From NCBI RefSeq assembly GCF_900187445.1, contig NZ_FYEB01000005.1, positions 1 to 64,000 on the forward strand: DNA of 64,000 nucleotides. The letters run 5' to 3'. Positions within the stretch are counted from its first letter, which is position 1. Each line of letters opens with the position of its first letter. A program made the translations under genes and the position numbers. Below the pieces are notes generated by a model. It had not been told where the DNA came from. It made no database searches and worked only from the letters and a program-made list of their open reading frames with translations. This DNA is from Pseudomonas sp. Irchel s3b2 (GTDB lineage Bacteria; Pseudomonadota; Gammaproteobacteria; Pseudomonadales; Pseudomonadaceae). Positions 1-64,000 of this stretch are shown here, piece by piece.

Positions 1-2
1 GC

Positions 3-191
3 GGCGGGCCCCCGGAGCAATGCCGGAGTGAGGGCATGCCGAGCCTGGGCGAGGCACCGAATGGCGGGGCAAGAGCCCTTGGTTACTTGGGGCTTTTCCA
101 AGTGACTCGCTGTAAAAGCGAAACCGCCAGCGGCCGTTACCGCAGAAATGGATATGTACTTCAAGCACCAAGCACCAAGCACCGGCAATGA
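3..191 (+). CDS. Partial open frame at left edge, possibly spurious
   Basis: An open frame enters from the window edge and ends at TGA 189-191, giving about 62 residues that include GYLGLFQVTR and a RYRRNGYVL tail. I recall similar tails in many short hypothetical proteins annotated in Pseudomonas, which may mark a repeated non-coding sequence rather than a gene. There is no start codon in view. The last part contains a short AAGCACC triplication near 162-182. I would not assign a function. Confidence 0.25.
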   Translation, partial: GGPPEQCRSEGMPSLGEAPNGGARALGYLGLFQVTRCKSETASGRYRRNGYVLQAPSTKHRQ

Positions 192-259
192 ATCTCTGTA
201 GCTCAATAGATGTGTAGATACCCATGCACCGACAGACCGTACTTCGTCGACCCGATCTC

Positions 260-523
260 TCAATGAGTCTGCACGGTCCACGCCACAAGTCGGGCAACGA
301 TTGGGCGCACGACGAGCACGCAGACGAACGCCGAAGGCATTGCCACCTGGTACGCATTCATCACATTTTCCATGTAATGTTCACCTATTCCAAATTCCGC
401 GAGGGTGATGACGAGACACATGAGAAACGCCATGATAGTGGCCATGTAAAGCGCAAAGACGTAAGGCGTCGCGTGTTTAGGCAAGCGAAAACGTGCAGTA
501 TTTCTAGCTGTTCTATCGGTCAT
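260..523 (-). CDS. DUF2798 family membrane protein
   Basis: An 87-residue protein with two hydrophobic segments: one after the LPKHATPYVFALYM region (MATIMAFLMCLVITLAEFGI) and one near the C-terminus (QVAMPSAFVCVLVVRPIVARLV). The ending -VVRPIVARLV- is typical of DUF2798 proteins, small inner-membrane proteins of unknown role. I chose the ATG at 523, which has AAGG nine bases upstream, over the TTG six codons earlier. It is transcribed away from the LysR gene at 650, so that regulator is the obvious candidate controller. Confidence 0.7.
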   Translation of the reverse strand: MTDRTARNTARFRLPKHATPYVFALYMATIMAFLMCLVITLAEFGIGEHYMENVMNAYQVAMPSAFVCVLVVRPIVARLVAWTVQTH

Positions 524-649
524 CGATTTAAGCCTTGTCAATCTTGAGTAGCGAGAGCGGCTAACCTAGCAAGCTGCCGAACACGCCGGTAGAGGTGTTA
601 CGCTTGAATCTTTATTAAGCAAAATCAACGAATCGAGCACGAGGACCCG

Positions 650-1576
650 ATGGATATTCTTGGTTTGATCAATACCTATATCCGTGTGGTAGAAAACGGC
701 AGCATCGCGGCGGCGGCCCGTGCCCAAGGCATGAGCGCCGCTGCGGTCAGCCAGAGCATCACGCGACTCGAAACCCACTTGGGTGTGCGCCTGCTCTCTC
801 GTACAACCCGCAGCATGGCGCTCACCGAAAGCGGCACGCGCTATTTCGAGAAGGTGCGCCACATTCCGCGCGATATCGATCTCGCCTCGCAAGCTGCCAC
901 GGTCGGCACCAAGCCGCAGGGGCCGCTTTGCATCGCCACCACAGCGGCATTTGGACGTCGTGTACTCGCGCCATTAATGCCCGCCTTCAAGGACGCCTAT
1001 CCGCGCATCGACATCGAACTGATCAGTACGGATCGCAGCGTTGATCATCGGCTGGAGGGCGTCGACATCAGTATCCGCATCGAAGCACAGCTGAACGATC
1101 AGCTCATCGTCCGGCGCATCGCTTCGTTTCCTTTCGTATTCTGCGCGTCACCCGCGTATCTCGACCGTGCGGGCATACCGACAAACCTTGAGGAGCTGAA
1201 GCAACACACATGCCTTGTCTTTCGCTATCCAACTGATGGTCGTTTTCTGCCCTGGACCTTTGTACTCAACGGCAGCCGCTTCGAGGCCAAAGTAAACCCG
1301 GGCTTCGTCTGCGATGACATTGATACTATCGCGCAGATTGCTGTAAACGGCGGTGGGATCGCACGCCTCGCGAGCTTTATCGCTCAGCCACTGATTGACA
1401 GCGGCCGACTTCTACCGTTGTTCGAGACGGGCAGTCGCAACGCAGCTTGCGCAGAGCCTGAGCCATTGGACATCTATGCCTGCGTCACTGAGCGATCGGC
1501 TTTGAATGCGAAGGTGCGCGCGTTCATTGATTTTCTTGAACGAGAGATGCAAAGCCAGTCGCATGCCCTCGCATAA
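650..1576 (+). CDS. LysR-family transcriptional regulator
   Basis: A 308-residue LysR-type regulator. The winged helix-turn-helix lies at about residues 1-60 (VVENGSIAAAARAQGMSAAAVSQSITRLETHLGVRLLSRTTRSM), followed by a periplasmic-binding-like effector domain from about residue 90 (IATTAAFGRRVLAPLMPAF). The pattern LLSRTTRSMALTESG fits the CrgA/DhcR-like subgroup. The start has GAGG six bases upstream. It is divergent from the DUF2798 gene at 260-523, which it probably regulates. The effector cannot be inferred. Confidence 0.9.
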   Translation: MDILGLINTYIRVVENGSIAAAARAQGMSAAAVSQSITRLETHLGVRLLSRTTRSMALTESGTRYFEKVRHIPRDIDLASQAATVGTKPQGPLCIATTAAFGRRVLAPLMPAFKDAYPRIDIELISTDRSVDHRLEGVDISIRIEAQLNDQLIVRRIASFPFVFCASPAYLDRAGIPTNLEELKQHTCLVFRYPTDGRFLPWTFVLNGSRFEAKVNPGFVCDDIDTIAQIAVNGGGIARLASFIAQPLIDSGRLLPLFETGSRNAACAEPEPLDIYACVTERSALNAKVRAFIDFLEREMQSQSHALA

Positions 1577-1716
1577 GCAGCCGAATGACGAGTCCAACTC
1601 AATCTGCAGCGATCTGCTCTCTTCCCTTGCGAGGCTCGGCACTGAAAAACATGACTTTGACCACGATGACCATTTGCGGAGCTGATATAACCTTGCCGTG
1701 ATCCAGCGAGCAGGGC

Positions 1717-2733
1717 TCATGCAGAACGCTCCTGAAACCGCGCCCGATACCGCCCCGGGCTCTCCCCCGTCCACTTCTTGAACGCCCGATGAAACGCACT
1801 CGGCTCCTGGAATCCCAACTGTTCAGCAATATCGCTGATGCTCGCCTTGCTCTGGCGCAACCGTTCAAACGCCACCGCGCGCCGCACTTCATCCTTGATT
1901 TCCTGATACGAACAGCCTTCACGTCCCAATTTCCGGCGAAAGGTGCTGGGGCTCAGGTGCTGTTCCAGGGCGAAGGCCTGCAAGGTCGGCCATTCGCTGT
2001 AATGGCTGTGGCGCAGGCGCTGATGAACCTGCGACGCCAGCCCATGCTGGTTGCGGAAGCGGATCACCAGCCATTGCGGTGCGGTGCGTAAAAACACTTT
2101 CAGCGAAGCCAGGTCTTGAATCACCGGCAGCCGCAGGTAGTCACTGGCGAACTCGATTTCGGTGCGTTCGCTGCCAAAGGTCAAGTTGGGCCCCCAGAGC
2201 AAGGCATCATCACGCAGCGACAAACGCTGATGACGAAAGTCTGCCCGATCGATAGAAATGCGCCGCCCGCCCAACCAGCACAGCAGACTGATCATCAACA
2301 CCAGAAACGTTTCTTCGCCCAACCGGCTGACCTCGCTGTTCTGCGAACAGGTTTGCAAGCTGATGACCGCACGCTTGCCACGCACACTCAACGTGCCACG
2401 AAAATCACGCAGGAACAGGGCGAAATTGGCCAAACACTGACGCATGGCTTTTTCCAGCGTCGGCTCCTGAATCAATGCCCGACAGATCAAGGCAAAACTG
2501 CCCGGCGGCATACCGTGGGAGTCCAACTGGAAAAATTCGTCGTTCAACTCACGAATCTGCACCAGCCACAACGCGGCGAAAGCCGTGGCCGGCACCCGTG
2601 CCGTCGGCTGATCCATCAGTGCCGGATCAATGCCCACTTGTTCAAGTACTGACCGCAGACGCTGCGGTTCCTCACGCAACGCATGGATCATGGGGTACAT
2701 GAAGTAAACCGCCACCGAATCCGTTTCCCGCAT
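1717..2733 (-). CDS. AraC-family regulator with Arabinose_bd-type N-terminal domain
   Basis: A 338-residue regulator. The N-terminal two thirds (ALREEPQRLRSVLEQVGIDPALMDQPTARVPATAFAALW) match the ligand-binding domain of the OruR/ArgR-like AraC subgroup. The C-terminal HTH_18 region contains ISDIAEQLGFQEPSAFHRAFKKWTGESPGRYR, the classic AraC signature. The start at 2733 was chosen because GAGAGG sits seven bases upstream; an in-frame start at 2781 lacks this. It is divergent from the thiolase operon beginning at 2865 and is probably its activator. Confidence 0.88.
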   Translation of the reverse strand: MRETDSVAVYFMYPMIHALREEPQRLRSVLEQVGIDPALMDQPTARVPATAFAALWLVQIRELNDEFFQLDSHGMPPGSFALICRALIQEPTLEKAMRQCLANFALFLRDFRGTLSVRGKRAVISLQTCSQNSEVSRLGEETFLVLMISLLCWLGGRRISIDRADFRHQRLSLRDDALLWGPNLTFGSERTEIEFASDYLRLPVIQDLASLKVFLRTAPQWLVIRFRNQHGLASQVHQRLRHSHYSEWPTLQAFALEQHLSPSTFRRKLGREGCSYQEIKDEVRRAVAFERLRQSKASISDIAEQLGFQEPSAFHRAFKKWTGESPGRYRARFQERSA

Positions 2734-2864
2734 TTGAATGCCTCTCTCGTCACATCTGAACATGGCAAAAAACGCCATCACCCTTGAACAGTTTTGGCAT
2801 AGGCCAGTGGCGCTGCTGATTCTAGACTCGTGCCCAACAAAAAAGACCTATTCAGAGAGCCGAC

Positions 2865-4049
2865 ATGAACCATTCCGATATTTTTGTAGTGAGCGCCGTC
2901 CGTTCTGCCATCGGCAGCTTTGGCGGTTCACTCAAGGATGTGCCGCCTATTCAGTTGGCAACCGACGTTTGCCGCGCCGCTATCGAACGATCAGGCCTGG
3001 CGCCCGAACACATCGGTCATGCGGTGATGGGACATGTGATCCCGACCGAGGCACGCGATGCCTACATCTCCCGGGTCGTAGCGATGAATGCCGGCCTGAC
3101 GAAAGAGACTCCTGCCTTCAACGTCAACCGCCTTTGCGGCTCGGGTTTGCAGGCGATTGTCAGTGCCGCGCAAAGTTTGATGCTGGGGGATGCGGGCGCT
3201 GCGCTGGCAGGTGGCGTCGAGTCCATGAGCCGAGGCGCGTACTTGTTGCCGCAGGCGCGCTGGGGCGCACGAATGGGCGACATGCAGGCCGTCGACTACA
3301 TGCTTGGGGCACTGCAAGACCCGTTTGCCGGTTTCCACATGGGTATCACCGCTGAAAATATCGCCGAGCACTATGGCATCACGCGTCAGACCCAGGATGA
3401 ATTGGCGCTTCTCAGCCAGCAGCGTGCTGCCCGGGCGATTGCCGAAGGGCGTTTTGCCGGGCAGATCGTGCCGATCGAAATAGCGACCCGCAAAGGGACG
3501 GTGTCGTTTGCGACGGATGAGCATGTACGGGCCGAGGTCAACGCCGAGCAGTTGAGCCGCATGAAACCTGCCTTCAAAAAGGATGGTAGCGTCACCGCCG
3601 GCAACGCCTCCGGCCTCAATGATGGTGCCGGCGCACTGATCATGGCCACGGGCCAAACTGTTCAGGAACAAGGCCTCAAGCCAATGGCTCGACTGGTGGG
3701 TTATGCCCACGCAGGCGTTGAACCTTCGATGATGGGGCTGGGACCGATTCCCGCCACCCGCCTAGTGCTCAAGCGCGCCGGTCTGACCGTTGCCGACCTT
3801 GATGTGATCGAGTCCAACGAAGCCTTCGCCGCTCAGGCCTGTGCCGTCGCGCAAGAACTGGGCTTCGACCCGCAGAAGGTCAACCCCAACGGTTCGGGCA
3901 TCTCGCTGGGCCATCCGGTGGGCGCCACTGGCGCGATCATCGCCACCAAAGCCATTCACGAACTGCATCGCTGTCAGGGTCGTTATGCCCTGGCGACCAT
4001 GTGCATCGGCGGCGGCCAAGGCATCGCTGTGTTGTTCGAACGGGTTTGA
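2865..4049 (+). CDS. Acetyl-CoA acetyltransferase (thiolase II)
   Basis: A 394-residue thiolase that should interconvert acetoacetyl-CoA and two acetyl-CoA. The nucleophilic cysteine is Cys91 in NRLCGSG. The C-terminal motifs [17 protein letters not shown] and CIGGGQG carry the catalytic His and second Cys. It is first in a three-gene run with 3-hydroxybutyryl-CoA dehydrogenase and a TetR regulator, which points to short-chain beta-hydroxyacyl or ketone-body catabolism rather than polyhydroxybutyrate synthesis, since no phaC or phaB is present. The divergent AraC gene is the likely regulator. Confidence 0.92.
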
Positions 4050-4065
4050 TCACAAGGACATGAAC

Positions 4066-4917
4066 ATGAATCTGCAGAACATTGGCGTCATCGGCGCCGG
4101 CACCATGGGCAATGGCATCGCGCAAGTCTGCGCACTGGCCGGCTTCAACGTGACCTTGATCGACATCTCTGAAAGTGCCTTGCAAAAGGCAATCGCGACC
4201 GTCGATAAAAACCTCGATCGCCAGGTCGCCAAAAACACGCTGACGCATGAGCAAAAGCTCGCGGCCCTCGACAAGATTCGCACCAGTACCGATTACAGCA
4301 GCCTGCAAAACGTGCAAATGGTGATCGAAGCCGCCACCGAAAACCTCGACCTGAAACTGCGCGTGCTGCAACAAATCGCCGCACAGGTCAGCGCCGACTG
4401 TGTGATCGCCTCCAACACGTCATCGTTGTCCATTACCCAATTGGCGGCCAGCGTCAGCCAGCCTGAGCGTTTCATCGGCCTGCACTTTTTCAACCCGGTG
4501 CCGGTCATGGGCCTGATCGAAGTGATTCGTGGCCTGCAAACCAGCGATGCGACCCACGCCCTGGCGCTGGACATGGCGACCGCCCTCGGCAAAACCGCGA
4601 TCACCGCGGGCAACCGTCCAGGATTCGTGGTCAACCGGATTCTGGTGCCGATGATCAATGAAGCGATCCTGGTGTTTCAGGAAGGCCTGGCCAGCGCCGA
4701 AGACATCGACGCCGGCATGCGCCTGGGTTGCAACCAGCCGATCGGCCCGCTGGCATTGGCGGACCTGATCGGCCTGGACACCGTGCTGGCAATCCTTGAA
4801 GCCTTCTACGACGGCTTCAACGACAGCAAATACCGCCCCGCTCCGCTGCTCAAGGAGATGGTCGCCGCCGGTTACCTGGGACGCAAAACGGGGCGCGGCT
4901 TCCATGGCTATGCCTGA
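4066..4917 (+). CDS. 3-hydroxybutyryl-CoA dehydrogenase
   Basis: A 283-residue NAD(P)-dependent dehydrogenase acting on 3-hydroxyacyl-CoA. The N-terminal Rossmann motif is GAGTMGNGIAQV. The catalytic region includes SNTSSLSITQLA and FIGLHFFNPVPVMGLIEVIRG, where the His is part of the His-Glu pair, and the C-terminal 3HCDH domain ends in GRKTGRGFHGY. I chose the ATG at 4066 because AAGGA at 4053-4057 is eight bases away; an ATG at 4060 is too close. It follows the thiolase by 16 bases and overlaps the TetR gene, so the three are one operon. Confidence 0.92.
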   Translation: MNLQNIGVIGAGTMGNGIAQVCALAGFNVTLIDISESALQKAIATVDKNLDRQVAKNTLTHEQKLAALDKIRTSTDYSSLQNVQMVIEAATENLDLKLRVLQQIAAQVSADCVIASNTSSLSITQLAASVSQPERFIGLHFFNPVPVMGLIEVIRGLQTSDATHALALDMATALGKTAITAGNRPGFVVNRILVPMINEAILVFQEGLASAEDIDAGMRLGCNQPIGPLALADLIGLDTVLAILEAFYDGFNDSKYRPAPLLKEMVAAGYLGRKTGRGFHGYA

Positions 4918-5563
4918 GCGTTGCTCGCGCTTCGCCGAATACCGGGACAAGGTGCTGGAGCTCTTTGCCAGCAAGGGTTTCGGTCAGGTCGGCATGCGTG
5001 AGCTCGCGACCTGCCTGGGGCTCGCCCCGGGCTCGCTGTATCACCATTACCCCAGCAAGCAGCACATGCTGCTTGACCTGATCGAGGAGTTCTACGAAGA
5101 GCTGCTGGCCACCTTGGGGCGCATCGAACAAATGGCCCCGGCAAAACGCGACAGGCTCAACCAATTGATCCGCGCGCACCTGAATCTGCATCGAGAGATG
5201 CCCTGGCATTTTCGTCTGGTGGAGCGCGACAGCGGCTGCCTGAATGAAGAGCAGCAGGAACGGGTCGGGCAACTGCGCGAGCAGTACGAACGCAAGTTGC
5301 TGCTGATGCTCGGCGTCCGCCCCCGACTCAGTGAACAGAGCCTGTCGGCCATCGGTCATGCCATTGCCGCCTTGCTCAACAGCGCGCCCAGTTGGCTGAC
5401 GCATTATTCGCTGGATGAACAAGAGCGCGATAATTTGATGGAAAACATGGTGAGTGGCGCCATCGAGCGGTTGCTGGCGCCAAAACGCACACATGAAGCG
5501 ATAAGCCTTGCCCCGCCTCTAGAAAAAATAGCTAAAAAACCCGGGACATCCGCCGCGGTTTAG
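4904..5563 (+). CDS. TetR-family transcriptional regulator
   Basis: A 219-residue regulator (217 if the ATG at 4910 is used). The N-terminal TetR helix-turn-helix reads VLELFASKGFGQVGMRELATCLGLAPGSLYHHYPSKQHML. The rest is an all-helical ligand-binding domain without recognisable specificity. The start lies inside the end of the dehydrogenase gene (overlap 14 or 8 bases), which implies translational coupling. Its place in the operon suggests it senses an acyl-CoA or related metabolite of the pathway. Confidence 0.88.
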   Translation: MAMPERCSRFAEYRDKVLELFASKGFGQVGMRELATCLGLAPGSLYHHYPSKQHMLLDLIEEFYEELLATLGRIEQMAPAKRDRLNQLIRAHLNLHREMPWHFRLVERDSGCLNEEQQERVGQLREQYERKLLLMLGVRPRLSEQSLSAIGHAIAALLNSAPSWLTHYSLDEQERDNLMENMVSGAIERLLAPKRTHEAISLAPPLEKIAKKPGTSAAV

Positions 5564-5647
5564 CGCTTTGCTACGCGAGTCGATGCCATCGAAACTCACT
5601 GACGAATCCATGCGTCCAGCACGATTTAGCAGGCGGAATCCTGTCAA

Positions 5648-6418
5648 TCAATCCAAACGGCGACATAGATAGGCTTGGGTTTGATATGGGAATTCAATAA
5701 TTTCACGCCCGCGCAAGGATGGGTGAGTTTCGATCAGGTACTGCAACTGCTCGGTCACTTTCGCCTTTTCGGCAGGAGGCAGAGCGGCGATAAAGCTGAC
5801 CGACAAGAACCGGTCAATGATGACTTCCTGGGCACTACCTGAATGCGTGTTTCGAAAGCAGGTCAGTTCGGGGGTAGAGAAGTGGCGCCCCGTGAATGGT
5901 AACCGCCAGAGTCCGGTATAAAAGCGCGGAGTATCGCCTTCGTACGGAGTAATGATGTCCGTGATGGCTGCAACCCAGTCCACCGACTCATCGCGTACGT
6001 TCCAGATCAGCCCCAGTCGGCCATTCGGTTTGAGCACTCGATATATCTCGGCAAGAGCCCTTTCGTTTGCAAACCAGTGGAAGGCCTGGGCGCATACCAA
6101 TGCTTGTGCTGTTCCAGATCCGACCGGGATGCATTCGGCCGTCCCCTCCAGAATCCTGATGCCCGGTAGACTCTTGGCAAACTCGGTTCGCATAGCCTCA
6201 ACAGGTTCGACTGCAACAACATCGATCTCCATGGAACTCAACAATCGAGTGAATTTGCCGGTGCCGGCCCCTAAATCAATAACCGTCGATCCCGGAAGGA
6301 TTTCGAGTTCTTCTCTAAGCCAGGTATGTAGTTCGATTGGATAGCTCGGGCGCCCCTTTGCATAGGTGCCGGCTTGCGATGAGTAGCCGATCTGAGCAAC
6401 TTTTTGAATACCTGCCAT
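5648..6418 (-). CDS. Class I SAM-dependent methyltransferase
   Basis: A 256-residue methyltransferase of the UbiE/Methyltransf_11 type. Motif I is VIDLGAGTGKFTRLL, followed by the acidic motif VVAVEPVEAMRTEF and post-I ALVCAQAFHWFANERALAEIYRVLKPNGRLGLIWNVRD. The substrate is unknown. The start at 6418 has GGAG nine bases upstream; longer in-frame starts up to 6484 lack this. It is divergent from a second, unrelated methyltransferase. Confidence 0.85.
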   Translation of the reverse strand: MAGIQKVAQIGYSSQAGTYAKGRPSYPIELHTWLREELEILPGSTVIDLGAGTGKFTRLLSSMEIDVVAVEPVEAMRTEFAKSLPGIRILEGTAECIPVGSGTAQALVCAQAFHWFANERALAEIYRVLKPNGRLGLIWNVRDESVDWVAAITDIITPYEGDTPRFYTGLWRLPFTGRHFSTPELTCFRNTHSGSAQEVIIDRFLSVSFIAALPPAEKAKVTEQLQYLIETHPSLRGREIIEFPYQTQAYLCRRLD

Positions 6419-6657
6419 AAGCCGTACTCCAGCGTTTCGTTCGCAGCACGTACTTTCTACCCCGCTATAGGTGGACATCTTCACCTTAAGCGTCGGGATT
6501 GAGGATAGGCCAGATGCTTGCGCCGCAGAATAGCGCTTGTACCTTGCGGGGGCTTATCGATCATTTCGACCGGACGCAGGTAAAGCGTTACCGAGAAGGT
6601 CTGCTCCACCCGCACTTGTCCTATCCTTTCATCCACCCAACAACTCCGGACATCGAA

Positions 6658-7338
6658 ATGCCTGCCCCCGAATCCACCCTCCTCCAGAGCTGGCACCACA
6701 ACGCCCAATCCTGGATCGAGGCTATCCGCACCGGCACCATCGAAAGCCGCCTCAAGGTTACCGACCAGGCAATCCTGCTGGCGGTACTAGGCCGCCAACC
6801 AGAGCGTGTGCTCGACCTGGGCTGCGGCGAGGGCTGGCTGTTGCGTGCGCTGGCTGAACGGGCCATCGAGGCGGTCGGTGTGGACGGCGATGCGACGCTG
6901 GTCGAGGCGGCGCGGGCGGCGGGCTCTTCGCGGGTGCATTTGGCGAGCTATGAAGAGTTGGTGGAAGCGAAGGTGGACATCGGCAGCAACTACGACCTGA
7001 TCTGCGCCAACTTCGCCCTGTTGCACCAGGACATCATCCCTCTGCTCGCCGCCATGAACGCCCTGCTCGCCCCTGGCGGCGTGCTGGTGATCCAGACACT
7101 GCATCCGTGGACCGCGGCGGCGGGCGACTATCAGGATGGTTGGCGGGAAGAGACCTTCACTGGGTTCAAGGGGCTGTGGCAACCCATGCCTTGGTATTTC
7201 CGAACATTGTCCAGTTGGCTCAATGCGCTGGACATGGCCGGTTTTCGGCTGGCTGGCCTGCAGGAACCGCAGCACCCGCAAAGTCCTGTGCCGCAGTCGT
7301 TGCTGTTGGTGGCTGAGCAACGGGGTGATTGCGACTGA
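6658..7338 (+). CDS. Class I SAM-dependent methyltransferase
   Basis: A 226-residue methyltransferase. Motif I is VLDLGCGEGWLLRAL, then AVGVDGDATLVEAAR and a C-terminal domain rich in aromatic residues (GLWQPMPWYFRTLSSWLNALDMAGF). The substrate cannot be read from the sequence. The ATG at 6658 was chosen because the protein begins with a normal amphipathic segment there; there is no strong ribosome binding site and an upstream in-frame start (6499) exists. It ends before the terminator at 7401-7429. Confidence 0.82.
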   Translation: MPAPESTLLQSWHHNAQSWIEAIRTGTIESRLKVTDQAILLAVLGRQPERVLDLGCGEGWLLRALAERAIEAVGVDGDATLVEAARAAGSSRVHLASYEELVEAKVDIGSNYDLICANFALLHQDIIPLLAAMNALLAPGGVLVIQTLHPWTAAAGDYQDGWREETFTGFKGLWQPMPWYFRTLSSWLNALDMAGFRLAGLQEPQHPQSPVPQSLLLVAEQRGDCD

Positions 7339-7400
7339 CCCGGGGCAAAAGTAGCCATCTTGATCCAGTCCTCAACAAGCCCGACAAATGACGCACAAAC

Positions 7401-7429
7401 AAAAACGCCGCTCAAAGAGCGGCGTTTTT
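7401..7429. terminator. Bidirectional intrinsic terminator
   Basis: Stem of 13 bp (AAAAACGCCGCTC with its complement) and a three-base loop AAA at 7414-7416, with T or A runs on both sides. It lies between the convergent methyltransferase (ends 7338) and the carboxynorspermidine dehydrogenase gene (ends 7473), and can serve both. Confidence 0.9.
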
Positions 7430-7472
7430 GCGTTTAGCGCGGAATACGAGATTCACATGTGTCTTGCGCGCC

Positions 7473-8708
7473 TCAGCTCCAGGGACGGTCTCCATTCTCA
7501 TCCTTGATGCGGGTCGGCAGGCCCATCACATCCAGTGCCTTGAGGAACGGCTCGGCAGGCAGTTCCTCGACATTGGCCATGCGCTGCACATCCCACTCAC
7601 CGCGTGCGACCAGCAGGGCTGCCGCTACCGGTGGCACGCCAGCGGTATAGGAAATGCCCTGGCTGTCGGTTTCTGCGTAGGCTTCCTCGTGGTCGGCCAC
7701 GTTGTAGATGAACACTTCGCGCGGCTGGCCATCCTTGGTGCCTTTGACCAGGTCGCCGATGCAGGTCTTGCCGGTGTAGCCGGGCGCCAGCGAGCTCGGA
7801 TCAGGGAGCACGGCCTTGACCACTTTCAGCGGCACGACTTCCAGTCCTTCGGCGGTCTTGACCGGTTGCTCGGAGAGCAGGCCAAGGTTCCTGAGCACGG
7901 TGAACACATTGATGTAGTGCTCGCCAAAGCTCATCCAGAAACGCACGTTGGGCACGCCGAGGTTCTTCGACAGGGAGTGCACTTCATCGTGGCCGGTCAG
8001 GTACAGATTCTGCGCCCCTACGACCGGCAGGTCGTCGGTGCGTTTGACTTCGAACATCGTGTTGCTGGTCCACTGACTGTTCTGCCAGCTCCACACTTGT
8101 CCGGTGAATTCGCGGAAGTTGATTTCCGGGTCGAAATTGGTGGCGAAATACTTGCCATGGGAACCGGCATTGACGTCGAGAATGTCGATCGAATCAATAC
8201 GGTCGAAATACTGTTGCTGCGCCAGCGCTGCATAGGCGTTGACCACACCCGGGTCGAAGCCCACACCGAGGATGGCGGTGATGTTCTTCTCTTTGCACTC
8301 CTCGAGGTGCTTCCACTCGTAGTTGCCGTACCAGGGCGGCGTCTCGCAGACTTTGCCCGGCTCTTCGTGAATGGCGGTGTCCAGGTAGGCCGCACCGGTA
8401 TCGATACAGGCACGCAATACCGACATGTTGAGGAAGGCGGAACCAACGTTGATGACGATCTGCGATCCGGTTTCACGGATCAGCGCCTTGGTCGCCTCGA
8501 CGTCCAGAGCATTCAGCGAGAAGGCCTTGATGTCGGCGGGCTGCTTGAGGCTGCCCTTGGCCTTGACGCTGTCGATGATGGCCTGGCATTTGGAGATGTT
8601 GCGCGACGCGATAGCAATACGACCGAGTTCATCGTTGTGCTGCGCGCACTTGTGGGCCACCACCTTGGCGACACCTCCTGCACCAATGATAAGTACGTTC
8701 TTCTTCAA
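7473..8708 (-). CDS. Carboxynorspermidine / carboxyspermidine dehydrogenase
   Basis: A 411-residue saccharopine-dehydrogenase-like enzyme (Sacchrp_dh_NADP fold). The N-terminal dinucleotide motif is VLIIGAGGVAKVVAHKCAQ. Family features include GFDPGVVNAYAALAQQQYF and the central DILDVNAGSHGKYFATNFDPEINFREF. In this pathway it reductively condenses aspartate semialdehyde with putrescine or diaminopropane to carboxyspermidine or carboxynorspermidine. The start codon is TTG (bases 8706-8708), preceded by an extended purine-rich AAGGAGAGAGAGA stretch. It lies 27 bases downstream of the nspC-like gene and is its operon partner. Confidence 0.9.
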   Translation of the reverse strand: MKKNVLIIGAGGVAKVVAHKCAQHNDELGRIAIASRNISKCQAIIDSVKAKGSLKQPADIKAFSLNALDVEATKALIRETGSQIVINVGSAFLNMSVLRACIDTGAAYLDTAIHEEPGKVCETPPWYGNYEWKHLEECKEKNITAILGVGFDPGVVNAYAALAQQQYFDRIDSIDILDVNAGSHGKYFATNFDPEINFREFTGQVWSWQNSQWTSNTMFEVKRTDDLPVVGAQNLYLTGHDEVHSLSKNLGVPNVRFWMSFGEHYINVFTVLRNLGLLSEQPVKTAEGLEVVPLKVVKAVLPDPSSLAPGYTGKTCIGDLVKGTKDGQPREVFIYNVADHEEAYAETDSQGISYTAGVPPVAAALLVARGEWDVQRMANVEELPAEPFLKALDVMGLPTRIKDENGDRPWS

Positions 8709-8735
8709 TTTTTCTCTCTCTCCTTCTCTGCCAGC

Positions 8736-9833
8736 TTACGAAAGGCTGGACATGTAGTCGTTGTAACCAAACTCACGAACCACCTCGACACTACCGTCGA
8801 GTTGTTTCACTACGATGGACGGCATTTTCAGGCCGTTGAACCAGTTCTTCTTGACCATGGTGTAACCCGCTGCGTCGATGAACGACAGCCGATCGCCGAT
8901 CGCCAAGGGACGATCAAATTGATACTCGCCGAAAATATCGCCGGCCAGGCAGGATTTGCCGCACACCATGTAGGTGTGTTCACCTTCGCTGGGCGCCAGC
9001 TTGGCATTCAGGCGATAGATCAGCAGATCGAGCATGTGCGCCTCAATGGAGCTGTCCACTACGGCCAGGTGCTTGCCGTTGTAGAGGGTGTCGAGCACGG
9101 TGACTTCCAGCGACGCGCTCTGGGTGATGGCGGCTTCGCCCGGCTCCAGGTAGACCTGCACGCCGTATTTTTGCGAAAAGGCCTTGAGCCGCGCGCAGAA
9201 CGCGTCGATCGCGTAGCCTTCACCGGTGAAGTGAATGCCGCCGCCCAGGCTGACCCACTCGACCTTGTGCAGCAGATGGCCGAAGCGCTCTTCGATGGTG
9301 CACAGCATCTGGTCGAACAGGCCGAAGTCGGCGTTCTCGCAGTTGTTGTGGAACATGAAGCCCGAGATCTGCTCGATGACCTGTTCGATCTTCACCGGAT
9401 CCCACTCGCCCAGACGGCTGAATGGCCGCGCCGGATCGGCTAGCAGGTAATCCGAGCTGCTCACCTGCGGATTGACCCGCAGACCGCGCACCTTGCCTGC
9501 TGAAGCTTCAGTGTAGCGCTGCAACTGACCGATGGAGTTGAAGATGATCTTGTCGCAGTTGTCGAGCATCTCCTCGATCTCGTCGTCGGCCCAGGCCACG
9601 CTGTAGGCGTGGGTCTCGCCAGCGAACTTCTGTCGACCGAGCTTGAGCTCATAGAGCGAAGACGACGTGGTGCCGTCCATGTATTGCTGCATCAGGTCGA
9701 ACACCGACCAGGTGGCGAAGCACTTGAGTGCCAGCAGGGCCTTTGCCCCGGACTGTTCGCGCACATAAGCGATCTTCTGCATGTTCGCCAGCAGCTTTTG
9801 TTTGTCGATGAGGTAGTACGGCGTCTTGATCAT
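8736..9833 (-). CDS. nspC: Carboxynorspermidine / carboxyspermidine decarboxylase
   Basis: A 365-residue PLP-dependent decarboxylase of the alanine-racemase fold, which converts carboxy(nor)spermidine to (nor)spermidine. The PLP lysine is in KALLALKCFATWSVF near residue 30. HNNCENADF, the glycine-rich WVSLGGGIHFTG and the C-terminal CGKSCLAGDIFGEY motif, with the substrate-binding Cys, are typical of NspC. The ATG at 9833 has GGAGG seven bases upstream; an upstream in-frame start at 9917 does not. It is the first gene of the operon. Confidence 0.92.
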   Translation of the reverse strand: MIKTPYYLIDKQKLLANMQKIAYVREQSGAKALLALKCFATWSVFDLMQQYMDGTTSSSLYELKLGRQKFAGETHAYSVAWADDEIEEMLDNCDKIIFNSIGQLQRYTEASAGKVRGLRVNPQVSSSDYLLADPARPFSRLGEWDPVKIEQVIEQISGFMFHNNCENADFGLFDQMLCTIEERFGHLLHKVEWVSLGGGIHFTGEGYAIDAFCARLKAFSQKYGVQVYLEPGEAAITQSASLEVTVLDTLYNGKHLAVVDSSIEAHMLDLLIYRLNAKLAPSEGEHTYMVCGKSCLAGDIFGEYQFDRPLAIGDRLSFIDAAGYTMVKKNWFNGLKMPSIVVKQLDGSVEVVREFGYNDYMSSLS

Positions 9834-10630
9834 TTCGAGGCCTCCGGCAAGGCTAGCCAAAAAAAGGATGCGCATTGTGCCCTCACTGACTGCATATCGA
9901 AAGAGCAGAACGCCCAATTCGCTGTGTTGTCCTGAACTGGATCCGGGAGCCTGTTTGATTATTCCGGTAGAGGATCAGACGCAGCGTACGACTCTCTGTA
10001 TGACACGCACCCGCACTGACAGCGCCACCCAGATACAGACGATAAATATAACCCTCCCTGACTTGCTAAATAGGTTGATGTCGGCGGAAAGTATCGCGAA
10101 CAGGCTCTCGCAGCAGTTTCTTCATCCATAGCCTGGTTAAAAAACTTATAAGTCGAACCTCGATTAGAAATAACCAACACAGTATCGACCTCCCGACCCG
10201 CCACTGCTTAAACCAGCAACAACCCCGACTTCATTGACAGCCTGCCTAATAAGTAAATACACGCCCATCATTTAAACTGCACAACACTTTCCGTCTGTTA
10301 TCACACACTTCAATGACACCATCAGGAGAACTCTTTTAACATGGCGCACTCGCCAATTCGCCAACATGAAAAAACTCCCGAGCGTTCAAGTCGCGTCCGC
10401 CAGCGCAGCCTCTAGCCCAAGGCTCATGGCGTTCAACCTGGTTGGCCAATGTGCATCAAACACCTCAAACAAGGGCCTTCAATAACCGTCACTGACTTTT
10501 TATAACAACCATTGACACTCAGACACAGACGCCAGATGATGGCGCCACATTGCCATCATCCAACAAAGCACCGACCTTGTCAGGTTAATAAACTCTGTAT
10601 TCCTGAGTTATTTAATTCCCGGTATAACGC
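9834..10630. other. Long intergenic region upstream of the cellulose operon
   Basis: About 800 bases between the divergent nspC and wssA genes. It becomes more A/T-rich after about 10040. No convincing gene is present. A 43-codon frame from the ATG at 10000 and a 24-codon frame from 10341 have no good ribosome binding site (AGGAG 12 bases before 10341 is the best). The length suggests a large regulatory region for the wss operon. Confidence 0.5.
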
Positions 10631-11800
10631 ATGAACTATGTAGATGACGTCACTAGGCTTTTTGCAAGTTTTGGCGAAGCCGCAGGTAGTTACCAGGAAA
10701 TACAACCCAACTATAAAGACTTCAAAGACAACCTGACACCACCTGTCACATCGATCGCTGAGCAAGATTCAAGCGAAGCGCTGCCTCAAGCAATTACCGC
10801 CGTGCTTCTACTTGACGAGCCCGCGCCCCCCTTATTACTGATCGGCCCGCCGGTGAAACGTGCAAAAAACGTTGTCATCTCGCTGCCTTCACCGAAAACA
10901 GCCCCGTTGCCGAGCGAGTCAACGACTGCCTCCGTAACCGGTGACCACCAGCGATTGAGCGAACTGTTGCGCGAACTGAACCAGATTCGTCGAGACGGTC
11001 TGCCAGCGCCTCGCAAGCAGACCAAGGCAAAGGTCATCGCTATCGTTTCGGCCAACGGCGGCGTGGGTAAAAGCACTGTCGCAGCCGGGCTGGCCAAGGC
11101 TCTCGGGCGCCTTGGCGGGCGAACCATCGCGATTGATCTGGACCCTCAGAACGCCCTGTCCAGTCACTTGGGCACCCTTAGACAGGGGCCTGGACTGATC
11201 CAGCTGAAACAGCCCGATGCCGACTGGAACGCCCATTATCAGCCTGGCTATGGCGACAGCGAGCTCCTGCCCTTTGGCACGGGCAGCGTCAATGATCGCA
11301 GATCGCTCAAGCAGCAGATGCTTGACGATACCGACTGGCTGAACCAGCGCCTGGTGTCGATGAATCTCGGTGAAAACGATACTGTGATCCTGGACACCCC
11401 TTCAGGCGCAAACGTCTATTCACAACAGGCATTGGATGCCGCTGATCTGGTGCTCGTCATCACCGTTGCCGACGCCGCCTCCTATTTGGCGCTGGACACC
11501 ATGGCGCAGTGGCTGGAAACCACTCGAAGACATGCACAACGTCACAGGTATGTGCTTAACAAACAGGATGGTTCGCGTTCGTTCAGCCAGGACATGAGTC
11601 TGCTGCTCCAGCGCCGGCTCGGCAGTGATCTGATCAGGACGATACGACTCGATCATCAACTCAACGAATCGCTGGCCTACAACCGGGATCCTCTGCAGCA
11701 CGCACCGGATTCCATTGGCTGTCAGGACATCCTTTCGCTCGCGCGCGCGGTTCGCGCCTTGCTTCTCCTGGATGCTACCGACGAGCACGTTGCGCCATGA
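10631..11800 (+). CDS. wssA: Cellulose operon MinD/BcsQ-like ATPase WssA with BcsR-like N-terminus
   Basis: A 389-residue protein. Residues 1-28 (DDVTRLFASFGEAAGSYQEI) resemble the short CBP_BcsR/BcsP motif. After a Pro/Ala-rich linker, the MinD/ParA-like ATPase starts near residue 135 with ANGGVGKST and continues with AIDLDPQNALSSHLG and VILDTPSG. The deviant Walker A signature lysine (KGGxGKS in MinD) is Asn here, while the P-loop lysine is kept. BcsQ-type proteins position the cellulose synthase at the pole in other bacteria. It overlaps wssB by four bases (ATGA). Confidence 0.88.
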   Translation: MNYVDDVTRLFASFGEAAGSYQEIQPNYKDFKDNLTPPVTSIAEQDSSEALPQAITAVLLLDEPAPPLLLIGPPVKRAKNVVISLPSPKTAPLPSESTTASVTGDHQRLSELLRELNQIRRDGLPAPRKQTKAKVIAIVSANGGVGKSTVAAGLAKALGRLGGRTIAIDLDPQNALSSHLGTLRQGPGLIQLKQPDADWNAHYQPGYGDSELLPFGTGSVNDRRSLKQQMLDDTDWLNQRLVSMNLGENDTVILDTPSGANVYSQQALDAADLVLVITVADAASYLALDTMAQWLETTRRHAQRHRYVLNKQDGSRSFSQDMSLLLQRRLGSDLIRTIRLDHQLNESLAYNRDPLQHAPDSIGCQDILSLARAVRALLLLDATDEHVAP

Positions 11801-14028
11801 CCGCTCAGTTCAATGCCCCCTCCCCAAAGACCTGGCGGTTGCAAGGGCTACTGGATACGTTCCAGGCTCGCTTCAACCGATGGCCCGAGCGCTATCGCCA
11901 AGCCCTGAAAATCACGGCCGGGCTGATTGCGGCATTGTTCGCGCTGGGCATCCTTACTGCTCCGCTTGATCTGTATTCCCAGGCAGCATTTGCCGCCGCG
12001 TGTTTCATCGTCAGCCTGATCATTCGCAAACAAGCCGGGCGACTGGCGATCCTGACCCTGATCACCCTCTCGTTGATCGCATCGTTACGTTATATGTACT
12101 GGCGCCTGTCTGACACGCTGGATTTCGACAGGTGGCAGGATGCCGTATTTGGCTACGGTTTGGTCCTGGCCGAGCTGTATGCCTTGCTTGTCCTGGTATT
12201 CGGCTATGTCCAGACGGCCTGGCCGCTACACCGCAAGCCACAGATTTTGCAGCAGGCGCCCGATCAATGGCCAACGGTCGACATCTTCATACCCACTTAC
12301 AACGAAGCATTGAGCATCGTGAAACTGGTGGTGCTCGCCTCCCAAGCCATCGACTGGCCCGAAGCCAAGTTGCGTGTGCATGTACTCGATGACGGACGTC
12401 GGGAAGAATTCCGGATTTTCTGCGAACAGATTGGTGTCAACTACATCACCCGCGACAACAATCAGCATGCCAAGGCCGGCAACCTCAATGAGGCGCTGAA
12501 AGTGACCGATGGCGAGTTCATTGCCGTATTTGACGCAGACCACGTCCCCACCCGCTCCTTTTTGCAAGTCACCATGGGCTGGTTTTTCAAGGATCCAAAC
12601 CTTGCATTGCTGCAAACGCCGCATTTTTTCTACTCACCCGACCCATTCGAAAAAAACCTCGATACGTTTCGCTCGGTCCCCAACGAAGGTGAGTTGTTCT
12701 ACGGTCTGGTGCAGGACGGCAACGACCTTTGGAACGCAACATTCTTCTGCGGCTCCTGCGCCGTCATGCGGCGCACTCATCTGCTGGAAGTCGGCGGCAT
12801 CGCCACCGAAACCGTGACAGAGGATGCGCACACCGCGCTCAAGCTCAATCGCCGGGGGTTCAATACTGCCTACCTTGCCATTCCACAAGCAGCCGGCCTC
12901 GCCACGGAAAACCTTTCTCGCCACATCCGTCAGCGCGTACGTTGGGCGCGGGGCATGGCGCAGATTTTTCGCACCGACAACCCGCTGCTTGGCAAAGGCC
13001 TGAATCTGGGCCAGCGCATCTGTTACCTCAACGCCATGATGCATTTTTTCTACAGCCTGCCTCGCCTGGTGTTCTTGACCGCGCCCTTGGCCTACCTGAT
13101 TTTCGACGCGCAGATATTCCACGCTTCGGCGTTGATGGTGATGGTCTATGTCCTGCCCCATATTTTCCATTCCAGCCTGACCAACTCCAGCATCCAGGGG
13201 CGATTTCGTCATTCGTTCTGGAACGAAGTCTATGAGTCGGTTTTGGCCTGGTACATCATGCGACCCGTGCTGCTCGCCCTGATCAAACCGTCACTGGGAA
13301 CGTTCAACGTGACCGATAAGGGCGGCACCATCAAAAACGATTATTTCGACTGGAAGCTCGCGCGCCCCTACATCGTGTTGCTGACCTTGAACATGCTCGG
13401 TTTGGTGATCGGCTCGGTGAAACTGATCGGGAGTGATTCGGCCGAGGTCGCTACCTTGTTGATCAATCTGGCCTGGACCCTCTACAACATCATCATCGTC
13501 AGCACCGCGGTCGCGGTTGCCACTGAGTCCTCCCAGGTACGCACCGAACCCAGGGTCCCCGCCGATCTGCCCGTGCGCGTCTACCGTCAAGATGGCACGT
13601 GGTTCGATTGCACCACCCAGAATTTCTCGCAGAATGGCGTAGGTCTCAACCTGCCAGGCGATATTCGACTCTGCCCCCAGGAGACGCTGCAACTCAGCAT
13701 TCTGCGCACGCCGCCCTCCAGCCTCTTTCCTGTAACGGCGATATTCAGCCACGGCAATGTGGCCGGCGTGCAATTCGATGCCATGCCCCTGCGTCTGCAG
13801 AGTGAACTGGTGCGACTCACGTTTTCACGCGCCGATACCTGGGCCAGCACGTGGGGTAACGGTCGCCCCGACGCCCCTATGTCGGCCCTGAGGGACGTCA
13901 GCCGCATCGGTCTGCGCGCCATTCTCCGCTTGTTCAAGGCCACCCTTAAAGATGGTCAGGCGCTGCTGCGCAAACGTTCGAACACGCCATCATCTATCGA
14001 CCCTATCGCGGAAATGCACCGATCTTGA
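11797..14028 (+). CDS. wssB: Cellulose synthase catalytic subunit (BcsA)
   Basis: A 743-residue family 2 glycosyltransferase that polymerises UDP-glucose and exports the glucan across the inner membrane. Membrane helices flank the cytoplasmic GT domain. Its signature is DDG at 198-200, DAD at 246-248, TED at 341-343 and QRVRW at 379-383. The C-terminal PilZ domain has RTEPR near 581-585 and NFSQNG, the RxxxR and [D/N]xSxxG motifs that bind cyclic di-GMP, so activity should be c-di-GMP dependent. It partners with WssC. The start is coupled to wssA. Confidence 0.96.
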   Translation: MTAQFNAPSPKTWRLQGLLDTFQARFNRWPERYRQALKITAGLIAALFALGILTAPLDLYSQAAFAAACFIVSLIIRKQAGRLAILTLITLSLIASLRYMYWRLSDTLDFDRWQDAVFGYGLVLAELYALLVLVFGYVQTAWPLHRKPQILQQAPDQWPTVDIFIPTYNEALSIVKLVVLASQAIDWPEAKLRVHVLDDGRREEFRIFCEQIGVNYITRDNNQHAKAGNLNEALKVTDGEFIAVFDADHVPTRSFLQVTMGWFFKDPNLALLQTPHFFYSPDPFEKNLDTFRSVPNEGELFYGLVQDGNDLWNATFFCGSCAVMRRTHLLEVGGIATETVTEDAHTALKLNRRGFNTAYLAIPQAAGLATENLSRHIRQRVRWARGMAQIFRTDNPLLGKGLNLGQRICYLNAMMHFFYSLPRLVFLTAPLAYLIFDAQIFHASALMVMVYVLPHIFHSSLTNSSIQGRFRHSFWNEVYESVLAWYIMRPVLLALIKPSLGTFNVTDKGGTIKNDYFDWKLARPYIVLLTLNMLGLVIGSVKLIGSDSAEVATLLINLAWTLYNIIIVSTAVAVATESSQVRTEPRVPADLPVRVYRQDGTWFDCTTQNFSQNGVGLNLPGDIRLCPQETLQLSILRTPPSSLFPVTAIFSHGNVAGVQFDAMPLRLQSELVRLTFSRADTWASTWGNGRPDAPMSALRDVSRIGLRAILRLFKATLKDGQALLRKRSNTPSSIDPIAEMHRS

Positions 14029-16319
14029 ACTGTTCCTCTCGCCAGACCTCTACACCTCGCCGCTCATTCCTGTTTATCGCCTGCACACTATTGGGCGGGA
14101 GTGCTGTGGCCTTGAGTGTTGCCGCCCAACCCAGTGCCACAACGGCGACGATCGCACCGTCGCCGCTGACCGATGCGCCGACCAACAGCTACACGCGCAC
14201 GCTCAAGGAACTAGGAAAGAACTATTCGATGACCCTCAAAGGTGTGGAGGCAACGGACAGTGTGAACTTCGATGTGCGTGCCGATGAAGTCGTGACGGCG
14301 GCGCAGGTCACGCTGCAGTACAGCTACTCACCGGCACTGCTGGCCGACCTTTCGCAGATCAACGTATTGGTTAACGATCAAGTGGCCGCCAGCCTGCCCC
14401 TGCCCAAGGAAGACGCCGGCGGGTTGCAGACCCGGACCGTGCAGATCCCGCCGCAGATGATTACCGAGTTCAACCGGCTCAGCCTGCAGTTCATCGGTCA
14501 CTACACGATGCAATGCGAAGACCCGTTGCACTCCAGTCTGTGGGCCAGGATCGATAACGCCAGCCAGTTGAGTCTCCAGGTGTCCTCGGTGCCGCAGCCC
14601 AACGATCTTTCCGCGTTGCCGCTGCCCTTGTTCGATCCACGAGACGCCTTGCCCTTGAAGCTGCCCTTCGTGTTCATCTCACGTCCTGACACCTCCGAGC
14701 TGGAGGCCGCCGGTATTTTGTCTTCCTGGTTCGGCGCCCTGGCCAGCTACCGTGGCGCGACTTTTCCGGTCAATCTCACCCAGCTGCCGACTACTGGCAA
14801 CGCCGTGGTGTTTGTCAGCAGCAGCGAAGCAGCGACGTTGAGTGGCCTCAAAATCAAAGAGGTCACCGGCCCGCGATTGACGATGGTGAGTAACCCGAAT
14901 GACCCTCAAGGCAAGCTGCTGATCGTTTCCGGGCGTGATGGCGCTGATCTGAAAATCGCCGCCACTGCGCTGGCACTCGGCGGCTCGGCCTTTTCGGGGC
15001 AAAGTGTGGCGATTGATCGCATCGACGCGATCAAGCCACGCCAGCCCTATGATGCGCCCAACTGGTTGCCCTCTGATCGCCCGGTACGCCTGGGTGAACT
15101 GGCCAAAGCTGCCGAGCTCAACGTGTCGGGTTACAACCCTGGGCAAATGACGGTGGCCCTGCGTTTGCCACCAGACCTGTTCAACTGGCGTGAGCCCGGC
15201 GCGCAACTGGATTTGAAGTACCGCTATACGCCCCAACCGGTTGCTACCAACTCCTCGTTGCTGGTCAGCTTCAACGACACGTTCATCAAGTCGATCGACT
15301 TGCCTTCCATCGAGAAGCTCGGCAACAGCGACAGCCTGCTGGCGATGCTCAAAACCGACGACAGCCTGGCCCGCACATCGCGCATGCTGTTGCCGCTCAA
15401 CTCGGTAGCCCTGCAATCGCGCCTGCAATTTCGCTTTATGTATGACTACATCAAGCAGGGCGACTGCCGCGACATCATCATCGACAACATGCGCGGTGCG
15501 ATTGACCCGGACTCAACGCTGGACGTCAGCCATTACGACCACTTCATGGCCATGCCCAATCTTGGTGTGTTCAAGGACAGTGGTTTTCCGTTCACGCGCA
15601 TGGCCGATCTTTCTGAAACCTCGGTGATCCTGCCCAATGACCCGGGCCCGGCCGACCTCAGCGCCTACCTGACCCTGCTCGGTCGCTTTGGCGATTCCAC
15701 CGGCTACCCGGCCACCGGCCTGAAAGTGGTCCATGCCGACCAGTTGGCCGAGCAACGTGATCGGGATTTGCTGGTTCTCGCCTCAGGCAATAACCAACCC
15801 CTGCTCAAGCAATGGCAGAGCCTGCTGCCGGCCAGGACTGAAGGCGATGAACAATACGTCGAGCTGTCGGACCTGCCCTTGCGCGTACGCAACTGGGTCA
15901 GCCCGGATACGCAAAGCAATCTGCGCAAGGCGCGTAACAGCCTCAGGTTCTCCGCTGAGGACGGCAGTTCTTATCTGACCGGATTCGAATCACCGCTCAA
16001 GAGCGGACGCAGCGTGGTGTTCATCGCCAGTGCGCGGCCCAGTGGTCTTGCCGAGGTGACGGATGCCTTGCTCAGCAGCGACGCGAACGGCCACACACTG
16101 CAAGGCAGTCTGGTGGCGATCAAGGGCAAGCACGTTGAGTCGTTGGTCGCCGAACAGGATTACTACGTCGGGCGCTTGGGTCCGTTTCGCTTTGTACAGT
16201 GGTACCTCTCGCAAAACGTATGGGCACTCGTACTGTTCACGCTGACCGGGGTCCTGTTGCTGGTCTCGCTGGCCTACCTGTCCCTGCGCATGCGGGCCAA
16301 ACGTCGTCTTGGTCAGTAA
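14025..16319 (+). CDS. wssC: Cellulose synthase periplasmic subunit (BcsB)
   Basis: A 764-residue BcsB-type protein. It has an N-terminal signal region (RRSFLFIACTLLGGSAVALSVAAQ), a large periplasmic domain with the family's jelly-roll and flavodoxin-like modules (TRTLKELGKNYSMTLKG; DYIKQGDCRDIIIDNMRGAIDPDSTLD), and one C-terminal membrane helix (WALVLFTLTGVLLLVSLAYLSL) that docks on BcsA. It guides the glucan through the periplasm. The start is TTG at 14025, overlapping the wssB stop by four bases (TTGA). A few basic residues follow the last helix. Confidence 0.94.
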   Translation: MNCSSRQTSTPRRSFLFIACTLLGGSAVALSVAAQPSATTATIAPSPLTDAPTNSYTRTLKELGKNYSMTLKGVEATDSVNFDVRADEVVTAAQVTLQYSYSPALLADLSQINVLVNDQVAASLPLPKEDAGGLQTRTVQIPPQMITEFNRLSLQFIGHYTMQCEDPLHSSLWARIDNASQLSLQVSSVPQPNDLSALPLPLFDPRDALPLKLPFVFISRPDTSELEAAGILSSWFGALASYRGATFPVNLTQLPTTGNAVVFVSSSEAATLSGLKIKEVTGPRLTMVSNPNDPQGKLLIVSGRDGADLKIAATALALGGSAFSGQSVAIDRIDAIKPRQPYDAPNWLPSDRPVRLGELAKAAELNVSGYNPGQMTVALRLPPDLFNWREPGAQLDLKYRYTPQPVATNSSLLVSFNDTFIKSIDLPSIEKLGNSDSLLAMLKTDDSLARTSRMLLPLNSVALQSRLQFRFMYDYIKQGDCRDIIIDNMRGAIDPDSTLDVSHYDHFMAMPNLGVFKDSGFPFTRMADLSETSVILPNDPGPADLSAYLTLLGRFGDSTGYPATGLKVVHADQLAEQRDRDLLVLASGNNQPLLKQWQSLLPARTEGDEQYVELSDLPLRVRNWVSPDTQSNLRKARNSLRFSAEDGSSYLTGFESPLKSGRSVVFIASARPSGLAEVTDALLSSDANGHTLQGSLVAIKGKHVESLVAEQDYYVGRLGPFRFVQWYLSQNVWALVLFTLTGVLLLVSLAYLSLRMRAKRRLGQ

Positions 16320-16326
16320 GCCGCGC

Positions 16327-17556
16327 ATGCCGCCGTCGGCCATGGACTGTCGGGACAGGTCACTTCGTCAGTACCTGCGCGGATTGAGCGTTTTGCTGGC
16401 ACTGGCGCTGGTGACGCCCGCGATGGCGGCCCGCCCCCCTTGCGGGGAGCCGGCATGGCCGCTATGGCACGCCTATGCATCGCGCTTCGTCCAGGCCGAT
16501 GGCCGGGTGCTGGAGTCCAGCCTGGAGAACAACCACAGTACGTCGGAAGGTCAATCCTACGGCATGCTCTTCGCCCTTATCGGCAATGACCCGCAACGCT
16601 TCGACAAAGTGTGGCGCTGGACCGCCGCAAACCTCGCCGGGTCCGCCATTGGTACACGCCTGCCGGGCTGGTTATGGGGGCAAGGCGCAGACGGTCAATG
16701 GCGCTTGCAAGACAGCCACTCCGCCTCCGACGCCGACCTGTGGTTCGCCTACGCCCTGCTCGAAGCCGCACGCCTGTGGCATCGGCCGGACTATCGCCAG
16801 GACGCTCTGCGGCTCATGGCAACCATCGAAGCGCAGCTGGTCGTTGATCTGCCCGGGCTGGGCCCGATGCTACTGCCCGGGCCAGAAGGCTTCATCCAGC
16901 CCGGTCCGCTCTGGCGGCTGAACCCCAGTTACCTGCCACTTCCCGTGTTGCGGCGGTTGGCCAAGGAAGTACCTTCCGGCCCTTGGCCAGCCATTGCCCA
17001 TAACACGGCGACGATGATCAGCCAATCAAGCCCCCACGGCTTCGTGGCTGACTGGGTCGGTTATCAGGGCACCTCAGCCCAAACCGGCGGCTTCGTCAGC
17101 GACCCGATCAAAGGTGAGACGGGGAGTTACGACGCCATTCGCGTCTACCTCTGGCTGGGCATGAGCGACGTCAGGGAACCGCTGGCGGCGCCCCTGTTGA
17201 AACAGCTCGATGGCATGGCCCGCCTCACTGCCGCGACTGGTCGGCCGCCGGAAACCGTTCAGGTTCTGCAAGGCAGTGTTCAGGGTCAGAGCCCTTTCGG
17301 ATTCAGCGCGGCACTGATTCCTTACTTTCATGCCAAGGGCCAATCCGACGTCGCCCTCGTACTGCGCCAGCGCGCCGAGCAAGACTTGCGCGAGGCCTTG
17401 GCCAGACCCGATGCCAGTGCAGGCCCGCCTCGCTACTACAACTTCATGCTCAGCCTGTTCGCGTTCGGCTGGGCAGATAAACACTATCGATTCCGGGAAG
17501 ACGGAACACTGAAACTCTCCTGGGAGACCGCATGCACGCGCATCACCGCACGCTAA
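16327..17556 (+). CDS. wssD: Periplasmic endo-1,4-beta-glucanase, GH8 (BcsZ)
   Basis: A 409-residue family 8 glycoside hydrolase. A signal peptide (YLRGLSVLLALALVTPAMAA) is followed by CGEPAWPLWHAYASRFVQADGRV. The catalytic acid is the Glu in STSEGQSYGM, and the base is expected at the Asp of TGSYDAIRVYLWLGM, both matching E. coli BcsZ. In cellulose operons this enzyme trims or edits the nascent glucan. The ATG at 16327 is preferred over an in-frame TTG at 16309 that would overlap wssC. Its 3' end overlaps wssE by 25 bases. Confidence 0.94.
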   Translation: MPPSAMDCRDRSLRQYLRGLSVLLALALVTPAMAARPPCGEPAWPLWHAYASRFVQADGRVLESSLENNHSTSEGQSYGMLFALIGNDPQRFDKVWRWTAANLAGSAIGTRLPGWLWGQGADGQWRLQDSHSASDADLWFAYALLEAARLWHRPDYRQDALRLMATIEAQLVVDLPGLGPMLLPGPEGFIQPGPLWRLNPSYLPLPVLRRLAKEVPSGPWPAIAHNTATMISQSSPHGFVADWVGYQGTSAQTGGFVSDPIKGETGSYDAIRVYLWLGMSDVREPLAAPLLKQLDGMARLTAATGRPPETVQVLQGSVQGQSPFGFSAALIPYFHAKGQSDVALVLRQRAEQDLREALARPDASAGPPRYYNFMLSLFAFGWADKHYRFREDGTLKLSWETACTRITAR

Positions 17557-20500
17557 CCATCGCCGTGATGAGCGCGTTGACAGCCTCGGCTGTCCACGCG
17601 CAAAGCCCGACGCCTCAGACATTACTCATCGGGCAGGGACAGTACTGGCAGTTGCACAAAAACCCTCAACGCGCGACGGAAGTCTGGCTCAAAGTCCTGC
17701 AACTGGACCCCACCCAGATCGATGCGCTGTATGGTCTGGGCCTGATCGGTGTGCAGCAGCAAAAGCCCCAGCAAGCGCAGCAATACCTCGCCCGCCTGCA
17801 GGCACTCCAGCCAGTGCCCCGCCAGGCACTGCAACTGGCACAGGACATCGCCCTGGCACAACCGCTAAACCAGCAACGCCTGGAAGAAGCCCGCCGCCTT
17901 GTCGATGCCGGCGAGCGCGACAAGGCAACCGCCGTGTTTCGTGGGTTATTTGGGGGTAATCCCCCTCAAGGCGTGATCGGCCGAGAGTATTACAACAACC
18001 TGGCGTTCAATCAGGCTGACTGGCCCGAAGCACGCAGCGGGTTTCAGCGCTTGCAGCGGGAAATGCCCAACGACTCGATCGTCGCGCTGTTTTACGCCAA
18101 GCATCTGGTCCGCCGAGAAGACAGCCGTGCCGAGGGCATCCGCGCCCTGGCCGCGCTGACCCAGCGTGCCGACATTGCCGGTGATGCCGACGAAAGCTGG
18201 CGCCTGGCGCTGACCTGGATCGGTCCGCCCAATCCGACACAAGTGCCGTTGTTCGAGGCGTACCTCAAGACGCATCCGGATGACGTGGAAATCCGGGCGC
18301 AGATGAACAAGGGCAAGCAACAGGTGGCAACGACGGCCAGCAACGAATGGCAACCGCCCGCCGAAGTCGCGCGCGGTCTGAAGGCGCTCAAAGAAGGCGA
18401 TCAGGCCACCGCCGAACAGGCTTTTCAAGCTCGCTTGAAAACCCGGCCCGATGATGCTGACGCGCTGGGCGGCCTTGGGGTTGTTCGCCAGCAGCAACAC
18501 CGACTGGCCGAAGCGGAAAAGCTCTTGAATCAGGCCACGCGACAACACGACGGCAGCCACTGGCAAGTTGCGTTGAACGAAGTGCGCTACTGGTCGGCGT
18601 TGCAGCAGGCCCGCGACGCCCAGGCCAAAGGCCAGACAGCCCAGGCACAAGTCTTGGTAAACCAGGCCCTGCGGCTGAATCCGAACGGGGTCGACGCTCG
18701 CCTCGCCCTGGCGGATATCCAGGCCAGCGCGGGCCAGTTCGATGACGCTCAGCGCAACTATCGGCAGATTTTGAACCTGCGCCGCGACGCCCCTCAAGCA
18801 CTGGAAGGGCTGGTCAATGTGCTGCTCAAGAGCGGCAAGAATGATGAAGCCCTGCAACTGATCAACAGCCTGCCCGCCACCGGACAGGCAAAGATCGGCC
18901 AGTCCGCGCGCCTGCAAGCCTTGCGCGCGACGCAACTGGCCGCCCTCGCCGAACAACGCAACGACCTGCCCGCTGCACGCAACGCCTTGCAAGACGCGCT
19001 GCGCTACGAACCGGACAACGTCTGGACACGTTTCGCCCTGGCCCGCCTGAACCTGGCGATGGGCGAACCGCAAAAGGCTCGGGACCTGATCAACACCATG
19101 CTCCAGGCCCACCCCGACAATGCCGATGCGCTTTACGTCAGCGCCTTGCTGTCGGTCCAGATGGGTGAGTGGAAAGCCGCCCAGACAACGTTGGGGCGCT
19201 TGCGCCCCGACCAGCGCACCCCGGACATGGAAGCGCTGGCCGCGGATGTCAGCCTCAACCTGCAACTCAGCCAGGCGATCGAGTTGGGCAAGCGCGGACA
19301 GCGCCAGGAAGCCCTGACCTTGCTCGATCGTATTCAGCCGATGGCCAACAACAGTCCGGACCGCACGGCGAGCCTGGCCTCGGCCTATGTCGACATCGGC
19401 GAGCCGACCCGTGCACTGGCCCTCATGCGCGGTCAGCTGCAGAACACCACGGCGCCCTCGGCGGACTTCATCCTGCAATACGCCGCTGTCCTGCTTAAAA
19501 CCGGAGAAGACGCACAGGTCAACGAGATTCTGCGCGACCTTCAGAACAGGCCCTTGAACGCCCCGGCCCGCAAGCGTTTCGACGACCTGCTCTATCTCTA
19601 TCGCATCCGCCAGGCTGACCAGCTGCGTGAACGAGGCAATCTGGCCAGCGCTTATGACACGCTAGCGCCCGCACTGGCGCAACGTCCCGGTGACAGCGCT
19701 GCCGTCGCGGCGCTGGCGCGGATGTACTCGGCCAACGGCGACACGGCAAAAGCCCTCGAACTCTACAAACCGCTGTTACAACGTCAGCCAAACGACCCGC
19801 AACTGCTGTTGGGTGCCGCCGACGCGGCGGTGTTGGCACATGACACTGCCTTTGCCGAACAGGCACTGCAACAGCTGCTCAAGACTGAATCCGGCAACCC
19901 TCAAACGCTGACAGAGGCCGCCCGCCTCTATCAGAACATGGGCAAGACCGGCACGGCGACCGATCTGCTGCGCAAAGCGGTGGCCATTGAACAGAGCGAG
20001 AAACGCAGAAGCCAGGGCGGCCAACTGGCCGGTTCGACGGTGGCGCCCAACCCTTTTGCCGGTGTGTCGGGTCCACGTAGCGAGGTCAGTCGCGACACCT
20101 TGCTGGCAGCGATCCCGCCACCGGTTCAGGAGATGCCGGGCAGCGTGAGGTCTCAGACCCCTTTTGGCATCGACGCCCCGCCAAGGCCGCAGCAGGCGAG
20201 CAATGCATTCGAGTCGCAGCTGCCGCGCGCAGCACTGGTGAGCGAGGACATCAGCCCCGCGCAACTGGCGCTGAATAAAATCCTTCAGGAGCGCAGTGCC
20301 TACGTCACCCAGGGCGTGAGCATTCGCAGCAACGACAGTGAGTCGGGGTTGAGCAAACTGACCGATATTGAAACACCGCTGGAAATCAATATTCCGCTGG
20401 ATGAAAGCCGCGTTGCCCTGCGCGTGACGCCGGTCTCGCTGAACGCCGGCAGTGCCAGCGGCGAGGCACTTCAGCGTTTCGGTAGCGGTGCACGGAGCGA

Positions 20501-21395
20501 CGGCGTCGGATCGCAAAAAGCCGAGGGTGTCGGCCTTTCTGTCGCCATTCAACGGCCCGCGGATGGGCTCAAAGCCGATCTCGGCACCACCCCGCTCGGC
20601 TTCAAATACACCACAGCCACCGGCGGCATCAGCATTGATCGTCCGGTAAGCGATACCTCTAATGTCCGTTACGGCGTGAGCGTTTCCCGGCGTCCGGTGA
20701 CTGATAGCGTCACCTCGTTTGCCGGCACCACGGACAAACGCAGCGGGCAGTCCTGGGGCGGCGTGAGCGCCAACGGCGGGCGTGCTCAGTTGAGCTATGA
20801 CGACAACGAAGTCGGCGTCTATGGCTACGCCTCCTGGCACCAACTGCTGGGCAACCATGTCCAGTCCAACAACCGCAGTGAACTGGGCAGCGGTGTCTAC
20901 TGGTACCTGCAAAATGCAACGGACAGCAAGCTGACCGTCGGCCTGAGCATGACCGGCATCAGCTACGCCAACAATCAGGACTTTTTCACCTACGGCCATG
21001 GCGGCTATTTCAGCCCGCAGACGTTCTTCGCCCTGGGCATTCCGGTGACCTGGGCACAACGCACCGGGCGCTTGACGTATCAAGTCAAGGGCTCGGTCGG
21101 CGTGCAGCATTTCGAGCAGGACAGCGCCGACTATTTCCCCAACGACAAAGCCATGCAAGCGGCCTCGGGCCTGCGCTACGAAGGGCAAAACAAAACCGGG
21201 ATCGGCTACAGCGTTGCCGCGGCGGCTGAATACAAGGTCGCTTCGAACTTCCTGCTGGGCGCCAACCTGGGCCTGGACAACGCCCGCGATTACCAGCAAG
21301 TCAGCGGTGCCTTGTCGTTGCGCTACCTTTTCGAGGATATCAGCGGCCCCATGAGCTTGCCGGTCAGCCCCTACACCTCACCTTATTCCAACTGA
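17532..21395 (+). CDS. wssE: Cellulose export TPR/outer-membrane porin (BcsC)
   Basis: A 1287-residue protein. It has a signal peptide ending near TASAVHAQ, then about 800 residues of tetratricopeptide repeats (for example DALYGLGLIGVQQQKPQQAQQYLARL and DADALGGLGVVRQQQHRLAEAEKLL), and a C-terminal BCSC_C beta-barrel (from about residue 960 to the end, finishing LSLRYLFEDI plus a short tail). It spans the periplasm and forms the outer-membrane exit for cellulose. The start lies inside wssD. Confidence 0.95.
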   Translation: MHAHHRTLTIAVMSALTASAVHAQSPTPQTLLIGQGQYWQLHKNPQRATEVWLKVLQLDPTQIDALYGLGLIGVQQQKPQQAQQYLARLQALQPVPRQALQLAQDIALAQPLNQQRLEEARRLVDAGERDKATAVFRGLFGGNPPQGVIGREYYNNLAFNQADWPEARSGFQRLQREMPNDSIVALFYAKHLVRREDSRAEGIRALAALTQRADIAGDADESWRLALTWIGPPNPTQVPLFEAYLKTHPDDVEIRAQMNKGKQQVATTASNEWQPPAEVARGLKALKEGDQATAEQAFQARLKTRPDDADALGGLGVVRQQQHRLAEAEKLLNQATRQHDGSHWQVALNEVRYWSALQQARDAQAKGQTAQAQVLVNQALRLNPNGVDARLALADIQASAGQFDDAQRNYRQILNLRRDAPQALEGLVNVLLKSGKNDEALQLINSLPATGQAKIGQSARLQALRATQLAALAEQRNDLPAARNALQDALRYEPDNVWTRFALARLNLAMGEPQKARDLINTMLQAHPDNADALYVSALLSVQMGEWKAAQTTLGRLRPDQRTPDMEALAADVSLNLQLSQAIELGKRGQRQEALTLLDRIQPMANNSPDRTASLASAYVDIGEPTRALALMRGQLQNTTAPSADFILQYAAVLLKTGEDAQVNEILRDLQNRPLNAPARKRFDDLLYLYRIRQADQLRERGNLASAYDTLAPALAQRPGDSAAVAALARMYSANGDTAKALELYKPLLQRQPNDPQLLLGAADAAVLAHDTAFAEQALQQLLKTESGNPQTLTEAARLYQNMGKTGTATDLLRKAVAIEQSEKRRSQGGQLAGSTVAPNPFAGVSGPRSEVSRDTLLAAIPPPVQEMPGSVRSQTPFGIDAPPRPQQASNAFESQLPRAALVSEDISPAQLALNKILQERSAYVTQGVSIRSNDSESGLSKLTDIETPLEINIPLDESRVALRVTPVSLNAGSASGEALQRFGSGARSDGVGSQKAEGVGLSVAIQRPADGLKADLGTTPLGFKYTTATGGISIDRPVSDTSNVRYGVSVSRRPVTDSVTSFAGTTDKRSGQSWGGVSANGGRAQLSYDDNEVGVYGYASWHQLLGNHVQSNNRSELGSGVYWYLQNATDSKLTVGLSMTGISYANNQDFFTYGHGGYFSPQTFFALGIPVTWAQRTGRLTYQVKGSVGVQHFEQDSADYFPNDKAMQAASGLRYEGQNKTGIGYSVAAAAEYKVASNFLLGANLGLDNARDYQQVSGALSLRYLFEDISGPMSLPVSPYTSPYSN

Positions 21396-21412
21396 TCATT
21401 CTGGAGCTTTCG

Positions 21413-22081
21413 ATGCCCACTTCTGCCCTCGCCGGCCTCACTCTGCTTGTTCTTGGGGAGAGTCATATGAGCCTTGCGGATCATTTGCTGGAGCCCTTGC
21501 ACGACAACCTGACTCGTCAAGGCGCGCTCGTTCATTCCATTGGCGCCTGTGGTGCCAGCGCGTCCGACTGGCTGATCAGCAAGAAGGTCGACTGCGGTGC
21601 CGAGCGCAAAGGCAATGACAAAATAGTGATCAAGGGCCGCGAGGCGAGTACCACACCGATCCAGGACCTGATCGCGGCCGACAAACCGGACCTCGTGGTA
21701 TTGGTCATCGGTGACACCATGGCGTCCTATGACAAACCGGTATTTCCGAAAGCCTGGGCCTGGCAAAGCATCACCGGCCTGGCCAAGGCTATCGCTGCCA
21801 CCGGCACGCGTTGTGCCTGGGTAGGCCCGGCCTGGGGCAAAGCGGGCGGCATGTACCAGAAAAATGATCTACGCACCCATTTGATGTCCCAATTTCTGGC
21901 CGCCAATGTTGCGCCTTGCACCTACATCGATTCGCTGGCGTTCTCCAAACCCGGGCAATGGGTGACCACCGATGGGCAGCACTTCACCGTTGCCGGTTAT
22001 CAATCCTGGGGCACCGCCATCGGCACTGCATTGGCCAAACTGCCCGCCGCCAGCCTCGCCAGCAAAGGAGCCGGAAAATGA
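21413..22081 (+). CDS. wssF: SGNH-type hydrolase/acetyltransferase of the cellulose operon (WssF)
   Basis: A 222-residue protein with an SGNH fold: the Ser block is LVLGESHMS (residues 13-19) and the C-terminal block TDGQHFTVAGY carries Asp and His. By position it corresponds to WssF of P. fluorescens, which works with WssG-I in acetylating cellulose in a manner akin to AlgX/AlgJ. No classical signal peptide is evident, only a short hydrophobic N-terminus (LAGLTLLVLG) that overlaps the Ser block, so its location is unclear. It overlaps wssG by four bases. Confidence 0.85.
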   Translation: MPTSALAGLTLLVLGESHMSLADHLLEPLHDNLTRQGALVHSIGACGASASDWLISKKVDCGAERKGNDKIVIKGREASTTPIQDLIAADKPDLVVLVIGDTMASYDKPVFPKAWAWQSITGLAKAIAATGTRCAWVGPAWGKAGGMYQKNDLRTHLMSQFLAANVAPCTYIDSLAFSKPGQWVTTDGQHFTVAGYQSWGTAIGTALAKLPAASLASKGAGK

Positions 22082-22746
22082 CTCGAACAAAGCTGGCCGC
22101 TGCCCTGTCCTTGCTGCTGAGCCTGCAGGCCCAGGGCGCTGAGATTGCTCTGTACCCGACGGGGCCGGACCAGGACTCGGCGTTCCTGCGCTTCATCAAC
22201 GCCGCCGACCAACCATTGCAAATACTGGCCGAGAATTCTCGGGCAAATCTGCGGCTCGAAGGCCGCAATGCCGTGTCCGATTACCTCTCGGTCCCCGCCA
22301 GCAAGCCGATCAAGGGCACCCTGGAACGCGGCGGCAAAAGCCAGCCGCTGGACATCCAGGTCCTGGCCGGAGAATTCGCGACCGTGATTGCATTGCCGGA
22401 CAGCGCTGAGGGCATGCGTCCTGTCGTCATCCGCGAGCAGCCCGAAGATTTCAATAGCTTGAGAGCCTCATTGGCGTTTATCAACGCCGATGCTGCTTGC
22501 CCCCGGGCCGGGTTGCGCGCTTCGCGGGTGAATGCTGAATTGTTCAAGGATGTGGCCAGCGCCAGTGTGCAACGCCGCGCGATTAACCCGGTCAGCCTTT
22601 CGGTTCAGTTGGTGTGCGCCCAAACCGAGGTAGGTGCACCGCTTGATCTCGGTCAGCTCAAGGCCGGCGAGCGCTACAGCGTCGTGCTGTTGCCTGGCGC
22701 AAATGGCCCGTACCTGTTGCTCGCGACTGACGTCCTGGCCCACTGA
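22078..22746 (+). CDS. wssG: AlgF-like cellulose acetylation protein WssG
   Basis: A 222-residue exported protein: the signal peptide TKLAAALSLLLSLQAQGAE is followed by an AlgF-type periplasmic domain (IALYPTGPDQDSAFLRFINAADQPL). In alginate acetylation AlgF acts in the periplasm with AlgI and AlgJ; the analogous cellulose role is inferred. ATG 22078 overlaps the wssF stop (ATGA) and has GGAG upstream in the wssF 3' end. Confidence 0.9.
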   Translation: MTRTKLAAALSLLLSLQAQGAEIALYPTGPDQDSAFLRFINAADQPLQILAENSRANLRLEGRNAVSDYLSVPASKPIKGTLERGGKSQPLDIQVLAGEFATVIALPDSAEGMRPVVIREQPEDFNSLRASLAFINADAACPRAGLRASRVNAELFKDVASASVQRRAINPVSLSVQLVCAQTEVGAPLDLGQLKAGERYSVVLLPGANGPYLLLATDVLAH

Positions 22747-22763
22747 TCGGATGGCGTCACCCC

Positions 22764-24173
22764 ATGGTTTTTGCCTCTCTCGAATTTTTGACGTTGTTCC
22801 TGCCGCTGTTCCTGTGCGCCTATGCCTTGTCCCCGGCAGCCTGGCGTAATGTCACGCTGCTGATCGGCAGTTGGCTGTTTTATGGCTGGCTGAGCCCACG
22901 ATTCCTCGCTGTGCATGTGATGCTGACGATCACCGCATGGGTGGGTGGCTTATTGATTGATGCCTGGCGGCAGGAGAGCAAAGGCCGTGTGCGAATACTT
23001 GTGGCCCTGATCGTGCTCAACACAGCAATGCTCTGCTGGTACAAGTACGCCAACATTGTCGCCGGCACATTGAACGAAGCGATGGTCTGGTCCGGAGCCG
23101 CGCCCCTGTCCTGGCAACGGGTGATCATGCCGGCCGGATTGTCGTTTGTCGTGCTGCAGGCGATTTCCTACCTGGTGGATGTGCATCGTCGCACCGTGCC
23201 GGTCGAGCGCAGCTTCATCCATTACGCGACCTATATTTCGATGTTCGGCCATTCGGTCGCCGGCCCTATCATTCGTTATGACTGGGTCCGGCGCGAGTTG
23301 CATCGGCGTTCCTTCAACCTGCAAAATTTTTCGCTGGGTGCACGCCGGTTCATGCTCGGGATGTGTATGAAGGTCCTGGTGGCCGACACCCTGTCGCCCG
23401 TGGTCGACGTGGCGTTCAGTGTGCAGAACCCCAGTTTTTCTGACGCCTGGCTGGGCTGCCTGGCCTACTCCCTGCAACTGTTCTTTGACTTCGCCGGCTA
23501 CAGCTCCATGGCCATTGGTCTGGGACTGATGCTGGGCTTCCACTTTCCGGAGAACTTCAACCACCCTTATCTGGCCAACAGCATCCAGGATTTCTGGCGC
23601 CGCTGGCACATGTCGTTGTCCAGTTGGTTGCGTGACTATCTGTATATCCCGCTGGGTGGCAATCGCAACGGCCCCTGGAAAACCTATCGCAACCTGTTCC
23701 TGATCATGGCTATCGCCGGCCTCTGGCACGGTGGTGACAATTGGAATTATCTACTGTGGGGCTGCGCCCATGGCATTGCGTTGTGTGTCGATCGTGCGTG
23801 GAACCGCTCCTCCCTGCCCCCTGTACCGCCCGTGCTTTCCCATGGGCTGACACTGCTGTTTGTCTGCCTGGCATGGACACTGTTCCGCGCCCCCGACTTT
23901 CACAGTGCACTGAGCCTGTATGCCGGACAGTTCGGGCTGCAGGGCATCGCCCTCAGTGAGGAACTGTCCGCGACCTTGCGTCCGGTACATGGCCTCGCGG
24001 GCGTGTTGGGTGTGCTAGGTATCGTCGCACCGCTGCTACGCCCTTACGCTGAAAAACACCGGGTCGGCATAGCGCTCTACCCCGCCGCCCTTTGGCCCAT
24101 TGTCGGTTTCATGCTGTCGTTCGCCCTGACCGCCAGTCGCGAAACCGTACCCTTTCTGTACTTTCAATTCTGA
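22764..24173 (+). CDS. wssH: MBOAT O-acyltransferase WssH (AlgI-like)
   Basis: A 469-residue multi-pass membrane O-acyltransferase. The MBOAT signatures are FWRRWHMSLSSWLRDYLYIPLGGNR and GLWHGGDNWNYLLWG, where the His in LWHG is the conserved active-site residue. It should move acetyl groups from a cytoplasmic donor across the inner membrane for cellulose acetylation by WssI/WssF. The stop overlaps the wssI start (TGATG). Confidence 0.94.
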   Translation: MVFASLEFLTLFLPLFLCAYALSPAAWRNVTLLIGSWLFYGWLSPRFLAVHVMLTITAWVGGLLIDAWRQESKGRVRILVALIVLNTAMLCWYKYANIVAGTLNEAMVWSGAAPLSWQRVIMPAGLSFVVLQAISYLVDVHRRTVPVERSFIHYATYISMFGHSVAGPIIRYDWVRRELHRRSFNLQNFSLGARRFMLGMCMKVLVADTLSPVVDVAFSVQNPSFSDAWLGCLAYSLQLFFDFAGYSSMAIGLGLMLGFHFPENFNHPYLANSIQDFWRRWHMSLSSWLRDYLYIPLGGNRNGPWKTYRNLFLIMAIAGLWHGGDNWNYLLWGCAHGIALCVDRAWNRSSLPPVPPVLSHGLTLLFVCLAWTLFRAPDFHSALSLYAGQFGLQGIALSEELSATLRPVHGLAGVLGVLGIVAPLLRPYAEKHRVGIALYPAALWPIVGFMLSFALTASRETVPFLYFQF

Positions 24174-25348
24174 TGAAGACGCCAGAGCACACCATTACGC
24201 TTGCTCAACCTGACGATCCGGTCGCACGCACCAATCCATTGGCAGGCGCATCGCTGCTGATATTCCTGTTCGTCGGGCTGCTGTCCTCTGGCTGGCTGAT
24301 CGGGTCAGGGCAAATAGAGCCGCTGCCACCGAAATTATCGGCGACGCAGATTCTTGACGGAGCTATCACTCATCAAATCGCCAAGGAGCTGTCGAAAGCT
24401 GCCTTCCCCACCACGTTCGCCAAGCTGGAACGCGGTGCCAGTTGGCTCCTGCTCAACGACACGGGGCCCAGGGTTCGTTCAGGATGCACTGACTGGTTGT
24501 TTCTGGCCGATGAGCTAAAGGTCAATCATCAAGCGCAACGTAATGCCGATGCCAAGCTGCAGGCCGTGATCGATCTGAAAGAACAGCTCTCTCAACGACA
24601 CATCAGCTTGCTGGTGGTCATCGTTCCAGACAAGAGCCGCATCGCTTCTGCACAACGTTGCTCACTGCATCGCCCGGCGTCTTTCGAAGAACGCATCCAG
24701 TCCTGGACGGCGAAGCTCAATGTGGCCAGGCTGGCGAATCTGGACCTGACCGGTGCACTGGCGCCACTAGGACCCCAAGCCTATTTGCGTACCGATACGC
24801 ACTGGAGTGAATCCGGCGCCAAGGCTGCAGCCGAAGCTATCGCGCAGCACCTGAAAACCCTGGGCATCACCGCAACACCACGCCGATCGTTCAACGAAAG
24901 TCACGCCCCGCTCGCCATACGGCCCGGCGATCTGGTGCACCTGGCGGGCATCGACTGGCTGCCGCTTGAATGGCAACCCACACCCGAATGGATCGCCCAG
25001 ACCAGCATCCGCGAAATTCCCGACGTGTCGGCCGACAGCCCTGACAATGAAGGAGACCTCTTTGGCGATACCGACTTACCCAACACCGCTCTGATCGGAA
25101 CCTCATTTTCGCGCAACTCGAACTTCGCAGGGTTCCTGCAACAGGCGCTGGGAGCCCCGGTGGGTAATTTCGCAAAAGATGGGGGCGCTTTCTCCGGCGC
25201 CGCAAACAGCTACCTCAACAACCCGGCCTTCAAGGAAACACCGCCAAAATTGATCATCTGGGAAATCCCGGAACGCGACCTGCAGTCGGCATACGCCGAA
25301 GAGGATCAATCGCTATTGAATGACAGCCTTTATGAAGCGGAAGAATAG
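24173..25348 (+). CDS. wssI: AlgJ/AlgX-like cellulose acetyltransferase WssI
   Basis: A 391-residue protein anchored by one N-terminal helix (GASLLIFLFVGLLSSGWLIG). The periplasmic domain is of the AlgX/AlgJ SGNH-like class: DWLFLADEL near residue 106, the Asp-His motif YLRTDTHWSESGAKAAAEAI, and the Ser in LIGTSFSRNSNF. It probably transfers acetyl groups to the exported glucan. It is the last gene of the operon; the MinD-like wssJ found at this place in P. fluorescens SBW25 is absent. Confidence 0.92.
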   Translation: MKTPEHTITLAQPDDPVARTNPLAGASLLIFLFVGLLSSGWLIGSGQIEPLPPKLSATQILDGAITHQIAKELSKAAFPTTFAKLERGASWLLLNDTGPRVRSGCTDWLFLADELKVNHQAQRNADAKLQAVIDLKEQLSQRHISLLVVIVPDKSRIASAQRCSLHRPASFEERIQSWTAKLNVARLANLDLTGALAPLGPQAYLRTDTHWSESGAKAAAEAIAQHLKTLGITATPRRSFNESHAPLAIRPGDLVHLAGIDWLPLEWQPTPEWIAQTSIREIPDVSADSPDNEGDLFGDTDLPNTALIGTSFSRNSNFAGFLQQALGAPVGNFAKDGGAFSGAANSYLNNPAFKETPPKLIIWEIPERDLQSAYAEEDQSLLNDSLYEAEE

Positions 25349-25576
25349 CTCTTGCTCTCTTCCGAAAACGGACGACGAACCCGGCCCATACACAGCGGTC
25401 AAAGCAAGTGATGACATCGCCAATGATAAAAGGCCTCTGGCCTGCTTCATTCAAGGGCGAAGCCAGTAGCTCACACACTTTAGGGTGCGCTGGATAATGT
25501 CAGCAGGCTCGGATTTCTGCCGAGGGCAGGTGCTGACGGCTACTTACATCCAATGCTCCCGTATTGGAGTACTAAA
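25349..25576. other. Intergenic region after the cellulose operon
   Basis: A small stem AGGCC-TCT-GGCCT near 25430 could end wss transcription, but no T-run follows, so the terminator is weak at best. No gene is seen. Confidence 0.4.
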
Positions 25577-26137
25577 ATGACTCAGTCAATGCGGTTCTTC
25601 CTATCGATCGTCCTTGCGACAGCCTCACTGGCATCGGCGAGCTTCCTGAACACTGCAGGTGCGGCAACCGCCGAGGATCTGGATGTCGATTCTCGGCAAG
25701 CGTTACAAACGCTCTACAAGTCCACGCCATTTGCTGAAAGCATTTCGCACAACGCCAAAGCGATTCTTGTCTTCCCGAAAATCATCAAGGCGGGCCTTGT
25801 GTTTGGTGGCAGCTATGGCGAAGGCGTGTTGTTGAAGGGCAAGACAGTAGAGAATTATTACAACTCCGTAACCGGGTCCTGGGGGCTGCAAGCAGGCGCC
25901 CAGTCGTATGGCTATGCGGTTTTCCTGATGACCGACAAAGCCGTGGACTATGTTCGTAAAACCAAGGGTTGGGAAATCGGCGTAGGCCCCACCGTTGTAA
26001 TGGTTGATGAAGGGGTGGCGAAGAATATGTCCAGCACGACAGTGAAAGACGATGCCTACGCGTTCATTTTCGACCAACAGGGGTTAATGGCCGGGATCAG
26101 CATCGAAGGAACCAAGATTTCCCTGATCAAGCGCTAA
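25577..26137 (+). CDS. SYLF (Ysc84-type) lipid-binding domain protein, exported
   Basis: A 186-residue protein with a signal peptide (FFLSIVLATASLASASFLNTAGAA). The SYLF domain follows: ALQTLYKSTPFAESISHNAKAILVFPKIIKAGLVFGGSYGEGVLL and a C-terminal DDAYAFIFDQQGLMAGISIEGTKISLI. SYLF domains bind phospholipids; the bacterial periplasmic role is unknown. GGAG lies eight bases before the ATG at 25577, which decides the start over the upstream in-frame codon. It appears monocistronic. Confidence 0.88.
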   Translation: MTQSMRFFLSIVLATASLASASFLNTAGAATAEDLDVDSRQALQTLYKSTPFAESISHNAKAILVFPKIIKAGLVFGGSYGEGVLLKGKTVENYYNSVTGSWGLQAGAQSYGYAVFLMTDKAVDYVRKTKGWEIGVGPTVVMVDEGVAKNMSSTTVKDDAYAFIFDQQGLMAGISIEGTKISLIKR

Positions 26138-26168
26138 GACTAGTCGTTTGGCGCATGGATGCGCCCTC

Positions 26169-26197
26169 TTGCCAACCAGGTGCCGGGCAGATACTGT
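26169..26197 (+). promoter_or_regulatory. Sigma70-like promoter of a leaderless leader ORF
   Basis: TTGCCA (26169-26174), 17-base spacer, TACTGT (26192-26197). The ATG of the Thr-rich leader begins eight bases after the last base of the -10 box, where transcription would start. The leader mRNA would therefore have essentially no 5' untranslated region, which fits the absence of a ribosome binding site. Confidence 0.55.
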
Positions 26198-26204
26198 CAG
26201 CTCT

Positions 26205-26264
26205 ATGAATCAGCCACGCATTGCCTCGACCACCACTACCACGACCGCCCGAGGCGGGTCGTGA
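26205..26264 (+). CDS. Thr-rich attenuator leader peptide
   Basis: A 19-codon ORF, MNQPRIASTTTTTTARGGS, with six consecutive Thr codons (ACC, ACC, ACT, ACC, ACG, ACC). It is followed after 32 bases by an intrinsic terminator. The final codons hold GGCGGGTC (26253-26260), which can pair with GGCCCGCC (26301-26308) in the terminator's 5' arm and so disrupt it. This is the geometry of classical attenuation: ribosomes stalled on Thr codons would free the antiterminator and let transcription reach the hydrolase gene at 26372. The arrangement parallels thrL of enterobacteria, but the gene downstream is different. Confidence 0.7.
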   Translation: MNQPRIASTTTTTTARGGS

Positions 26265-26296
26265 GAGGTGTCGTGAGCCAATAACGCACGAACTTC

Positions 26297-26333
26297 AAAA
26301 GGCCCGCCAGTGATGGATAGGGCCTTTTCTTTT
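26297..26333 (+). terminator. Attenuator terminator
   Basis: Nine-bp stem AAAAGGCCC / GGGCCTTTT (26297-26305 with 26320-26328) followed by CTTTT. It lies between the Thr-rich leader ORF and the isochorismatase-like gene. Confidence 0.85.
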
Positions 26334-26371
26334 GCCCTTGCGTCACTGGTCCAAACGCAAGGAAAAGCACT

Positions 26372-26890
26372 ATGTACGCACTGTTGATTCTCGATATGCA
26401 GGTTGGATTGTTTCATGGCCCGGATAAACCATGGGCTGGCGAAACGTTGCTAAACACTTTGAATAGCCTGTTGAGCAAAGCCCGGAAAGCAGGCGCACCG
26501 GTTTTTCTTGCTCGCCACGTAGGTCCGCCTGGCTCGCCTATCGAACCTGGAAGCCCATTGACGCAACTGGTGCAGGAACTGCTGCTGCAAGGCGACGAAG
26601 TGATCTTCGAAAAAAGCCGCCCCAACGCTTTCGCCATGACTGACCTGGCCGATCGGCTAAAAGCTTGTGGATCTCAAGGCGTGGTTATTGCCGGAATGAA
26701 GACCCAGTATTGTGTCGACAGCACCTGCCGCGCCGCACGAGATCTTGGGTTCGATGCAGTGCTGATCGCCGATGGGCATACCTGCACCGACACTCCTGCG
26801 TTGAAGGCCGAAAATATCGTCGCTCATCACAATGCAACCCTGGCGGGCCCATTCTGTCGTGTCGTTCACGCTGATAATTGGCACTTCTAA
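26372..26890 (+). CDS. Isochorismatase-like cysteine hydrolase
   Basis: A 172-residue cysteine hydrolase of the isochorismatase/nicotinamidase superfamily. The catalytic triad is visible: Asp8 in LLILDMQ, Lys81 in EKSRPNAF and Cys114 in TQYCVDSTCRAARDLGF. Such enzymes act on amides or ureas; the substrate here is unknown. It sits directly behind a Thr-type attenuator, so its expression should rise when charged tRNA-Thr is scarce or elongation stalls at Thr codons. The start has AAGGA nearby upstream. Confidence 0.88.
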   Translation: MYALLILDMQVGLFHGPDKPWAGETLLNTLNSLLSKARKAGAPVFLARHVGPPGSPIEPGSPLTQLVQELLLQGDEVIFEKSRPNAFAMTDLADRLKACGSQGVVIAGMKTQYCVDSTCRAARDLGFDAVLIADGHTCTDTPALKAENIVAHHNATLAGPFCRVVHADNWHF

Positions 26891-27143
26891 CCGGCATTGA
26901 TAGATCGGCTCAAGACTGGGTCGATCTGTCCTTCTGTCGGCGTCGTTTCCGGGTAAGCCGCGTGTCAGGCCCGACCGCGCGTCTCGTGTATCACAGTGTG
27001 TCTGGCTAGCCTCTTGATACATGGCTTTTCACATGGCCTGCGATTCGACACACGCCAGATACGTCGCCGCGTTCAAATGCAAGCCAGGTTTGAAGGGGAT
27101 CACCCGGAACCCCTGGCCAACGGCTTGCAACGGAGACATCAGC

Positions 27144-28208
27144 ATGAAGATGGCACTGCAGAACAAAACCGGCAAAACTCGCCGCCGTCTGGTCGGCTCA
27201 TCGATCCTCGCGCTCACCCTGTTCAGCGCTCTCGGTGTGGCCCACGCACAAACGACCGCAGCTGTGCCGCCAGACACGATCAGCGCCAGCGCCACTCATG
27301 CGGCACCCTCTCCGTTCGGCCCGCTGAAGCATGTCAGCGCCGGACTGTTGAACGTGGCGTACGCCGAAACAGGCCCGGCCGATGGGCCGGTAGTCATTCT
27401 TCTGCACGGCTGGCCGTACGACATTCACAGCTATGACGAGGTCGCGCCATTGCTTGCAGCAAAGGGCTATCGAGTGCTGATGCCGTATGCGCGTGGCTAC
27501 GGTGATACGCATTTTCTGTCCGGGAAAACTGTTCGCAATGGTCAACCGGCCGCGCTGGCAAGTGACGTCATCGACTTTATGGATGCGCTGAAGATCAAAC
27601 AGGCGGTGCTCGGTGGCTATGACTGGGGCGCGCGTTCGGCCGACATCGTCTCGGCGCTGTGGCCAGGCCGGGTCAAGGCGCTGGTCTCGGTCAGCGGCTA
27701 TCTGATCGGTAACCAGGCGGCCGGCAAAAATCCGCTGCCACCCAAGGCCGAGTTGCAATGGTGGTATCAGTTTTACTTCGCCACCGACCGCGGTCGCTCC
27801 GGGTACGAGAAAAACACCCACGACTTCGCCAAGTTGATATGGCAACTGGCGTCGCCGAAATGGGCGTTCGATGACGCCACTTTCGACCGCAGCGCCAAGG
27901 CTCTGGAGAACCCCGACCATGTCGACATCACCGTATTCAACTACCGCTGGCGCCTGGGGCTGGTTCAAGGCGAAAGCCAATACGAAGCGCTAGAGCAGAA
28001 ACTGGCTACGGCGCCTTCCATTAGCGTGCCGACCATCACCCTCGAAGGCGATGCCAACGGCGCGCCGCACCCTGCCCCCGAGGATTACGCCAAGCGCTTC
28101 ACCGGTAAATACGAGTTCCGGCTGATCAGCGGCGGCATCGGCCACAACCTGCCGCAGGAAGATCCGCAGGCATTCGCCAAGGCCGTGATTGATGCGGACC
28201 ACCTTTGA
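27144..28208 (+). CDS. Exported epoxide-hydrolase-like alpha/beta hydrolase
   Basis: A 354-residue alpha/beta hydrolase with an Arg-rich signal peptide (KTRRRLVGSSILALTLFSALGVAHAQ). The oxyanion motif is HGWP (88-91). The nucleophile is Asp160 in GGYDWGARSA, as in epoxide hydrolases and haloalkane dehalogenases rather than Ser esterases. The catalytic His is in ISGGIGHNLPQEDP near the C-terminus. It probably acts in the periplasm on an epoxide or halide. ATG 27144 has GGAG eight bases upstream, so the longer frame from 27021 is not used. Confidence 0.85.
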   Translation: MKMALQNKTGKTRRRLVGSSILALTLFSALGVAHAQTTAAVPPDTISASATHAAPSPFGPLKHVSAGLLNVAYAETGPADGPVVILLHGWPYDIHSYDEVAPLLAAKGYRVLMPYARGYGDTHFLSGKTVRNGQPAALASDVIDFMDALKIKQAVLGGYDWGARSADIVSALWPGRVKALVSVSGYLIGNQAAGKNPLPPKAELQWWYQFYFATDRGRSGYEKNTHDFAKLIWQLASPKWAFDDATFDRSAKALENPDHVDITVFNYRWRLGLVQGESQYEALEQKLATAPSISVPTITLEGDANGAPHPAPEDYAKRFTGKYEFRLISGGIGHNLPQEDPQAFAKAVIDADHL

Positions 28209-28254
28209 ATCCGGTCTGACATCCGTGCACTTCCCCGATAAGCACCATCACAAC

Positions 28255-28284
28255 AACGGCTCGTTCCATTTAACGAGCCGTTTT
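28255..28284. terminator. Intrinsic terminator, probably bidirectional
   Basis: Eleven-bp stem AACGGCTCGTT / AACGAGCCGTT with loop CCATTT, then TTTT. It lies between the convergent hydrolase (ends 28208) and the small lipoprotein (ends 28285). Confidence 0.88.
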
Positions 28285-28584
28285 CTAATTTTTGCACTCC
28301 GCCAACACCACGTGGCAGGTTTCCGGCGTGCCACCGGATCGGCCGGCATAACGTATGCAATTAGCCAGGGATTTTTCGCGAGCCATGTTCAAGGTGGAAC
28401 CCCAAGCCAGGCCACCCTCGCCGGCGGTGGGTAGCGCTTTTGCATAGCAGCTTGAGCCTATGTTTGAGGCCGAATAGCGAGCCGTGGCAGCTTTGCCGGA
28501 ACATCCCGCTGTCAGCACCAGGTTGATGGCTAGCAGGGAGAGTAGGACCCATGACGAGCATTGGCACGCTGTTGTTCCGGTCAT
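28285..28584 (-). CDS. Small putative lipoprotein
   Basis: A 99-residue protein with a lipoprotein signal: hydrophobic SSWVLLSLLAINLVLTAGC, with the lipobox Cys near residue 28. The mature part contains four more Cys residues (SSCYAKAL, LANCIRYAG, ETCHVVLAEC), suggesting disulfides. I do not recognise the family. The start at 28584 follows AGGGGAAACGGG. It is the only gene in its unit. Confidence 0.65.
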   Translation of the reverse strand: MTGTTACQCSSWVLLSLLAINLVLTAGCSGKAATARYSASNIGSSCYAKALPTAGEGGLAWGSTLNMAREKSLANCIRYAGRSGGTPETCHVVLAECKN

Positions 28585-28965
28585 CCCGTTTCCCCTGCAG
28601 TAAGAGGCGTGAGACATGTTTGTGCTCGCGTACCACTCAGATTAGACGGTGTTGCGCCGGCCCTTGGCTCCGTTTGGCGGACTGATTTGCGCTGGCCCTG
28701 ACAATAGCGATTGTTCTCGATGCCCCGCAGTTTTCGGCCATCATCGAGCACCCGGGAACGTCTCCTCACCGCCCCAAGCTGCGGGAGCGACAGTCAGTCT
28801 GGGTAGAAGAGCTCCGGTCGCTTCGGGTTGCAACCGAACTCAAGAGAACCAGCATTGATTTCATTCAATGCGTGCAGTCAGGGAATAAATCAGATTGGTC
28901 GCAGGGGCTGGCGCGTGTGCTCCCCCATACGCCTGCGTGATGGTCGGAATGTCAGGTAGATAAGG
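28585..28965. other. Intergenic region without recognised gene
   Basis: About 380 bases between the lipoprotein start and the cupin stop. No credible ORF, terminator or repeat was seen. Confidence 0.4.
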
Positions 28966-29448
28966 TCACTTCTTCCTGGGGTCATCCGCTGGATTGAGAA
29001 AATTGATACCCCACGGGCCGGTCCCATGAATCTGCACGACAGTTTCTTCTTGGGTGAATACATACATCGGCATACCAACAGGCATGATCGTGATACCGCC
29101 CGGCGTGTAGGCCCTGGCTTTGGCGGGGTCAAATTTGTCGCCGACTCCCAGGTGAAAAGTGCCGGAAATTACGGTGACACGTTCCACTACCGGGTGAGTA
29201 TGGACACCTATTTTAGAGTTGGCAGGTAGCTTGAGCCGAAAGGTAAACGGATTTGCAGTTTTCAGGTCGCCTTCAATGACTACGATTTGGGCGCCAGGCG
29301 CGACCGATGGCGCATCAGACCATTTCAGATCAGAGGGTAGAACTGATATGTGGCCCGCCATCGGTTGCTCAGCGCTCGACACGGGTAACGTCATCAATGC
29401 GGCGAGTGTGAACGCGCTTGACGCCACAAAGACTCTTAATTTGTACAT
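28966..29448 (-). CDS. Exported cupin-domain protein
   Basis: A 160-residue protein with a signal peptide (VFVASSAFTLAALMTLPVSSA). The cupin core has GVHTHPVVERVTVISGTFHLGVGD, with the metal-binding His pair and Glu, and a second motif YTPGGITIMPVGMPMYVF where the usual late His is not obvious. Its role is unknown; similar proteins are annotated as periplasmic cupins. ATG 29448 follows AAGGAGCAGAAA, a strong ribosome binding site. Confidence 0.82.
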   Translation of the reverse strand: MYKLRVFVASSAFTLAALMTLPVSSAEQPMAGHISVLPSDLKWSDAPSVAPGAQIVVIEGDLKTANPFTFRLKLPANSKIGVHTHPVVERVTVISGTFHLGVGDKFDPAKARAYTPGGITIMPVGMPMYVFTQEETVVQIHGTGPWGINFLNPADDPRKK

Positions 29449-29684
29449 TTTCTGCTCCTTTCGAACGGAACAAATGTTGCTCAGCGCGATCACCATTTAT
29501 TAAAGCTACCTTGGGGCCATAAGCAAGGTGGCCTGTTGTTAAAGCCGCAGCCGTGAGGGACGTCGGCGTACGCATCCGGCCATCTACGGCGTGCGCGCTC
29601 TCCCAAGGTACGCAAGTTGCCAAAATTGTCCGGTTGCCTACGCTACTAGAACGCACGCATCAGTCCCAATTCTGGAGAACCAGG

Positions 29685-30164
29685 ATGATCAGCAAGAACA
29701 CGATTTGTCTCTGGTACGACGGCACCGCGCTGGACGCTGCGAAGTTCTACGCCGAGACGTTTCCGGACAGCGCTGTGGGAGCTATCCTTCGCGCGCCTGG
29801 CGACTATCCGGCGGGCAAACAGGGCGATGTCTTGACGGTCGACTTCACGGTGATGGGCATCCCTTGTCTCGGACTGAATGGGGGTTCAGCGTTCAAGCAC
29901 AACGAAGCTTTCTCGTTCCAGGTTGCGACCGATGACCAAGCCGAAACGGACCGCTTTTGGAATGCGATTATCGGAAATGGCGGCCAGGAAAGTGCATGCG
30001 GCTGGTGCAAGGACAAGTGGGGACTGTCATGGCAGATCACACCACGCGTGCTGACAGCCGCAATAACCGATCCTGATCGAGCAGCGGCCAAACGCGCGTT
30101 CGACGCCATGATGGGGATGCAAAAGATCGACATCGCTGCGATCGAAGCGGCTTTGAAGGGTTAG
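29685..30164 (+). CDS. VOC-superfamily PhnB-like protein
   Basis: A 159-residue 3-demethylubiquinone methyltransferase-like (PhnB, VOC) protein. The family pattern is NTICLWYDGTALDAAKFYAETFPDSAVGAI, with GDVLTVDFTVMGIPCLGLNGG and a closing WGLSWQITPRVL. Despite the old name, such proteins are not shown to be methyltransferases; function is unknown. ATG 29685 has GGAG eight bases upstream. It is monocistronic. Confidence 0.88.
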   Translation: MISKNTICLWYDGTALDAAKFYAETFPDSAVGAILRAPGDYPAGKQGDVLTVDFTVMGIPCLGLNGGSAFKHNEAFSFQVATDDQAETDRFWNAIIGNGGQESACGWCKDKWGLSWQITPRVLTAAITDPDRAAAKRAFDAMMGMQKIDIAAIEAALKG

Positions 30165-30259
30165 CGGTTGGACAAGTTGAAGAGCGAGTAGTTTGAGGCC
30201 TGCCGGAGAAGATGCCGGGCTGGACTCGCTGATCCTGCAGCCCTGCCATACTGTTCAAC

Positions 30260-31000
30260 ATGACCAGTGCAACCTTCCGCTTCTACGAGGAGCTCAACGA
30301 TTTCCTGCCGGCCGAACGGCGGCGGCAGTCCTTCACCTGCGAGTGCGCGCGAGGGGCGACGGTCAAGCACATGATCGAGGCCCTCGGGATACCGCACACC
30401 GAGGTCGAGCTGGTGCTGCTCAACGGCGAGTCGGTGGGCTTCGAGCGGGCGATCTTCGACAGTGACCGGCTGGCGGTGTATCCCAAGTTCGAAGCGCTGG
30501 ACATCAGCCCGCTGCTCAAGGTTCGTGCGCAACCTTTACGGGTGCTGCGCTTCGTCGCTGATGCACACCTTGGCGGGCTGGCCAATCTGCTGCGCATGAG
30601 CGGCTTCGACACCCTCTACGACAATGGCTTCGAGGATGGCCAGATCGCCGAGATCGCTGCGCAGCAAGGACGCATCGTGCTAACCCGCGACCGCGAACTG
30701 CTCAAGCGGCGGATCATCAGCCACGGCTGTTATGTGCATGCCCTGAAACCGTCGCTGCAGCTGCGCGAATTGTACGAGCGCCTCGACTTGGCGCGTAGCG
30801 CGCGGCCATTCAGCCTGTGTCTTCATTGCAACCTGCCGCTGCACGAGATCAGCCCGGAACTGGCCCGACAGCAGGTGCCGCCACGCATTGGCGTCCTCTA
30901 TTCGCACTTCCTGCGCTGCGACGCTTGCCAACGGGTTTACTGGGAAGGTTCGCACTGGCGCAGCATGTGTGCACTGTTGGCACCTCTGCTGGACCGATAG
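30260..31000 (+). CDS. Mut7-C RNase-domain protein with ubiquitin-like N-terminus
   Basis: A 246-residue protein. Residues 1-85 are a beta-grasp (Mut7-C_ub) domain: ATFRFYEELNDFLPAERR to LAVYPKFEALDI. Residues 95-240 are the Mut7-C domain of the PIN-like RNase fold: RFVADAHLGGLANLLRMSGFDTLYDN, then VLTRDRELLKRR. A zinc ribbon follows with CLHC and CDAC. Predicted to be a nuclease acting on RNA; no substrate is known. The ribosome binding site is weak. Confidence 0.9.
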   Translation: MTSATFRFYEELNDFLPAERRRQSFTCECARGATVKHMIEALGIPHTEVELVLLNGESVGFERAIFDSDRLAVYPKFEALDISPLLKVRAQPLRVLRFVADAHLGGLANLLRMSGFDTLYDNGFEDGQIAEIAAQQGRIVLTRDRELLKRRIISHGCYVHALKPSLQLRELYERLDLARSARPFSLCLHCNLPLHEISPELARQQVPPRIGVLYSHFLRCDACQRVYWEGSHWRSMCALLAPLLDR

Positions 31001-31066
31001 GCGAGCGCATCGGGGCCCGGCTGCGTTGCCTGGGATAACTGGCCTTGAGATAAGCCTGCTGTCGAT

Positions 31067-31525
31067 TCACGACTTGTCGGCAACAAGTCTCACTCTGTGG
31101 CAGTCAGACGGTCCAACTTTTTGACCGCTTGATGAGCGAACATCAATCGGCATCAGAGCCTGTCTGGATTCGTTGTCCAACAGCACAGAACGCGTCTCTC
31201 CCGGTTCGAACAGGAAACGTTCGCCCCACTGCCTCATGCTCACCACAACTGGAAAGATCTCCCGTCCTTTGTTCGTAAGCACGTACTCCTTGTAGGCGCT
31301 TCCATCTGACGCCGGTCGAACGTCGAATACACCAACCTCAACCAAGGTTTTCAGGCGCGATGCCAGAATATTTTTGGCCACGCCTAAGCTCTTTTGAAAT
31401 TCGCTGAATCGGCGAATGTCGTCAAATGCGTCGCGGATAATCATGAGCGACCAGCGATCGCCAATTGCCTCCAGTGTTCTTGCTACCGGGCATTCGCTGC
31501 TTTGCGGTGAAGCACCTTCGACCAT
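31067..31525 (-). CDS. HxlR-family transcriptional regulator
   Basis: A 152-residue winged-helix regulator. The HxlR signature is CPVARTLEAIGDRWSLMIIRDAFDDIRRFSEFQKSLGVAKNILASRLKTL, with the N-terminal Cys often used in redox or aldehyde sensing. The start at 31525 has AGGAGG eight bases upstream. It is divergent from the MFS transporter at 31661, which it probably represses. The intergenic DNA has two similar TTGAAACC-like blocks. Confidence 0.9.
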   Translation of the reverse strand: MVEGASPQSSECPVARTLEAIGDRWSLMIIRDAFDDIRRFSEFQKSLGVAKNILASRLKTLVEVGVFDVRPASDGSAYKEYVLTNKGREIFPVVVSMRQWGERFLFEPGETRSVLLDNESRQALMPIDVRSSSGQKVGPSDCHRVRLVADKS

Positions 31526-31660
31526 CGTATTTACCTCCTGGATAAGGATTGCCAAATCTGTCGATCAATCTGGATCAAGGTGGTTGCAATTTGAAACCTT
31601 ATTCGGCAACAATTGAGGCCAGTTTTGAATTGAAACCAGTTTAACGCCATGGAGGCGTGC

Positions 31661-32944
31661 ATGACAGCAGAGGCCGACTCAACTACCCAAGGTTTCTCCA
31701 GGCAGCCTTCGGGATTGCCGCATACGGATACCGGAGAAAGCAGCAGGATCGACCGGTCTGCGGGACTTTCTCCGTCGCTCACATTACTGTTTTCCGTCAC
31801 CTGTGCACTTGCAGTCGCCAATGTTTACTTTGCCCAACCCTTGCTGGCCTCAATGGCGCAGAGCCTGGGCGTCGCCTCGGGATTGATCGGGGTCGTGGTG
31901 ACGGCCACTCAGGTGGGGTATGCGCTGGGGTTACTGTTCATCGTGCCGCTGGGCGACAGGGTGAACCGCAAACGGCTGATTATCACTCAAGTGGTGCTGT
32001 CTGCGGTTGCGCTGGCGGCCGTTGGCGCATCGCAGCAATGGCTGGCCCTGCTGGGAGCCATGATCATGATGGGCTTACTGGCAGTGGTCGCGCAGGTGCT
32101 TGTGGCCTATGCCGCCGTGCTGGCAACGCCATCACAACGTGGGCAGGCAGTGGGGACAGTAACCAGCGGCATTGTCCTGGGTATTCTGCTGGCACGGTTT
32201 ACCTCTGGGCTGATCGCAGATCTAGCGGGCTGGCGCGCTGTTTATTTCGTTTCCTCAGGATTGATGCTGACCGTCGCGGCGGTGTTCTGGAAAGTGGTGC
32301 CTGCCGCAGTGTCACCACGCAATCAACACACCTACCAAGCGCTCATCCGGTCGCTGTTCAAGCTGTTCATGACCGAACCGGTTTTGCGGATCAGGGGCCT
32401 GCTGGCCTTACTGATCTTTGCCGCCTTTTCCGTGCTATGGACAGCTATGGTGCTGCCGTTGAGCGCTGCGCCGCTGACGCTTTCACACACGGCCATCGGC
32501 ATGTTTGGCTTGGCCGGCGTCGCCGGAGCCCTTGCTGCCAGAAGAGCCGGTCGCTGGGCCGATCAAGGTTTGGGACAACGAGTGACCGGCATTTCGCTGG
32601 GACTCCTGACGCTCTCCTGGTTGCTCATCACTTTTGCCGAGACGTCCCTGATCGCGCTGGTTTGCGGCGTGGTTTTGCTCGACTTCGCGGTGCAAGCGGT
32701 GCACGTCACCAACCAGAGCCTCATTTTTGCGGCACGACCCGATGCCCAAAGTCGCATGGTCGGCGCATACATGTGCTTCTACTCGGTCGGTAGCGCGCTG
32801 GGGGCGGCAGCCGCGACCCAGGTTTATGCGCTCTGGGGCTGGATGGCAGTCAGCCTGCTGGGCGCCTTGCTCAGTGCTACAGCTTTGGCGCTGTGGTTTT
32901 TTACCAGTCATTTCTCGAGTACTACTCAAGGAAGATCAGCATGA
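31661..32944 (+). CDS. MFS efflux transporter
   Basis: A 427-residue major facilitator with about 12 membrane helices. The loop 2-3 signature is VPLGDRVNRKRLI, and the first helix region reads VANVYFAQPLLASMAQSLGV, seen in sugar/drug efflux-type MFS proteins. A second-half signature is GRWADQGLGQR. The substrate is unknown; pairing with an HxlR regulator suggests a toxic small molecule. ATG 31661 has GGAGG six bases upstream, so it is preferred over ATG 31649. Confidence 0.88.
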   Translation: MTAEADSTTQGFSRQPSGLPHTDTGESSRIDRSAGLSPSLTLLFSVTCALAVANVYFAQPLLASMAQSLGVASGLIGVVVTATQVGYALGLLFIVPLGDRVNRKRLIITQVVLSAVALAAVGASQQWLALLGAMIMMGLLAVVAQVLVAYAAVLATPSQRGQAVGTVTSGIVLGILLARFTSGLIADLAGWRAVYFVSSGLMLTVAAVFWKVVPAAVSPRNQHTYQALIRSLFKLFMTEPVLRIRGLLALLIFAAFSVLWTAMVLPLSAAPLTLSHTAIGMFGLAGVAGALAARRAGRWADQGLGQRVTGISLGLLTLSWLLITFAETSLIALVCGVVLLDFAVQAVHVTNQSLIFAARPDAQSRMVGAYMCFYSVGSALGAAAATQVYALWGWMAVSLLGALLSATALALWFFTSHFSSTTQGRSA

Positions 32945-32966
32945 AAGCCGGGCATCAGGACCGGGC

Positions 32967-33662
32967 TCAAGCCAGCAGTTCAGTGATCCATCGGGCCTGC
33001 CGGGCGATGTCTTGCACCTTCTCCTCGGGCACGGCCTGCCGCGCCCGGGCGAAGTTGGCCAACGTCTTGTGCTTCTCGCGCAGCATGCGCTGCCATTTGT
33101 CCAGGAACGCCGGGCTGCGTGCCTGCATCTGCAGCGGGCCGAAGTACAGCTCCTCGGCGCTGTACATCACCGGCCCGGCGCGCTCGGCGACGATGATTTC
33201 ATAGTAGAAACGGTTTTCCCGCAGCACTTCCTCACACAGGATGCGGTAGCCATTTTCCATCAGCCATTGACGCAGGGGTTGCTCGCCGCCGTTGGGCTGC
33301 AGGATCAGGCGTTCCTGGCCGCTCAGACGCGCCTTGCCGCTGTCGAGGATGTCGCGGATCGTCTCGCCGCCCATGCCGCAGATGCTGATCGCTGTGATCC
33401 CGTCTCCCGGCTCGATCGCCGCCAGGCCACTGGCCAGGCGCACGGTGATCCACTGAGCCAGGCCGTTCTCGCGCACGGTGCGTTCGGCCGAGCGAAACGG
33501 CGTCAATGCCACCTCGCCGGCCACCGCCGCCGCGATGGCGCCACGGCGCATCAACGCCACCGGCAGGTAGCCGTGATCCGAGCCGATATCGGCCAGGCAT
33601 GCACCCGCTGGCACATGCGCCGCCACGCGTTCCAGGCGCATGGACAATGTCTGTTCGTTCAA
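32967..33662 (-). CDS. trmK: tRNA (adenine22-N1)-methyltransferase family protein
   Basis: A 231-residue TrmK/YqfN-type methyltransferase (COG2384). Motif I is CLADIGSDHGYLPVAL and the catalytic-site motif is SICGMGGETIRDIL, followed by LILQPNGGEQPLRQWL. In Gram-positive bacteria this enzyme makes m1A22 in tRNA; in Pseudomonas the target is not certain. The start is TTG at 33660-33662, with AAGGA seven bases upstream; the longer frame from 33755 would overlap the amidase gene. Confidence 0.85.
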   Translation of the reverse strand: MNEQTLSMRLERVAAHVPAGACLADIGSDHGYLPVALMRRGAIAAAVAGEVALTPFRSAERTVRENGLAQWITVRLASGLAAIEPGDGITAISICGMGGETIRDILDSGKARLSGQERLILQPNGGEQPLRQWLMENGYRILCEEVLRENRFYYEIIVAERAGPVMYSAEELYFGPLQMQARSPAFLDKWQRMLREKHKTLANFARARQAVPEEKVQDIARQARWITELLA

Positions 33663-33741
33663 CTGCAATTCCTTTTCACCACGAAGGTCCAGCACCTTTG
33701 GCCGGGTCGGGGCGAGATTCTGAGCCCCAACCCCGCCGTTT

Positions 33742-35508
33742 CTATTTTTGGCCACCGGACAATGGTGGGGTTCGAGGCGGGATCAATCGCTTCGTCCCCG
33801 TCGACTCAAACGCCGAAGCCAAGCGAAGCAGTGTCGAATCGTCATAGGCTCGACCGGCAAAGGTCAGCCCGACGGGCATGCCGATGTCCGGCATGATGCC
33901 CATCGGCACTGTGACCGTGGGAACACCCAAGTGGCGGATGGCGAGATTGCCGTTGGCGACCCAGACACCGTTACTCCATGCGATATCCGCAGACTTCGGA
34001 TCGACATCGGCATTCGCCGGCCCAACGTCGGCCACCGTCGGGAAGATCACCGCATCGAGCCCCAACCGATCCATCCAGTCCTCAAGGTCGATTCGGCGCG
34101 TCTGTTCCAGGCCGCGTAGTCCGTCAGGCACCGTGGTGATCTGATCCCAAGGGGTGATGCCGCGTTCGGCCATCCGCACATACTCATCCATGCCAGCGGC
34201 AAGGTCGCCCTCGCGGTTGGGCAGCGTCCCCGGATCGTGCGGGAAAATCAGCGGTCCGTTCACATCGACCAGGCGATTGAGTTTTGGATCGCCGTTGGCC
34301 CGCAGAAAATCGTCGAACGCCCAGGCCGTCAGATCCCACAACTCATGGTGGAGGAACTCTTTGGAAACCAGGCCCCGGTTAAACACCGTCGGCGCACCCG
34401 GACGATCGCCCTCGCAATTGGAGACCAGCGGGAAATCGACCTCGATCACTTCGGCACCAAAGGCTTCGAGTGCCTTGCGTGCCTCTTCCCACAGCCCGAT
34501 CACCGAGGGACGGGTGTGGATTCGCTGCCCCGTCGGACCACCGATACCAGGCGCATCGCTGGTGCCCGCCTCGGCGTCCGCGTTGATGTACATACGAGGA
34601 ACGCCGAAGCGTTTTCCGGCGAGGGCATCGGTATTCGCGGCAAGCGCCCCATAGAAAGCGGGACGCACCGAGGCGACACTCGGAATGGGCACCCAGGGTT
34701 GCATCCGCCACAGATCGCCTCGTGTGTCGGGATCTTCCGCCACTACTACGTCGAGCACTTCGAGCAGGTCCGCCATCGTTCTGGCAAACGGTACGACAAC
34801 GTCCATGGTCGGCGTCAACGGCCAGTTCCCGCGCACCGAAATCACGCCGCGCGAAGGCGTATAAGCACACAAACCATTGTTCGAGGCAGGCCCCCGGCCG
34901 CTCGACCAGGTTTCCTCGGCGAGGCCGAATGCCGCGAAACTGGCGGCGGTTGCAGTACCGGCACCGTTCGAGGAGCCCGATGCGAAGGGGGCGGTGAGAT
35001 AGTCAGCGTTGTACGGGCTCTCGGCACGGCCGTAGACCCCGCGTTGCATGCCGCCGTTAGCCATGGGCGGCATATTGGTTTTGCCCAGGAAAATCGCGCC
35101 AGCGGCACGAAGCCGTTCGATGGTGAACGCATCGCGATAAGCAATCAGGTTCGCGAAAGCGGGACTTCCAGAGGCTGCAGTGAGCCCCTTCACCAGATAA
35201 CTGTCTTTGGCCGTATAAGGGATGCCATCGAGCGGACCCAGCGTCTGGCCCTTGGCCCGACGGGCATCAGACGCCTGCGCTTCCTTGAGCGCATCGGGGT
35301 TGCGAACCACCACTGCGTTGAGGGCGGTGGGCGTGTCGGGGCCGTCGTAGGCATCGATCCTGGCGAGATAGGCCTGGACCAATTCAACCGCCGTCGTCTG
35401 GCCCGATTCGAGCGCAGCACGCAGTTGGGCAATGGAAACCTCGGTGACTTCGATCATGCTGTTACCGTCGGCTGCTGATGGGTGACTGGCTCTTGGGTTC
35501 AAGGACAT
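33742..35508 (-). CDS. Amidase-signature family hydrolase
   Basis: A 588-residue amidase-signature enzyme. The catalytic Lys is in GIPYTAKDSYLVKG (near 95), and the Ser-rich stretch FASGSSNGAGTATAAS leads to the nucleophile region. The segment ETWSSGRGPASNN replaces the usual DTGGSIRxPA, so the nucleophile/cis-Ser motif is atypical. The family hydrolyses amides; the substrate is unknown. It lies downstream of a LysR gene on the same strand. The start ATG 35508 is one codon after a GTG. Confidence 0.82.
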   Translation of the reverse strand: MSLNPRASHPSAADGNSMIEVTEVSIAQLRAALESGQTTAVELVQAYLARIDAYDGPDTPTALNAVVVRNPDALKEAQASDARRAKGQTLGPLDGIPYTAKDSYLVKGLTAASGSPAFANLIAYRDAFTIERLRAAGAIFLGKTNMPPMANGGMQRGVYGRAESPYNADYLTAPFASGSSNGAGTATAASFAAFGLAEETWSSGRGPASNNGLCAYTPSRGVISVRGNWPLTPTMDVVVPFARTMADLLEVLDVVVAEDPDTRGDLWRMQPWVPIPSVASVRPAFYGALAANTDALAGKRFGVPRMYINADAEAGTSDAPGIGGPTGQRIHTRPSVIGLWEEARKALEAFGAEVIEVDFPLVSNCEGDRPGAPTVFNRGLVSKEFLHHELWDLTAWAFDDFLRANGDPKLNRLVDVNGPLIFPHDPGTLPNREGDLAAGMDEYVRMAERGITPWDQITTVPDGLRGLEQTRRIDLEDWMDRLGLDAVIFPTVADVGPANADVDPKSADIAWSNGVWVANGNLAIRHLGVPTVTVPMGIMPDIGMPVGLTFAGRAYDDSTLLRLASAFESTGTKRLIPPRTPPLSGGQK

Positions 35509-35698
35509 CACTTATCTCAAAATGGGTTTTCATATCGGTTCTCGTTGCACTGCATCAGCGCGATCGATTATTCACAATACGTGCTTAATATCTTTATTTC
35601 AGGGCGCTTGATGCAGGATCTGCCGCTGTGAGTACGTTGTACCCGTGATTTTGCATGAGATTAGAGAAAGAGCCCACTCCATGAACGGCCCTGGAGCG

Positions 35699-36586
35699 CT
35701 ACGCATCCTGAAGCCGTTCACGCAGAAACTCGATAAACCGCTGGGTTTTCGCCGGCAGCAGCCGCGTCTCGGTGAGGGCGTAAACCGAGACGGGTGAAGC
35801 CTGCCACTGCGGCAAGACTCTGCGCAATGTGCCATCGGCGAGGTCTTGCGCAACGATGCCTTCGGCCAGCAACGCGATACCCAGATCCAGCGTCGCCAGA
35901 CGTCGAATCATACCCACACTGTTGAGTTCGAATCGACCGCCAACCTCAACCTCCATTTCCCCTTCACTGCCAGAGAGTATCCAGCGGTCGGCGCGCGTGC
36001 CGCGCATACGCAGGCATTCGTGGTGTGTCAGGTCCGAGGGATGAATCGGATCACCGTGCAGTTCGAGATAACGGGGCGAGGCGTAAAGACAGCGGCGAAA
36101 GCTGGCGAGCTTACGGGCGATCAGGTTCGAACTCGCGGGTTCGCCCATGCGAATGACCACATCGACCGGCTCACTCACCAGATCGACCTGACGCGGGGTC
36201 AGATCAAACTCGAAGTTGATGCCGGGATACAACCGGGCAAACTCCGCGATCAGCGGTGCCAGATAGATAGTGGCGAAATCCACCGGGAGCGAAGCCCGCA
36301 GTACACCGCTGGGTCGGGCAAGCATTTCGCCGAGCTGCTCGTGCGCGAGCCGGGCCTCGTCGACGATGCGTTTGCAGCGATCAAAGTACAACTGCCCCGC
36401 TTCGGTCAGCTCGATCTTGCGCGTGGTGCGATGCAAAAGCCTTAGCCCGATTTCCTTCTCGAGGCCACTTATCCGGCGCGACAGCGTCGAGTTCGGCATT
36501 CCCATCGCCTCCGCCGCCCGACGGAAACTTCGCGCCTTCACGACTTCGACGAACAACGCCATGTCGTTGAGAAACTCCAATGTCAT
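35699..36586 (-). CDS. LysR-family transcriptional regulator
   Basis: A 295-residue LysR regulator of the CrgA-like subgroup. The HTH is FVEVVKARSFRRAAEAMGMPNSTLSRRISGLEKEIGLRLLHRTTRKIELTEAG, and the effector domain begins near LRASLPVDFATIYLAP. It is divergent from the old yellow enzyme gene at 36683, its likely target. A palindromic ATTGATCAAT at about 36642-36651 in the shared promoter region could be part of the operator. Confidence 0.9.
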   Translation of the reverse strand: MTLEFLNDMALFVEVVKARSFRRAAEAMGMPNSTLSRRISGLEKEIGLRLLHRTTRKIELTEAGQLYFDRCKRIVDEARLAHEQLGEMLARPSGVLRASLPVDFATIYLAPLIAEFARLYPGINFEFDLTPRQVDLVSEPVDVVIRMGEPASSNLIARKLASFRRCLYASPRYLELHGDPIHPSDLTHHECLRMRGTRADRWILSGSEGEMEVEVGGRFELNSVGMIRRLATLDLGIALLAEGIVAQDLADGTLRRVLPQWQASPVSVYALTETRLLPAKTQRFIEFLRERLQDA

Positions 36587-36682
36587 TGCTCCATCAGTGG
36601 ATCAGTCAATTCTGTTTTACCGGGTTTATCCCGAATTCGGATTGATCAATGATAGCCACATCGTTTACCGAGGAGTACCGCA

Positions 36683-37753
36683 ATGCATTCGCTTTTTTCT
36701 CAAGTCCAGATCGGTCGTCTTACACTGTCCAACCGCATGGTCATGGCACCAATGACGCGTTCGCGGTCCGATGACGCCGGGGTGCCTACCGAGCTGGTCT
36801 CGACCTACTACGCGCAACGCGCCGGTGCCGGGCTGATCATCTCTGAAGGGGTTTTTCCTGTGGCCCTGGGCAAGGGTTATGTGCGTACTCCCGGTATCGA
36901 AACCGCCGAGCAAGTGGCCGCCTGGAAGCAGGTTTCCGATGCCGTACATGCTCGCGGCGGTCGGATCTTCATGCAGCTGATGCACTGCGGACGCATATCG
37001 CACCCTTCGCTGTTGCCTGACGGCGCCCTGCCACAGGCCCCCTCCGCAATCAAACCCGCCGGCCAGACCTGGACAGCCTCAGGCCTTCAGGACTTCGTCA
37101 CCCCACATGCACTGAGCGCGGTCGAGATTGCCGCGGTCATCGAGGGCTACCGTCAGGCCGCACGCTTGGCCATTGAGGCCGGCTTCGACGGTGTCGAGTT
37201 GCATGCCGCTTCGGGGTATCTGCCTGAACAGTTTCTCTCGACGGGCAGCAATCAGCGCACGGATCAGTACGGTGGATCGGTTGAAAACCGTGCTCGCTTC
37301 GTACTGGAGGTGCTGAACGCCATAGCGACGGAGATTGGTAGTGATCGTGTCGGCATCAAGCTCTCGCCTGAAATGAATTTCAACGACATCGTCGATGCCA
37401 ACCCGCAAGAAACCTACACGCATCTGGTCGAGCAATTGCGCGGGCTGAATCTCGCCTATCTGCACGTTGCCCTGTTCGGCGCCAGCGTCGACTACCACGC
37501 CTTGTTGCGCCCCCTGTTCGATGGCGGCTACCTGATCGGTGGAGGGCTCAACAAAAACGCCGCCCAATCCCTGATTGCTGAGGGCCAGGCCGACGCGGTG
37601 GTGTTTGGCAACGCATTCCTCGCCAACCCCGACCTGCCCGAGCGTTTTCGCACAGGCGCCGAGCTGAATGTGCCGGACAAAGACACGTTCTACGCACCGG
37701 GCGCACAGGGGTACATCGATTACCCGGCCATGAGCCCGGCTCAAAGCGGCTGA
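36683..37753 (+). CDS. Old yellow enzyme family ene-reductase
   Basis: A 356-residue FMN-dependent NADPH oxidoreductase reducing activated C=C bonds or nitro compounds. It begins LFSQVQIGRLTLSNRMVMAPMTRSR. The substrate-binding site is MHCGRISHPSLLP, with a single His visible in the position usually occupied by a His pair region, and GFDGVELHAASGYLPEQFLS...NQRTDQYGGSVENR follows. The C-terminal phosphate-binding GGGLNKNAAQSLI is present. It is regulated most likely by the divergent LysR. Confidence 0.92.
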   Translation: MHSLFSQVQIGRLTLSNRMVMAPMTRSRSDDAGVPTELVSTYYAQRAGAGLIISEGVFPVALGKGYVRTPGIETAEQVAAWKQVSDAVHARGGRIFMQLMHCGRISHPSLLPDGALPQAPSAIKPAGQTWTASGLQDFVTPHALSAVEIAAVIEGYRQAARLAIEAGFDGVELHAASGYLPEQFLSTGSNQRTDQYGGSVENRARFVLEVLNAIATEIGSDRVGIKLSPEMNFNDIVDANPQETYTHLVEQLRGLNLAYLHVALFGASVDYHALLRPLFDGGYLIGGGLNKNAAQSLIAEGQADAVVFGNAFLANPDLPERFRTGAELNVPDKDTFYAPGAQGYIDYPAMSPAQSG

Positions 37754-37792
37754 GGAAACTGCCATTCCCCGAGGCCATTCAGCGCAGAACCT

Positions 37793-37880
37793 GTAGGAGC
37801 GAGCTTGCTCGCGAAAGCGGTATATCTGGCGACATCAATGTTGACTGTACCGCCGCCTTCGCGGGCAAGCCCGCTCCCAC
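37793..37880. repeat. REP doublet (REPIN)
   Basis: Two inverted Pseudomonas REP units: GTAGGAGCGAGCTTGCTCGC (37793-37812) and its counterpart ending GGGCAAGCCCGCTCCCAC (37863-37880), separated by about 40 bases. It lies between the convergent OYE and kup genes, the usual location for REPINs. Confidence 0.9.
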
Positions 37881-37907
37881 CGGTTCTGCATTTGACTCTG
37901 CCACCGT

Positions 37908-39809
37908 CTACATTTCGACCTGTGTGCCCAGTTCTATCACGCGATTGAGCGGTAATTTGAAGTATTTGAGGTTGCTGTTGGCGTTCTTCAGCAAAAACGC
38001 GAACAGGCTTTCGCGCCAACGGGCCATGCCGATACGCTTGGTCGGGATGACCGTCTCTCGGCTAAGGAAGTAAGTGGTGCGCATCGGGCTGAAATCCAGC
38101 TCTTTCAAATGACAGAGGCTCAACGCCAGCGGTACGTCGGGTTCCTCTATAAAGCCAAAGTGCAAACTCACCCGAAAGAACCCTTCACCATATGCCTCGA
38201 CCTCGAAGCGTCGATCCTCGGCCACACGCGGGCTGTCTTCAGACACCACGGTGAGCAACACGACCTGTTCGTGCAGCACCTGGTTATGCAACAGGTTGTG
38301 CAAGAGCGCATGAGGGACAGCATCAGCCCTGGCCGTCAGAAATACCGCTGTGCCCTGCACACGATGGGGAGGTTGCGAGCCGATGCTGCTGATGAACAAC
38401 GGCAGCGGCAGAGAGGTTTCATCCAGTCGCTCGACAATGATCTTCCGGCCCCGTTTCCAGGTGGTCATCAAAATGAACAGGGCAATACCTGCAATGACCG
38501 GGAACGCACCGCCCTGGAAAATCTTCGGTGCGTTGGCGGCGAAGTACAGGCTGTCCACCACGACAAAACCCAATAGCATCGGAATTGCCAGCCAACGAGG
38601 TGTTTTCCAAAGCAGCAAGGCGACGGCCGAGGACAAAATGGTCGTAATCAGCATGGTCCCCGTCACGGCCACGCCATAGGCCGCCGCCAGCGCACTGGAC
38701 GATTCAAAGCCGATGACCAGCAACACGACGCCGACCATCAGCGCCCAGTTCACCATGCCGATGTAAATCTGCCCCTGTTCCTGACTGGAGGTGTGCTGGA
38801 TAAACATGCGCGGTACGTAACCCAGCTGAATGGCCTGACGGGTCAGTGAGAACGCGCCGGAAATCACGGCTTGGGAAGCGATGATGGTTGCCAGTGTCGA
38901 GAGCGCGACCATCGGCAGCAGCGCCCAGTCAGGTGCCAATAGATAGAACGGATTACGGACCGCTTCAGGGTTCCCGAGGATCAGCGCGCCCTGACCAAAG
39001 TAGTTGAGCACCAGGCCGGGGAGCACCAGGATGAACCAGGCACGAGCAATGGGTTTGCGGCCGAAGTGGCCCATATCGGCATACAGTGCTTCAGCACCGG
39101 TCAATGCCAACACAACGGCGCCCAGAATGGCCACGCCAATGCCCGGATGAACCACGAAAAATTGCACCGCCCACGCAGGATTCAACGCTTGCAGAACTTC
39201 CGGCCGTTGCAAGATGCCGTAAATGCCGAGTGCGCCCAACACCACAAACCACAGCACCATGACCGGGCCGAACAGGATGCCGATACGCGCCGTGCCATGT
39301 TTCTGTATCAGGAACAGTGCTACCAGGACGACCACGGACAGCGGAACCACCCAATGCTCAATGCCATCGAACGCAAGCTGTAGCCCTTCAACCGCAGAGA
39401 GCACCGAAATGGCCGGGGTGATCATGCTGTCGCCGTAAAAAAGTGCCGCGCCAAACAAGCCAAGCAATACCAACACCCTGCTCATTTTTGGAAACGGCGC
39501 GGCAGCCCGACGCGCCAACGCCGTCAAGGCCATGATGCCCCCCTCACCCTGGTTGTCGGCACGCAGGATAAACAGCACGTACTTGATCGAGACGACCCAG
39601 ATCAGTGACCAGAAGATCAACGACAGAACGCCCAGTACACCATCGTGATTAGCCTGAACTCCGTAGTGACCGGCGAACACTTCTTTGAGGGTGTAAAGCG
39701 GGCTGGTGCCGATATCCCCATAAACCACGCCCACCGCGGCGACGAGCAAACCCACGCCTGATGTTTTGGAGTGGGACTCTTCATGGGCAGGGATTGCTGT
39801 TTCGCTCAC
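37908..39809 (-). CDS. kup: Kup low-affinity potassium transporter
   Basis: A 633-residue K+ uptake protein. It opens with [25 protein letters not shown], the family signature. About 12 membrane helices follow ([16 protein letters not shown] after helix 3), then a cytoplasmic C-terminal domain ending with [30 protein letters not shown]. The start is GTG at 39807-39809, which gives the usual family length; the ATG at 39881 has no ribosome binding site. Confidence 0.95.
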
Positions 39810-39996
39810 GGGTCGCTTCTCTGAGACGGAGGGAAAAGGAACTGACCTCAAGTCAGCCGGGGGACGAAGGATCGCAGGCATTATTGATGATCAAAAAACA
39901 CGGCAAGTATCGTCGCGAGGGAGAATATCCACCGTAAAAAAAACGTAAAATTCTACCGGCAGCACCCTGCGTCAACGCTCATGAAGCGATTCGTAC

Positions 39997-40617
39997 CTAC
40001 TGCGCCTTCCCGCCACGAGGCTTATAGAAAAGAAACTTCCGGGTCTCGGCCGTCCTGGTGTATTTCTTCGCCCAGGCGGGCTTTACCGTTCTGTCGTGGA
40101 AATACAAAGCACCATGGGTGCGGTCCGTGAGTTGCTTGTTGAGTGCCTTGCGTGCGATTTCTTTGGCGAGGGCATATTCGTCGTCTTCCTTGACCTGATC
40201 CGCACGTCCGTCGCACCACCACGAAAACTGACAGGAGCCCGTTTCAGAACCTTGCTTGACCACGGCGCAGACCGTATCGGGAAAACCCTTCTGGCCGAGC
40301 CGGTTCATGACGACGCTGGCGACGGCTTCCATGTTGGCAGGTGCCACACCTTTGGCTTCCCAGTAGATACTGCGTGCAAGGCAAGTGATGGCGTCATCCA
40401 GCGGCGCAGCGCCCGCCGGATCGACTGCCTGCACTTCGGAGGTGGTAATGGCTTCGGACTTGGGCACCGGAAGTTCGCTGTCCTTCTCGGCGGCTTTCTG
40501 TTCCAGGACCTGCGCCTTGTCTTCAGCCACTTCCTGTTTTTGCTCCTGCTCAGTCGCGAACACCTGTCCGCCTAGAAGGATGATTGCGAAGCAGGTGACT
40601 ACCCATTTTAATCGCAT
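39997..40617 (-). CDS. SleB-like cell wall hydrolase, exported
   Basis: A 206-residue protein. A signal peptide (LKWVVTCFAIILLGGQVFA) is followed by a Gln/Glu/Lys-rich linker (EQEQKQEVAEDKAQVLEQKAAEKD) and a Hydrolase_2/SleB domain: CLARSIYWEAKGVAPANMEAVASVVMNRLGQKGFPDTVCAVVKQG, in which the Glu of YWEA is the catalytic acid. Probably a peptidoglycan lytic enzyme. ATG 40617 follows AAGGATCGATC. Confidence 0.88.
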   Translation of the reverse strand: MRLKWVVTCFAIILLGGQVFATEQEQKQEVAEDKAQVLEQKAAEKDSELPVPKSEAITTSEVQAVDPAGAAPLDDAITCLARSIYWEAKGVAPANMEAVASVVMNRLGQKGFPDTVCAVVKQGSETGSCQFSWWCDGRADQVKEDDEYALAKEIARKALNKQLTDRTHGALYFHDRTVKPAWAKKYTRTAETRKFLFYKPRGGKAQ

Positions 40618-40796
40618 GATCGATCCTTCCGATGACACTGGCTTGGGCAACGAAACGGCGATGTTGTAGCGCTGACCTGCTGTGATTGTAGTCGTCGCCA
40701 ATCATTCCAGTCGCCGGGCAATAAACGCAAAAAGGCATTGCGTTCGCAGGGGTGAAATCGCGCATCATGGGCGCAGTCCGTTCAAGGGAGATTTTC

Positions 40797-41648
40797 ATGC
40801 GCAGCCTGTCATCCGTTTTGCATCTTGCCGTGTTGTCATTCGGGCTGGTGTTCAGCGTCGCCGCGTCGGCGGTCGAGGAAACGCAGCTGGTCGAGTCGAT
40901 CAATGTTTACCGCAGTCAGGTGCAGCGCTGCGGTGGCCAGGCGTCTTCGGAGTTGCCGCCGCTGGCGAGTGACCCGCGCCTGGTCCTGTCCGCCAACAGC
41001 ATCGGCGACTTGCAGCAGGCTTTGGCCCGCGCGGCTTATCCGATGGTCAATGTGCAGGCGATCAGCTTGTCCGGCCCGCGTGATGCGCCGTCCGCCATGA
41101 AGGCGATTCAGGAGAGCTTCTGCCAAGTGGTGCTGGACCCGCAATTTGTCGACATCGGCGTCAGCCGCGATGGCCGTGAGTGGCGCATTGTGCTGGCACG
41201 TCCGCTGTTGACCGGGCGTCTGGGCGACTGGCAGGCGGAGGGACAGAAACTGCTTGAAGCGATGAACAGCGCTCGCGCTCAGACGCGCCAGTGCGGCACC
41301 CAAGCCTTTACCGCCACGACGCCGCTGGCGTGGAACGCCACACTGGGCTCCGCGGCCGAAACCCACAGCCGGGCCATGGCCAACAATAACTATTTCGATC
41401 ACAAGGACCGCGATGGTCGCACGCCGGGTGATCGGGCTGAATTGGCCGGTTACGCCGGTCAGCAGGTCGGCGAGAACATCGCCGCCGGGCAAGACACCGT
41501 GCGCAAGGTGGTCGATGGCTGGCTGGCCAGCCCGGGACATTGCGCCAACCTGATGAACCCACAATTTCGCGAGCTGGGTGCCGCCTATGCGGTGGACCCG
41601 AAGAGTGACGCGGGAATCTATTGGACAGCGATGTTCGGTACGCCTTGA
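40797..41648 (+). CDS. CAP/SCP-like domain exported protein
   Basis: A 283-residue secreted or periplasmic protein. The signal peptide is SVLHLAVLSFGLVFSVAASA. A first, incomplete repeat region (about 20-150) precedes the C-terminal CAP domain with AAETHSRAMANNNYFDHKDRDGRTPGDRAELAGY, VGENIAAG and WLASPGHCANLMNPQFRELGAAY, where the two His and Glu residues are conserved. CAP proteins are widespread and of unclear function in bacteria. ATG 40797 has GGAG seven bases upstream. Confidence 0.88.
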   Translation: MRSLSSVLHLAVLSFGLVFSVAASAVEETQLVESINVYRSQVQRCGGQASSELPPLASDPRLVLSANSIGDLQQALARAAYPMVNVQAISLSGPRDAPSAMKAIQESFCQVVLDPQFVDIGVSRDGREWRIVLARPLLTGRLGDWQAEGQKLLEAMNSARAQTRQCGTQAFTATTPLAWNATLGSAAETHSRAMANNNYFDHKDRDGRTPGDRAELAGYAGQQVGENIAAGQDTVRKVVDGWLASPGHCANLMNPQFRELGAAYAVDPKSDAGIYWTAMFGTP

Positions 41649-41683
41649 AGGCCTGAATCGCCCGTTGAAAAAGGAATGGTCAT

Positions 41684-43042
41684 TTGAATAAAGCCCCCTC
41701 CTCGACCGTCGAACAGGATCTGTCGAAGCCTGAGGCCATCAGCCTGCGGGAAGCGTTCCTGTTCTGGCTGAAGCTCGGCTTCATCAGTTTCGGCGGGCCG
41801 GCCGGACAGATCTCGATCATGCACCAGGAGTTGGTGGAGCGCCGACGCTGGATCTCGGAACGGCGTTTTCTGCATGCACTCAACTACTGCATGTTGCTGC
41901 CCGGGCCGGAGGCTCAACAGCTGGCGACCTACATCGGCTGGCTGATGCACCGCACGTGGGGCGGCCTGATTGCCGGCGCGCTGTTTGTGCTGCCCTCGCT
42001 GTTCATCCTGATCGGGTTGTCCTGGGTGTACATCGCCTTTGGCGAAGTGCCAGCAGTGGCCGGTCTCTTTTATGGGATCAAGCCTGCCGTGACCGCGATT
42101 GTGGTGCAGGCCGCCCACCGGATCGGCTCCCGGGCGTTGAAGAATAATTGGTTGTGGGGGATCGCCGCGGCGTCATTCACGGCCATCTTCGTGTTCAATG
42201 TGCCCTTCCCGTTGATTGTGCTGGGCGCCGCGATCATCGGTTATATCGGCGGACGTCTGGCGCCTGAAAGGTTCCGCACCGGGGGCCACGGCGCTGCGAA
42301 AAAGTCCTTCGGCCCGGCCTTGATCGACGACGACACCCCGACGCCCGAACATGCCCGTTTCAGCCGCTTTAAACTGCTGCGCCTGTTGCTGGTGGGCGCT
42401 GTCTTGTGGGTATTGCCGATGGGGATGCTCACCGCATTGTTCGGTTGGGACGGCACCCTGACTCAGATGGCCTGGTTCTTTACCAAAGCGGCGTTGCTGA
42501 CGTTCGGCGGCGCGTATGCCGTGCTGCCCTATGTGTATCAGGGCGCTGTCGGTCACTATGGCTGGCTGACACCCACGCAGATGATCGATGGCCTGGCGCT
42601 CGGCGAAACCACCCCTGGGCCGCTGATCATGGTGGTGGCCTTCGTCGGTTTTATCGGCGCCTATGTTCAGCAGGTATTCGGCCCCGATCATGTGTTCCTG
42701 GCCGGCGCCCTCGCCGCCACGCTGGTGACCTGGTTCACCTTCCTGCCATCGTTTCTGTTCATCTTTGCTGGCGGTCCGTTGGTGGAATCGACGCACAACG
42801 AACTCAGGCTCACCGCACCGCTGACCGCGATTACTGCGGCGGTGGTCGGCGTGATTCTTAATCTGGCGTGTTTCTTCGGCTACCACGTACTCTGGCCCAA
42901 CGGCTTCGGCGGTCAACTCGACTGGCCTTCGGCGCTGATCGCCATTGCGGCGGCCATTGCCTTGTTCCGCTTCAAGCGGGGTGTGATCGAGGTGTTGATG
43001 GGATGCGCGTTGATCGGGCTGGCGGTGCATCTGCTGCGCTAG
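41684..43042 (+). CDS. chrA: Chromate transporter ChrA (two-domain)
   Basis: A 452-residue long-chain ChrA with two homologous halves. The first starts [59 protein letters not shown]; the second starts [25 protein letters not shown] and contains [21 protein letters not shown]. It exports chromate and may have other anion substrates. The start is TTG at 41684, eight bases after AAGGA; an ATG at 41676 runs into a stop at once. No chrB lies nearby. Confidence 0.92.
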
Positions 43043-43056
43043 GCATCAAGACACAA

Positions 43057-43455
43057 TCAATGAAGTTGCCGTTGCCGCTGTAACTCGGTCTTCAGCCAGG
43101 AACTGGCCGATTGTATACCCGTCGGACAGCGCACTTCATAGGCGCGGCCACTCATACTGCTTTGGCTGGCCGCCAGATCGATGAAGTCTTCGGCACTGTT
43201 TACCTTGTTCCGGTCTTCAAGATACTTCAGCTTCTTCTGCAGATGTACCCGAGCCTCAGCGCCTGGGTATTCGCTTCCGTTACGCACAAACCGGCACTCG
43301 CTGTGCTCGACAAAGTCCAGCAAGCTGTTTATTTCCTGAGTGGCTTGAGATGGGGTTTGCGCCTGTACATCGAGCACCATGGCGGTCAGGCCGATACCTG
43401 CCGCGATCAGCCATTGGCTGAGGCGCCGAGTGAAACGTCCAGGCAGAATTCCCAT
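43057..43455 (-). CDS. DUF5329 family exported protein
   Basis: A 132-residue protein with an N-terminal helix (LSQWLIAAGIGLTAMVLDVQAQ) acting as signal or anchor. The core EINSLLDFVEHSECRFVRNGSEYPGAEARVHLQKKLKYLEDRNKVNSAEDFIDLAASQSSMSGRAYEVRCP matches DUF5329, function unknown. ATG 43455 has GAGG eight bases upstream. Confidence 0.8.
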   Translation of the reverse strand: MGILPGRFTRRLSQWLIAAGIGLTAMVLDVQAQTPSQATQEINSLLDFVEHSECRFVRNGSEYPGAEARVHLQKKLKYLEDRNKVNSAEDFIDLAASQSSMSGRAYEVRCPTGIQSASSWLKTELQRQRQLH

Positions 43456-43527
43456 GGTGATACCTCGCATGACTAACGGCAGATCAGAGCGGCAGTGCCC
43501 TGCGCTCTGAAGGTTGACGGGCCAATA

Positions 43528-43758
43528 TCAATCGTCGTCACGGTCGTCCCGATCGCGGTAACGACGGCGATCATCACGACGATCGTAATCCCGGTCATAC
43601 CGTCGATCATCACGGTAATCATAGCCTCGGTCATGGTCGCGACGGTATTCACGACGGTGATCCCGATCGTACCTGTCGTCATCTTCCCAGTGAGGAAAGC
43701 AGCCTCCCAACAGGAGAGTACTTGCAATGGCCAGGGTCATTATCGCGGTGCGCTTCAT
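43528..43758 (-). CDS. Asp/Arg/Tyr-rich small lipoprotein
   Basis: A 76-residue protein. The lipoprotein signal is MKRTAIMTLAIASTLLLGGC, with the lipobox LLGGC. The remainder is almost entirely Asp, Arg, Tyr and His in irregular YDRD/RRDD repeats, so it is probably disordered and highly charged. I know no function. The DNA is correspondingly repetitive (CGATCACGA-like units) between 43535 and 43690, and the frame is kept through it, which argues for a real gene. Confidence 0.65.
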   Translation of the reverse strand: MKRTAIMTLAIASTLLLGGCFPHWEDDDRYDRDHRREYRRDHDRGYDYRDDRRYDRDYDRRDDRRRYRDRDDRDDD

Positions 43759-43886
43759 TTGAACATCCTAAAAGCAAAGGTCAGAGCTGCGGGGATGAGT
43801 TGACGCTATCCACGAATTCAATCGTGGTGCGTGCAAACCGCAGATACGACCTTCCAGATGCTTAATGATTCAGTTATCGCCAAGTC

Positions 43887-44123
43887 TTACAGCGTTCTTT
43901 GGCTGTTACCGATGGTTTTGGCTTTTTCGATGGCCCAGTCCAGCGCGGCTTCCATGTCCAGCAGGTGCGGTGACGGGTGGTTGTCCTCAACGATGACCGA
44001 ACCGTCCGGCCGGTAAACACCGATGAACATCTTCAACGAGCCGTCTCTCAATATCTCGGCTTTTACCTCGATGCTGCATCCGTTCGACAGTGTTTCCGAG
44101 TGGATCATATGGCGCTCAGTCAT
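43887..44123 (-). CDS. Conserved small protein of unknown function
   Basis: A 78-residue soluble protein: MTERHMIHSETLSNGCSIEV, then KAEILRDGSLKMFIGVYRPDGSVIVEDNHPSPHLL and a C-terminal helix DMEAALDWAIEKAKTIG. It has no signal peptide or recognised domain. The start at 44123 follows a strong GGGAGG nine bases upstream. Confidence 0.68.
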   Translation of the reverse strand: MTERHMIHSETLSNGCSIEVKAEILRDGSLKMFIGVYRPDGSVIVEDNHPSPHLLDMEAALDWAIEKAKTIGNSQRTL

Positions 44124-44183
44124 GGCTGCATTCCTCCCGTGGTTGCTATCAGCGTAACCCATGCAGCGCTGAACCGATGACGC

Positions 44184-44972
44184 TCAAGCGTCTACTTGCA
44201 CCACCTCGATCCCCAGTTTTTGATAATCCTCGACATTGCCCGAGGCCACGTGACGTTCGGTGATCAGCGTATGCACACGGTTGCAAGGCGCAACAACGAA
44301 GGGCTCCACCGCACCCAGTTTGTCCGCAGTGGTGACGGCGATCACGTGGGAAGCGCTGGCGAGCATCGCCTGCTTCACCGGCACCTCATCGAAATGCAGT
44401 GAGCTGATGCCGACTTCCGGATGAATGGCGCAGACCCCGGTGAACACCAGGTCGGCCTTGATGCCCTCGATCAGCCGCAGAGTTTCATGGCCGCCGGAAG
44501 ACATCGTCGCAGGATTGAGCTGACCACCGGCGACGATCACTGTGATGCCTTTGTATTCGGCGAGAATGATCGCAATCATCGGCGACGCGGTGATGGCCGT
44601 GATGGAAATGTCAGCGGGTAGTGAACGCGCTATCTGCAGCGTGGTGCTGCCGGAATCGAAAATCACGATCTGGCCGTCTTTGACCCGGCGTGCGGCGAGT
44701 TGGGCCAGCCGGGTTTTCACTTCATCGGTTTCGCCGACCCGGGTGAAGTAATCCTTGCCCGTGTCCTTGGGCCGCGGTAGCGCCCCGCCGTGTACCCGCT
44801 GCACCAGCCCGGCGCTGGCCAGCTCCGACAGATCCCGGCGAATGGTGTCTTCGGACACAGCGAAATGCTGGCTCAAGTCGGAGGCCATGACCTTGCCGTC
44901 GCGTTCGAGGATCAGCAGGATTTTTTGACGGCGCAGTTGTGGGAGCTCGGCGTTGGAATGCTCGACTTGCAT
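44184..44972 (-). CDS. DeoR-family transcriptional regulator
   Basis: A 262-residue regulator. The N-terminal HTH_DeoR is RRQKILLILERDGKVMASDLSQHFAVSEDTIRRDLSELASAGLVQRVHGGALPR. The C-terminal DeoRC sugar-phosphate sensor has DSGSTTLQIARSL and TGVCAIHPEVGIS. DeoR proteins usually respond to a phosphorylated sugar; no sugar operon is adjacent, so the target is elsewhere. The start has only a weak ribosome binding site. Confidence 0.88.
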   Translation of the reverse strand: MQVEHSNAELPQLRRQKILLILERDGKVMASDLSQHFAVSEDTIRRDLSELASAGLVQRVHGGALPRPKDTGKDYFTRVGETDEVKTRLAQLAARRVKDGQIVIFDSGSTTLQIARSLPADISITAITASPMIAIILAEYKGITVIVAGGQLNPATMSSGGHETLRLIEGIKADLVFTGVCAIHPEVGISSLHFDEVPVKQAMLASASHVIAVTTADKLGAVEPFVVAPCNRVHTLITERHVASGNVEDYQKLGIEVVQVDA

Positions 44973-45054
44973 GGTTATGCCCGTTTTTGCGTGTTTATGC
45001 GAGATTAGCCAAACAGCGGGATGAACACAACTGGCAGCAGAAGAATGCAGGCTC

Positions 45055-45077
45055 ATGGCCAAGCCCGCTCCCACATG
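45055..45077. repeat. Single REP-like unit
   Basis: GGCCAAGCCCGCTCCCACAT resembles one arm of the Pseudomonas REP sequence seen at 37858-37880. It lies between the deoR-type and lysR-type genes. Confidence 0.6.
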
Positions 45078-45113
45078 GATTGCGCTAAACAGAGCTTCTG
45101 ACCTCAATGCCCA

Positions 45114-46007
45114 TCACAACGCATTCACAATGAACTCGCGCAACCATTGATGCGCTGGGTCGCGATGAACACGCTCGGGCCAGAGCATCGACATCTCATA
45201 ACCCGGGACTTCAAGCGGTGGCTCGACCACCTCCAACGCACCCGCATCGCGAACCAGCCGCGACGGCAACATCGCCACCATGTCGGTGCTCTCCACCACC
45301 GACCGGACAAACAGGAAATGCGGGACTGACAGCACCACCCGGCGCGTCATGCCCACCGCCGAAAGCGCCTGGTCGGTGACACCCTGAAAGCCCCCGCCAT
45401 CCCGTGACACGATCACATGGTCGAGTTCACAGAACTGCGCCAGTGTCGGCCGCTTTTTCAACTGCGGATGGCCGGCCCGCCCCACTAAAACATACCGCTC
45501 GGTAAACAACGCACGACGTCGCAAGCCGAGGGGCGCGTCCTCGCTGGTGTGAAAAGCCAGATCGATTGCCCCCTGCTCCGCTTGTCTGGCGATCTGTGAC
45601 GGAACCAGGTCAAACACCGCCAAACGCGTGCCCGGTGCTGCCGAACGCAGCCCGGCTAACGCAGGCAAAACGATAGTCGTCTCACCGTAGTCGGACGCCA
45701 TAAGGTTCCACGTCTGCCGTGCCTCGGCCGGGTTGAAGGGGCTGGCGGGCGACACGGCGCGCTCCAGGGCTTCCAGTGCCTGGCGCAACGGCTCGCGCAA
45801 CTCATCGGCCCTGGCCGTGGGCCGCATGCCCCGTGGTCCTGGCAGCAACAGCGGATCACCGAAAATGTCCCTCAATTTGGCGAGATGAACACTCACTGAA
45901 GGCTGCGACAAATTCAGGCGTTGCGCCGCACGGGTCACGTTGTGTTCCGAGAGCAAGACATCAAGGGTCAGCAGCAGATTGATGTCCAGGCGTCGCAGAT
46001 TATTCAT
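45114..46007 (-). CDS. LysR-family transcriptional regulator
   Basis: A 297-residue LysR regulator of the NodD/NahR-like group. The HTH is LDVLLSEHNVTRAAQRLNLSQPSVSVHLAKLRDIFGDPLLLPGPRGMRPTARA. The effector domain includes VLPALAGLRSAAPGTRLAVFD. It is divergent from the quinone reductase gene. The shared promoter contains ATATTG-N12-CAATAT at 46021-46044, a good LysR-type operator. ATG 46007 follows AGGT eight bases upstream. Confidence 0.9.
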   Translation of the reverse strand: MNNLRRLDINLLLTLDVLLSEHNVTRAAQRLNLSQPSVSVHLAKLRDIFGDPLLLPGPRGMRPTARADELREPLRQALEALERAVSPASPFNPAEARQTWNLMASDYGETTIVLPALAGLRSAAPGTRLAVFDLVPSQIARQAEQGAIDLAFHTSEDAPLGLRRRALFTERYVLVGRAGHPQLKKRPTLAQFCELDHVIVSRDGGGFQGVTDQALSAVGMTRRVVLSVPHFLFVRSVVESTDMVAMLPSRLVRDAGALEVVEPPLEVPGYEMSMLWPERVHRDPAHQWLREFIVNAL

Positions 46008-46020
46008 GGTAATACCTGGC

Positions 46021-46044
46021 ATATTGATTATTCATTTCCAATAT
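46021..46044. promoter_or_regulatory. Probable LysR operator
   Basis: Interrupted palindrome ATATTG-N12-CAATAT, containing the T-N11-A core expected for LysR-type regulators. It lies 14 bases upstream of the lysR start and about 50 bases before the quinone reductase start. Confidence 0.5.
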
Positions 46045-46092
46045 ACCGCGCAACGTCCGATTCTGCTGGCTCCCGACACTGGAGACTCAGCC

Positions 46093-46926
46093 ATGAATGT
46101 TCTACTCGTTTATGCCCATCCCGAACCCAAATCATTGAACGGCTCGCTCAAAGACTTTGCCGTCAAACGCCTGGAAGCTGCCAGCCACCAGGTGCAGGTC
46201 TCCGATCTTTACGCGATGGACTGGAAAGCCTCGCTGGATGCCGATGACAGTCCCGGGCGGCCAGCCGACGCGCGGTTCGATCCTTCACTGGACTCCAAAC
46301 ATGCCTTCGAAGAAGGCCGGCAAAGACACGACATCACTCTCGAACAGGAAAAACTGCTCTGGGCCGATGCCGTCATTTTGCAGTTTCCGCTGTGGTGGTT
46401 CTCGATGCCGGCGATTCTCAAAGGCTGGGTGGAGCGCGTCTATGCCTATGGATTTGCTTATGGCGTAGGCGAACACTCCGATGCGCGCTGGGGCGACCGC
46501 TACGGGGAAGGCACACTCGCGGGCAAACGGGCAATGCTGATCGTCACCACGGGTGGATGGGAATCTCATTACAGCCCTCGGGGCATCAATGGGCCTATCG
46601 ATGATGTGTTATTCCCGATTCAGCATGGCGTCCTGTTTTACCCTGGCTTCGACGTGCTGCCACCGTTCGTGATCTATCGGACCAGCCGAATGGATGAGGC
46701 GAGATTCTTAACGACCTGTGAGGCGCTCGGCCAACGGCTTGATGACCTCTGGAAGACCGCGCCGATACCTTTCCGAGCGCAAAATGCCGGGGCGTATGAC
46801 ATTCCTCAACTCACGTTGCGCGCCGAGATTGCCTCGGATCAGTCTGGCTTTGCGGCTCATGTCAGACAGGCGGAACGTGATGAACCAGGCGTACGAACGC
46901 CATCCGCAAAAGTGCGCGCCATATAG
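46093..46926 (+). CDS. NAD(P)H dehydrogenase (quinone), flavodoxin-like
   Basis: A 277-residue FMN/FAD-dependent quinone reductase of the Flavodoxin_2 family (NQO/MdaB/KefF-like). It begins MNVLLVYAHPEPKSLNGSLK, with the flavin phosphate loop, and has the typical ILQFPLWWFSMPAILKGWVERVYAYGFAYG. It likely gives two-electron reduction of quinones under the divergent LysR. ATG 46093 has GGAG eight bases upstream. Confidence 0.92.
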   Translation: MNVLLVYAHPEPKSLNGSLKDFAVKRLEAASHQVQVSDLYAMDWKASLDADDSPGRPADARFDPSLDSKHAFEEGRQRHDITLEQEKLLWADAVILQFPLWWFSMPAILKGWVERVYAYGFAYGVGEHSDARWGDRYGEGTLAGKRAMLIVTTGGWESHYSPRGINGPIDDVLFPIQHGVLFYPGFDVLPPFVIYRTSRMDEARFLTTCEALGQRLDDLWKTAPIPFRAQNAGAYDIPQLTLRAEIASDQSGFAAHVRQAERDEPGVRTPSAKVRAI

Positions 46927-46930
46927 AACC

Positions 46931-46988
46931 GACGCGTTCCTTGTAGCAGCAGCCTCGCGAGCTCGGCAGCTGCTACAAGGAACGCGTC
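46931..46988. repeat. Perfect 19-bp inverted repeat of REP type
   Basis: Arms GACGCGTTCCTTGTAGCAG (46931-46949) and its exact complement (46970-46988) around a 20-base centre CAGCCTCGCGAGCTCGGCAG. It begins four bases after the quinone reductase stop. The TGTAGCAG and GCTGCTACA parts are a common REP variant. It may protect or end the upstream mRNA. Confidence 0.75.
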
Positions 46989-47022
46989 GTGGTTGAAATG
47001 GTTTCACCGACTCGCAAACACG

Positions 47023-47047
47023 AAAAAGCCCGCACAAGGCGGGCTTT
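47023..47047 (-). terminator. Intrinsic terminator, minus strand
   Basis: Stem AAAGCCCGC / GCGGGCTTT, with the run of five T on the minus-strand 3' side. No minus-strand coding gene ends here, which supports a non-coding transcript. Confidence 0.8.
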
Positions 47048-47257
47048 GGAAATCGATGTAGGTGGCCAGCGCTGGTCTCTGGCTTACAAGGTTTATCGGG
47101 CCTCTCACAGAACAGGATTTTTAGCTTTAGGCTGTTCTGCCTCACACGGCATAAGGGCTGGATCTCAGCGCGGAGATCTTTCTAACCGTGTACCCTTGGG
47201 AGCGCGCCCCACGCTTCCTCGCTATCCCTTTGCGCATCAGTCTGCGTCTTCACCTAC
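47023..47257 (-). ncRNA. Candidate non-coding RNA on the minus strand
   Basis: No gene explains this stretch. On the minus strand an extended -10 motif TGCTATTCT (47264-47272) is followed by about 235 bases ending in an intrinsic terminator at 47023-47047. The interval has several stems: CAGAACAG/CTGTTCTG around 47108-47140, GATCTC/GAGATC around 47161-47178, and a CCAGCGCTGG palindrome at 47067-47076. I recall short ORFs from similar sequence annotated in Pseudomonas, but cannot verify that. Confidence 0.45.
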
Positions 47258-47374
47258 AGTTTCAGAATAGCAAATCATTCGACGCCTGGGTCGGGCTTTT
47301 TAGACCGATTCTTTTCTAAGGGAATGACCGCAGAATGGAAAAATACTAACGCCGTGGGACAGACTTCCATTACT

Positions 47375-47425
47375 CCTGCAAAGGACCTGCCGAAGGCTGC
47401 GATCTTTTGATCTGAGGCCCGAAAA
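47375..47425. repeat. REP-like fragment
   Basis: GCCGAAGGCTGCGATCTTTT at 47391-47410 is the common Pseudomonas REP variant. It lies in the gap downstream of the phosphodiesterase/phosphatase gene. Confidence 0.55.
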
Positions 47426-47468
47426 ACCCATTGGAATCCCCTCACCACAATGGATCTCTCCTTTCCCT

Positions 47469-48797
47469 TTAGGGATGGAATTTCCCGCTCGGCCCCGCAC
47501 CCGTTTTGGTTGTGCGAAAAATCTTATAGCCCACCGTCTGCCTGGCTGACGTCATATCGACATCGATCACCATGACATTGGAGTGATTACCGTAAAAGGA
47601 ATCCGGATCGATACACGACAGCGTGGAAATTCCATTAGGCAGGGTGTGCGAGTGGTTCATGTTGTAGATCTGCTCGGGCCTTATGTTTGGGGTGTACTGG
47701 TTTATCGGGCTGGACATCAACTCATTGATCACCGTGCTTTTCTCGCCGCGCGAAACCTCCAGCGTGGCGTGATAAGAGGTGTGCATGTCGCCCGTCAGGA
47801 AGGTCAGGCGTGACACGTTTGTTTCGAGGACATGCTCAAGGATGCGGCTTCGCTGCTCCTCGAAAGCCGGGTCCGACCATTTGTCACCTTCAGAGTTTTT
47901 CACCACCCCCACGAACGGCACGCTGGTGACAACGAACTTCAGGTCATCGCGGTAACGCGACAGCCAGCGCAACAGATCGCCTTCCTGGACCTCATCGAGC
48001 AAACGCCTTTGCGCCGTGCTGCGGTAATAACGAGTGTCCATGACAAAGAACTTCACAGCGCCGTAGTTGAACTCGTAGTGGTAATGATGCTCGGCATGAC
48101 GGCTCGCAGGGTTGTGCGAATGCTGAAACTCCCAATACGCCTTGATGGCGGCGTTCGCCAGCGCTTGCGTGGACGAGCCGGTGGCCGTGTCGAAGTTGTT
48201 GATCAGTTCATGGTCGTCAAGAATCATGTAATGCGACAACTCTGTCAGCGTCCGGCGCGCGGGAACACAGTCCTCCCAGGCATCCAGATACTTGTCGCGA
48301 AAGAACTGCACATCGATGGAAGGCTGGCGCGGGATGTCCGAGTAAATCTGGTCGCCGCAATGAATCATGAAGCGTGCGTCGTTGTTTTTGGCCACCCGAG
48401 AAATCTCGACCCAGGCGCGGTCGGGTCTCTCCAGTATCCCGAGCGAGTGCAGATTGCAGGAGCCGAGCACGAAGGAGAATGATCCGGTCAGCTCTACCGC
48501 GGGAAAGGTGCGAAAGCGCCCTTCGGTATAGGCATCACGAACTCGCTCATCGGCTGCCGCACCGCGGGTCTTGCCGAAGGCCACCTTCACGGTATAAGGC
48601 GTATCGGGATTAAGCTTTTTCCACTCCAGAACGCCCGTGTAGAACTCCATTGGCTGGGCATCGAGCACCTTGGTGGGGCCTGTCGCGTTGTTGTCGCAAT
48701 CCACTACATCAACAAAGGCCACCGGCCAACGCTCGCTGGCGCGTACCCAGACTTTAATCGACGTATCGGTGGTATGACCAAGAATGAGCCGTGCCAT
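47469..48797 (-). CDS. PhoD-like alkaline phosphatase/phosphodiesterase
   Basis: A 442-residue metallophosphatase of the PhoD-like (DUF7800/PhoD) group. The N-terminal beta domain begins MARLILGHTTDTSIKVWVRA. The metal site includes FVLGSCNLHS, MIHCGDQIYSD, MILDDHELINNFD and FLTGDMHTSYHATLEV. There is no signal peptide, so it is probably cytoplasmic or Tat-independent. The start has AGGAGGG upstream. Confidence 0.88.
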   Translation of the reverse strand: MARLILGHTTDTSIKVWVRASERWPVAFVDVVDCDNNATGPTKVLDAQPMEFYTGVLEWKKLNPDTPYTVKVAFGKTRGAAADERVRDAYTEGRFRTFPAVELTGSFSFVLGSCNLHSLGILERPDRAWVEISRVAKNNDARFMIHCGDQIYSDIPRQPSIDVQFFRDKYLDAWEDCVPARRTLTELSHYMILDDHELINNFDTATGSSTQALANAAIKAYWEFQHSHNPASRHAEHHYHYEFNYGAVKFFVMDTRYYRSTAQRRLLDEVQEGDLLRWLSRYRDDLKFVVTSVPFVGVVKNSEGDKWSDPAFEEQRSRILEHVLETNVSRLTFLTGDMHTSYHATLEVSRGEKSTVINELMSSPINQYTPNIRPEQIYNMNHSHTLPNGISTLSCIDPDSFYGNHSNVMVIDVDMTSARQTVGYKIFRTTKTGAGPSGKFHP

Positions 48798-48993
48798 CTG
48801 ATTTCCCTCCTGAAACCTGAGCAGCAGTTCAGTCGATAAATCAGCATCGCGCCACTAAGACATCAAGCCCGCCGCGTAGACGGCTCCAAAGGCTCTGCAT
48901 CGGTTATTTGTATTACTGCGCTACGGCGTTCCGATCATTGCGCTGAGTCGCAAGCAGGCACGGGTTGACGAGTTCCGAACCCACACCCACCCG

Positions 48994-49416
48994 CTACGAA
49001 CGCAACACCCCTATCGCCCGCCGATACTTCTCAACGCGCTCCAGATCCTCCCAGGACGGCTGGGCAATCCGCGACAAGTCGCTGTTCTCTTCCAGATCCG
49101 CCAGTTTCACCACTCGCCCGATCGGGTTCTGCGCGGCGCGCTCGACAAACTCCTCGTAGGACTCGCCCGGCACCTTGGTCACCGACGCAATCGCCATCAG
49201 CACCGTTTCGCTAAAGCCTTCTTTGCGTAGATCGTCGAAGCTGATGCCACAGTCCTCGACCACGTCATGCAACACCGCGACGATGCGCTCTTCCAGCGTG
49301 TTCACCCGCAGCATGACTCTCAGCGGATGCAGGATGTAAGGCGCGCCGCCCTTGTCCACCTGCCCTTCATGCGCCGCGGCGGCGATGGCAATGGCGCGTT
49401 CCAGTGTCTGACTCAT
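48994..49416 (-). CDS. HD-domain hydrolase, RelA/SpoT-like (Mesh1-type)
   Basis: A 140-residue HD protein: AHEGQVDKGGAPYILHPLRVML then IVAVLHDVVEDCGISFDDL, matching the (p)ppGpp hydrolase half of SpoT. The His and His-Asp metal ligands are intact. No synthetase domain is attached, so it is a small alarmone hydrolase or related phosphohydrolase. It stands alone. Confidence 0.82.
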   Translation of the reverse strand: MSQTLERAIAIAAAAHEGQVDKGGAPYILHPLRVMLRVNTLEERIVAVLHDVVEDCGISFDDLRKEGFSETVLMAIASVTKVPGESYEEFVERAAQNPIGRVVKLADLEENSDLSRIAQPSWEDLERVEKYRRAIGVLRS

Positions 49417-49545
49417 GGGATTTTCCTCGGGTTAAACGCCGTAACGGCTGGTGAAGTGGATGTTGCGTTTGAAACAAACTGCAATCGTGATCGTTTGATT
49501 AAGCCGCTGCCAGGATTTTGAAGTCTGAGAATCTCGTAGGAATTT

Positions 49546-49712
49546 GCCCTTTGTGGTGAGGGGGCTTGCCCCCGTTGGGCTGCGAAGCGGCCCCAGATCC
49601 TGCTAGCCCGTTTCCTCAGACACACCGCAACACCCCATTTTGCGGCGGCTGCGCCATCGAACGGGGTCAAGACCCCTCGCCACAGTGACCGCGTGTGGTC
49701 CTACAGCCCGGT
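49546..49712. repeat. Cluster of REP-like sequences
   Basis: GTGAGGGGGCTTGCCCCCGT (49556-49575) with GCTGCGAAGCGGCCCC is a REP unit. A second palindrome GGGGTCAAGACCCC lies at 49662-49675, followed by CGCCACAGTGACC. No gene is present from 49417 to 49984. Confidence 0.6.
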
Positions 49713-49864
49713 TGCGGCTACCAAAATTGCTGCCTAGAGTGGGTCTGTCGCTGACCGCAGTTAGCGATAGGGTTTCGCAGCCCCAAGGAGAGATGGCCTT
49801 CACCGTCGAATGAAAATTCTGGCAAAATTCGCCCGCGTTTCATTTCATGGCGGTTGTGCGTGGG

Positions 49865-49955
49865 AGACTTTCGAGTCTGCCGGGTTTAGGTCATCTCTCG
49901 GTCTGCGAACCCGCGTACAGCTGCCACCCAATTGTTTCGCAGCGAAAAGGTGGCA
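49865..49955 (+). promoter_or_regulatory. Structured 5' leader upstream of small gene
   Basis: Three consecutive hairpins: AGACT-TTCG-AGTCT (49865-49878), CGGGTT/AACCCG (49881-49886 with 49908-49913), and TGCCACC/GGTGGCA (49922-49928 with 49949-49955) with an inner TTTCG/CGAAA. They directly precede the gene at 49985. No T-run follows, so this is not a terminator. It may be a regulatory leader or a small RNA. Confidence 0.45.
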
Positions 49956-49984
49956 CCTCTATTTACTTTCTTAGAGAACTACCA

Positions 49985-50272
49985 ATGACCACGAACAACC
50001 CGCTTCGCCACTACTCCCCGATGCCCCACCACGCCACCGACCACCCCGTCCTCCTCATCGACGCCGATGCCCCGCTACGCGAACTCCACAACTGCCTCAG
50101 CGAACGCCTCAACGCCATCCTCAAATACCTCAACCTCATGGCCTGCACCAGCCTCCCCGACTACGCCGAGCACGACATCAACACCGTCACCAACATCGCC
50201 CGGATCATGGTCCAGGATGTGAGCGATGTGTTTCGGGTGATTGAGCAGCGTGGTTTTGATACGCCTAAGTAA
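49985..50272 (+). CDS. Small conserved protein of unknown function (intact copy)
   Basis: A 95-residue soluble protein, likely helical: VLLIDADAPLRELHNCLSERLNAILKYLNLMAC and INTVTNIARIMVQDVSDVFRVIEQRG. It has no signal peptide. Similar short proteins are common in Pseudomonas; I cannot name a function. The 3' half (from 50128) is duplicated at 55436-55583. ATG 49985 was chosen because the frame before it has no related protein content and the structured leader ends just upstream. A terminator follows at 50288-50314. Confidence 0.72.
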   Translation: MTTNNPLRHYSPMPHHATDHPVLLIDADAPLRELHNCLSERLNAILKYLNLMACTSLPDYAEHDINTVTNIARIMVQDVSDVFRVIEQRGFDTPK

Positions 50273-50287
50273 CCAGATTTGAGCCGT

Positions 50288-50314
50288 AAAAAACCCGCGT
50301 TGCTGCGGGTTTTT
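50288..50314. terminator. Intrinsic terminator
   Basis: Stem AAAAAACCCGC / GCGGGTTTTT with loop GTTGCT, just after the small gene at 49985. It has A and T runs and could also act on the converging remnant ORF. Confidence 0.88.
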
Positions 50315-50318
50315 CAGC

Positions 50319-50621
50319 CTATGGCTTCGCTAGATCCCCCTTGCACTGATCCAAGCGGTCTTCATCTGTCCCGACTCCTTTCTCGGTGTCGATGTTCCCG
50401 TTCAAGTCGAGATAGATGTCGGTGTTCGGCCATTTTGGCGTGATGCTCACGCAATGATGGCGCCCCTTGTCGCTCCACCAATTCAACTGCATGAAAAAAT
50501 CTTCGTCTGGAAATATAAAGCCGTTATCCGACGTGCCGCCTCCGGCCTGCATCCGTCCCTTGTATATCCAATGTTGCACGTTCCAGATGTACTTGAGTTC
50601 TTCCTTGCCGTTTTCGGCCGA
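50319..50621 (-). pseudogene. 3' remnant of an unknown gene
   Basis: An open frame without ATG start. From a TAG stop just upstream (50622-50624) it reads SAENGKEELKYIWNVQHWIYKG and continues through GGGTSDNGFIFPDEDFFMQLNWWSDKGRHHCV to the end KGDLAKP. The composition (many Trp, Asp, Gly) looks like real protein, and coding continues upstream of the first possible start (GTG 50579), so this is probably the C-terminal part of a truncated or frameshifted gene. No family recognised. Confidence 0.55.
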
Positions 50622-50935
50622 CTATCTTGGACGCTTTCATTATTGATCAAATTTCAATTAATTATAAAAAACTGTAACTTCTTACAGTAGACCCAGAGCC
50701 AGCCCGTCAGCAATATGAAGCCATTCAGCAGAACGCTTGGTTAACGGATTTAAAAAGACCCCCATTTTTTGAGCGATTTGACAGATTTCTCGCCGATCAG
50801 GTAGGCGACTCCTGTCGAATTATTTCGCACACTTTCAGATTCAGTTAACAATCTAGTTTGGTTTGGCGTGCCGAGCAATCAAGTCATTAATTTTACGCTC
50901 GTACTTGTACCCTAACTATTGAATACGGAGGCTAC
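50622..50935. other. A/T-rich promoter region of the fusion gene
   Basis: About 310 bases, markedly richer in A and T than the flanks. An imperfect palindrome CAGG-TAGGCGACT-CCTG lies at about 50799-50815. No ORF is present. Confidence 0.5.
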
Positions 50936-53900
50936 ATGGACAAAGCCCATTCCACGCTGGACGTTTGCCTGCGAGAGCGTGCTGGACTAACACCGGACAA
51001 ACAGGTCCATGTATTCCTCGACGACACCAATCAATCCGAGGTTGGCGTCAGCTACGCCGAGCTCGACCGTCGTGCCCGAGTCATCGCGCAATCCTTAGAT
51101 CAGTTCGGGCAAGAGACCAGGGTACTGTTACTATTCTGGCCTGGGCTCGATTTCATTGCCGCCCTGCACGGCACCCTGTACGCAGGGGCGTCCGCCATTC
51201 CCGCCTATCCGCCAGAACCTTCTCGGATTGAGCGTACTTTGGCACGTCTAATGACCATAGTTGCCGATGCGGCACCCGCGGTGGTGCTCACCAGCAGCAC
51301 GATTCTTGAGCTGGCAAAGCCCATGCTGGCCTTCGCCCCTCAGTTGGCACAACTGCCATGGCTTGCAGTCGACAAGCTGTGCCAGGACGAGACTTCCCCC
51401 GCGTTTAAAGAGCCCGGGCTAACGCCCCGACACCCGGCGATTATCCAATACACCTCAGGCTCTACATCAAGGCCCAAGGGGGTCATCCTCAGTCATGGCA
51501 ACATCATTGCCAACATGCGGATGATCCAGGCAGAAATGGAAGCGCAAGCCGAACAAGGACCTGATCGCATCGTGGTCTCTTGGACGCCGTTTTATCATGA
51601 CCTTGGCCTGATGGGTGGAGTCCTGCTCCCGGTCATCATGGGCGGCCGCTCGGTACTTATGTCCCCTCTCGACTTTATGCGGCGCCCTGCGGTCTGGTTG
51701 TCGACGATCAGCCGATACCGAGCCACCGATACATTCGTACCGAATTTCGCACTCGATATCGCCGTACGCAAAATCGTCGGGGCCGATCGATACGCACTCA
51801 ACCTCAGCAGCCTCAGAACCTGCATCGTGGGTGCCGAACCAGTGCGTCACGCCAGTGTTGAACGCTTTCTTCACGCCTTTGGCAAACAGGGGTTAAGCAG
51901 AAACTGCATGGTGCCAGCATATGGCTTGGCCGAAGCAGTGGTTGCCGTGGCCGCAGGCCCCGCCTCTGAGACACCGCGAACTCTCTTCATTGATGGCGAA
52001 GCCCTCAAGCATAATCGTTTCACGCCAGTCCAATCGTCCCATCCGCAAGCCTTACCGTTCACCTCCTCTGGTAGGCCGTTGCAAGACGTTCAGGTCAGCA
52101 TCGTGCATCCCGACTCGCGCCAACTCGCGCAGGCGGGTGAAATTGGCGAAATATGGGTACGAGGTCCTCATGTGGCCGTTGGTTACTGGAACAAACCGGC
52201 CGATACCGAAGCCACGTTCGCGGCCACACTCGACCAGGATCCCGATCGCGCCTGGTTGAAGACGGGAGATCTGGGCTGCCTGGAGGCGAACCATCTTTAT
52301 GTCACCGGGCGGATCAAAGATTTGATCATCCTTCGCGGACGCAACTACTATCCCCAAGACCTTGAGCTAGCGATTGAACAGAGCCATGCCAGGATACGAC
52401 CTGGAGCTGTGATCGCCTTTGCCGGTGAACGAGACACCCAGCAGCGGCTGACGATCATTGCCGAGGTGGACGCGCGCCATCTACTCGATGAGACGGGTCG
52501 CCAGCAAACCTTTGCCTCTGTGCTGGATGCCATTCGCTACGCTCTGAGCGCCCATTACCAGTTGCAAGCGCAGGACATCGTCTTGATCAAAGCGGGCAGC
52601 ATCGATAAGACCTCGAGCGGTAAACTGGCACGCCAAGCCTGCCATAAACATTACCTGAAGCAGCAACTTGAGGTCGAACAGGCCTGGGAGCTCAGTCCAG
52701 TGGCTGTCGGCGAAGCGTTGACCTTACCGGGGAATGACACTGACAGTCGAGTCACGCTGATCGACCACATCGCCAAGGAAATAGCGCGCCTGACTGGCGG
52801 TGGTCAGCCTTCGGCGGATACCCGGTTGGATGACCTGGGACTCGATTCGCTCGTCGCGATGGACTTGACCGGCTATCTGGAACGAAGCCTTGGTATCACC
52901 ATCCCGATAACGACACTGGTGGGAACGACCACACTCGATGAACTGGCTGTTCGACTGATCAAACAATATGAGGTGTTGGGTAACGAGGCCGCTGCCCCCC
53001 ATCCCGGCACGCCAACGCTTCACTCCGCCGCAAAGGCAGTGCAACTCGGTCACGCGCGTACGAGCTGTGCATTTGCCTTGCGTGACTTGTCGTCAGCCTC
53101 GCCGCTGTTTTGCATTGGTGGGCTGGGCGGCACAGCCTCCTACCTTGTCGATCTTTGCACCGCGCTCGACAGTACACGACCTTTCATCGCATTCCAGGCG
53201 CCAGGCACCAATGGCGCCGAATCGCCCCTGGGTTCAGTTGAGGAAATGGCTCGGCGCTATATCGATGAGATTCGCGCCATTCAACCCATAGGACCTTACA
53301 CGATTGCAGGTCACTCCTTCGGTGGTCTGGTGGCCTTTGAGATCGCACAACAGCTTGCAGAACTGGGGGAGCGTGTGGATCCCCTATTATTACTTGACTC
53401 TTCCGCTGCACAGTACGAGGGCAGTCCGAGCGATGATGATGAGCTCATGGCGCTGTTCGAGTTGCGCAACTCGTATCGGCGTGTCTCCGGCGTTAGTGAT
53501 GAGCCTCACGTTTTTGCGTCCCTCACCTCGCTCGACCCGAATCAGCAACGCCAACTGCTGACCCAGGAACTGGAAGCGCAGACCGGACTGTTGAACGGCT
53601 CGGCTATTGCCCATGTACTGCGCACATATCGCGCCGGTTACGCGGCAATGGAACAGTACCGGCCACGCCCCTATCCTGGTCCGGTCATCCTGTTCAGGGC
53701 AACCGACGGTTTTCCGGCCAGTGTCATGCATCCCGCTCGTCGCGTGCGCTTTCGCTTCGGGACGGACGCACTGGGCTGGAATCAGTGGTGTCCGGCATTG
53801 CGAGTGATCGATGTTCCCGGAGACCACTTCAGCATGGTTACCCGTCCGCATGTGCAAGCTCTTGCTGCTGCAATAACGCAACAAACGCGGGCCGATATCC

Positions 53901-55213
53901 GCGTCGATATCGGTCTGGACCGATTGATGGCGGCCAAAGGTAGCCATACCACAGGACGCGCCATCGATTACTCATCCACTGGCCTGAGCTTTGATCCCTA
54001 CCACCCGACCTTCATCGAAGATCCATACCCCATTCTTCATCAGATCCGCAAGCACGACCCCATCCACCGCGATGCACGGGGGCACTGGTGGCTGACCCGG
54101 TTCGAGGACGTCTCCGCCGCCTTGCGCGACAAGCGCTTCTCCGCTGATTCGCGCAATGCCATCGGGGTAGAACTTGCACAAACACAACTATCACTGCTCG
54201 GTGCCTGGTATCAACGCCAGGAAGACATGCCCCTGACGCGTCTGTTCAACGAGTTCATGCTCTTCATCGATCCACCACGGCAACAATTGTTGCGGCAGGT
54301 CTTCGGCCCACTTTTCACTCGCGAAGCGATGCAGGGTTGGGAACGCTATATCAGTGATTGTGCCGAAGAGCACATTGCCGACATGTGTCTGCGCTCCACG
54401 CCCGATCTGGTCCGCGATCTTGCGCTTCCCCTTCCGGTAAAAATAATGGCAGAGGTTCTCGGATTTCCTCGTGGGGATGCCAGCTTGCTGGTGCCTTGGG
54501 CACGCGATCTCGCCCTGGTATTTGATCCGCTGATTTCCAATGAAGTAGTGCAACGGGCCAATCACAGTGCCGACAGTTTCGCAACCTACCTGCGCGAACA
54601 TTTGGGCAGGCAGGTCAATGGAACCGCCAAGCAAGTCTGTAAACTGGACTTGAATGCGGCGCTGGGCAATGGCATCACCATGGATGAGCTCATCTCCCAC
54701 TACGCGCTCATTTTCACCGCTGGCTTCGAAACGTCAATGAGCATGCTCGGTAACAGTGCGTTGGCGTTGCTACGCAACCCTGACCAAAGCGACAGATTGC
54801 GTCAACATCCGGAGCTGGCGAAGGTCGCCGTCGAGGAGTTTTTACGCTTTGACGGCGCAGCCCGCAGTACGCTTCGCTATGCCCTGGAGGATATTGAAAT
54901 CGGTGGACAACACATCAAACGGGGTGACACGGTAATCATTTCGTTCGCGGCGGCCAATCGTGATCCCGCGATGTTTCCTGACCCTGACCGCCTGGACCTG
55001 GGTCGAGGCGTCAAGCAGCACCTCGCTTTCTCCCACGGTGCGCATTATTGCTTGGGCGCTGAATTGGCCAGGCTCGAACTTGAGCATGTGATGCCGGCTC
55101 TTGCTCGCCGGGACATTACGCTGGTACCTAACGGCCTGGCTTGGCGACAAAGCATTATATTCCGCAACCTCGAGCGCATGAGAATCACGATCAGAAACAT
55201 TGAGGTCAACTAA
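50936..55213 (+). CDS. Fatty acyl-AMP ligase / ACP / thioesterase / cytochrome P450 fusion
   Basis: A 1425-residue four-domain enzyme. Residues 1-575 are an adenylate-forming fatty acyl-AMP ligase: YTSGSTSRPKG at 172-182, SWTPFYHDLGLMGG, YGLAEAV and RGRNYYPQDLE. Residues 605-675 are an acyl carrier with Ser638 in LGLDSL. Residues 720-985 are an alpha/beta thioesterase with Ser794 (GHSFGG), Asp821 and His964 (PGDHF). Residues 1010-1420 are a P450 with AGFET (1262-1266), ExxR at 1301-1304 and heme Cys1372 in FSHGAHYCLG. It should load a free fatty acid onto its own ACP, oxidise it and hydrolyse it off. No ferredoxin gene lies nearby. GGAGG is six bases before the ATG. Confidence 0.93.
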   Translation: MDKAHSTLDVCLRERAGLTPDKQVHVFLDDTNQSEVGVSYAELDRRARVIAQSLDQFGQETRVLLLFWPGLDFIAALHGTLYAGASAIPAYPPEPSRIERTLARLMTIVADAAPAVVLTSSTILELAKPMLAFAPQLAQLPWLAVDKLCQDETSPAFKEPGLTPRHPAIIQYTSGSTSRPKGVILSHGNIIANMRMIQAEMEAQAEQGPDRIVVSWTPFYHDLGLMGGVLLPVIMGGRSVLMSPLDFMRRPAVWLSTISRYRATDTFVPNFALDIAVRKIVGADRYALNLSSLRTCIVGAEPVRHASVERFLHAFGKQGLSRNCMVPAYGLAEAVVAVAAGPASETPRTLFIDGEALKHNRFTPVQSSHPQALPFTSSGRPLQDVQVSIVHPDSRQLAQAGEIGEIWVRGPHVAVGYWNKPADTEATFAATLDQDPDRAWLKTGDLGCLEANHLYVTGRIKDLIILRGRNYYPQDLELAIEQSHARIRPGAVIAFAGERDTQQRLTIIAEVDARHLLDETGRQQTFASVLDAIRYALSAHYQLQAQDIVLIKAGSIDKTSSGKLARQACHKHYLKQQLEVEQAWELSPVAVGEALTLPGNDTDSRVTLIDHIAKEIARLTGGGQPSADTRLDDLGLDSLVAMDLTGYLERSLGITIPITTLVGTTTLDELAVRLIKQYEVLGNEAAAPHPGTPTLHSAAKAVQLGHARTSCAFALRDLSSASPLFCIGGLGGTASYLVDLCTALDSTRPFIAFQAPGTNGAESPLGSVEEMARRYIDEIRAIQPIGPYTIAGHSFGGLVAFEIAQQLAELGERVDPLLLLDSSAAQYEGSPSDDDELMALFELRNSYRRVSGVSDEPHVFASLTSLDPNQQRQLLTQELEAQTGLLNGSAIAHVLRTYRAGYAAMEQYRPRPYPGPVILFRATDGFPASVMHPARRVRFRFGTDALGWNQWCPALRVIDVPGDHFSMVTRPHVQALAAAITQQTRADIRVDIGLDRLMAAKGSHTTGRAIDYSSTGLSFDPYHPTFIEDPYPILHQIRKHDPIHRDARGHWWLTRFEDVSAALRDKRFSADSRNAIGVELAQTQLSLLGAWYQRQEDMPLTRLFNEFMLFIDPPRQQLLRQVFGPLFTREAMQGWERYISDCAEEHIADMCLRSTPDLVRDLALPLPVKIMAEVLGFPRGDASLLVPWARDLALVFDPLISNEVVQRANHSADSFATYLREHLGRQVNGTAKQVCKLDLNAALGNGITMDELISHYALIFTAGFETSMSMLGNSALALLRNPDQSDRLRQHPELAKVAVEEFLRFDGAARSTLRYALEDIEIGGQHIKRGDTVIISFAAANRDPAMFPDPDRLDLGRGVKQHLAFSHGAHYCLGAELARLELEHVMPALARRDITLVPNGLAWRQSIIFRNLERMRITIRNIEVN

Positions 55214-55356
55214 ATTGAATGTTCCGCTCCCCATATTAAAATGGGCGCACCCTGACGTTGTTAATGCAATATCAACTAATACCTTTCGAGGCGGCTCCAG
55301 CTGTAATTCGATATACCCTTTCTGCGAATGAGAGTCAGAAGGAAATCGGGACAAAG

Positions 55357-55433
55357 AAATCGGGCAGACCACGTTTAAATTGAAAGAGCACTGCCTCCCA
55401 TCCTTAGAAAAAACGTGGTCTGCCCCCGATTTT
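55357..55433. repeat. MITE-like inverted repeat
   Basis: Left arm AAATCGGGCAGACCACGTTT (55357-55376) and right arm at 55411-55433, its complement with two extra C, separated by 34 bases. The right arm ends three bases before the truncated gene copy starts. Such GGCAGACCACGTTT palindromes resemble those found around REP-associated (Y1) transposases in gammaproteobacteria. Confidence 0.6.
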
Positions 55434-55435
55434 CG

Positions 55436-55583
55436 CCTCAACCTCATGGCCTGCACCAGCCTGCCGGACTACGCCGAGCACGACATCAACGCCGTCACCG
55501 TCACCAACATCGCCCGGATCATGGTCCAGGATGTGAGCGATGTGTTTCGGGTGATTGAGCAGCGGGGGTTTGATACGCCGTAA
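55436..55583 (+). pseudogene. Truncated duplicate of the gene at 49985
   Basis: Begins CCTCAACCTCATGGCCTGCA and follows 50128 onward to the end. By eye there are five substitutions and one 6-base tandem duplication (GTCACC). It keeps the frame to its own TAA (55581-55583), giving LNLMACTSLPDYAEHDINAV and the rest, but lacks the first 47 codons of the intact copy. Confidence 0.85.
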
Positions 55584-55587
55584 AATC

Positions 55588-55633
55588 AAAAAGGTGACAG
55601 ATCTATTTGTTTAAATAGATCTGTCACCTTTTT
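55588..55633. repeat. Perfect 21-bp inverted repeat, possible bidirectional terminator
   Basis: Arms 55588-55608 and 55613-55633 are exact complements (core GGTGACAGATCTATTT) with loop GTTT, with A-run before and T-run after. A partial copy GGTCACCTTTTTTCCG follows at 55637. It can fold as a strong hairpin in either strand and resembles mobile REP/MITE palindromes. Confidence 0.75.
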
Positions 55634-55685
55634 TCCGGTCACCTTTTTTCCGTTTTCCCAGTAAGGAAAACAGCCACGGACACTC

Positions 55686-55994
55686 TCAGACAATCGAGTG
55701 ATTTGCCGCATGTCCCGGTTGTGCGCAGAGATCAATGCCAAGGGCATGGATGACCTTTAGAACCGTATCAAAACGTGGTTTCGCGCCTGGCGCGAAAGCC
55801 TTGTACAGGCTTTCGCGGCCCATTCCGGAATCCTTGGCAATTTGTGTCATGCCACGGGCCTTTACCACGTAGCCAATAGCACGAAGAAATTCTTCGTTGT
55901 CGCCGTCTGCCAGTACCTGAGAGAGGTACTCGCTGATGGCTTCGTCGCTGTCGAGTAGTGCCGCCATGTCGAAGGTAGTCAACGTGTGGCCCAT
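55686..55994 (-). CDS. HigA/HI1420-type addiction module antitoxin (orphan)
   Basis: A 102-residue antitoxin: DMAALLDSDEAISEYLSQVLADGDNEEFLRAIGYVVKARGMTQIAKDSGMGRESLYKAF, where the HTH lies at MTQIAKDSGMGRESLYKAF. It matches the putative addiction module antidote family that pairs with RelE/HigB-like toxins. Start 55994 has GGGAGG seven bases upstream. The toxin gene that should precede it is decayed, so it is an orphan. Confidence 0.85.
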   Translation of the reverse strand: MGHTLTTFDMAALLDSDEAISEYLSQVLADGDNEEFLRAIGYVVKARGMTQIAKDSGMGRESLYKAFAPGAKPRFDTVLKVIHALGIDLCAQPGHAANHSIV

Positions 55995-55996
55995 TT

Positions 55997-56200
55997 TTAA
56001 ACCTCCCTTGCCAATTTTTTCGCCCGTCGGATATCGGTGTTTTGCGAGGACCCGCAGAGGCACTGTATCCATGTGAATACAGACGAGCAGTCAGGCCATT
56101 CTCTGGTCCAGTGTGTTTTTTCCCTGAATCGTGTAGGCAGTATGACGAAACGGTTACTGATGATTCGAGACTTCTCGCAAGCCCTATCTCCAGGGCCCGC
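55997..56200 (-). pseudogene. Decayed HigB/RelE-type toxin
   Basis: Immediately upstream of the antitoxin, with the usual close spacing, the frame ends CLCGSSQNTDIRRAKKLARE plus Val and stop. This matches the conserved toxin C-terminus (CGGDKSSQ-DI-RAKKLA), with three residues (GDK) deleted. Upstream residues cannot be aligned in one frame, and the N-terminus is missing: the isocyanide synthase gene ends at 56214. The 5' limit given is approximate. Confidence 0.55.
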
Positions 56201-56213
56201 AAGACAACACCAA

Positions 56214-57974
56214 TCAGTAAACCTGCACCCGCCACAACTCCCGTGACGACGAAGCCGCCGACATCGGCAACCGCCCATGCAGCGTCCGATAGTTATCAAT
56301 CAACACCAAATCCCCCTCACTCCATTGATGAGCAATCAGACACTCCGGGTCATAAACCAGCGCATTGACCTGTTCGAGCAGCGCCTGTTGAGCTTCCTCA
56401 TCATGGTCCTGCACAGACTGGCTAAGCGTCTGCAGTGTCGAATCAGTGCCCTCTTGATAACGCAGGATAAGTTCGCCGCTGCGGGGGTGGTGATCCACCA
56501 GGCTGTACATGCGCGGTGAGCCACCGAAGTAGGTCATTTTGGTGTAGTAGGTGATGTTCACCGACTGCCATTGTCGAGCGACTTGCTGCCCGACTTTACG
56601 CAGTACGTTTCGGCTGTCGACGACGGTGGTCTGGCCCTCGCCCGGTTGCGGCGCGGTCTTGCAATACAGCATGAATTTGCTGGCGCAGAATTTCGGATTG
56701 CGCTGAACCTGTGCGTCGCTGTCGGGCAGCATGTTCAGGTCCCAGTGCAAAGGCGTTTTCTCCAGCGAGTGCACCACGCCTTGGGGTTTGTCTGCGGGTT
56801 TGACCACGTGCACGGCGCCAAAGGCCCATTCGTACAGCGTGCCGAAGCGTTCGCAGCTGCGCGCAAAACTGTCCTGGTCGTCGAAGCGACAGCCCTTGAG
56901 GCAGACGAAACCAAAGGTTTCCACCAGTGCTTCCAGCAGGCCGGTGGACAGTCGTTCGAAACCCAGCCCCAAGGGGTCTCGCACCACCAGGCCAAAGAGC
57001 GGAAGTTTTTGCAGTTCGTATTCGAAGCCGTTGGCCTGCGGGTTTTCTGTTTGGTGGTAGAGCCACGGCCGCCCTTGCCAAGTGACCAGCACATGGTGGT
57101 CGAGGTCGACTTGGGCGCGGGCGCGAAGGGTTTGGCTGCCATCGAGGTTGCACACCGGCACAGCATGCCAGGGGCTGTCGACACGGGTCAGCCCTTCGGC
57201 CAGGCCGAAGGTGAATTTGGGTCCGGCATTGCTGTATTGATGGACCGACAAGCGAATGTCATCGCCGAAGAAACGGTCCACTGCCGCATTCAATGCCTGT
57301 CCGCGAAACATCATTTGGTAGGCTTTGAAGTTGATTTGCTGCAGGTACTCGTCCTCGCTCTGCCCGTCTTCACGGCACAGACGCAGGTCGTTGTAGAGGT
57401 GGCTGCAGAGATGGTCATGCGCCTGGCTGAGGGATTCATCGTGCCGGCTCTGCTCGATCAACTCCCCAAGGTTTTTCCAGGGCAGACGGGCCTGCTTGAT
57501 CAGGCTGGCGCGAACCGACTCGGCACTTTGAGCCTGGGGGAACAGGTCTTCCATGCTGACCCACTGAATCGTATGGGTGGTGCACAGTTCACGTAAAGCC
57601 CGGTTGTAGGCGACGCGAACATCGTCGGCAACGCCAACGATGTCATTGAACGTCGTTCCGTCACTGAGGATCGAGACCACACAACCCGGTGCGTGCAACG
57701 CGGCGATGGCTTGTCCGAGCTGGTCGAGGCGCTCGATGGCGATTACCTCGCCATAATCCGGCAGCACACCGAATGTCTGGTCGGTGGCGTTTGGCGACTT
57801 GCAGGGAAAACCTGGCAGTACCAGACGCACCGGCAGGCTCTGATCGAAGCAATGCCCCAGGCGTAGCGCGAGATGCGCTCTGCCTTGTGGGTCGAAACAA
57901 TCATCCGTGCCTTTGAGCAGATAACCTGCGAGCAAATCGCTGACGGCAGCGATCCATGCGTCTCTATGTTCCAT
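56214..57974 (-). CDS. Isocyanide synthase / Fe(II) 2-oxoglutarate dioxygenase fusion
   Basis: A 586-residue fusion. Residues 1-280 are a Dit1/PvcA isocyanide synthase (LVLPGFPCKSPN at 51-62, LPDYGEVIAI, PGCVVSILSDGTTFND, SPWHAV at 267-272), which in known members turns Tyr or Trp into the isonitrile using ribulose 5-phosphate carbon. Residues 330-586 are a TauD/PvcB-type dioxygenase with the iron triad HWD (410-412) and His566 plus a late Arg. PvcB-type partners oxidise or decarboxylate the isonitrile acid. The domain order equals pvcA-pvcB in one chain. GGAAG lies eight bases before the ATG. It is last in the operon. Confidence 0.9.
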   Translation of the reverse strand: MEHRDAWIAAVSDLLAGYLLKGTDDCFDPQGRAHLALRLGHCFDQSLPVRLVLPGFPCKSPNATDQTFGVLPDYGEVIAIERLDQLGQAIAALHAPGCVVSILSDGTTFNDIVGVADDVRVAYNRALRELCTTHTIQWVSMEDLFPQAQSAESVRASLIKQARLPWKNLGELIEQSRHDESLSQAHDHLCSHLYNDLRLCREDGQSEDEYLQQINFKAYQMMFRGQALNAAVDRFFGDDIRLSVHQYSNAGPKFTFGLAEGLTRVDSPWHAVPVCNLDGSQTLRARAQVDLDHHVLVTWQGRPWLYHQTENPQANGFEYELQKLPLFGLVVRDPLGLGFERLSTGLLEALVETFGFVCLKGCRFDDQDSFARSCERFGTLYEWAFGAVHVVKPADKPQGVVHSLEKTPLHWDLNMLPDSDAQVQRNPKFCASKFMLYCKTAPQPGEGQTTVVDSRNVLRKVGQQVARQWQSVNITYYTKMTYFGGSPRMYSLVDHHPRSGELILRYQEGTDSTLQTLSQSVQDHDEEAQQALLEQVNALVYDPECLIAHQWSEGDLVLIDNYRTLHGRLPMSAASSSRELWRVQVY

Positions 57975-58001
57975 AGAACAACTTCCTTGAGAGTGTGTGT
58001 A

Positions 58002-58721
58002 TCAATAGGATTTAACGGTGTCGCCCTGCTCGGTGAACGCATGCGCTGTACCGCAGACTTGCTGCAGGATGCGCAACAACCCGGCAGGCTGTTCGCAGCA
58101 GAAGTTCGGGGCCTGGGCCTGTAATGCAGGGGTCAGGCCATAGCCCCAGGTGACCGCTGCCGAGTACATACCTGCAGCACGGGCGGTCTTCAGATCGATC
58201 TCGGTGTCACCGACAAACAAACAGCATTGCGGATCAACCGACAATCGCCGGGCGGCTTCCCATGCCACCTCCGGCTGAGGTTTGAGCGCCCTGCCCGCGC
58301 GATGTCCCAGAATCGTCCCGAAGGTATTCTGTGGAAGCAGCGCATCGACAACTTGCCGGGCCATTTCCTCGGTCTTGTTGGTGACGATTGCCAGCGGCAC
58401 CTGCAATTGGCGACAACCTTCGAGCAAGGCAAGCACACCGTTGAAGGGCCGGGAAAATTGAACAAGGTTGTTTTGATACAGCGCCACATAGCGCTGGTGC
58501 AGCGCGACCGCATCGGCTATGCCGAACTGCGTGGCAAGCTGCTCGATCATCGCCGTGACCCCGCCGCCGATATAACCCTGCACCGTTTGCGCTGTCTGCG
58601 CCGGGCAACCGTGTTCGAGCAACACCTGGTTCAGGCACCAGGTGATGTCAGGCAAGGTGTCGACCAAGGTCCCATCCAAATCGAAGAGTACGGCTTCGAC
58701 CCGCAACCGAGACGTCATCAT
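58002..58721 (-). CDS. HAD phosphatase, phosphoglycolate phosphatase-like
   Basis: A 239-residue HAD hydrolase: VEAVLFDLDGTLVDTLPDI (motif I), VTNKTEEMARQVV (motif II), KPQPEVAWEAARRL and CLFVGDTEIDLKTARAAGM (motifs III and IV). It resembles Gph. It sits between two isocyanide synthase genes and is coupled by ATGA overlap to the first, so it is part of the operon. It may dephosphorylate a sugar-phosphate by-product or intermediate; that is inference. ATG 58721 overlaps the upstream stop. Confidence 0.88.
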   Translation of the reverse strand: MMTSRLRVEAVLFDLDGTLVDTLPDITWCLNQVLLEHGCPAQTAQTVQGYIGGGVTAMIEQLATQFGIADAVALHQRYVALYQNNLVQFSRPFNGVLALLEGCRQLQVPLAIVTNKTEEMARQVVDALLPQNTFGTILGHRAGRALKPQPEVAWEAARRLSVDPQCCLFVGDTEIDLKTARAAGMYSAAVTWGYGLTPALQAQAPNFCCEQPAGLLRILQQVCGTAHAFTEQGDTVKSY

Positions 58722-59713
58722 TGAGCACTGGCGTAGTGACAAGGACGCCCCTTGCGAAACACCAAGCGGTGGTAGCGCTCATCGACATTGCTGCGTTTTT
58801 CGAGGGTGACCACACCCCGCCGCTTGATAGCCACCGAATGCCAGGGCGTACGCCACAGGTCACTGGTTGGCACCAGTCGAATACCGATCTTCGTCGACAC
58901 CGCCAGTTGCGGGTGAATCGACAGGCGCAGGCAATGCGGGTAGCGCGCCTGTAACAGCGCACTCCAGGCCTCACTGCGCTGGATCACCCGCTGCGATGCC
59001 GGCTTGGCGACTTTCTTCACCGCATTAAGGCTCATCCCGGCGAATACTTTGAGCCCCGAGTAATCCTCGGAAAGAAAGCGATGGATGCCGCAGTACATCA
59101 ACATCATGTGCGGATCATCCTTGAAACGCTGCTGCAACAAGACCAATGACTGACCGTGCTCAATCATCATTTCCTCACGCATGGCGTCCAGACAATCAAG
59201 CGGAGGATAGGCATCCCTGAGGTCGAAATGGGCGAACGTACCGGGATAGTGCTGTTCGGCGTAGTCCTGGATAGCGTCGGTGTAGGCCTTAACGTCCGCA
59301 TCGGGAACATGCACCAAGTCAGAGAACACATAGCCATCGGAGCAGATATGAATCAGCGCTCCCGGTGCGTAGATCTCCTGGATCTCATTGCACAGGCGGT
59401 GTAACTCGTCGATTGCGTGATGCTCAGCAAGATCGGGTAGATGGCTGAGGGTTTTCTTGCGGCTGGGCGACTTGCCGGGAAAGGCTGGCAAGACCATTTC
59501 GATCTGGCGACCGTTCTCGATCGCCTGCATGACCTTGGTCAGATGGGGTTCCAGCACCTGCAACGAAAGTTCGTGATCCTGCCCTGGGGCAAGGTTACGA
59601 CGTCGAAACAGGCATTCGAGGATTTGCTGAGCAATGTTCATGTGCGCGTTGTTCTGATGCTCATGCACCAGCTGACCGCACACCTGTTGAGCAACGGTGT
59701 TTGAACCCTGCAT
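58718..59713 (-). CDS. Isocyanide synthase (PvcA/Dit1 family)
   Basis: A 331-residue stand-alone isonitrile synthase. Family motifs: MVLPAFPGKSPSRKKTLSHLPDLAEHHAIDELHRL, IYAPGALIHICSDGYVFSDLVHVPDADVKAYTDAI, LSIHPQ and the closing RTPWHSVAIKRRGVVTLEK. It is probably paralogous to the N-terminal half of the fusion downstream, but the two are clearly diverged. Start 59713 has AAGGA six bases upstream; an in-frame TTG at 59719 is too close to it. It is the first gene of the operon. Confidence 0.9.
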   Translation of the reverse strand: MQGSNTVAQQVCGQLVHEHQNNAHMNIAQQILECLFRRRNLAPGQDHELSLQVLEPHLTKVMQAIENGRQIEMVLPAFPGKSPSRKKTLSHLPDLAEHHAIDELHRLCNEIQEIYAPGALIHICSDGYVFSDLVHVPDADVKAYTDAIQDYAEQHYPGTFAHFDLRDAYPPLDCLDAMREEMMIEHGQSLVLLQQRFKDDPHMMLMYCGIHRFLSEDYSGLKVFAGMSLNAVKKVAKPASQRVIQRSEAWSALLQARYPHCLRLSIHPQLAVSTKIGIRLVPTSDLWRTPWHSVAIKRRGVVTLEKRSNVDERYHRLVFRKGRPCHYASAQ

Positions 59714-59810
59714 AGACAATCCTTTGTGTGGTGAATAACGGCCATTTTTTGGCCGTCAGCAGATATTCCTTACCTGCGGGCGGCTAAATTCCTACAAGTC
59801 GTGAGGGCTG

Positions 59811-60350
59811 TCAATCGTGGCAATCAGGAATATTACGGCCTGCACGAGCCCCTCCGGGTCTGCTGTCGGTGAAGCAACCAATCCTGTCTAGCGCTTTCAC
59901 CATCGGCACACAAGCCAGCTGAAGCCCGGAGGGCGAATGGTAAATAGCAGGTTTGTCACCAACGAAACCGCAGCGCCGGTAAAAGTCAGCGGCGTTCAAC
60001 GTGGCGTCCAGATTGACCTCCCTCAGCCCCAGATCTCGCGCCAGGCATTCAAGGTAGTTCAAAACTCTCAAGCCAATGCCTCGCTGCATAAAGCTCGGGA
60101 GGACAAAGATCGCGCCGATTTCGCTCCTCTCCAGATCAAGCATTCCTGTCGCCACCGGCTCACCCTGGATACAGCCCAGATAAAAGTGTTTATCCATCAG
60201 GTCGCTATACCCGTCCTTGGCTGCTCCTGCCGTCCAGGCCAGCATTTGCTCCGTGGTATAGGCGCCGATGCATTGATGCCGTATCGCTTGAAGGCGAATG
60301 TCGAACGCCGTTTGGGCATCGCTGTGCGTGGCGCGTCTAATCTCGAACAT
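59811..60350 (-). CDS. GNAT family N-acetyltransferase
   Basis: A 179-residue acetyltransferase. The acetyl-CoA motif is AIFVLPSFMQRGIGLRVLNYLECLARDLGLREVNLDATLNAADFYRRCGF, with the QRGIG loop in place of Q/RxxGxG/A. The substrate is unknown. It lies 36 bases after an intrinsic terminator preceded by a short leader ORF, so it is under attenuation control. ATG 60350 is used, with GGAG six bases upstream; the GTG four codons earlier is less likely. Confidence 0.88.
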   Translation of the reverse strand: MFEIRRATHSDAQTAFDIRLQAIRHQCIGAYTTEQMLAWTAGAAKDGYSDLMDKHFYLGCIQGEPVATGMLDLERSEIGAIFVLPSFMQRGIGLRVLNYLECLARDLGLREVNLDATLNAADFYRRCGFVGDKPAIYHSPSGLQLACVPMVKALDRIGCFTDSRPGGARAGRNIPDCHD

Positions 60351-60385
60351 TTCATTCTCCACTAGCCATCGGTAGACGGAGAACT

Positions 60386-60413
60386 AAAAAGCCCCGTCCA
60401 TTTCTGGCGGGGC
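60386..60413 (-). terminator. Attenuator terminator before the GNAT gene
   Basis: On the minus strand: stem GCCCCG / CGGGGC (60408-60413 with 60391-60396) followed by five T. Located between the leader ORF and the GNAT gene. Its 5' arm region (60402-60414) can instead pair with 60455-60466 inside the leader ORF. Confidence 0.8.
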
Positions 60414-60450
60414 CTTGGGTAATTACGTCAAATTCTACGAACGCATGACC

Positions 60451-60513
60451 TCATGGCCCGCCAGAAGCGGTCATGTAGAAGCACATCATGTTCATGCGGC
60501 GTGTGTAGGTCAT
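60451..60513 (-). CDS. Met-rich attenuator leader peptide
   Basis: A 20-codon ORF, MTYTRRMNMMCFYMTASGGP, with five Met codons and a Phe-Tyr pair. Its last codons (60455-60466, GGCCCGCCAGAA on the plus strand) are complementary, with one bulged base, to 60402-60414 in the terminator's 5' part: an antiterminator that competes with termination. A ribosome stalled upstream in the leader would favour read-through. There is no ribosome binding site; the predicted transcription start coincides with the ATG. The design matches the Thr-rich leader at 26205, including the GG before the last residue. Confidence 0.65.
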   Translation of the reverse strand: MTYTRRMNMMCFYMTASGGP

Positions 60514-60519
60514 GGGCTG

Positions 60520-60548
60520 ATAGTGTTTTGGATGATCCGGGTTGTCAA
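60520..60548 (-). promoter_or_regulatory. Sigma70-like promoter of leaderless leader ORF
   Basis: TTGACA (minus strand, 60548-60543), 17-base spacer, CACTAT (60525-60520). The ATG at 60513 begins seven bases after the -10 box, where transcription should start, so the leader would be translated as a leaderless mRNA. Confidence 0.55.
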
Positions 60549-60584
60549 TCGTGGAGTGGAATGATCAGGAACAGTACCCGGATT

Positions 60585-60633
60585 TACGACTGCTTCGCAG
60601 CCGAACGCAGCCTTCGGCAGCTGCTACAGGTTT
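60585..60633. repeat. REP-like sequence
   Basis: ACTGCTTCGCAGCCGAACGC followed by AGCCTTCGGCAGCTGCTACA, a common Pseudomonas REP variant with internal palindromes, just downstream of the cupin regulator gene. Confidence 0.6.
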
Positions 60634-60650
60634 GATATTCGCTATCGATA

Positions 60651-61199
60651 TCAGAAGTTAGCCGGGGTGTTGGCGCTGATGATTTCCGCCTCATCGGCCC
60701 CAATATTCCGAAACCGATGTGGCAAAGTCGTCGGAAAGTAATACCCATCCCCGGCATTCAGCACACTAATCTGCCCGTCCACCGTCAACTCGACCGTGCC
60801 ACGGGTAACCAACCCACACTCCTCTCCCTCAGAATGCACAATCGGCTCTTCCCCCGAACTCGCCCCAGGCGCGTACTGCTCGCGCAAAAGCCGCATCTGT
60901 CGACTCGGCACTGAAGCGCCAATCAGTAACAACCGCAACCCATGACGCCCGAGATCCGGCTGTTCATTGGCGCGGAACACGTATTGGTGCTCGCGAGGCG
61001 GTTGGTCGAAGGTGAAGAAGTCCGCCAAGGACATGGGGATGCCTTCGAGCAGTTTTTTCAGGGAGCTGACGGAGGGACTGACGCGATTCTGTTCGATCAG
61101 GGAGATGGTGGCATTGGTGACGCCGCTACGCCGGGCCAGCTCGCGCTGGGACAGCTTGTAGCTTTCGCGTACTAATTTGAGTCGTGAGCCCGTGTCCAT
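60651..61199 (-). CDS. XRE-cupin transcriptional regulator (PuuR-like)
   Basis: A 182-residue regulator. The N-terminal HTH_3 is GSRLKLVRESYKLSQRELARRSGVTNATISLIEQNRVSPSVSSLKKLLEGI, and the C-terminal cupin has EPIVHSEGEECGLVTRGTVELTVDGQ and YYFPTTLPHRFRN. This matches PuuR, the putrescine-utilisation repressor. Its place beside puuB- and puuC-like genes supports that role. A terminator lies between it and the upstream operon. Confidence 0.88.
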   Translation of the reverse strand: MDTGSRLKLVRESYKLSQRELARRSGVTNATISLIEQNRVSPSVSSLKKLLEGIPMSLADFFTFDQPPREHQYVFRANEQPDLGRHGLRLLLIGASVPSRQMRLLREQYAPGASSGEEPIVHSEGEECGLVTRGTVELTVDGQISVLNAGDGYYFPTTLPHRFRNIGADEAEIISANTPANF

Positions 61200-61476
61200 G
61201 ACAGCCTTATGCGAAGAATACTTAAGGGGTAATGGGGGTGGGTGGCGGGCGACTGGTGGCCGCGGATTACGCCGTTTCCCGTCCCGGAACCGTGAAAGGC
61301 GGGTATTAAATCACGTTTGTTGGTGTTGCTCAGCAGGTTCGATAAACGGCAATTAAAAAAGCCGGCGAGCCTCTGATGCCGGCCAGTTCAGGCGCGGAAA
61401 CCGTGGGAGTGGTGCCCTGCTATGACTGGCATTGGCCGGCGGCACATTTTTGGGATGGCCGCCGCCAAGGTTCTAC
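61200..61476. other. Intergenic region with terminator and regulator promoter
   Basis: Holds the puu operon terminator (61355-61383) and, toward 61200, the promoter region of the XRE-cupin gene. No ORF. Confidence 0.5.
61355..61383 (-). terminator. Intrinsic terminator of the puu-like operon
   Basis: Stem GCCGGC / GCCGGC with loop ATCAGAGGCTC (minus strand) and a T6 run. It follows the FAD oxidoreductase gene after about 95 bases. Confidence 0.85.
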
Positions 61477-62760
61477 TTAGATGCCGAACCGGTCGCGCAG
61501 CGCGTAATACGCAGCGCCCATGGCGGTAAGTGGGGCCTGGAAGGTGCGGCCGCCGAGCATGGGCATGTGCGGCAGGGAGGCGAAGGCGTCGAAGCGTTCG
61601 GCGTCGCCGCGGATCATTTCCGAGATGAGTTTGCCGGCCAGGTGTGAGCAGGTGACGCCGTGACCACTGTAGCCTTGCATGTAGTAGGCGTTCTTTTCGA
61701 TGCGGCCGAATTGCGGCATGCGGGACATGGTCAGCAGGAAGTTGCCGGTCCAGCGGTAGTCGATTTTTACGTCCTTCAATTGCGGGAAGGTCTTGAGGAT
61801 TTTTGGTTTGATCAGTTGTTCGATGTCGTCCGGCTCGCGAGCGCCGTAGACCACGCCGCCGCCGTACAGCAAGCGATTGTCCGCGGTGAGGCGGTAGTAG
61901 TCGAGCAGGTAGTTGCAGTCTTCGACGCAGTAGTTGTTGGTGATCAGGCTGCGGGCGACTTTTTCGGACAACGGCTCGGTGACGACGATTTGCGAACCGC
62001 AGGGCATGCTTTTGCGCGTGACGCGGTTGTCGAGGTCTTGAGGCAGGTAGGCGTTGCCGGCGATCAGCAGGTACTTGGCCCGCACCACGCCTTTGGCGGT
62101 GCGTACGGTGATCGGTTCGCCGTAGGTGATTTCCACGGCGGCGGATTGTTCGTAGATTTTGCCGCCCAGGCTGATGATCGCGGCAGCTTCGCCCAGAGCC
62201 AGGTTCAGCGGATGGATGTGGCCGCCCTGCATGTCGAGCAGGCCGCCGACGTAGTTGTCACAACCGACTTCGCGCTGGATGTCAGCCGCGTCAAGCATTC
62301 TCAGGCTTTTATTGCCGTAGCGCTCCCAACTGCTCTTCTGCTCGGCGAGGCCGTTGAGTTGCTTTTTGTTCAGCGCTGCGAAGATGCCACCGGGGCGGTA
62401 GTCGCATTTGATGTCGTATTCCTTGATGCGCGAACGGATGATGTCGGCGCCTTCGAAGATCATGCTGCCGAGCACTTCGGCGGTTTTGTCGCCGTAGCGT
62501 TCTTCGATCACATCGACGTCGCGGCTGTAGGAATTGACCAGTTGACCGCCGTTGCGACCGCTGGCGCCGAAGCCGACTTTCGCGGCTTCCAGTACGGTGA
62601 CGCTATAGCCCGCTTCGCTGAGGAACAGCGCCGAGGACAGACCGGTGTAGCCGGCGCCAATCACGCAGACGTCGCACTCCACCAATTCTTCAAGAACCGG
62701 GTAATCACCGATCTGATTACGAGTCGCAGCGTAGTAGCTGTTTACATGAGTCTGTTTCAT
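61477..62760 (-). CDS. puuB: FAD-dependent gamma-glutamylputrescine oxidoreductase-like
   Basis: A 427-residue DAO-family flavoprotein. The FAD-binding motif is CDVCVIGAGYTGLSSALFLSEAGYSVTVLEAA, followed by GASGRNGGQLVNSYSRD. Near the C-terminus is RMPQFGRIEKNAYYMQGYSGHGVTCSHLAGKLISEMI. In the Puu pathway it oxidises gamma-glutamylputrescine to the aldehyde, the substrate of the aldehyde dehydrogenase encoded 52 bases upstream. The match to PuuB is by pattern and context; other DAO oxidases cannot be fully excluded. Confidence 0.88.
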   Translation of the reverse strand: MKQTHVNSYYAATRNQIGDYPVLEELVECDVCVIGAGYTGLSSALFLSEAGYSVTVLEAAKVGFGASGRNGGQLVNSYSRDVDVIEERYGDKTAEVLGSMIFEGADIIRSRIKEYDIKCDYRPGGIFAALNKKQLNGLAEQKSSWERYGNKSLRMLDAADIQREVGCDNYVGGLLDMQGGHIHPLNLALGEAAAIISLGGKIYEQSAAVEITYGEPITVRTAKGVVRAKYLLIAGNAYLPQDLDNRVTRKSMPCGSQIVVTEPLSEKVARSLITNNYCVEDCNYLLDYYRLTADNRLLYGGGVVYGAREPDDIEQLIKPKILKTFPQLKDVKIDYRWTGNFLLTMSRMPQFGRIEKNAYYMQGYSGHGVTCSHLAGKLISEMIRGDAERFDAFASLPHMPMLGGRTFQAPLTAMGAAYYALRDRFGI

Positions 62761-62812
62761 ACGTTTCTCCGAGGGCCGCCAACCTATGCCGGCGACCGCC
62801 GCTGTAAAGGTG

Positions 62813-64000
62813 TTAGAGCTTGATCCAGGTCGCTTTGAGTTCGGTGTATTTGTCGAACGCGTGCAGCGATTTGTCTCGACCGTTACCTGACTGCTTGAAC
62901 CCGCCGAACGGCGCGGTCATGTCGCCGCCGTCGTACTGGTTGACCCAGACGCTGCCGGCGCGCAAGCCGCGAGCGAAGGTGTGGGCTTTGCTGAGATTGC
63001 TGGTCCACACGCCGGCGGCGAGGCCGAAGATGCTGTCGTTGGCGATCTGCAGGGCTTCTTCAGCGGTGTCGAAGGTGATCAGCGACAGCACTGGACCGAA
63101 GATTTCTTCTCGGGCGATGGTCATGGCGTTGGTCACGCCGTCGAAAATCGCCGGCTCCACGTACAGGCCACCGGTGGCCTCGAGGGTGCGGCTGCCGCCA
63201 GCGATCAGTTGCGCGCCCTGGTCTTTGCCGACCTGGATGTAGCGCAAGACCGATTCCAGTTGGCGCTGATCGACGACTGCGCCAACAGTGGTTTCCGGGT
63301 CCAACGCATGCCCCGGTTTCCAGGCTTGCAGCGCTTCCACCAGCAGCGGAATGAACGGCTCGCGAATCGAGCGCTCCACCAGCAGACGTGAGCCAGCAGT
63401 GCAGACTTCGCCCTGGTTGAAGGCAATCGCGCTGACCGCTGCCTGAGCCGCAGCACGCAAGTCCGGCGCATCGGCGAACACCACGTTCGGGCTCTTGCCG
63501 CCCGCCTCCAGCCAGACCCGTTTCATGTTGCTCTGCCCGGCGTAGATCAGCAGTTGCTTGGCAATTGCGGTCGAGCCGGTGAAGGCCAGTACGTCGACGT
63601 CCATGTTCAACGCCAGCGCCTTGCCGACGGTGTGACCGAAGCCTGGCAGGACGTTGAACACGCCTTTGGGGATGCCAGCGTCGAGGGCCAATTGCGCGAT
63701 GCGAATCGCGGTCAGTGGTGACTTTTCCGAAGGCTTGAGAATGAACGAGTTGCCCGCCGCAAGGGCTGGGGCGAACTTCCAGCTGGCCATGATCAGCGGG
63801 AAATTCCACGGCACGATGGCCGCGACCACGCCGGCTGGTTCGCGGGTGATGAGGCCCAATTGGTCGTGCGGTGTGGCGGCGACTTCGTCGTAGATTTTGT
63901 CGATGGCTTCGGCGCTCCAGCGGATCGCGTTGGCGGTCGCTGGAATGTCGATGCTCATGGAATCGCTGATCGGTTTGCCCATGTCGAGGGTTTCCAGCAG
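62813..64000 (-). CDS. puuC: Aldehyde dehydrogenase, PuuC-like (5' end beyond window)
   Basis: At least 395 residues; the frame continues through the right edge. The catalytic Glu is in LEAGGKSPNVVFADAPD and the Cys in FNQGEVCTAGSRLLV; the family ending is GGFKQSGNGRDKSLHAFDKYTELKATWI. It probably oxidises gamma-glutamyl-gamma-aminobutyraldehyde to gamma-glutamyl-GABA. It precedes puuB by 52 bases, same operon. It may be regulated by the XRE-cupin protein downstream. Confidence 0.9.
   Translation of the reverse strand: MLETLDMGKPISDSMSIDIPATANAIRWSAEAIDKIYDEVAATPHDQLGLITREPAGVVAAIVPWNFPLIMASWKFAPALAAGNSFILKPSEKSPLTAIRIAQLALDAGIPKGVFNVLPGFGHTVGKALALNMDVDVLAFTGSTAIAKQLLIYAGQSNMKRVWLEAGGKSPNVVFADAPDLRAAAQAAVSAIAFNQGEVCTAGSRLLVERSIREPFIPLLVEALQAWKPGHALDPETTVGAVVDQRQLESVLRYIQVGKDQGAQLIAGGSRTLEATGGLYVEPAIFDGVTNAMTIAREEIFGPVLSLITFDTAEEALQIANDSIFGLAAGVWTSNLSKAHTFARGLRAGSVWVNQYDGGDMTAPFGGFKQSGNGRDKSLHAFDKYTELKATWIKL

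Follow-up and report, generated by a model that had tools for sequence, protein, structure and literature searches.

A four-domain Pseudomonas gene joining a fatty acyl-AMP ligase, a carrier protein, a thioesterase and a cytochrome P450, and its probable role in the tethered oxidation of fatty acids

The loading, tethering, oxidation and release of a fatty acid are ordinarily divided among several genes. A locus in Pseudomonas sp. Irchel s3b2 raises the question of whether a single gene can hold all of these functions. In the window, by which we mean the whole analysed stretch of 64,000 nucleotides, an uninterrupted open reading frame of 1425 codons runs on the plus strand from an ATG at 50936 to a stop ending at 55213, with a GGAG whose last base is 5 bases 5' of the ATG. 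A first-pass annotation had proposed four complete domains with intact key residues on its product, in an unusual order with the thioesterase (TE) between carrier protein and P450. In the Pfam search AMP-binding, PP-binding, Thioesterase and p450 were all matched, which places a fatty acyl-AMP ligase (FAAL), a carrier protein, a TE and a cytochrome P450 in this order on one 1425-residue chain, and the five residues S638, S794, D821, H964 and C1372 were found at the positions that annotation had given. The same search recognised no redox domain in the chain, and comparison with PHROGs gave no informative match.

The first domain (50936..52690, plus strand, residues 1-585) was delimited by Pfam, solved FAALs and NCBIfam. 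Pfam AMP-binding matches at 13-418 (E 4.8e-64) and the C-terminal AMP-domain at 462-582. In the PDB the domain is nearer to FAALs than to CoA ligases, with 400 bits for 7r7f against 88 bits for the first CoA ligase listed, and the top 15 rows, from 400 to 221 bits, are all FAAL or FAAL-like; here we take 7r7e-g and 3kxw to be FAALs, their depositors having used other names. Among NCBIfam models, fatty-acid--AMP ligase PRK05850 (428 bits), FadD21 (386), FadD32 (360) and FadD28 (316) score below their curated cut-offs, as do the long-chain CoA ligase model PRK07768 (333) and the next CoA-ligase name, PRK06187 (176). The 7r7f alignment covers residues 12-584 with short gaps only, including what we take, for its location and meaning, to be the FAAL-specific insertion. 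The FAAL identity suggested earlier is thus upheld by the best solved relatives, and formation of an acyl-AMP is predicted.

The carrier protein domain (52751..52975, plus strand, residues about 606-680) has its Ser638 in the motif LGLDSLV; Pfam PP-binding matches at 612-671 (E 4.9e-11), with S638 within GLDSL, and the best PDB match is a PKS (PpsC) carrier domain (E 1.8e-7). One phosphopantetheinyl transferase match (PF01648) was found in the host. The TE domain follows at 53051..53890 on the plus strand (residues about 706-985, S794/D821/H964), where Pfam Thioesterase (PF00975) matches at 723-982 (E 1.7e-31) with S794 within GHSFGG. With PF00975, a Ser-Asp-His triad and a carrier domain ahead in the same chain, it has the features of a type I assembly-line thioesterase, and its best PDB match is the C-terminal part of the NRPS chain 4zxh.

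The last domain, at 53972..55210 on the plus strand (residues about 1013-1425), was assigned from Pfam, the PDB and an AlphaFold2 model. The best Pfam p450 stretch is 1245-1388 (E 2.5e-20), with Cys1372 within HGAHYCLG, and in a phmmer search with residues 1009-1425 solved P450s align across nearly the whole stretch. The domain has the heme-cysteine loop, the I-helix acid-Thr pair (AGFETS), the ExxR motif (EFLR) and, in a model built with 21 relatives from viral-contig loci (mean pLDDT 82.5; a single-sequence model of pLDDT 37 was discarded), the P450 fold. By sequence the PDB ranking begins with 9w6b, the nearest solved P450 at 46% identity, followed by CYP107P2 (8yhn), CalO2, PksS and P450BioI. 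By structure CalO2 and three P450BioI-acyl-ACP entries lead with Z 47.2-46.2, tied with others, as rows within Z 1 count as ties, while Foldseek gives CalO2, Vdh, PikC and then P450BioI; 9w6b is absent from the 50 rows listed for each fold comparison (structures to April 2026). Since the P450 fold is common and the rows are tied, likeness to BioI or CalO2 is no proof of a carrier-bound substrate. In structural alignments the identity to P450BioI is 29-31%, where the nomenclature draws the line of a CYP family at 40%, and the domain was not taken for the same enzyme. In a P450 tree, 9w6b alone joins the fused P450 with support, a supported link to the Nostoc sequences being absent; for 9w6b no function or source was found in the literature text, and no plasmid match at 1e-60. 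Among 30 of 124 plasmid records listed, two Nostoc P450 genes have the top bit scores, 268 and 254 (next 208), and both lie directly 3' of FAAL-ACP genes. A FAAL stood beside none of the P450 relatives in 14 stretches around class-level matches, some ending at contig ends (tblastn, 1e-8), and none was found in the short flanks of phylum-level matches.

Could the four domains result from a frameshift or a sequencing error joining two genes, as the first-pass annotation had allowed? This explanation is rejected, because a second genome of the genus (G367) also has this fusion, in an unrelated genomic setting and with 90% identity across the 1425 codons. The orthologue is open throughout (1438 codons when counted from the earliest start codon) and has the domains in the same order. 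The motifs sought are kept in it; one of nine patterns was missed solely through an extra Glu that the pattern required, EFLR itself being kept, and the heme cysteine, AGFETS and EFLR are retained in both copies. Between the two copies dN/dS is 0.148 for the FAAL, 0.156 for the carrier, 0.141 for the TE and 0.176 for the P450 (413 codons), with 0.95 in the linker before the carrier (20 codons), 1.08 in that after it (25 codons) and 0.33 between TE and P450 (27 codons). Constraint acts on all four domains.

Regarding its distribution, the gene occurs in 2 of 398 sampled genus genomes (E 1e-150), namely the window's own and G367, the latter being the second example yielded by a search for the same architecture. 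Only the window's own copy was found in 38 relatives, and likewise with the P450 alone in 249 genus genomes (1e-60). With the TE-P450 half, 25 of 369 class-level genomes matched at 1e-35 and 24 of 398 phylum-level genomes at 1e-48; each row (2-3 candidates scored per genome) lies within one of the two domains, P450 or TE, and only the window's own spans both. The domain order is unusual, as first suggested. Some P450 rows belong to longer reading frames (up to 806 aa), G918:C12 and G705:C33 among them; those checked, in G501, G623 and G456, had no TE at 1e-8. In further samples, 150 genomes of the family of G1011 gave a single row, in the P450 (1e-60), the P450 alone gave none among 58 genomes of the genus of G1074 (1e-65), and the whole chain gave none among 60 of the genus of G918 (1e-120). 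All these genome sets are samples, and they overlap in part. None of the 158 plasmid records matching at 1e-60 covers 80% of the query. A pattern search of genome contigs returned five loci from 23 pattern matches, all ligase matches of 26-31% identity; it may omit near relatives, the G367 copy being absent from its output. The FAAL-ACP-TE-P450 chain was not found in literature titles and abstracts, where subscription papers are mostly outside coverage.

Outside the gene, similarity to G367 is limited to parts of about 300 bp upstream. This region (50627..50935, plus strand; blastn and alignment) matches at 50627-50723 and again from 50861, the intervening 137 bp being in the window copy only, and it may hold the promoter and leader. 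Blastn of the flanks also revealed a direct repeat on the plus strand, whose left copy (50128..50265) is the 3' part of a small gene at 49847-50272 and whose right copy (55436..55579) lacks that gene's front part; the copies (138 and 144 bp) are 93% identical and possibly represent an insertion scar. Matches of the right flank in 49 of 149 genomes are to the repeat or to part of the antidote gene. Relatives of the direct repeat also occur elsewhere in the genus. A terminator-like inverted repeat of 20 pairs lies between convergent genes at 55589..55632 (reported on the minus strand); the scan gave 6 such sites overall against 5.5 in shuffles. Among the proteins scanned, 7 in the window and 9 in G367, there is no biosynthetic neighbour common to both copies and no PKS or NRPS, as had been said of the window. 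The stand-alone status is strengthened in that the sole orthologue found has unrelated neighbours, and as far as the surroundings show, the gene forms its own transcription unit; its occurrence is sporadic and as a single unit.

What would such a chain do? We consider it probable that it is a self-contained line in which a fatty acid is activated, undergoes oxidation on the tether and is then set free. From families of the domains we infer the steps as follows. The FAAL would adenylate a free fatty acid and attach it to the phosphopantetheine arm on Ser638; the tethered chain would reach the P450, which would hydroxylate or otherwise oxidise it with electrons presumably from separate ferredoxin and reductase proteins, because the chain has no redox domain; and the TE would free the oxidised chain as an acid or lactone through Ser794-Asp821-His964. 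This order is the most economical reading of the domains and gains some support from the likeness to carrier-associated P450s. The arm could swing either way over flexible linkers, so the position of the TE before the P450 does not dictate which reaction comes first, and the TE could also cleave the acyl group ahead of oxidation. More tentatively, at somewhat less than an even chance, one movable gene may constitute a complete natural-product pathway. Its protein would draw a fatty acid out of the pool, shield it by the tether from CoA metabolism, oxidise it at whichever position the tether dictates and release a bioactive hydroxy acid or lactone; general redox partners would be the only accessory enzymes, and an assembly line would not be involved.

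Among other readings, the best surviving is that the protein supplies a starter unit, the oxidised fatty acid being passed in trans to a lipopeptide synthetase encoded at another place in the genome and the TE editing away stalled chains. The genome does have reading frames of 4401, 4133 and 4510 aa partly similar to the FAAL, one of which matches query residues 6-682 at 38%, and the Nostoc FAAL-ACP and P450 genes stand immediately 5' of PKS/NRPS genes. However, no synthetase is among the scanned neighbours in either genome and the TE best resembles a terminal NRPS TE, which leaves this reading unlikely. It is still less probable that the P450 works like P450BioI and cuts the tethered chain, with pimelate or another dicarboxylic acid as the product. 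The best fold matches do include P450BioI solved together with acyl-ACP, and CYP107H1 is described as cleaving ACP-linked fatty acids (PMC10741444), but identity to BioI is 29-31%, the gene is in only 2 of 398 genus genomes, and a host BioC-family protein scores above its curated cut-off (255.6 against 184.95 bits), so that pimelate for biotin should come by the usual route and pimelate supply is unlikely.

It seems very improbable that the gene works in a larger pathway together with the neighbouring isonitrile synthase genes, where its protein might, for instance, oxidise or provide the acyl group of an isonitrile. These genes (56214-59719), with PvcA-type domains and a TauD domain, start about 1 kb away at the nearest, but they lie on the opposite strand, separated from the four-domain gene by the antidote gene and the terminator-like palindrome, and the 45 kb around the G367 orthologue has no blastn match to the isonitrile region; the link is disfavoured since the isonitrile genes do not accompany the sole orthologue found. 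Least likely of all, the protein would be an acyl-ACP hydrolase, futile or scavenging, in which the P450 is a catalytically unused passenger. The chain's lack of a redox domain and of a typical redox partner among the 7 window neighbours could speak for this; against it stand the P450 dN/dS of 0.176, the motifs kept in both copies and, as a candidate tie only, two proteins encoded upstream of the G367 copy on the same strand, a DAO oxidase and an oxidoreductase whose BFD-like [2Fe-2S] match is below threshold.

If the self-contained line is the correct reading, the gene encodes a very small carrier-tethered oxidation system in one polypeptide. With this one protein it could then be seen directly whether the tether determines where a P450 attacks a fatty acid, and it might serve as a biocatalyst in making hydroxy fatty acids. 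It would also be an example of a FAAL, a carrier, a TE and a P450 forming a pathway that needs neither PKS nor NRPS, of a sort that cluster-finding programs keyed to those enzymes may miss. Neither condensation nor ketosynthase domains occur in the chain or the scanned neighbours, so the locus is not a PKS/NRPS assembly line.

Known systems contain the parts in other combinations. HapA, NocH and AmbG are described as FAAL-ACP didomain loading proteins (PMC11837247, in whose text the word 'P450' does not occur). Like the present chain they fuse a FAAL with its cognate carrier, but they pass the acyl chain to further synthase enzymes, whereas this one continues with a TE and a P450. On the Nostoc plasmids NZ_CP026694.1 and NZ_AP023443.1 a FAAL-ACP gene has directly behind it a P450 gene whose product ranks with the best relatives of our P450 domain; in contrast to the window these are two separate genes before PKS/NRPS genes, and the FAAL protein has no TE. 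The 934-aa protein WP_015163285.1 of an Oscillatoria acuminata PCC 6304 plasmid has the first three domains in the same order, FAAL-ACP-TE, but lacks the P450 and has a sulfotransferase gene upstream. P450BioI (CYP107H1), similar in fold to our model, acts on carrier-linked fatty acids according to PMC10741444; it differs in being a separate protein, and its reaction is C-C bond cleavage. Bacterial polyyne clusters (caryoynencin, protegencin) hold a FAAL, ACP, TE, rubredoxin and three desaturases, and a P450 gene takes the place of those for thioesterase and rubredoxin in 10 actinobacterial genomes (PMC8406139). FAAL, carrier and thioesterase are thus common to both, but the polyyne genes are separate and come with three desaturases; none was found among the 7 window neighbours or 9 G367 proteins, and the locus is not a polyyne cluster. 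The parts are therefore known, and it is their four-domain fusion that looks new within the searched data.

The gene at window positions 50936-55213 (+) keeps an intact open frame of 1425 codons, and domain searches place in its single chain a fatty acyl-AMP ligase (FAAL), a carrier protein, a thioesterase (TE) and a P450, in that order. They thereby bear out the four domains in one chain claimed by the first-pass annotation, whose five named residues are all correct as well. A sequencing artefact is rejected, since an intact copy with the same domain order is present in a second genome of the genus, G367. That copy is full-length and free of stops, and across the 1425 aligned codons its protein is 90% identical; its frame starts 12 codons earlier and carries one extra codon. 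At the sequence level this rules out a frameshift or a false join of two genes. Selection appears to maintain each of the four domains: dN/dS between the two copies is 0.148 for the FAAL, 0.156 for the carrier, 0.141 for the TE and 0.176 for the P450, whereas the linkers give 0.95 (before the carrier), 1.08 (after it) and 0.33 (between TE and P450), as estimated by NG86 from one sequence pair with linkers of just 20-27 codons.

The gene is rare: of the 398 genus genomes sampled, 2 carry it, the window's own included. That the genus is Pseudomonas is suggested by a match to the synthetase model PRK05691, typical of that genus, and by the overall character of the genes. The search for the same architecture in other genomes, which had been proposed as a check, thus yielded the G367 copy and no further FAAL-ACP-TE-P450 chain in the sequence collections sampled; none was recognised in the titles and abstracts of the open-access literature searched. 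Since samples and open-access literature are what these searches covered, we call the chain, within them, a novel arrangement of known kinds.

Judged by its solved relatives and most family scores, the ligase domain is a FAAL; PRK07768, a model named CoA ligase, also scores high on it (333 bits), and no family model tried reached its curated cut-off. The carrier resembles the carrier domains of PKSs, and the TE, whose triad is present, belongs to the assembly-line type. For the P450, a model built from 22 sequences (mean pLDDT 82.5) finds its best structural matches in CalO2 (Z 47.2, rmsd 2.4, 393 aligned) and the P450BioI-acyl-ACP complex (Z 46.7, rmsd 2.6, 377 aligned), with other P450s following within Z 1-2 and with Vdh and PikC standing between these two in the Foldseek order. 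By sequence, CalO2, PksS and BioI are among the first five solved P450s; the best is PDB entry 9w6b at 360 bits (the next have 206 bits and below), for which a look-up found no function. In a tree of 26 P450s, 9w6b groups with the fused P450s with full support, and the Nostoc P450s have no supported grouping with them. Two Nostoc P450s have the top bit scores among the 30 plasmid records listed of 124.

Most likely, the ligase would load a fatty acid onto Ser638 of the carrier, the P450 would oxidise the tethered chain, and the TE would then free it. That the TE sits between carrier and P450 along the chain does not fix the reaction order, because the carrier arm can reach both sides; if the TE acted fast on the unoxidised chain, the whole machine would be futile, and we therefore expect the TE to prefer the oxidised one. 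For phosphopantetheinyl transferases, the host gives one PF01648 match. Having no redox domain of its own, the chain must draw its electrons from separate proteins. A redox link is conceivable in G367, where genes for a DAO oxidase and a pyridine nucleotide oxidoreductase (14666-17213 (-) of the stretch around the copy) are found upstream of the copy on its own strand, the oxidoreductase having a weak, sub-threshold [2Fe-2S] match.

The G367 copy lies at a place unrelated to the window locus. When 80 kb surrounding the window gene are compared by blastn with 45 kb surrounding its G367 counterpart, the matching segment that holds the gene begins 75 bp before it and ends 14 bp after it; one further upstream piece of 97 bp is matched (50627-50723), and the seven remaining matches are short and elsewhere, none adjoining the gene. 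Pfam identifies eight of the nine G367 neighbours scanned, as ABC transporter parts, a solute-binding protein, two regulators and the two oxidoreductases, and no PKS, NRPS or desaturase is among the nine. This agrees with the earlier suggestion that the gene may be a stand-alone unit.

In the window, the gene is directly adjoined by an HI1420-type addiction-module antidote gene (55686-56072 (-)), and beyond it lies an operon-like set of three genes (56214-59719 (-)): a PvcA-type isonitrile synthase (58718-59719 (-)), a HAD phosphatase overlapping its end (58002-58742 (-)) and a second PvcA-type domain fused with a TauD dioxygenase domain (56214-57974 (-)). Their product may be unusual, since neither PvcA reaches the NCBIfam cut-off for L-tyrosine isonitrile synthase. 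As pathway partners these genes are set aside, being on the opposite strand, directed toward the four-domain gene and without a match in the G367 region around the second copy.

A direct repeat flanks the gene on both sides (50128-50265 and 55436-55579; 138/144 bp, 93% identical). It corresponds to the 3' portion of a small gene (49847-50272) that matches nothing in Pfam; the right copy lacks the front of this gene. Relatives of the repeat are present in many of the genus genomes, more than one per genome in several. The repeats could be the scar of an insertion by recombination. A foreign origin fits weakly with the third-position GC of 0.629, the lowest of 19 window genes picked, with another gene at 0.633.

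Separate parts of this architecture are found on cyanobacterial plasmids. Both Nostoc P450 genes lie directly 3' of a FAAL-ACP gene, whereas in the window both parts are within one chain; at one Nostoc locus (L015, 7925-22004), vanadium haloperoxidase, FAAL-ACP, P450, PKS and NRPS genes are consecutive. A FAAL-ACP-TE gene on an Oscillatoria plasmid (L017, 9989-12793), with a sulfotransferase gene upstream, encodes the same kinds of domain as the first three of the window chain, without the P450. As a comparison implying no history, merging the Nostoc and Oscillatoria arrangements would give the four-domain chain.
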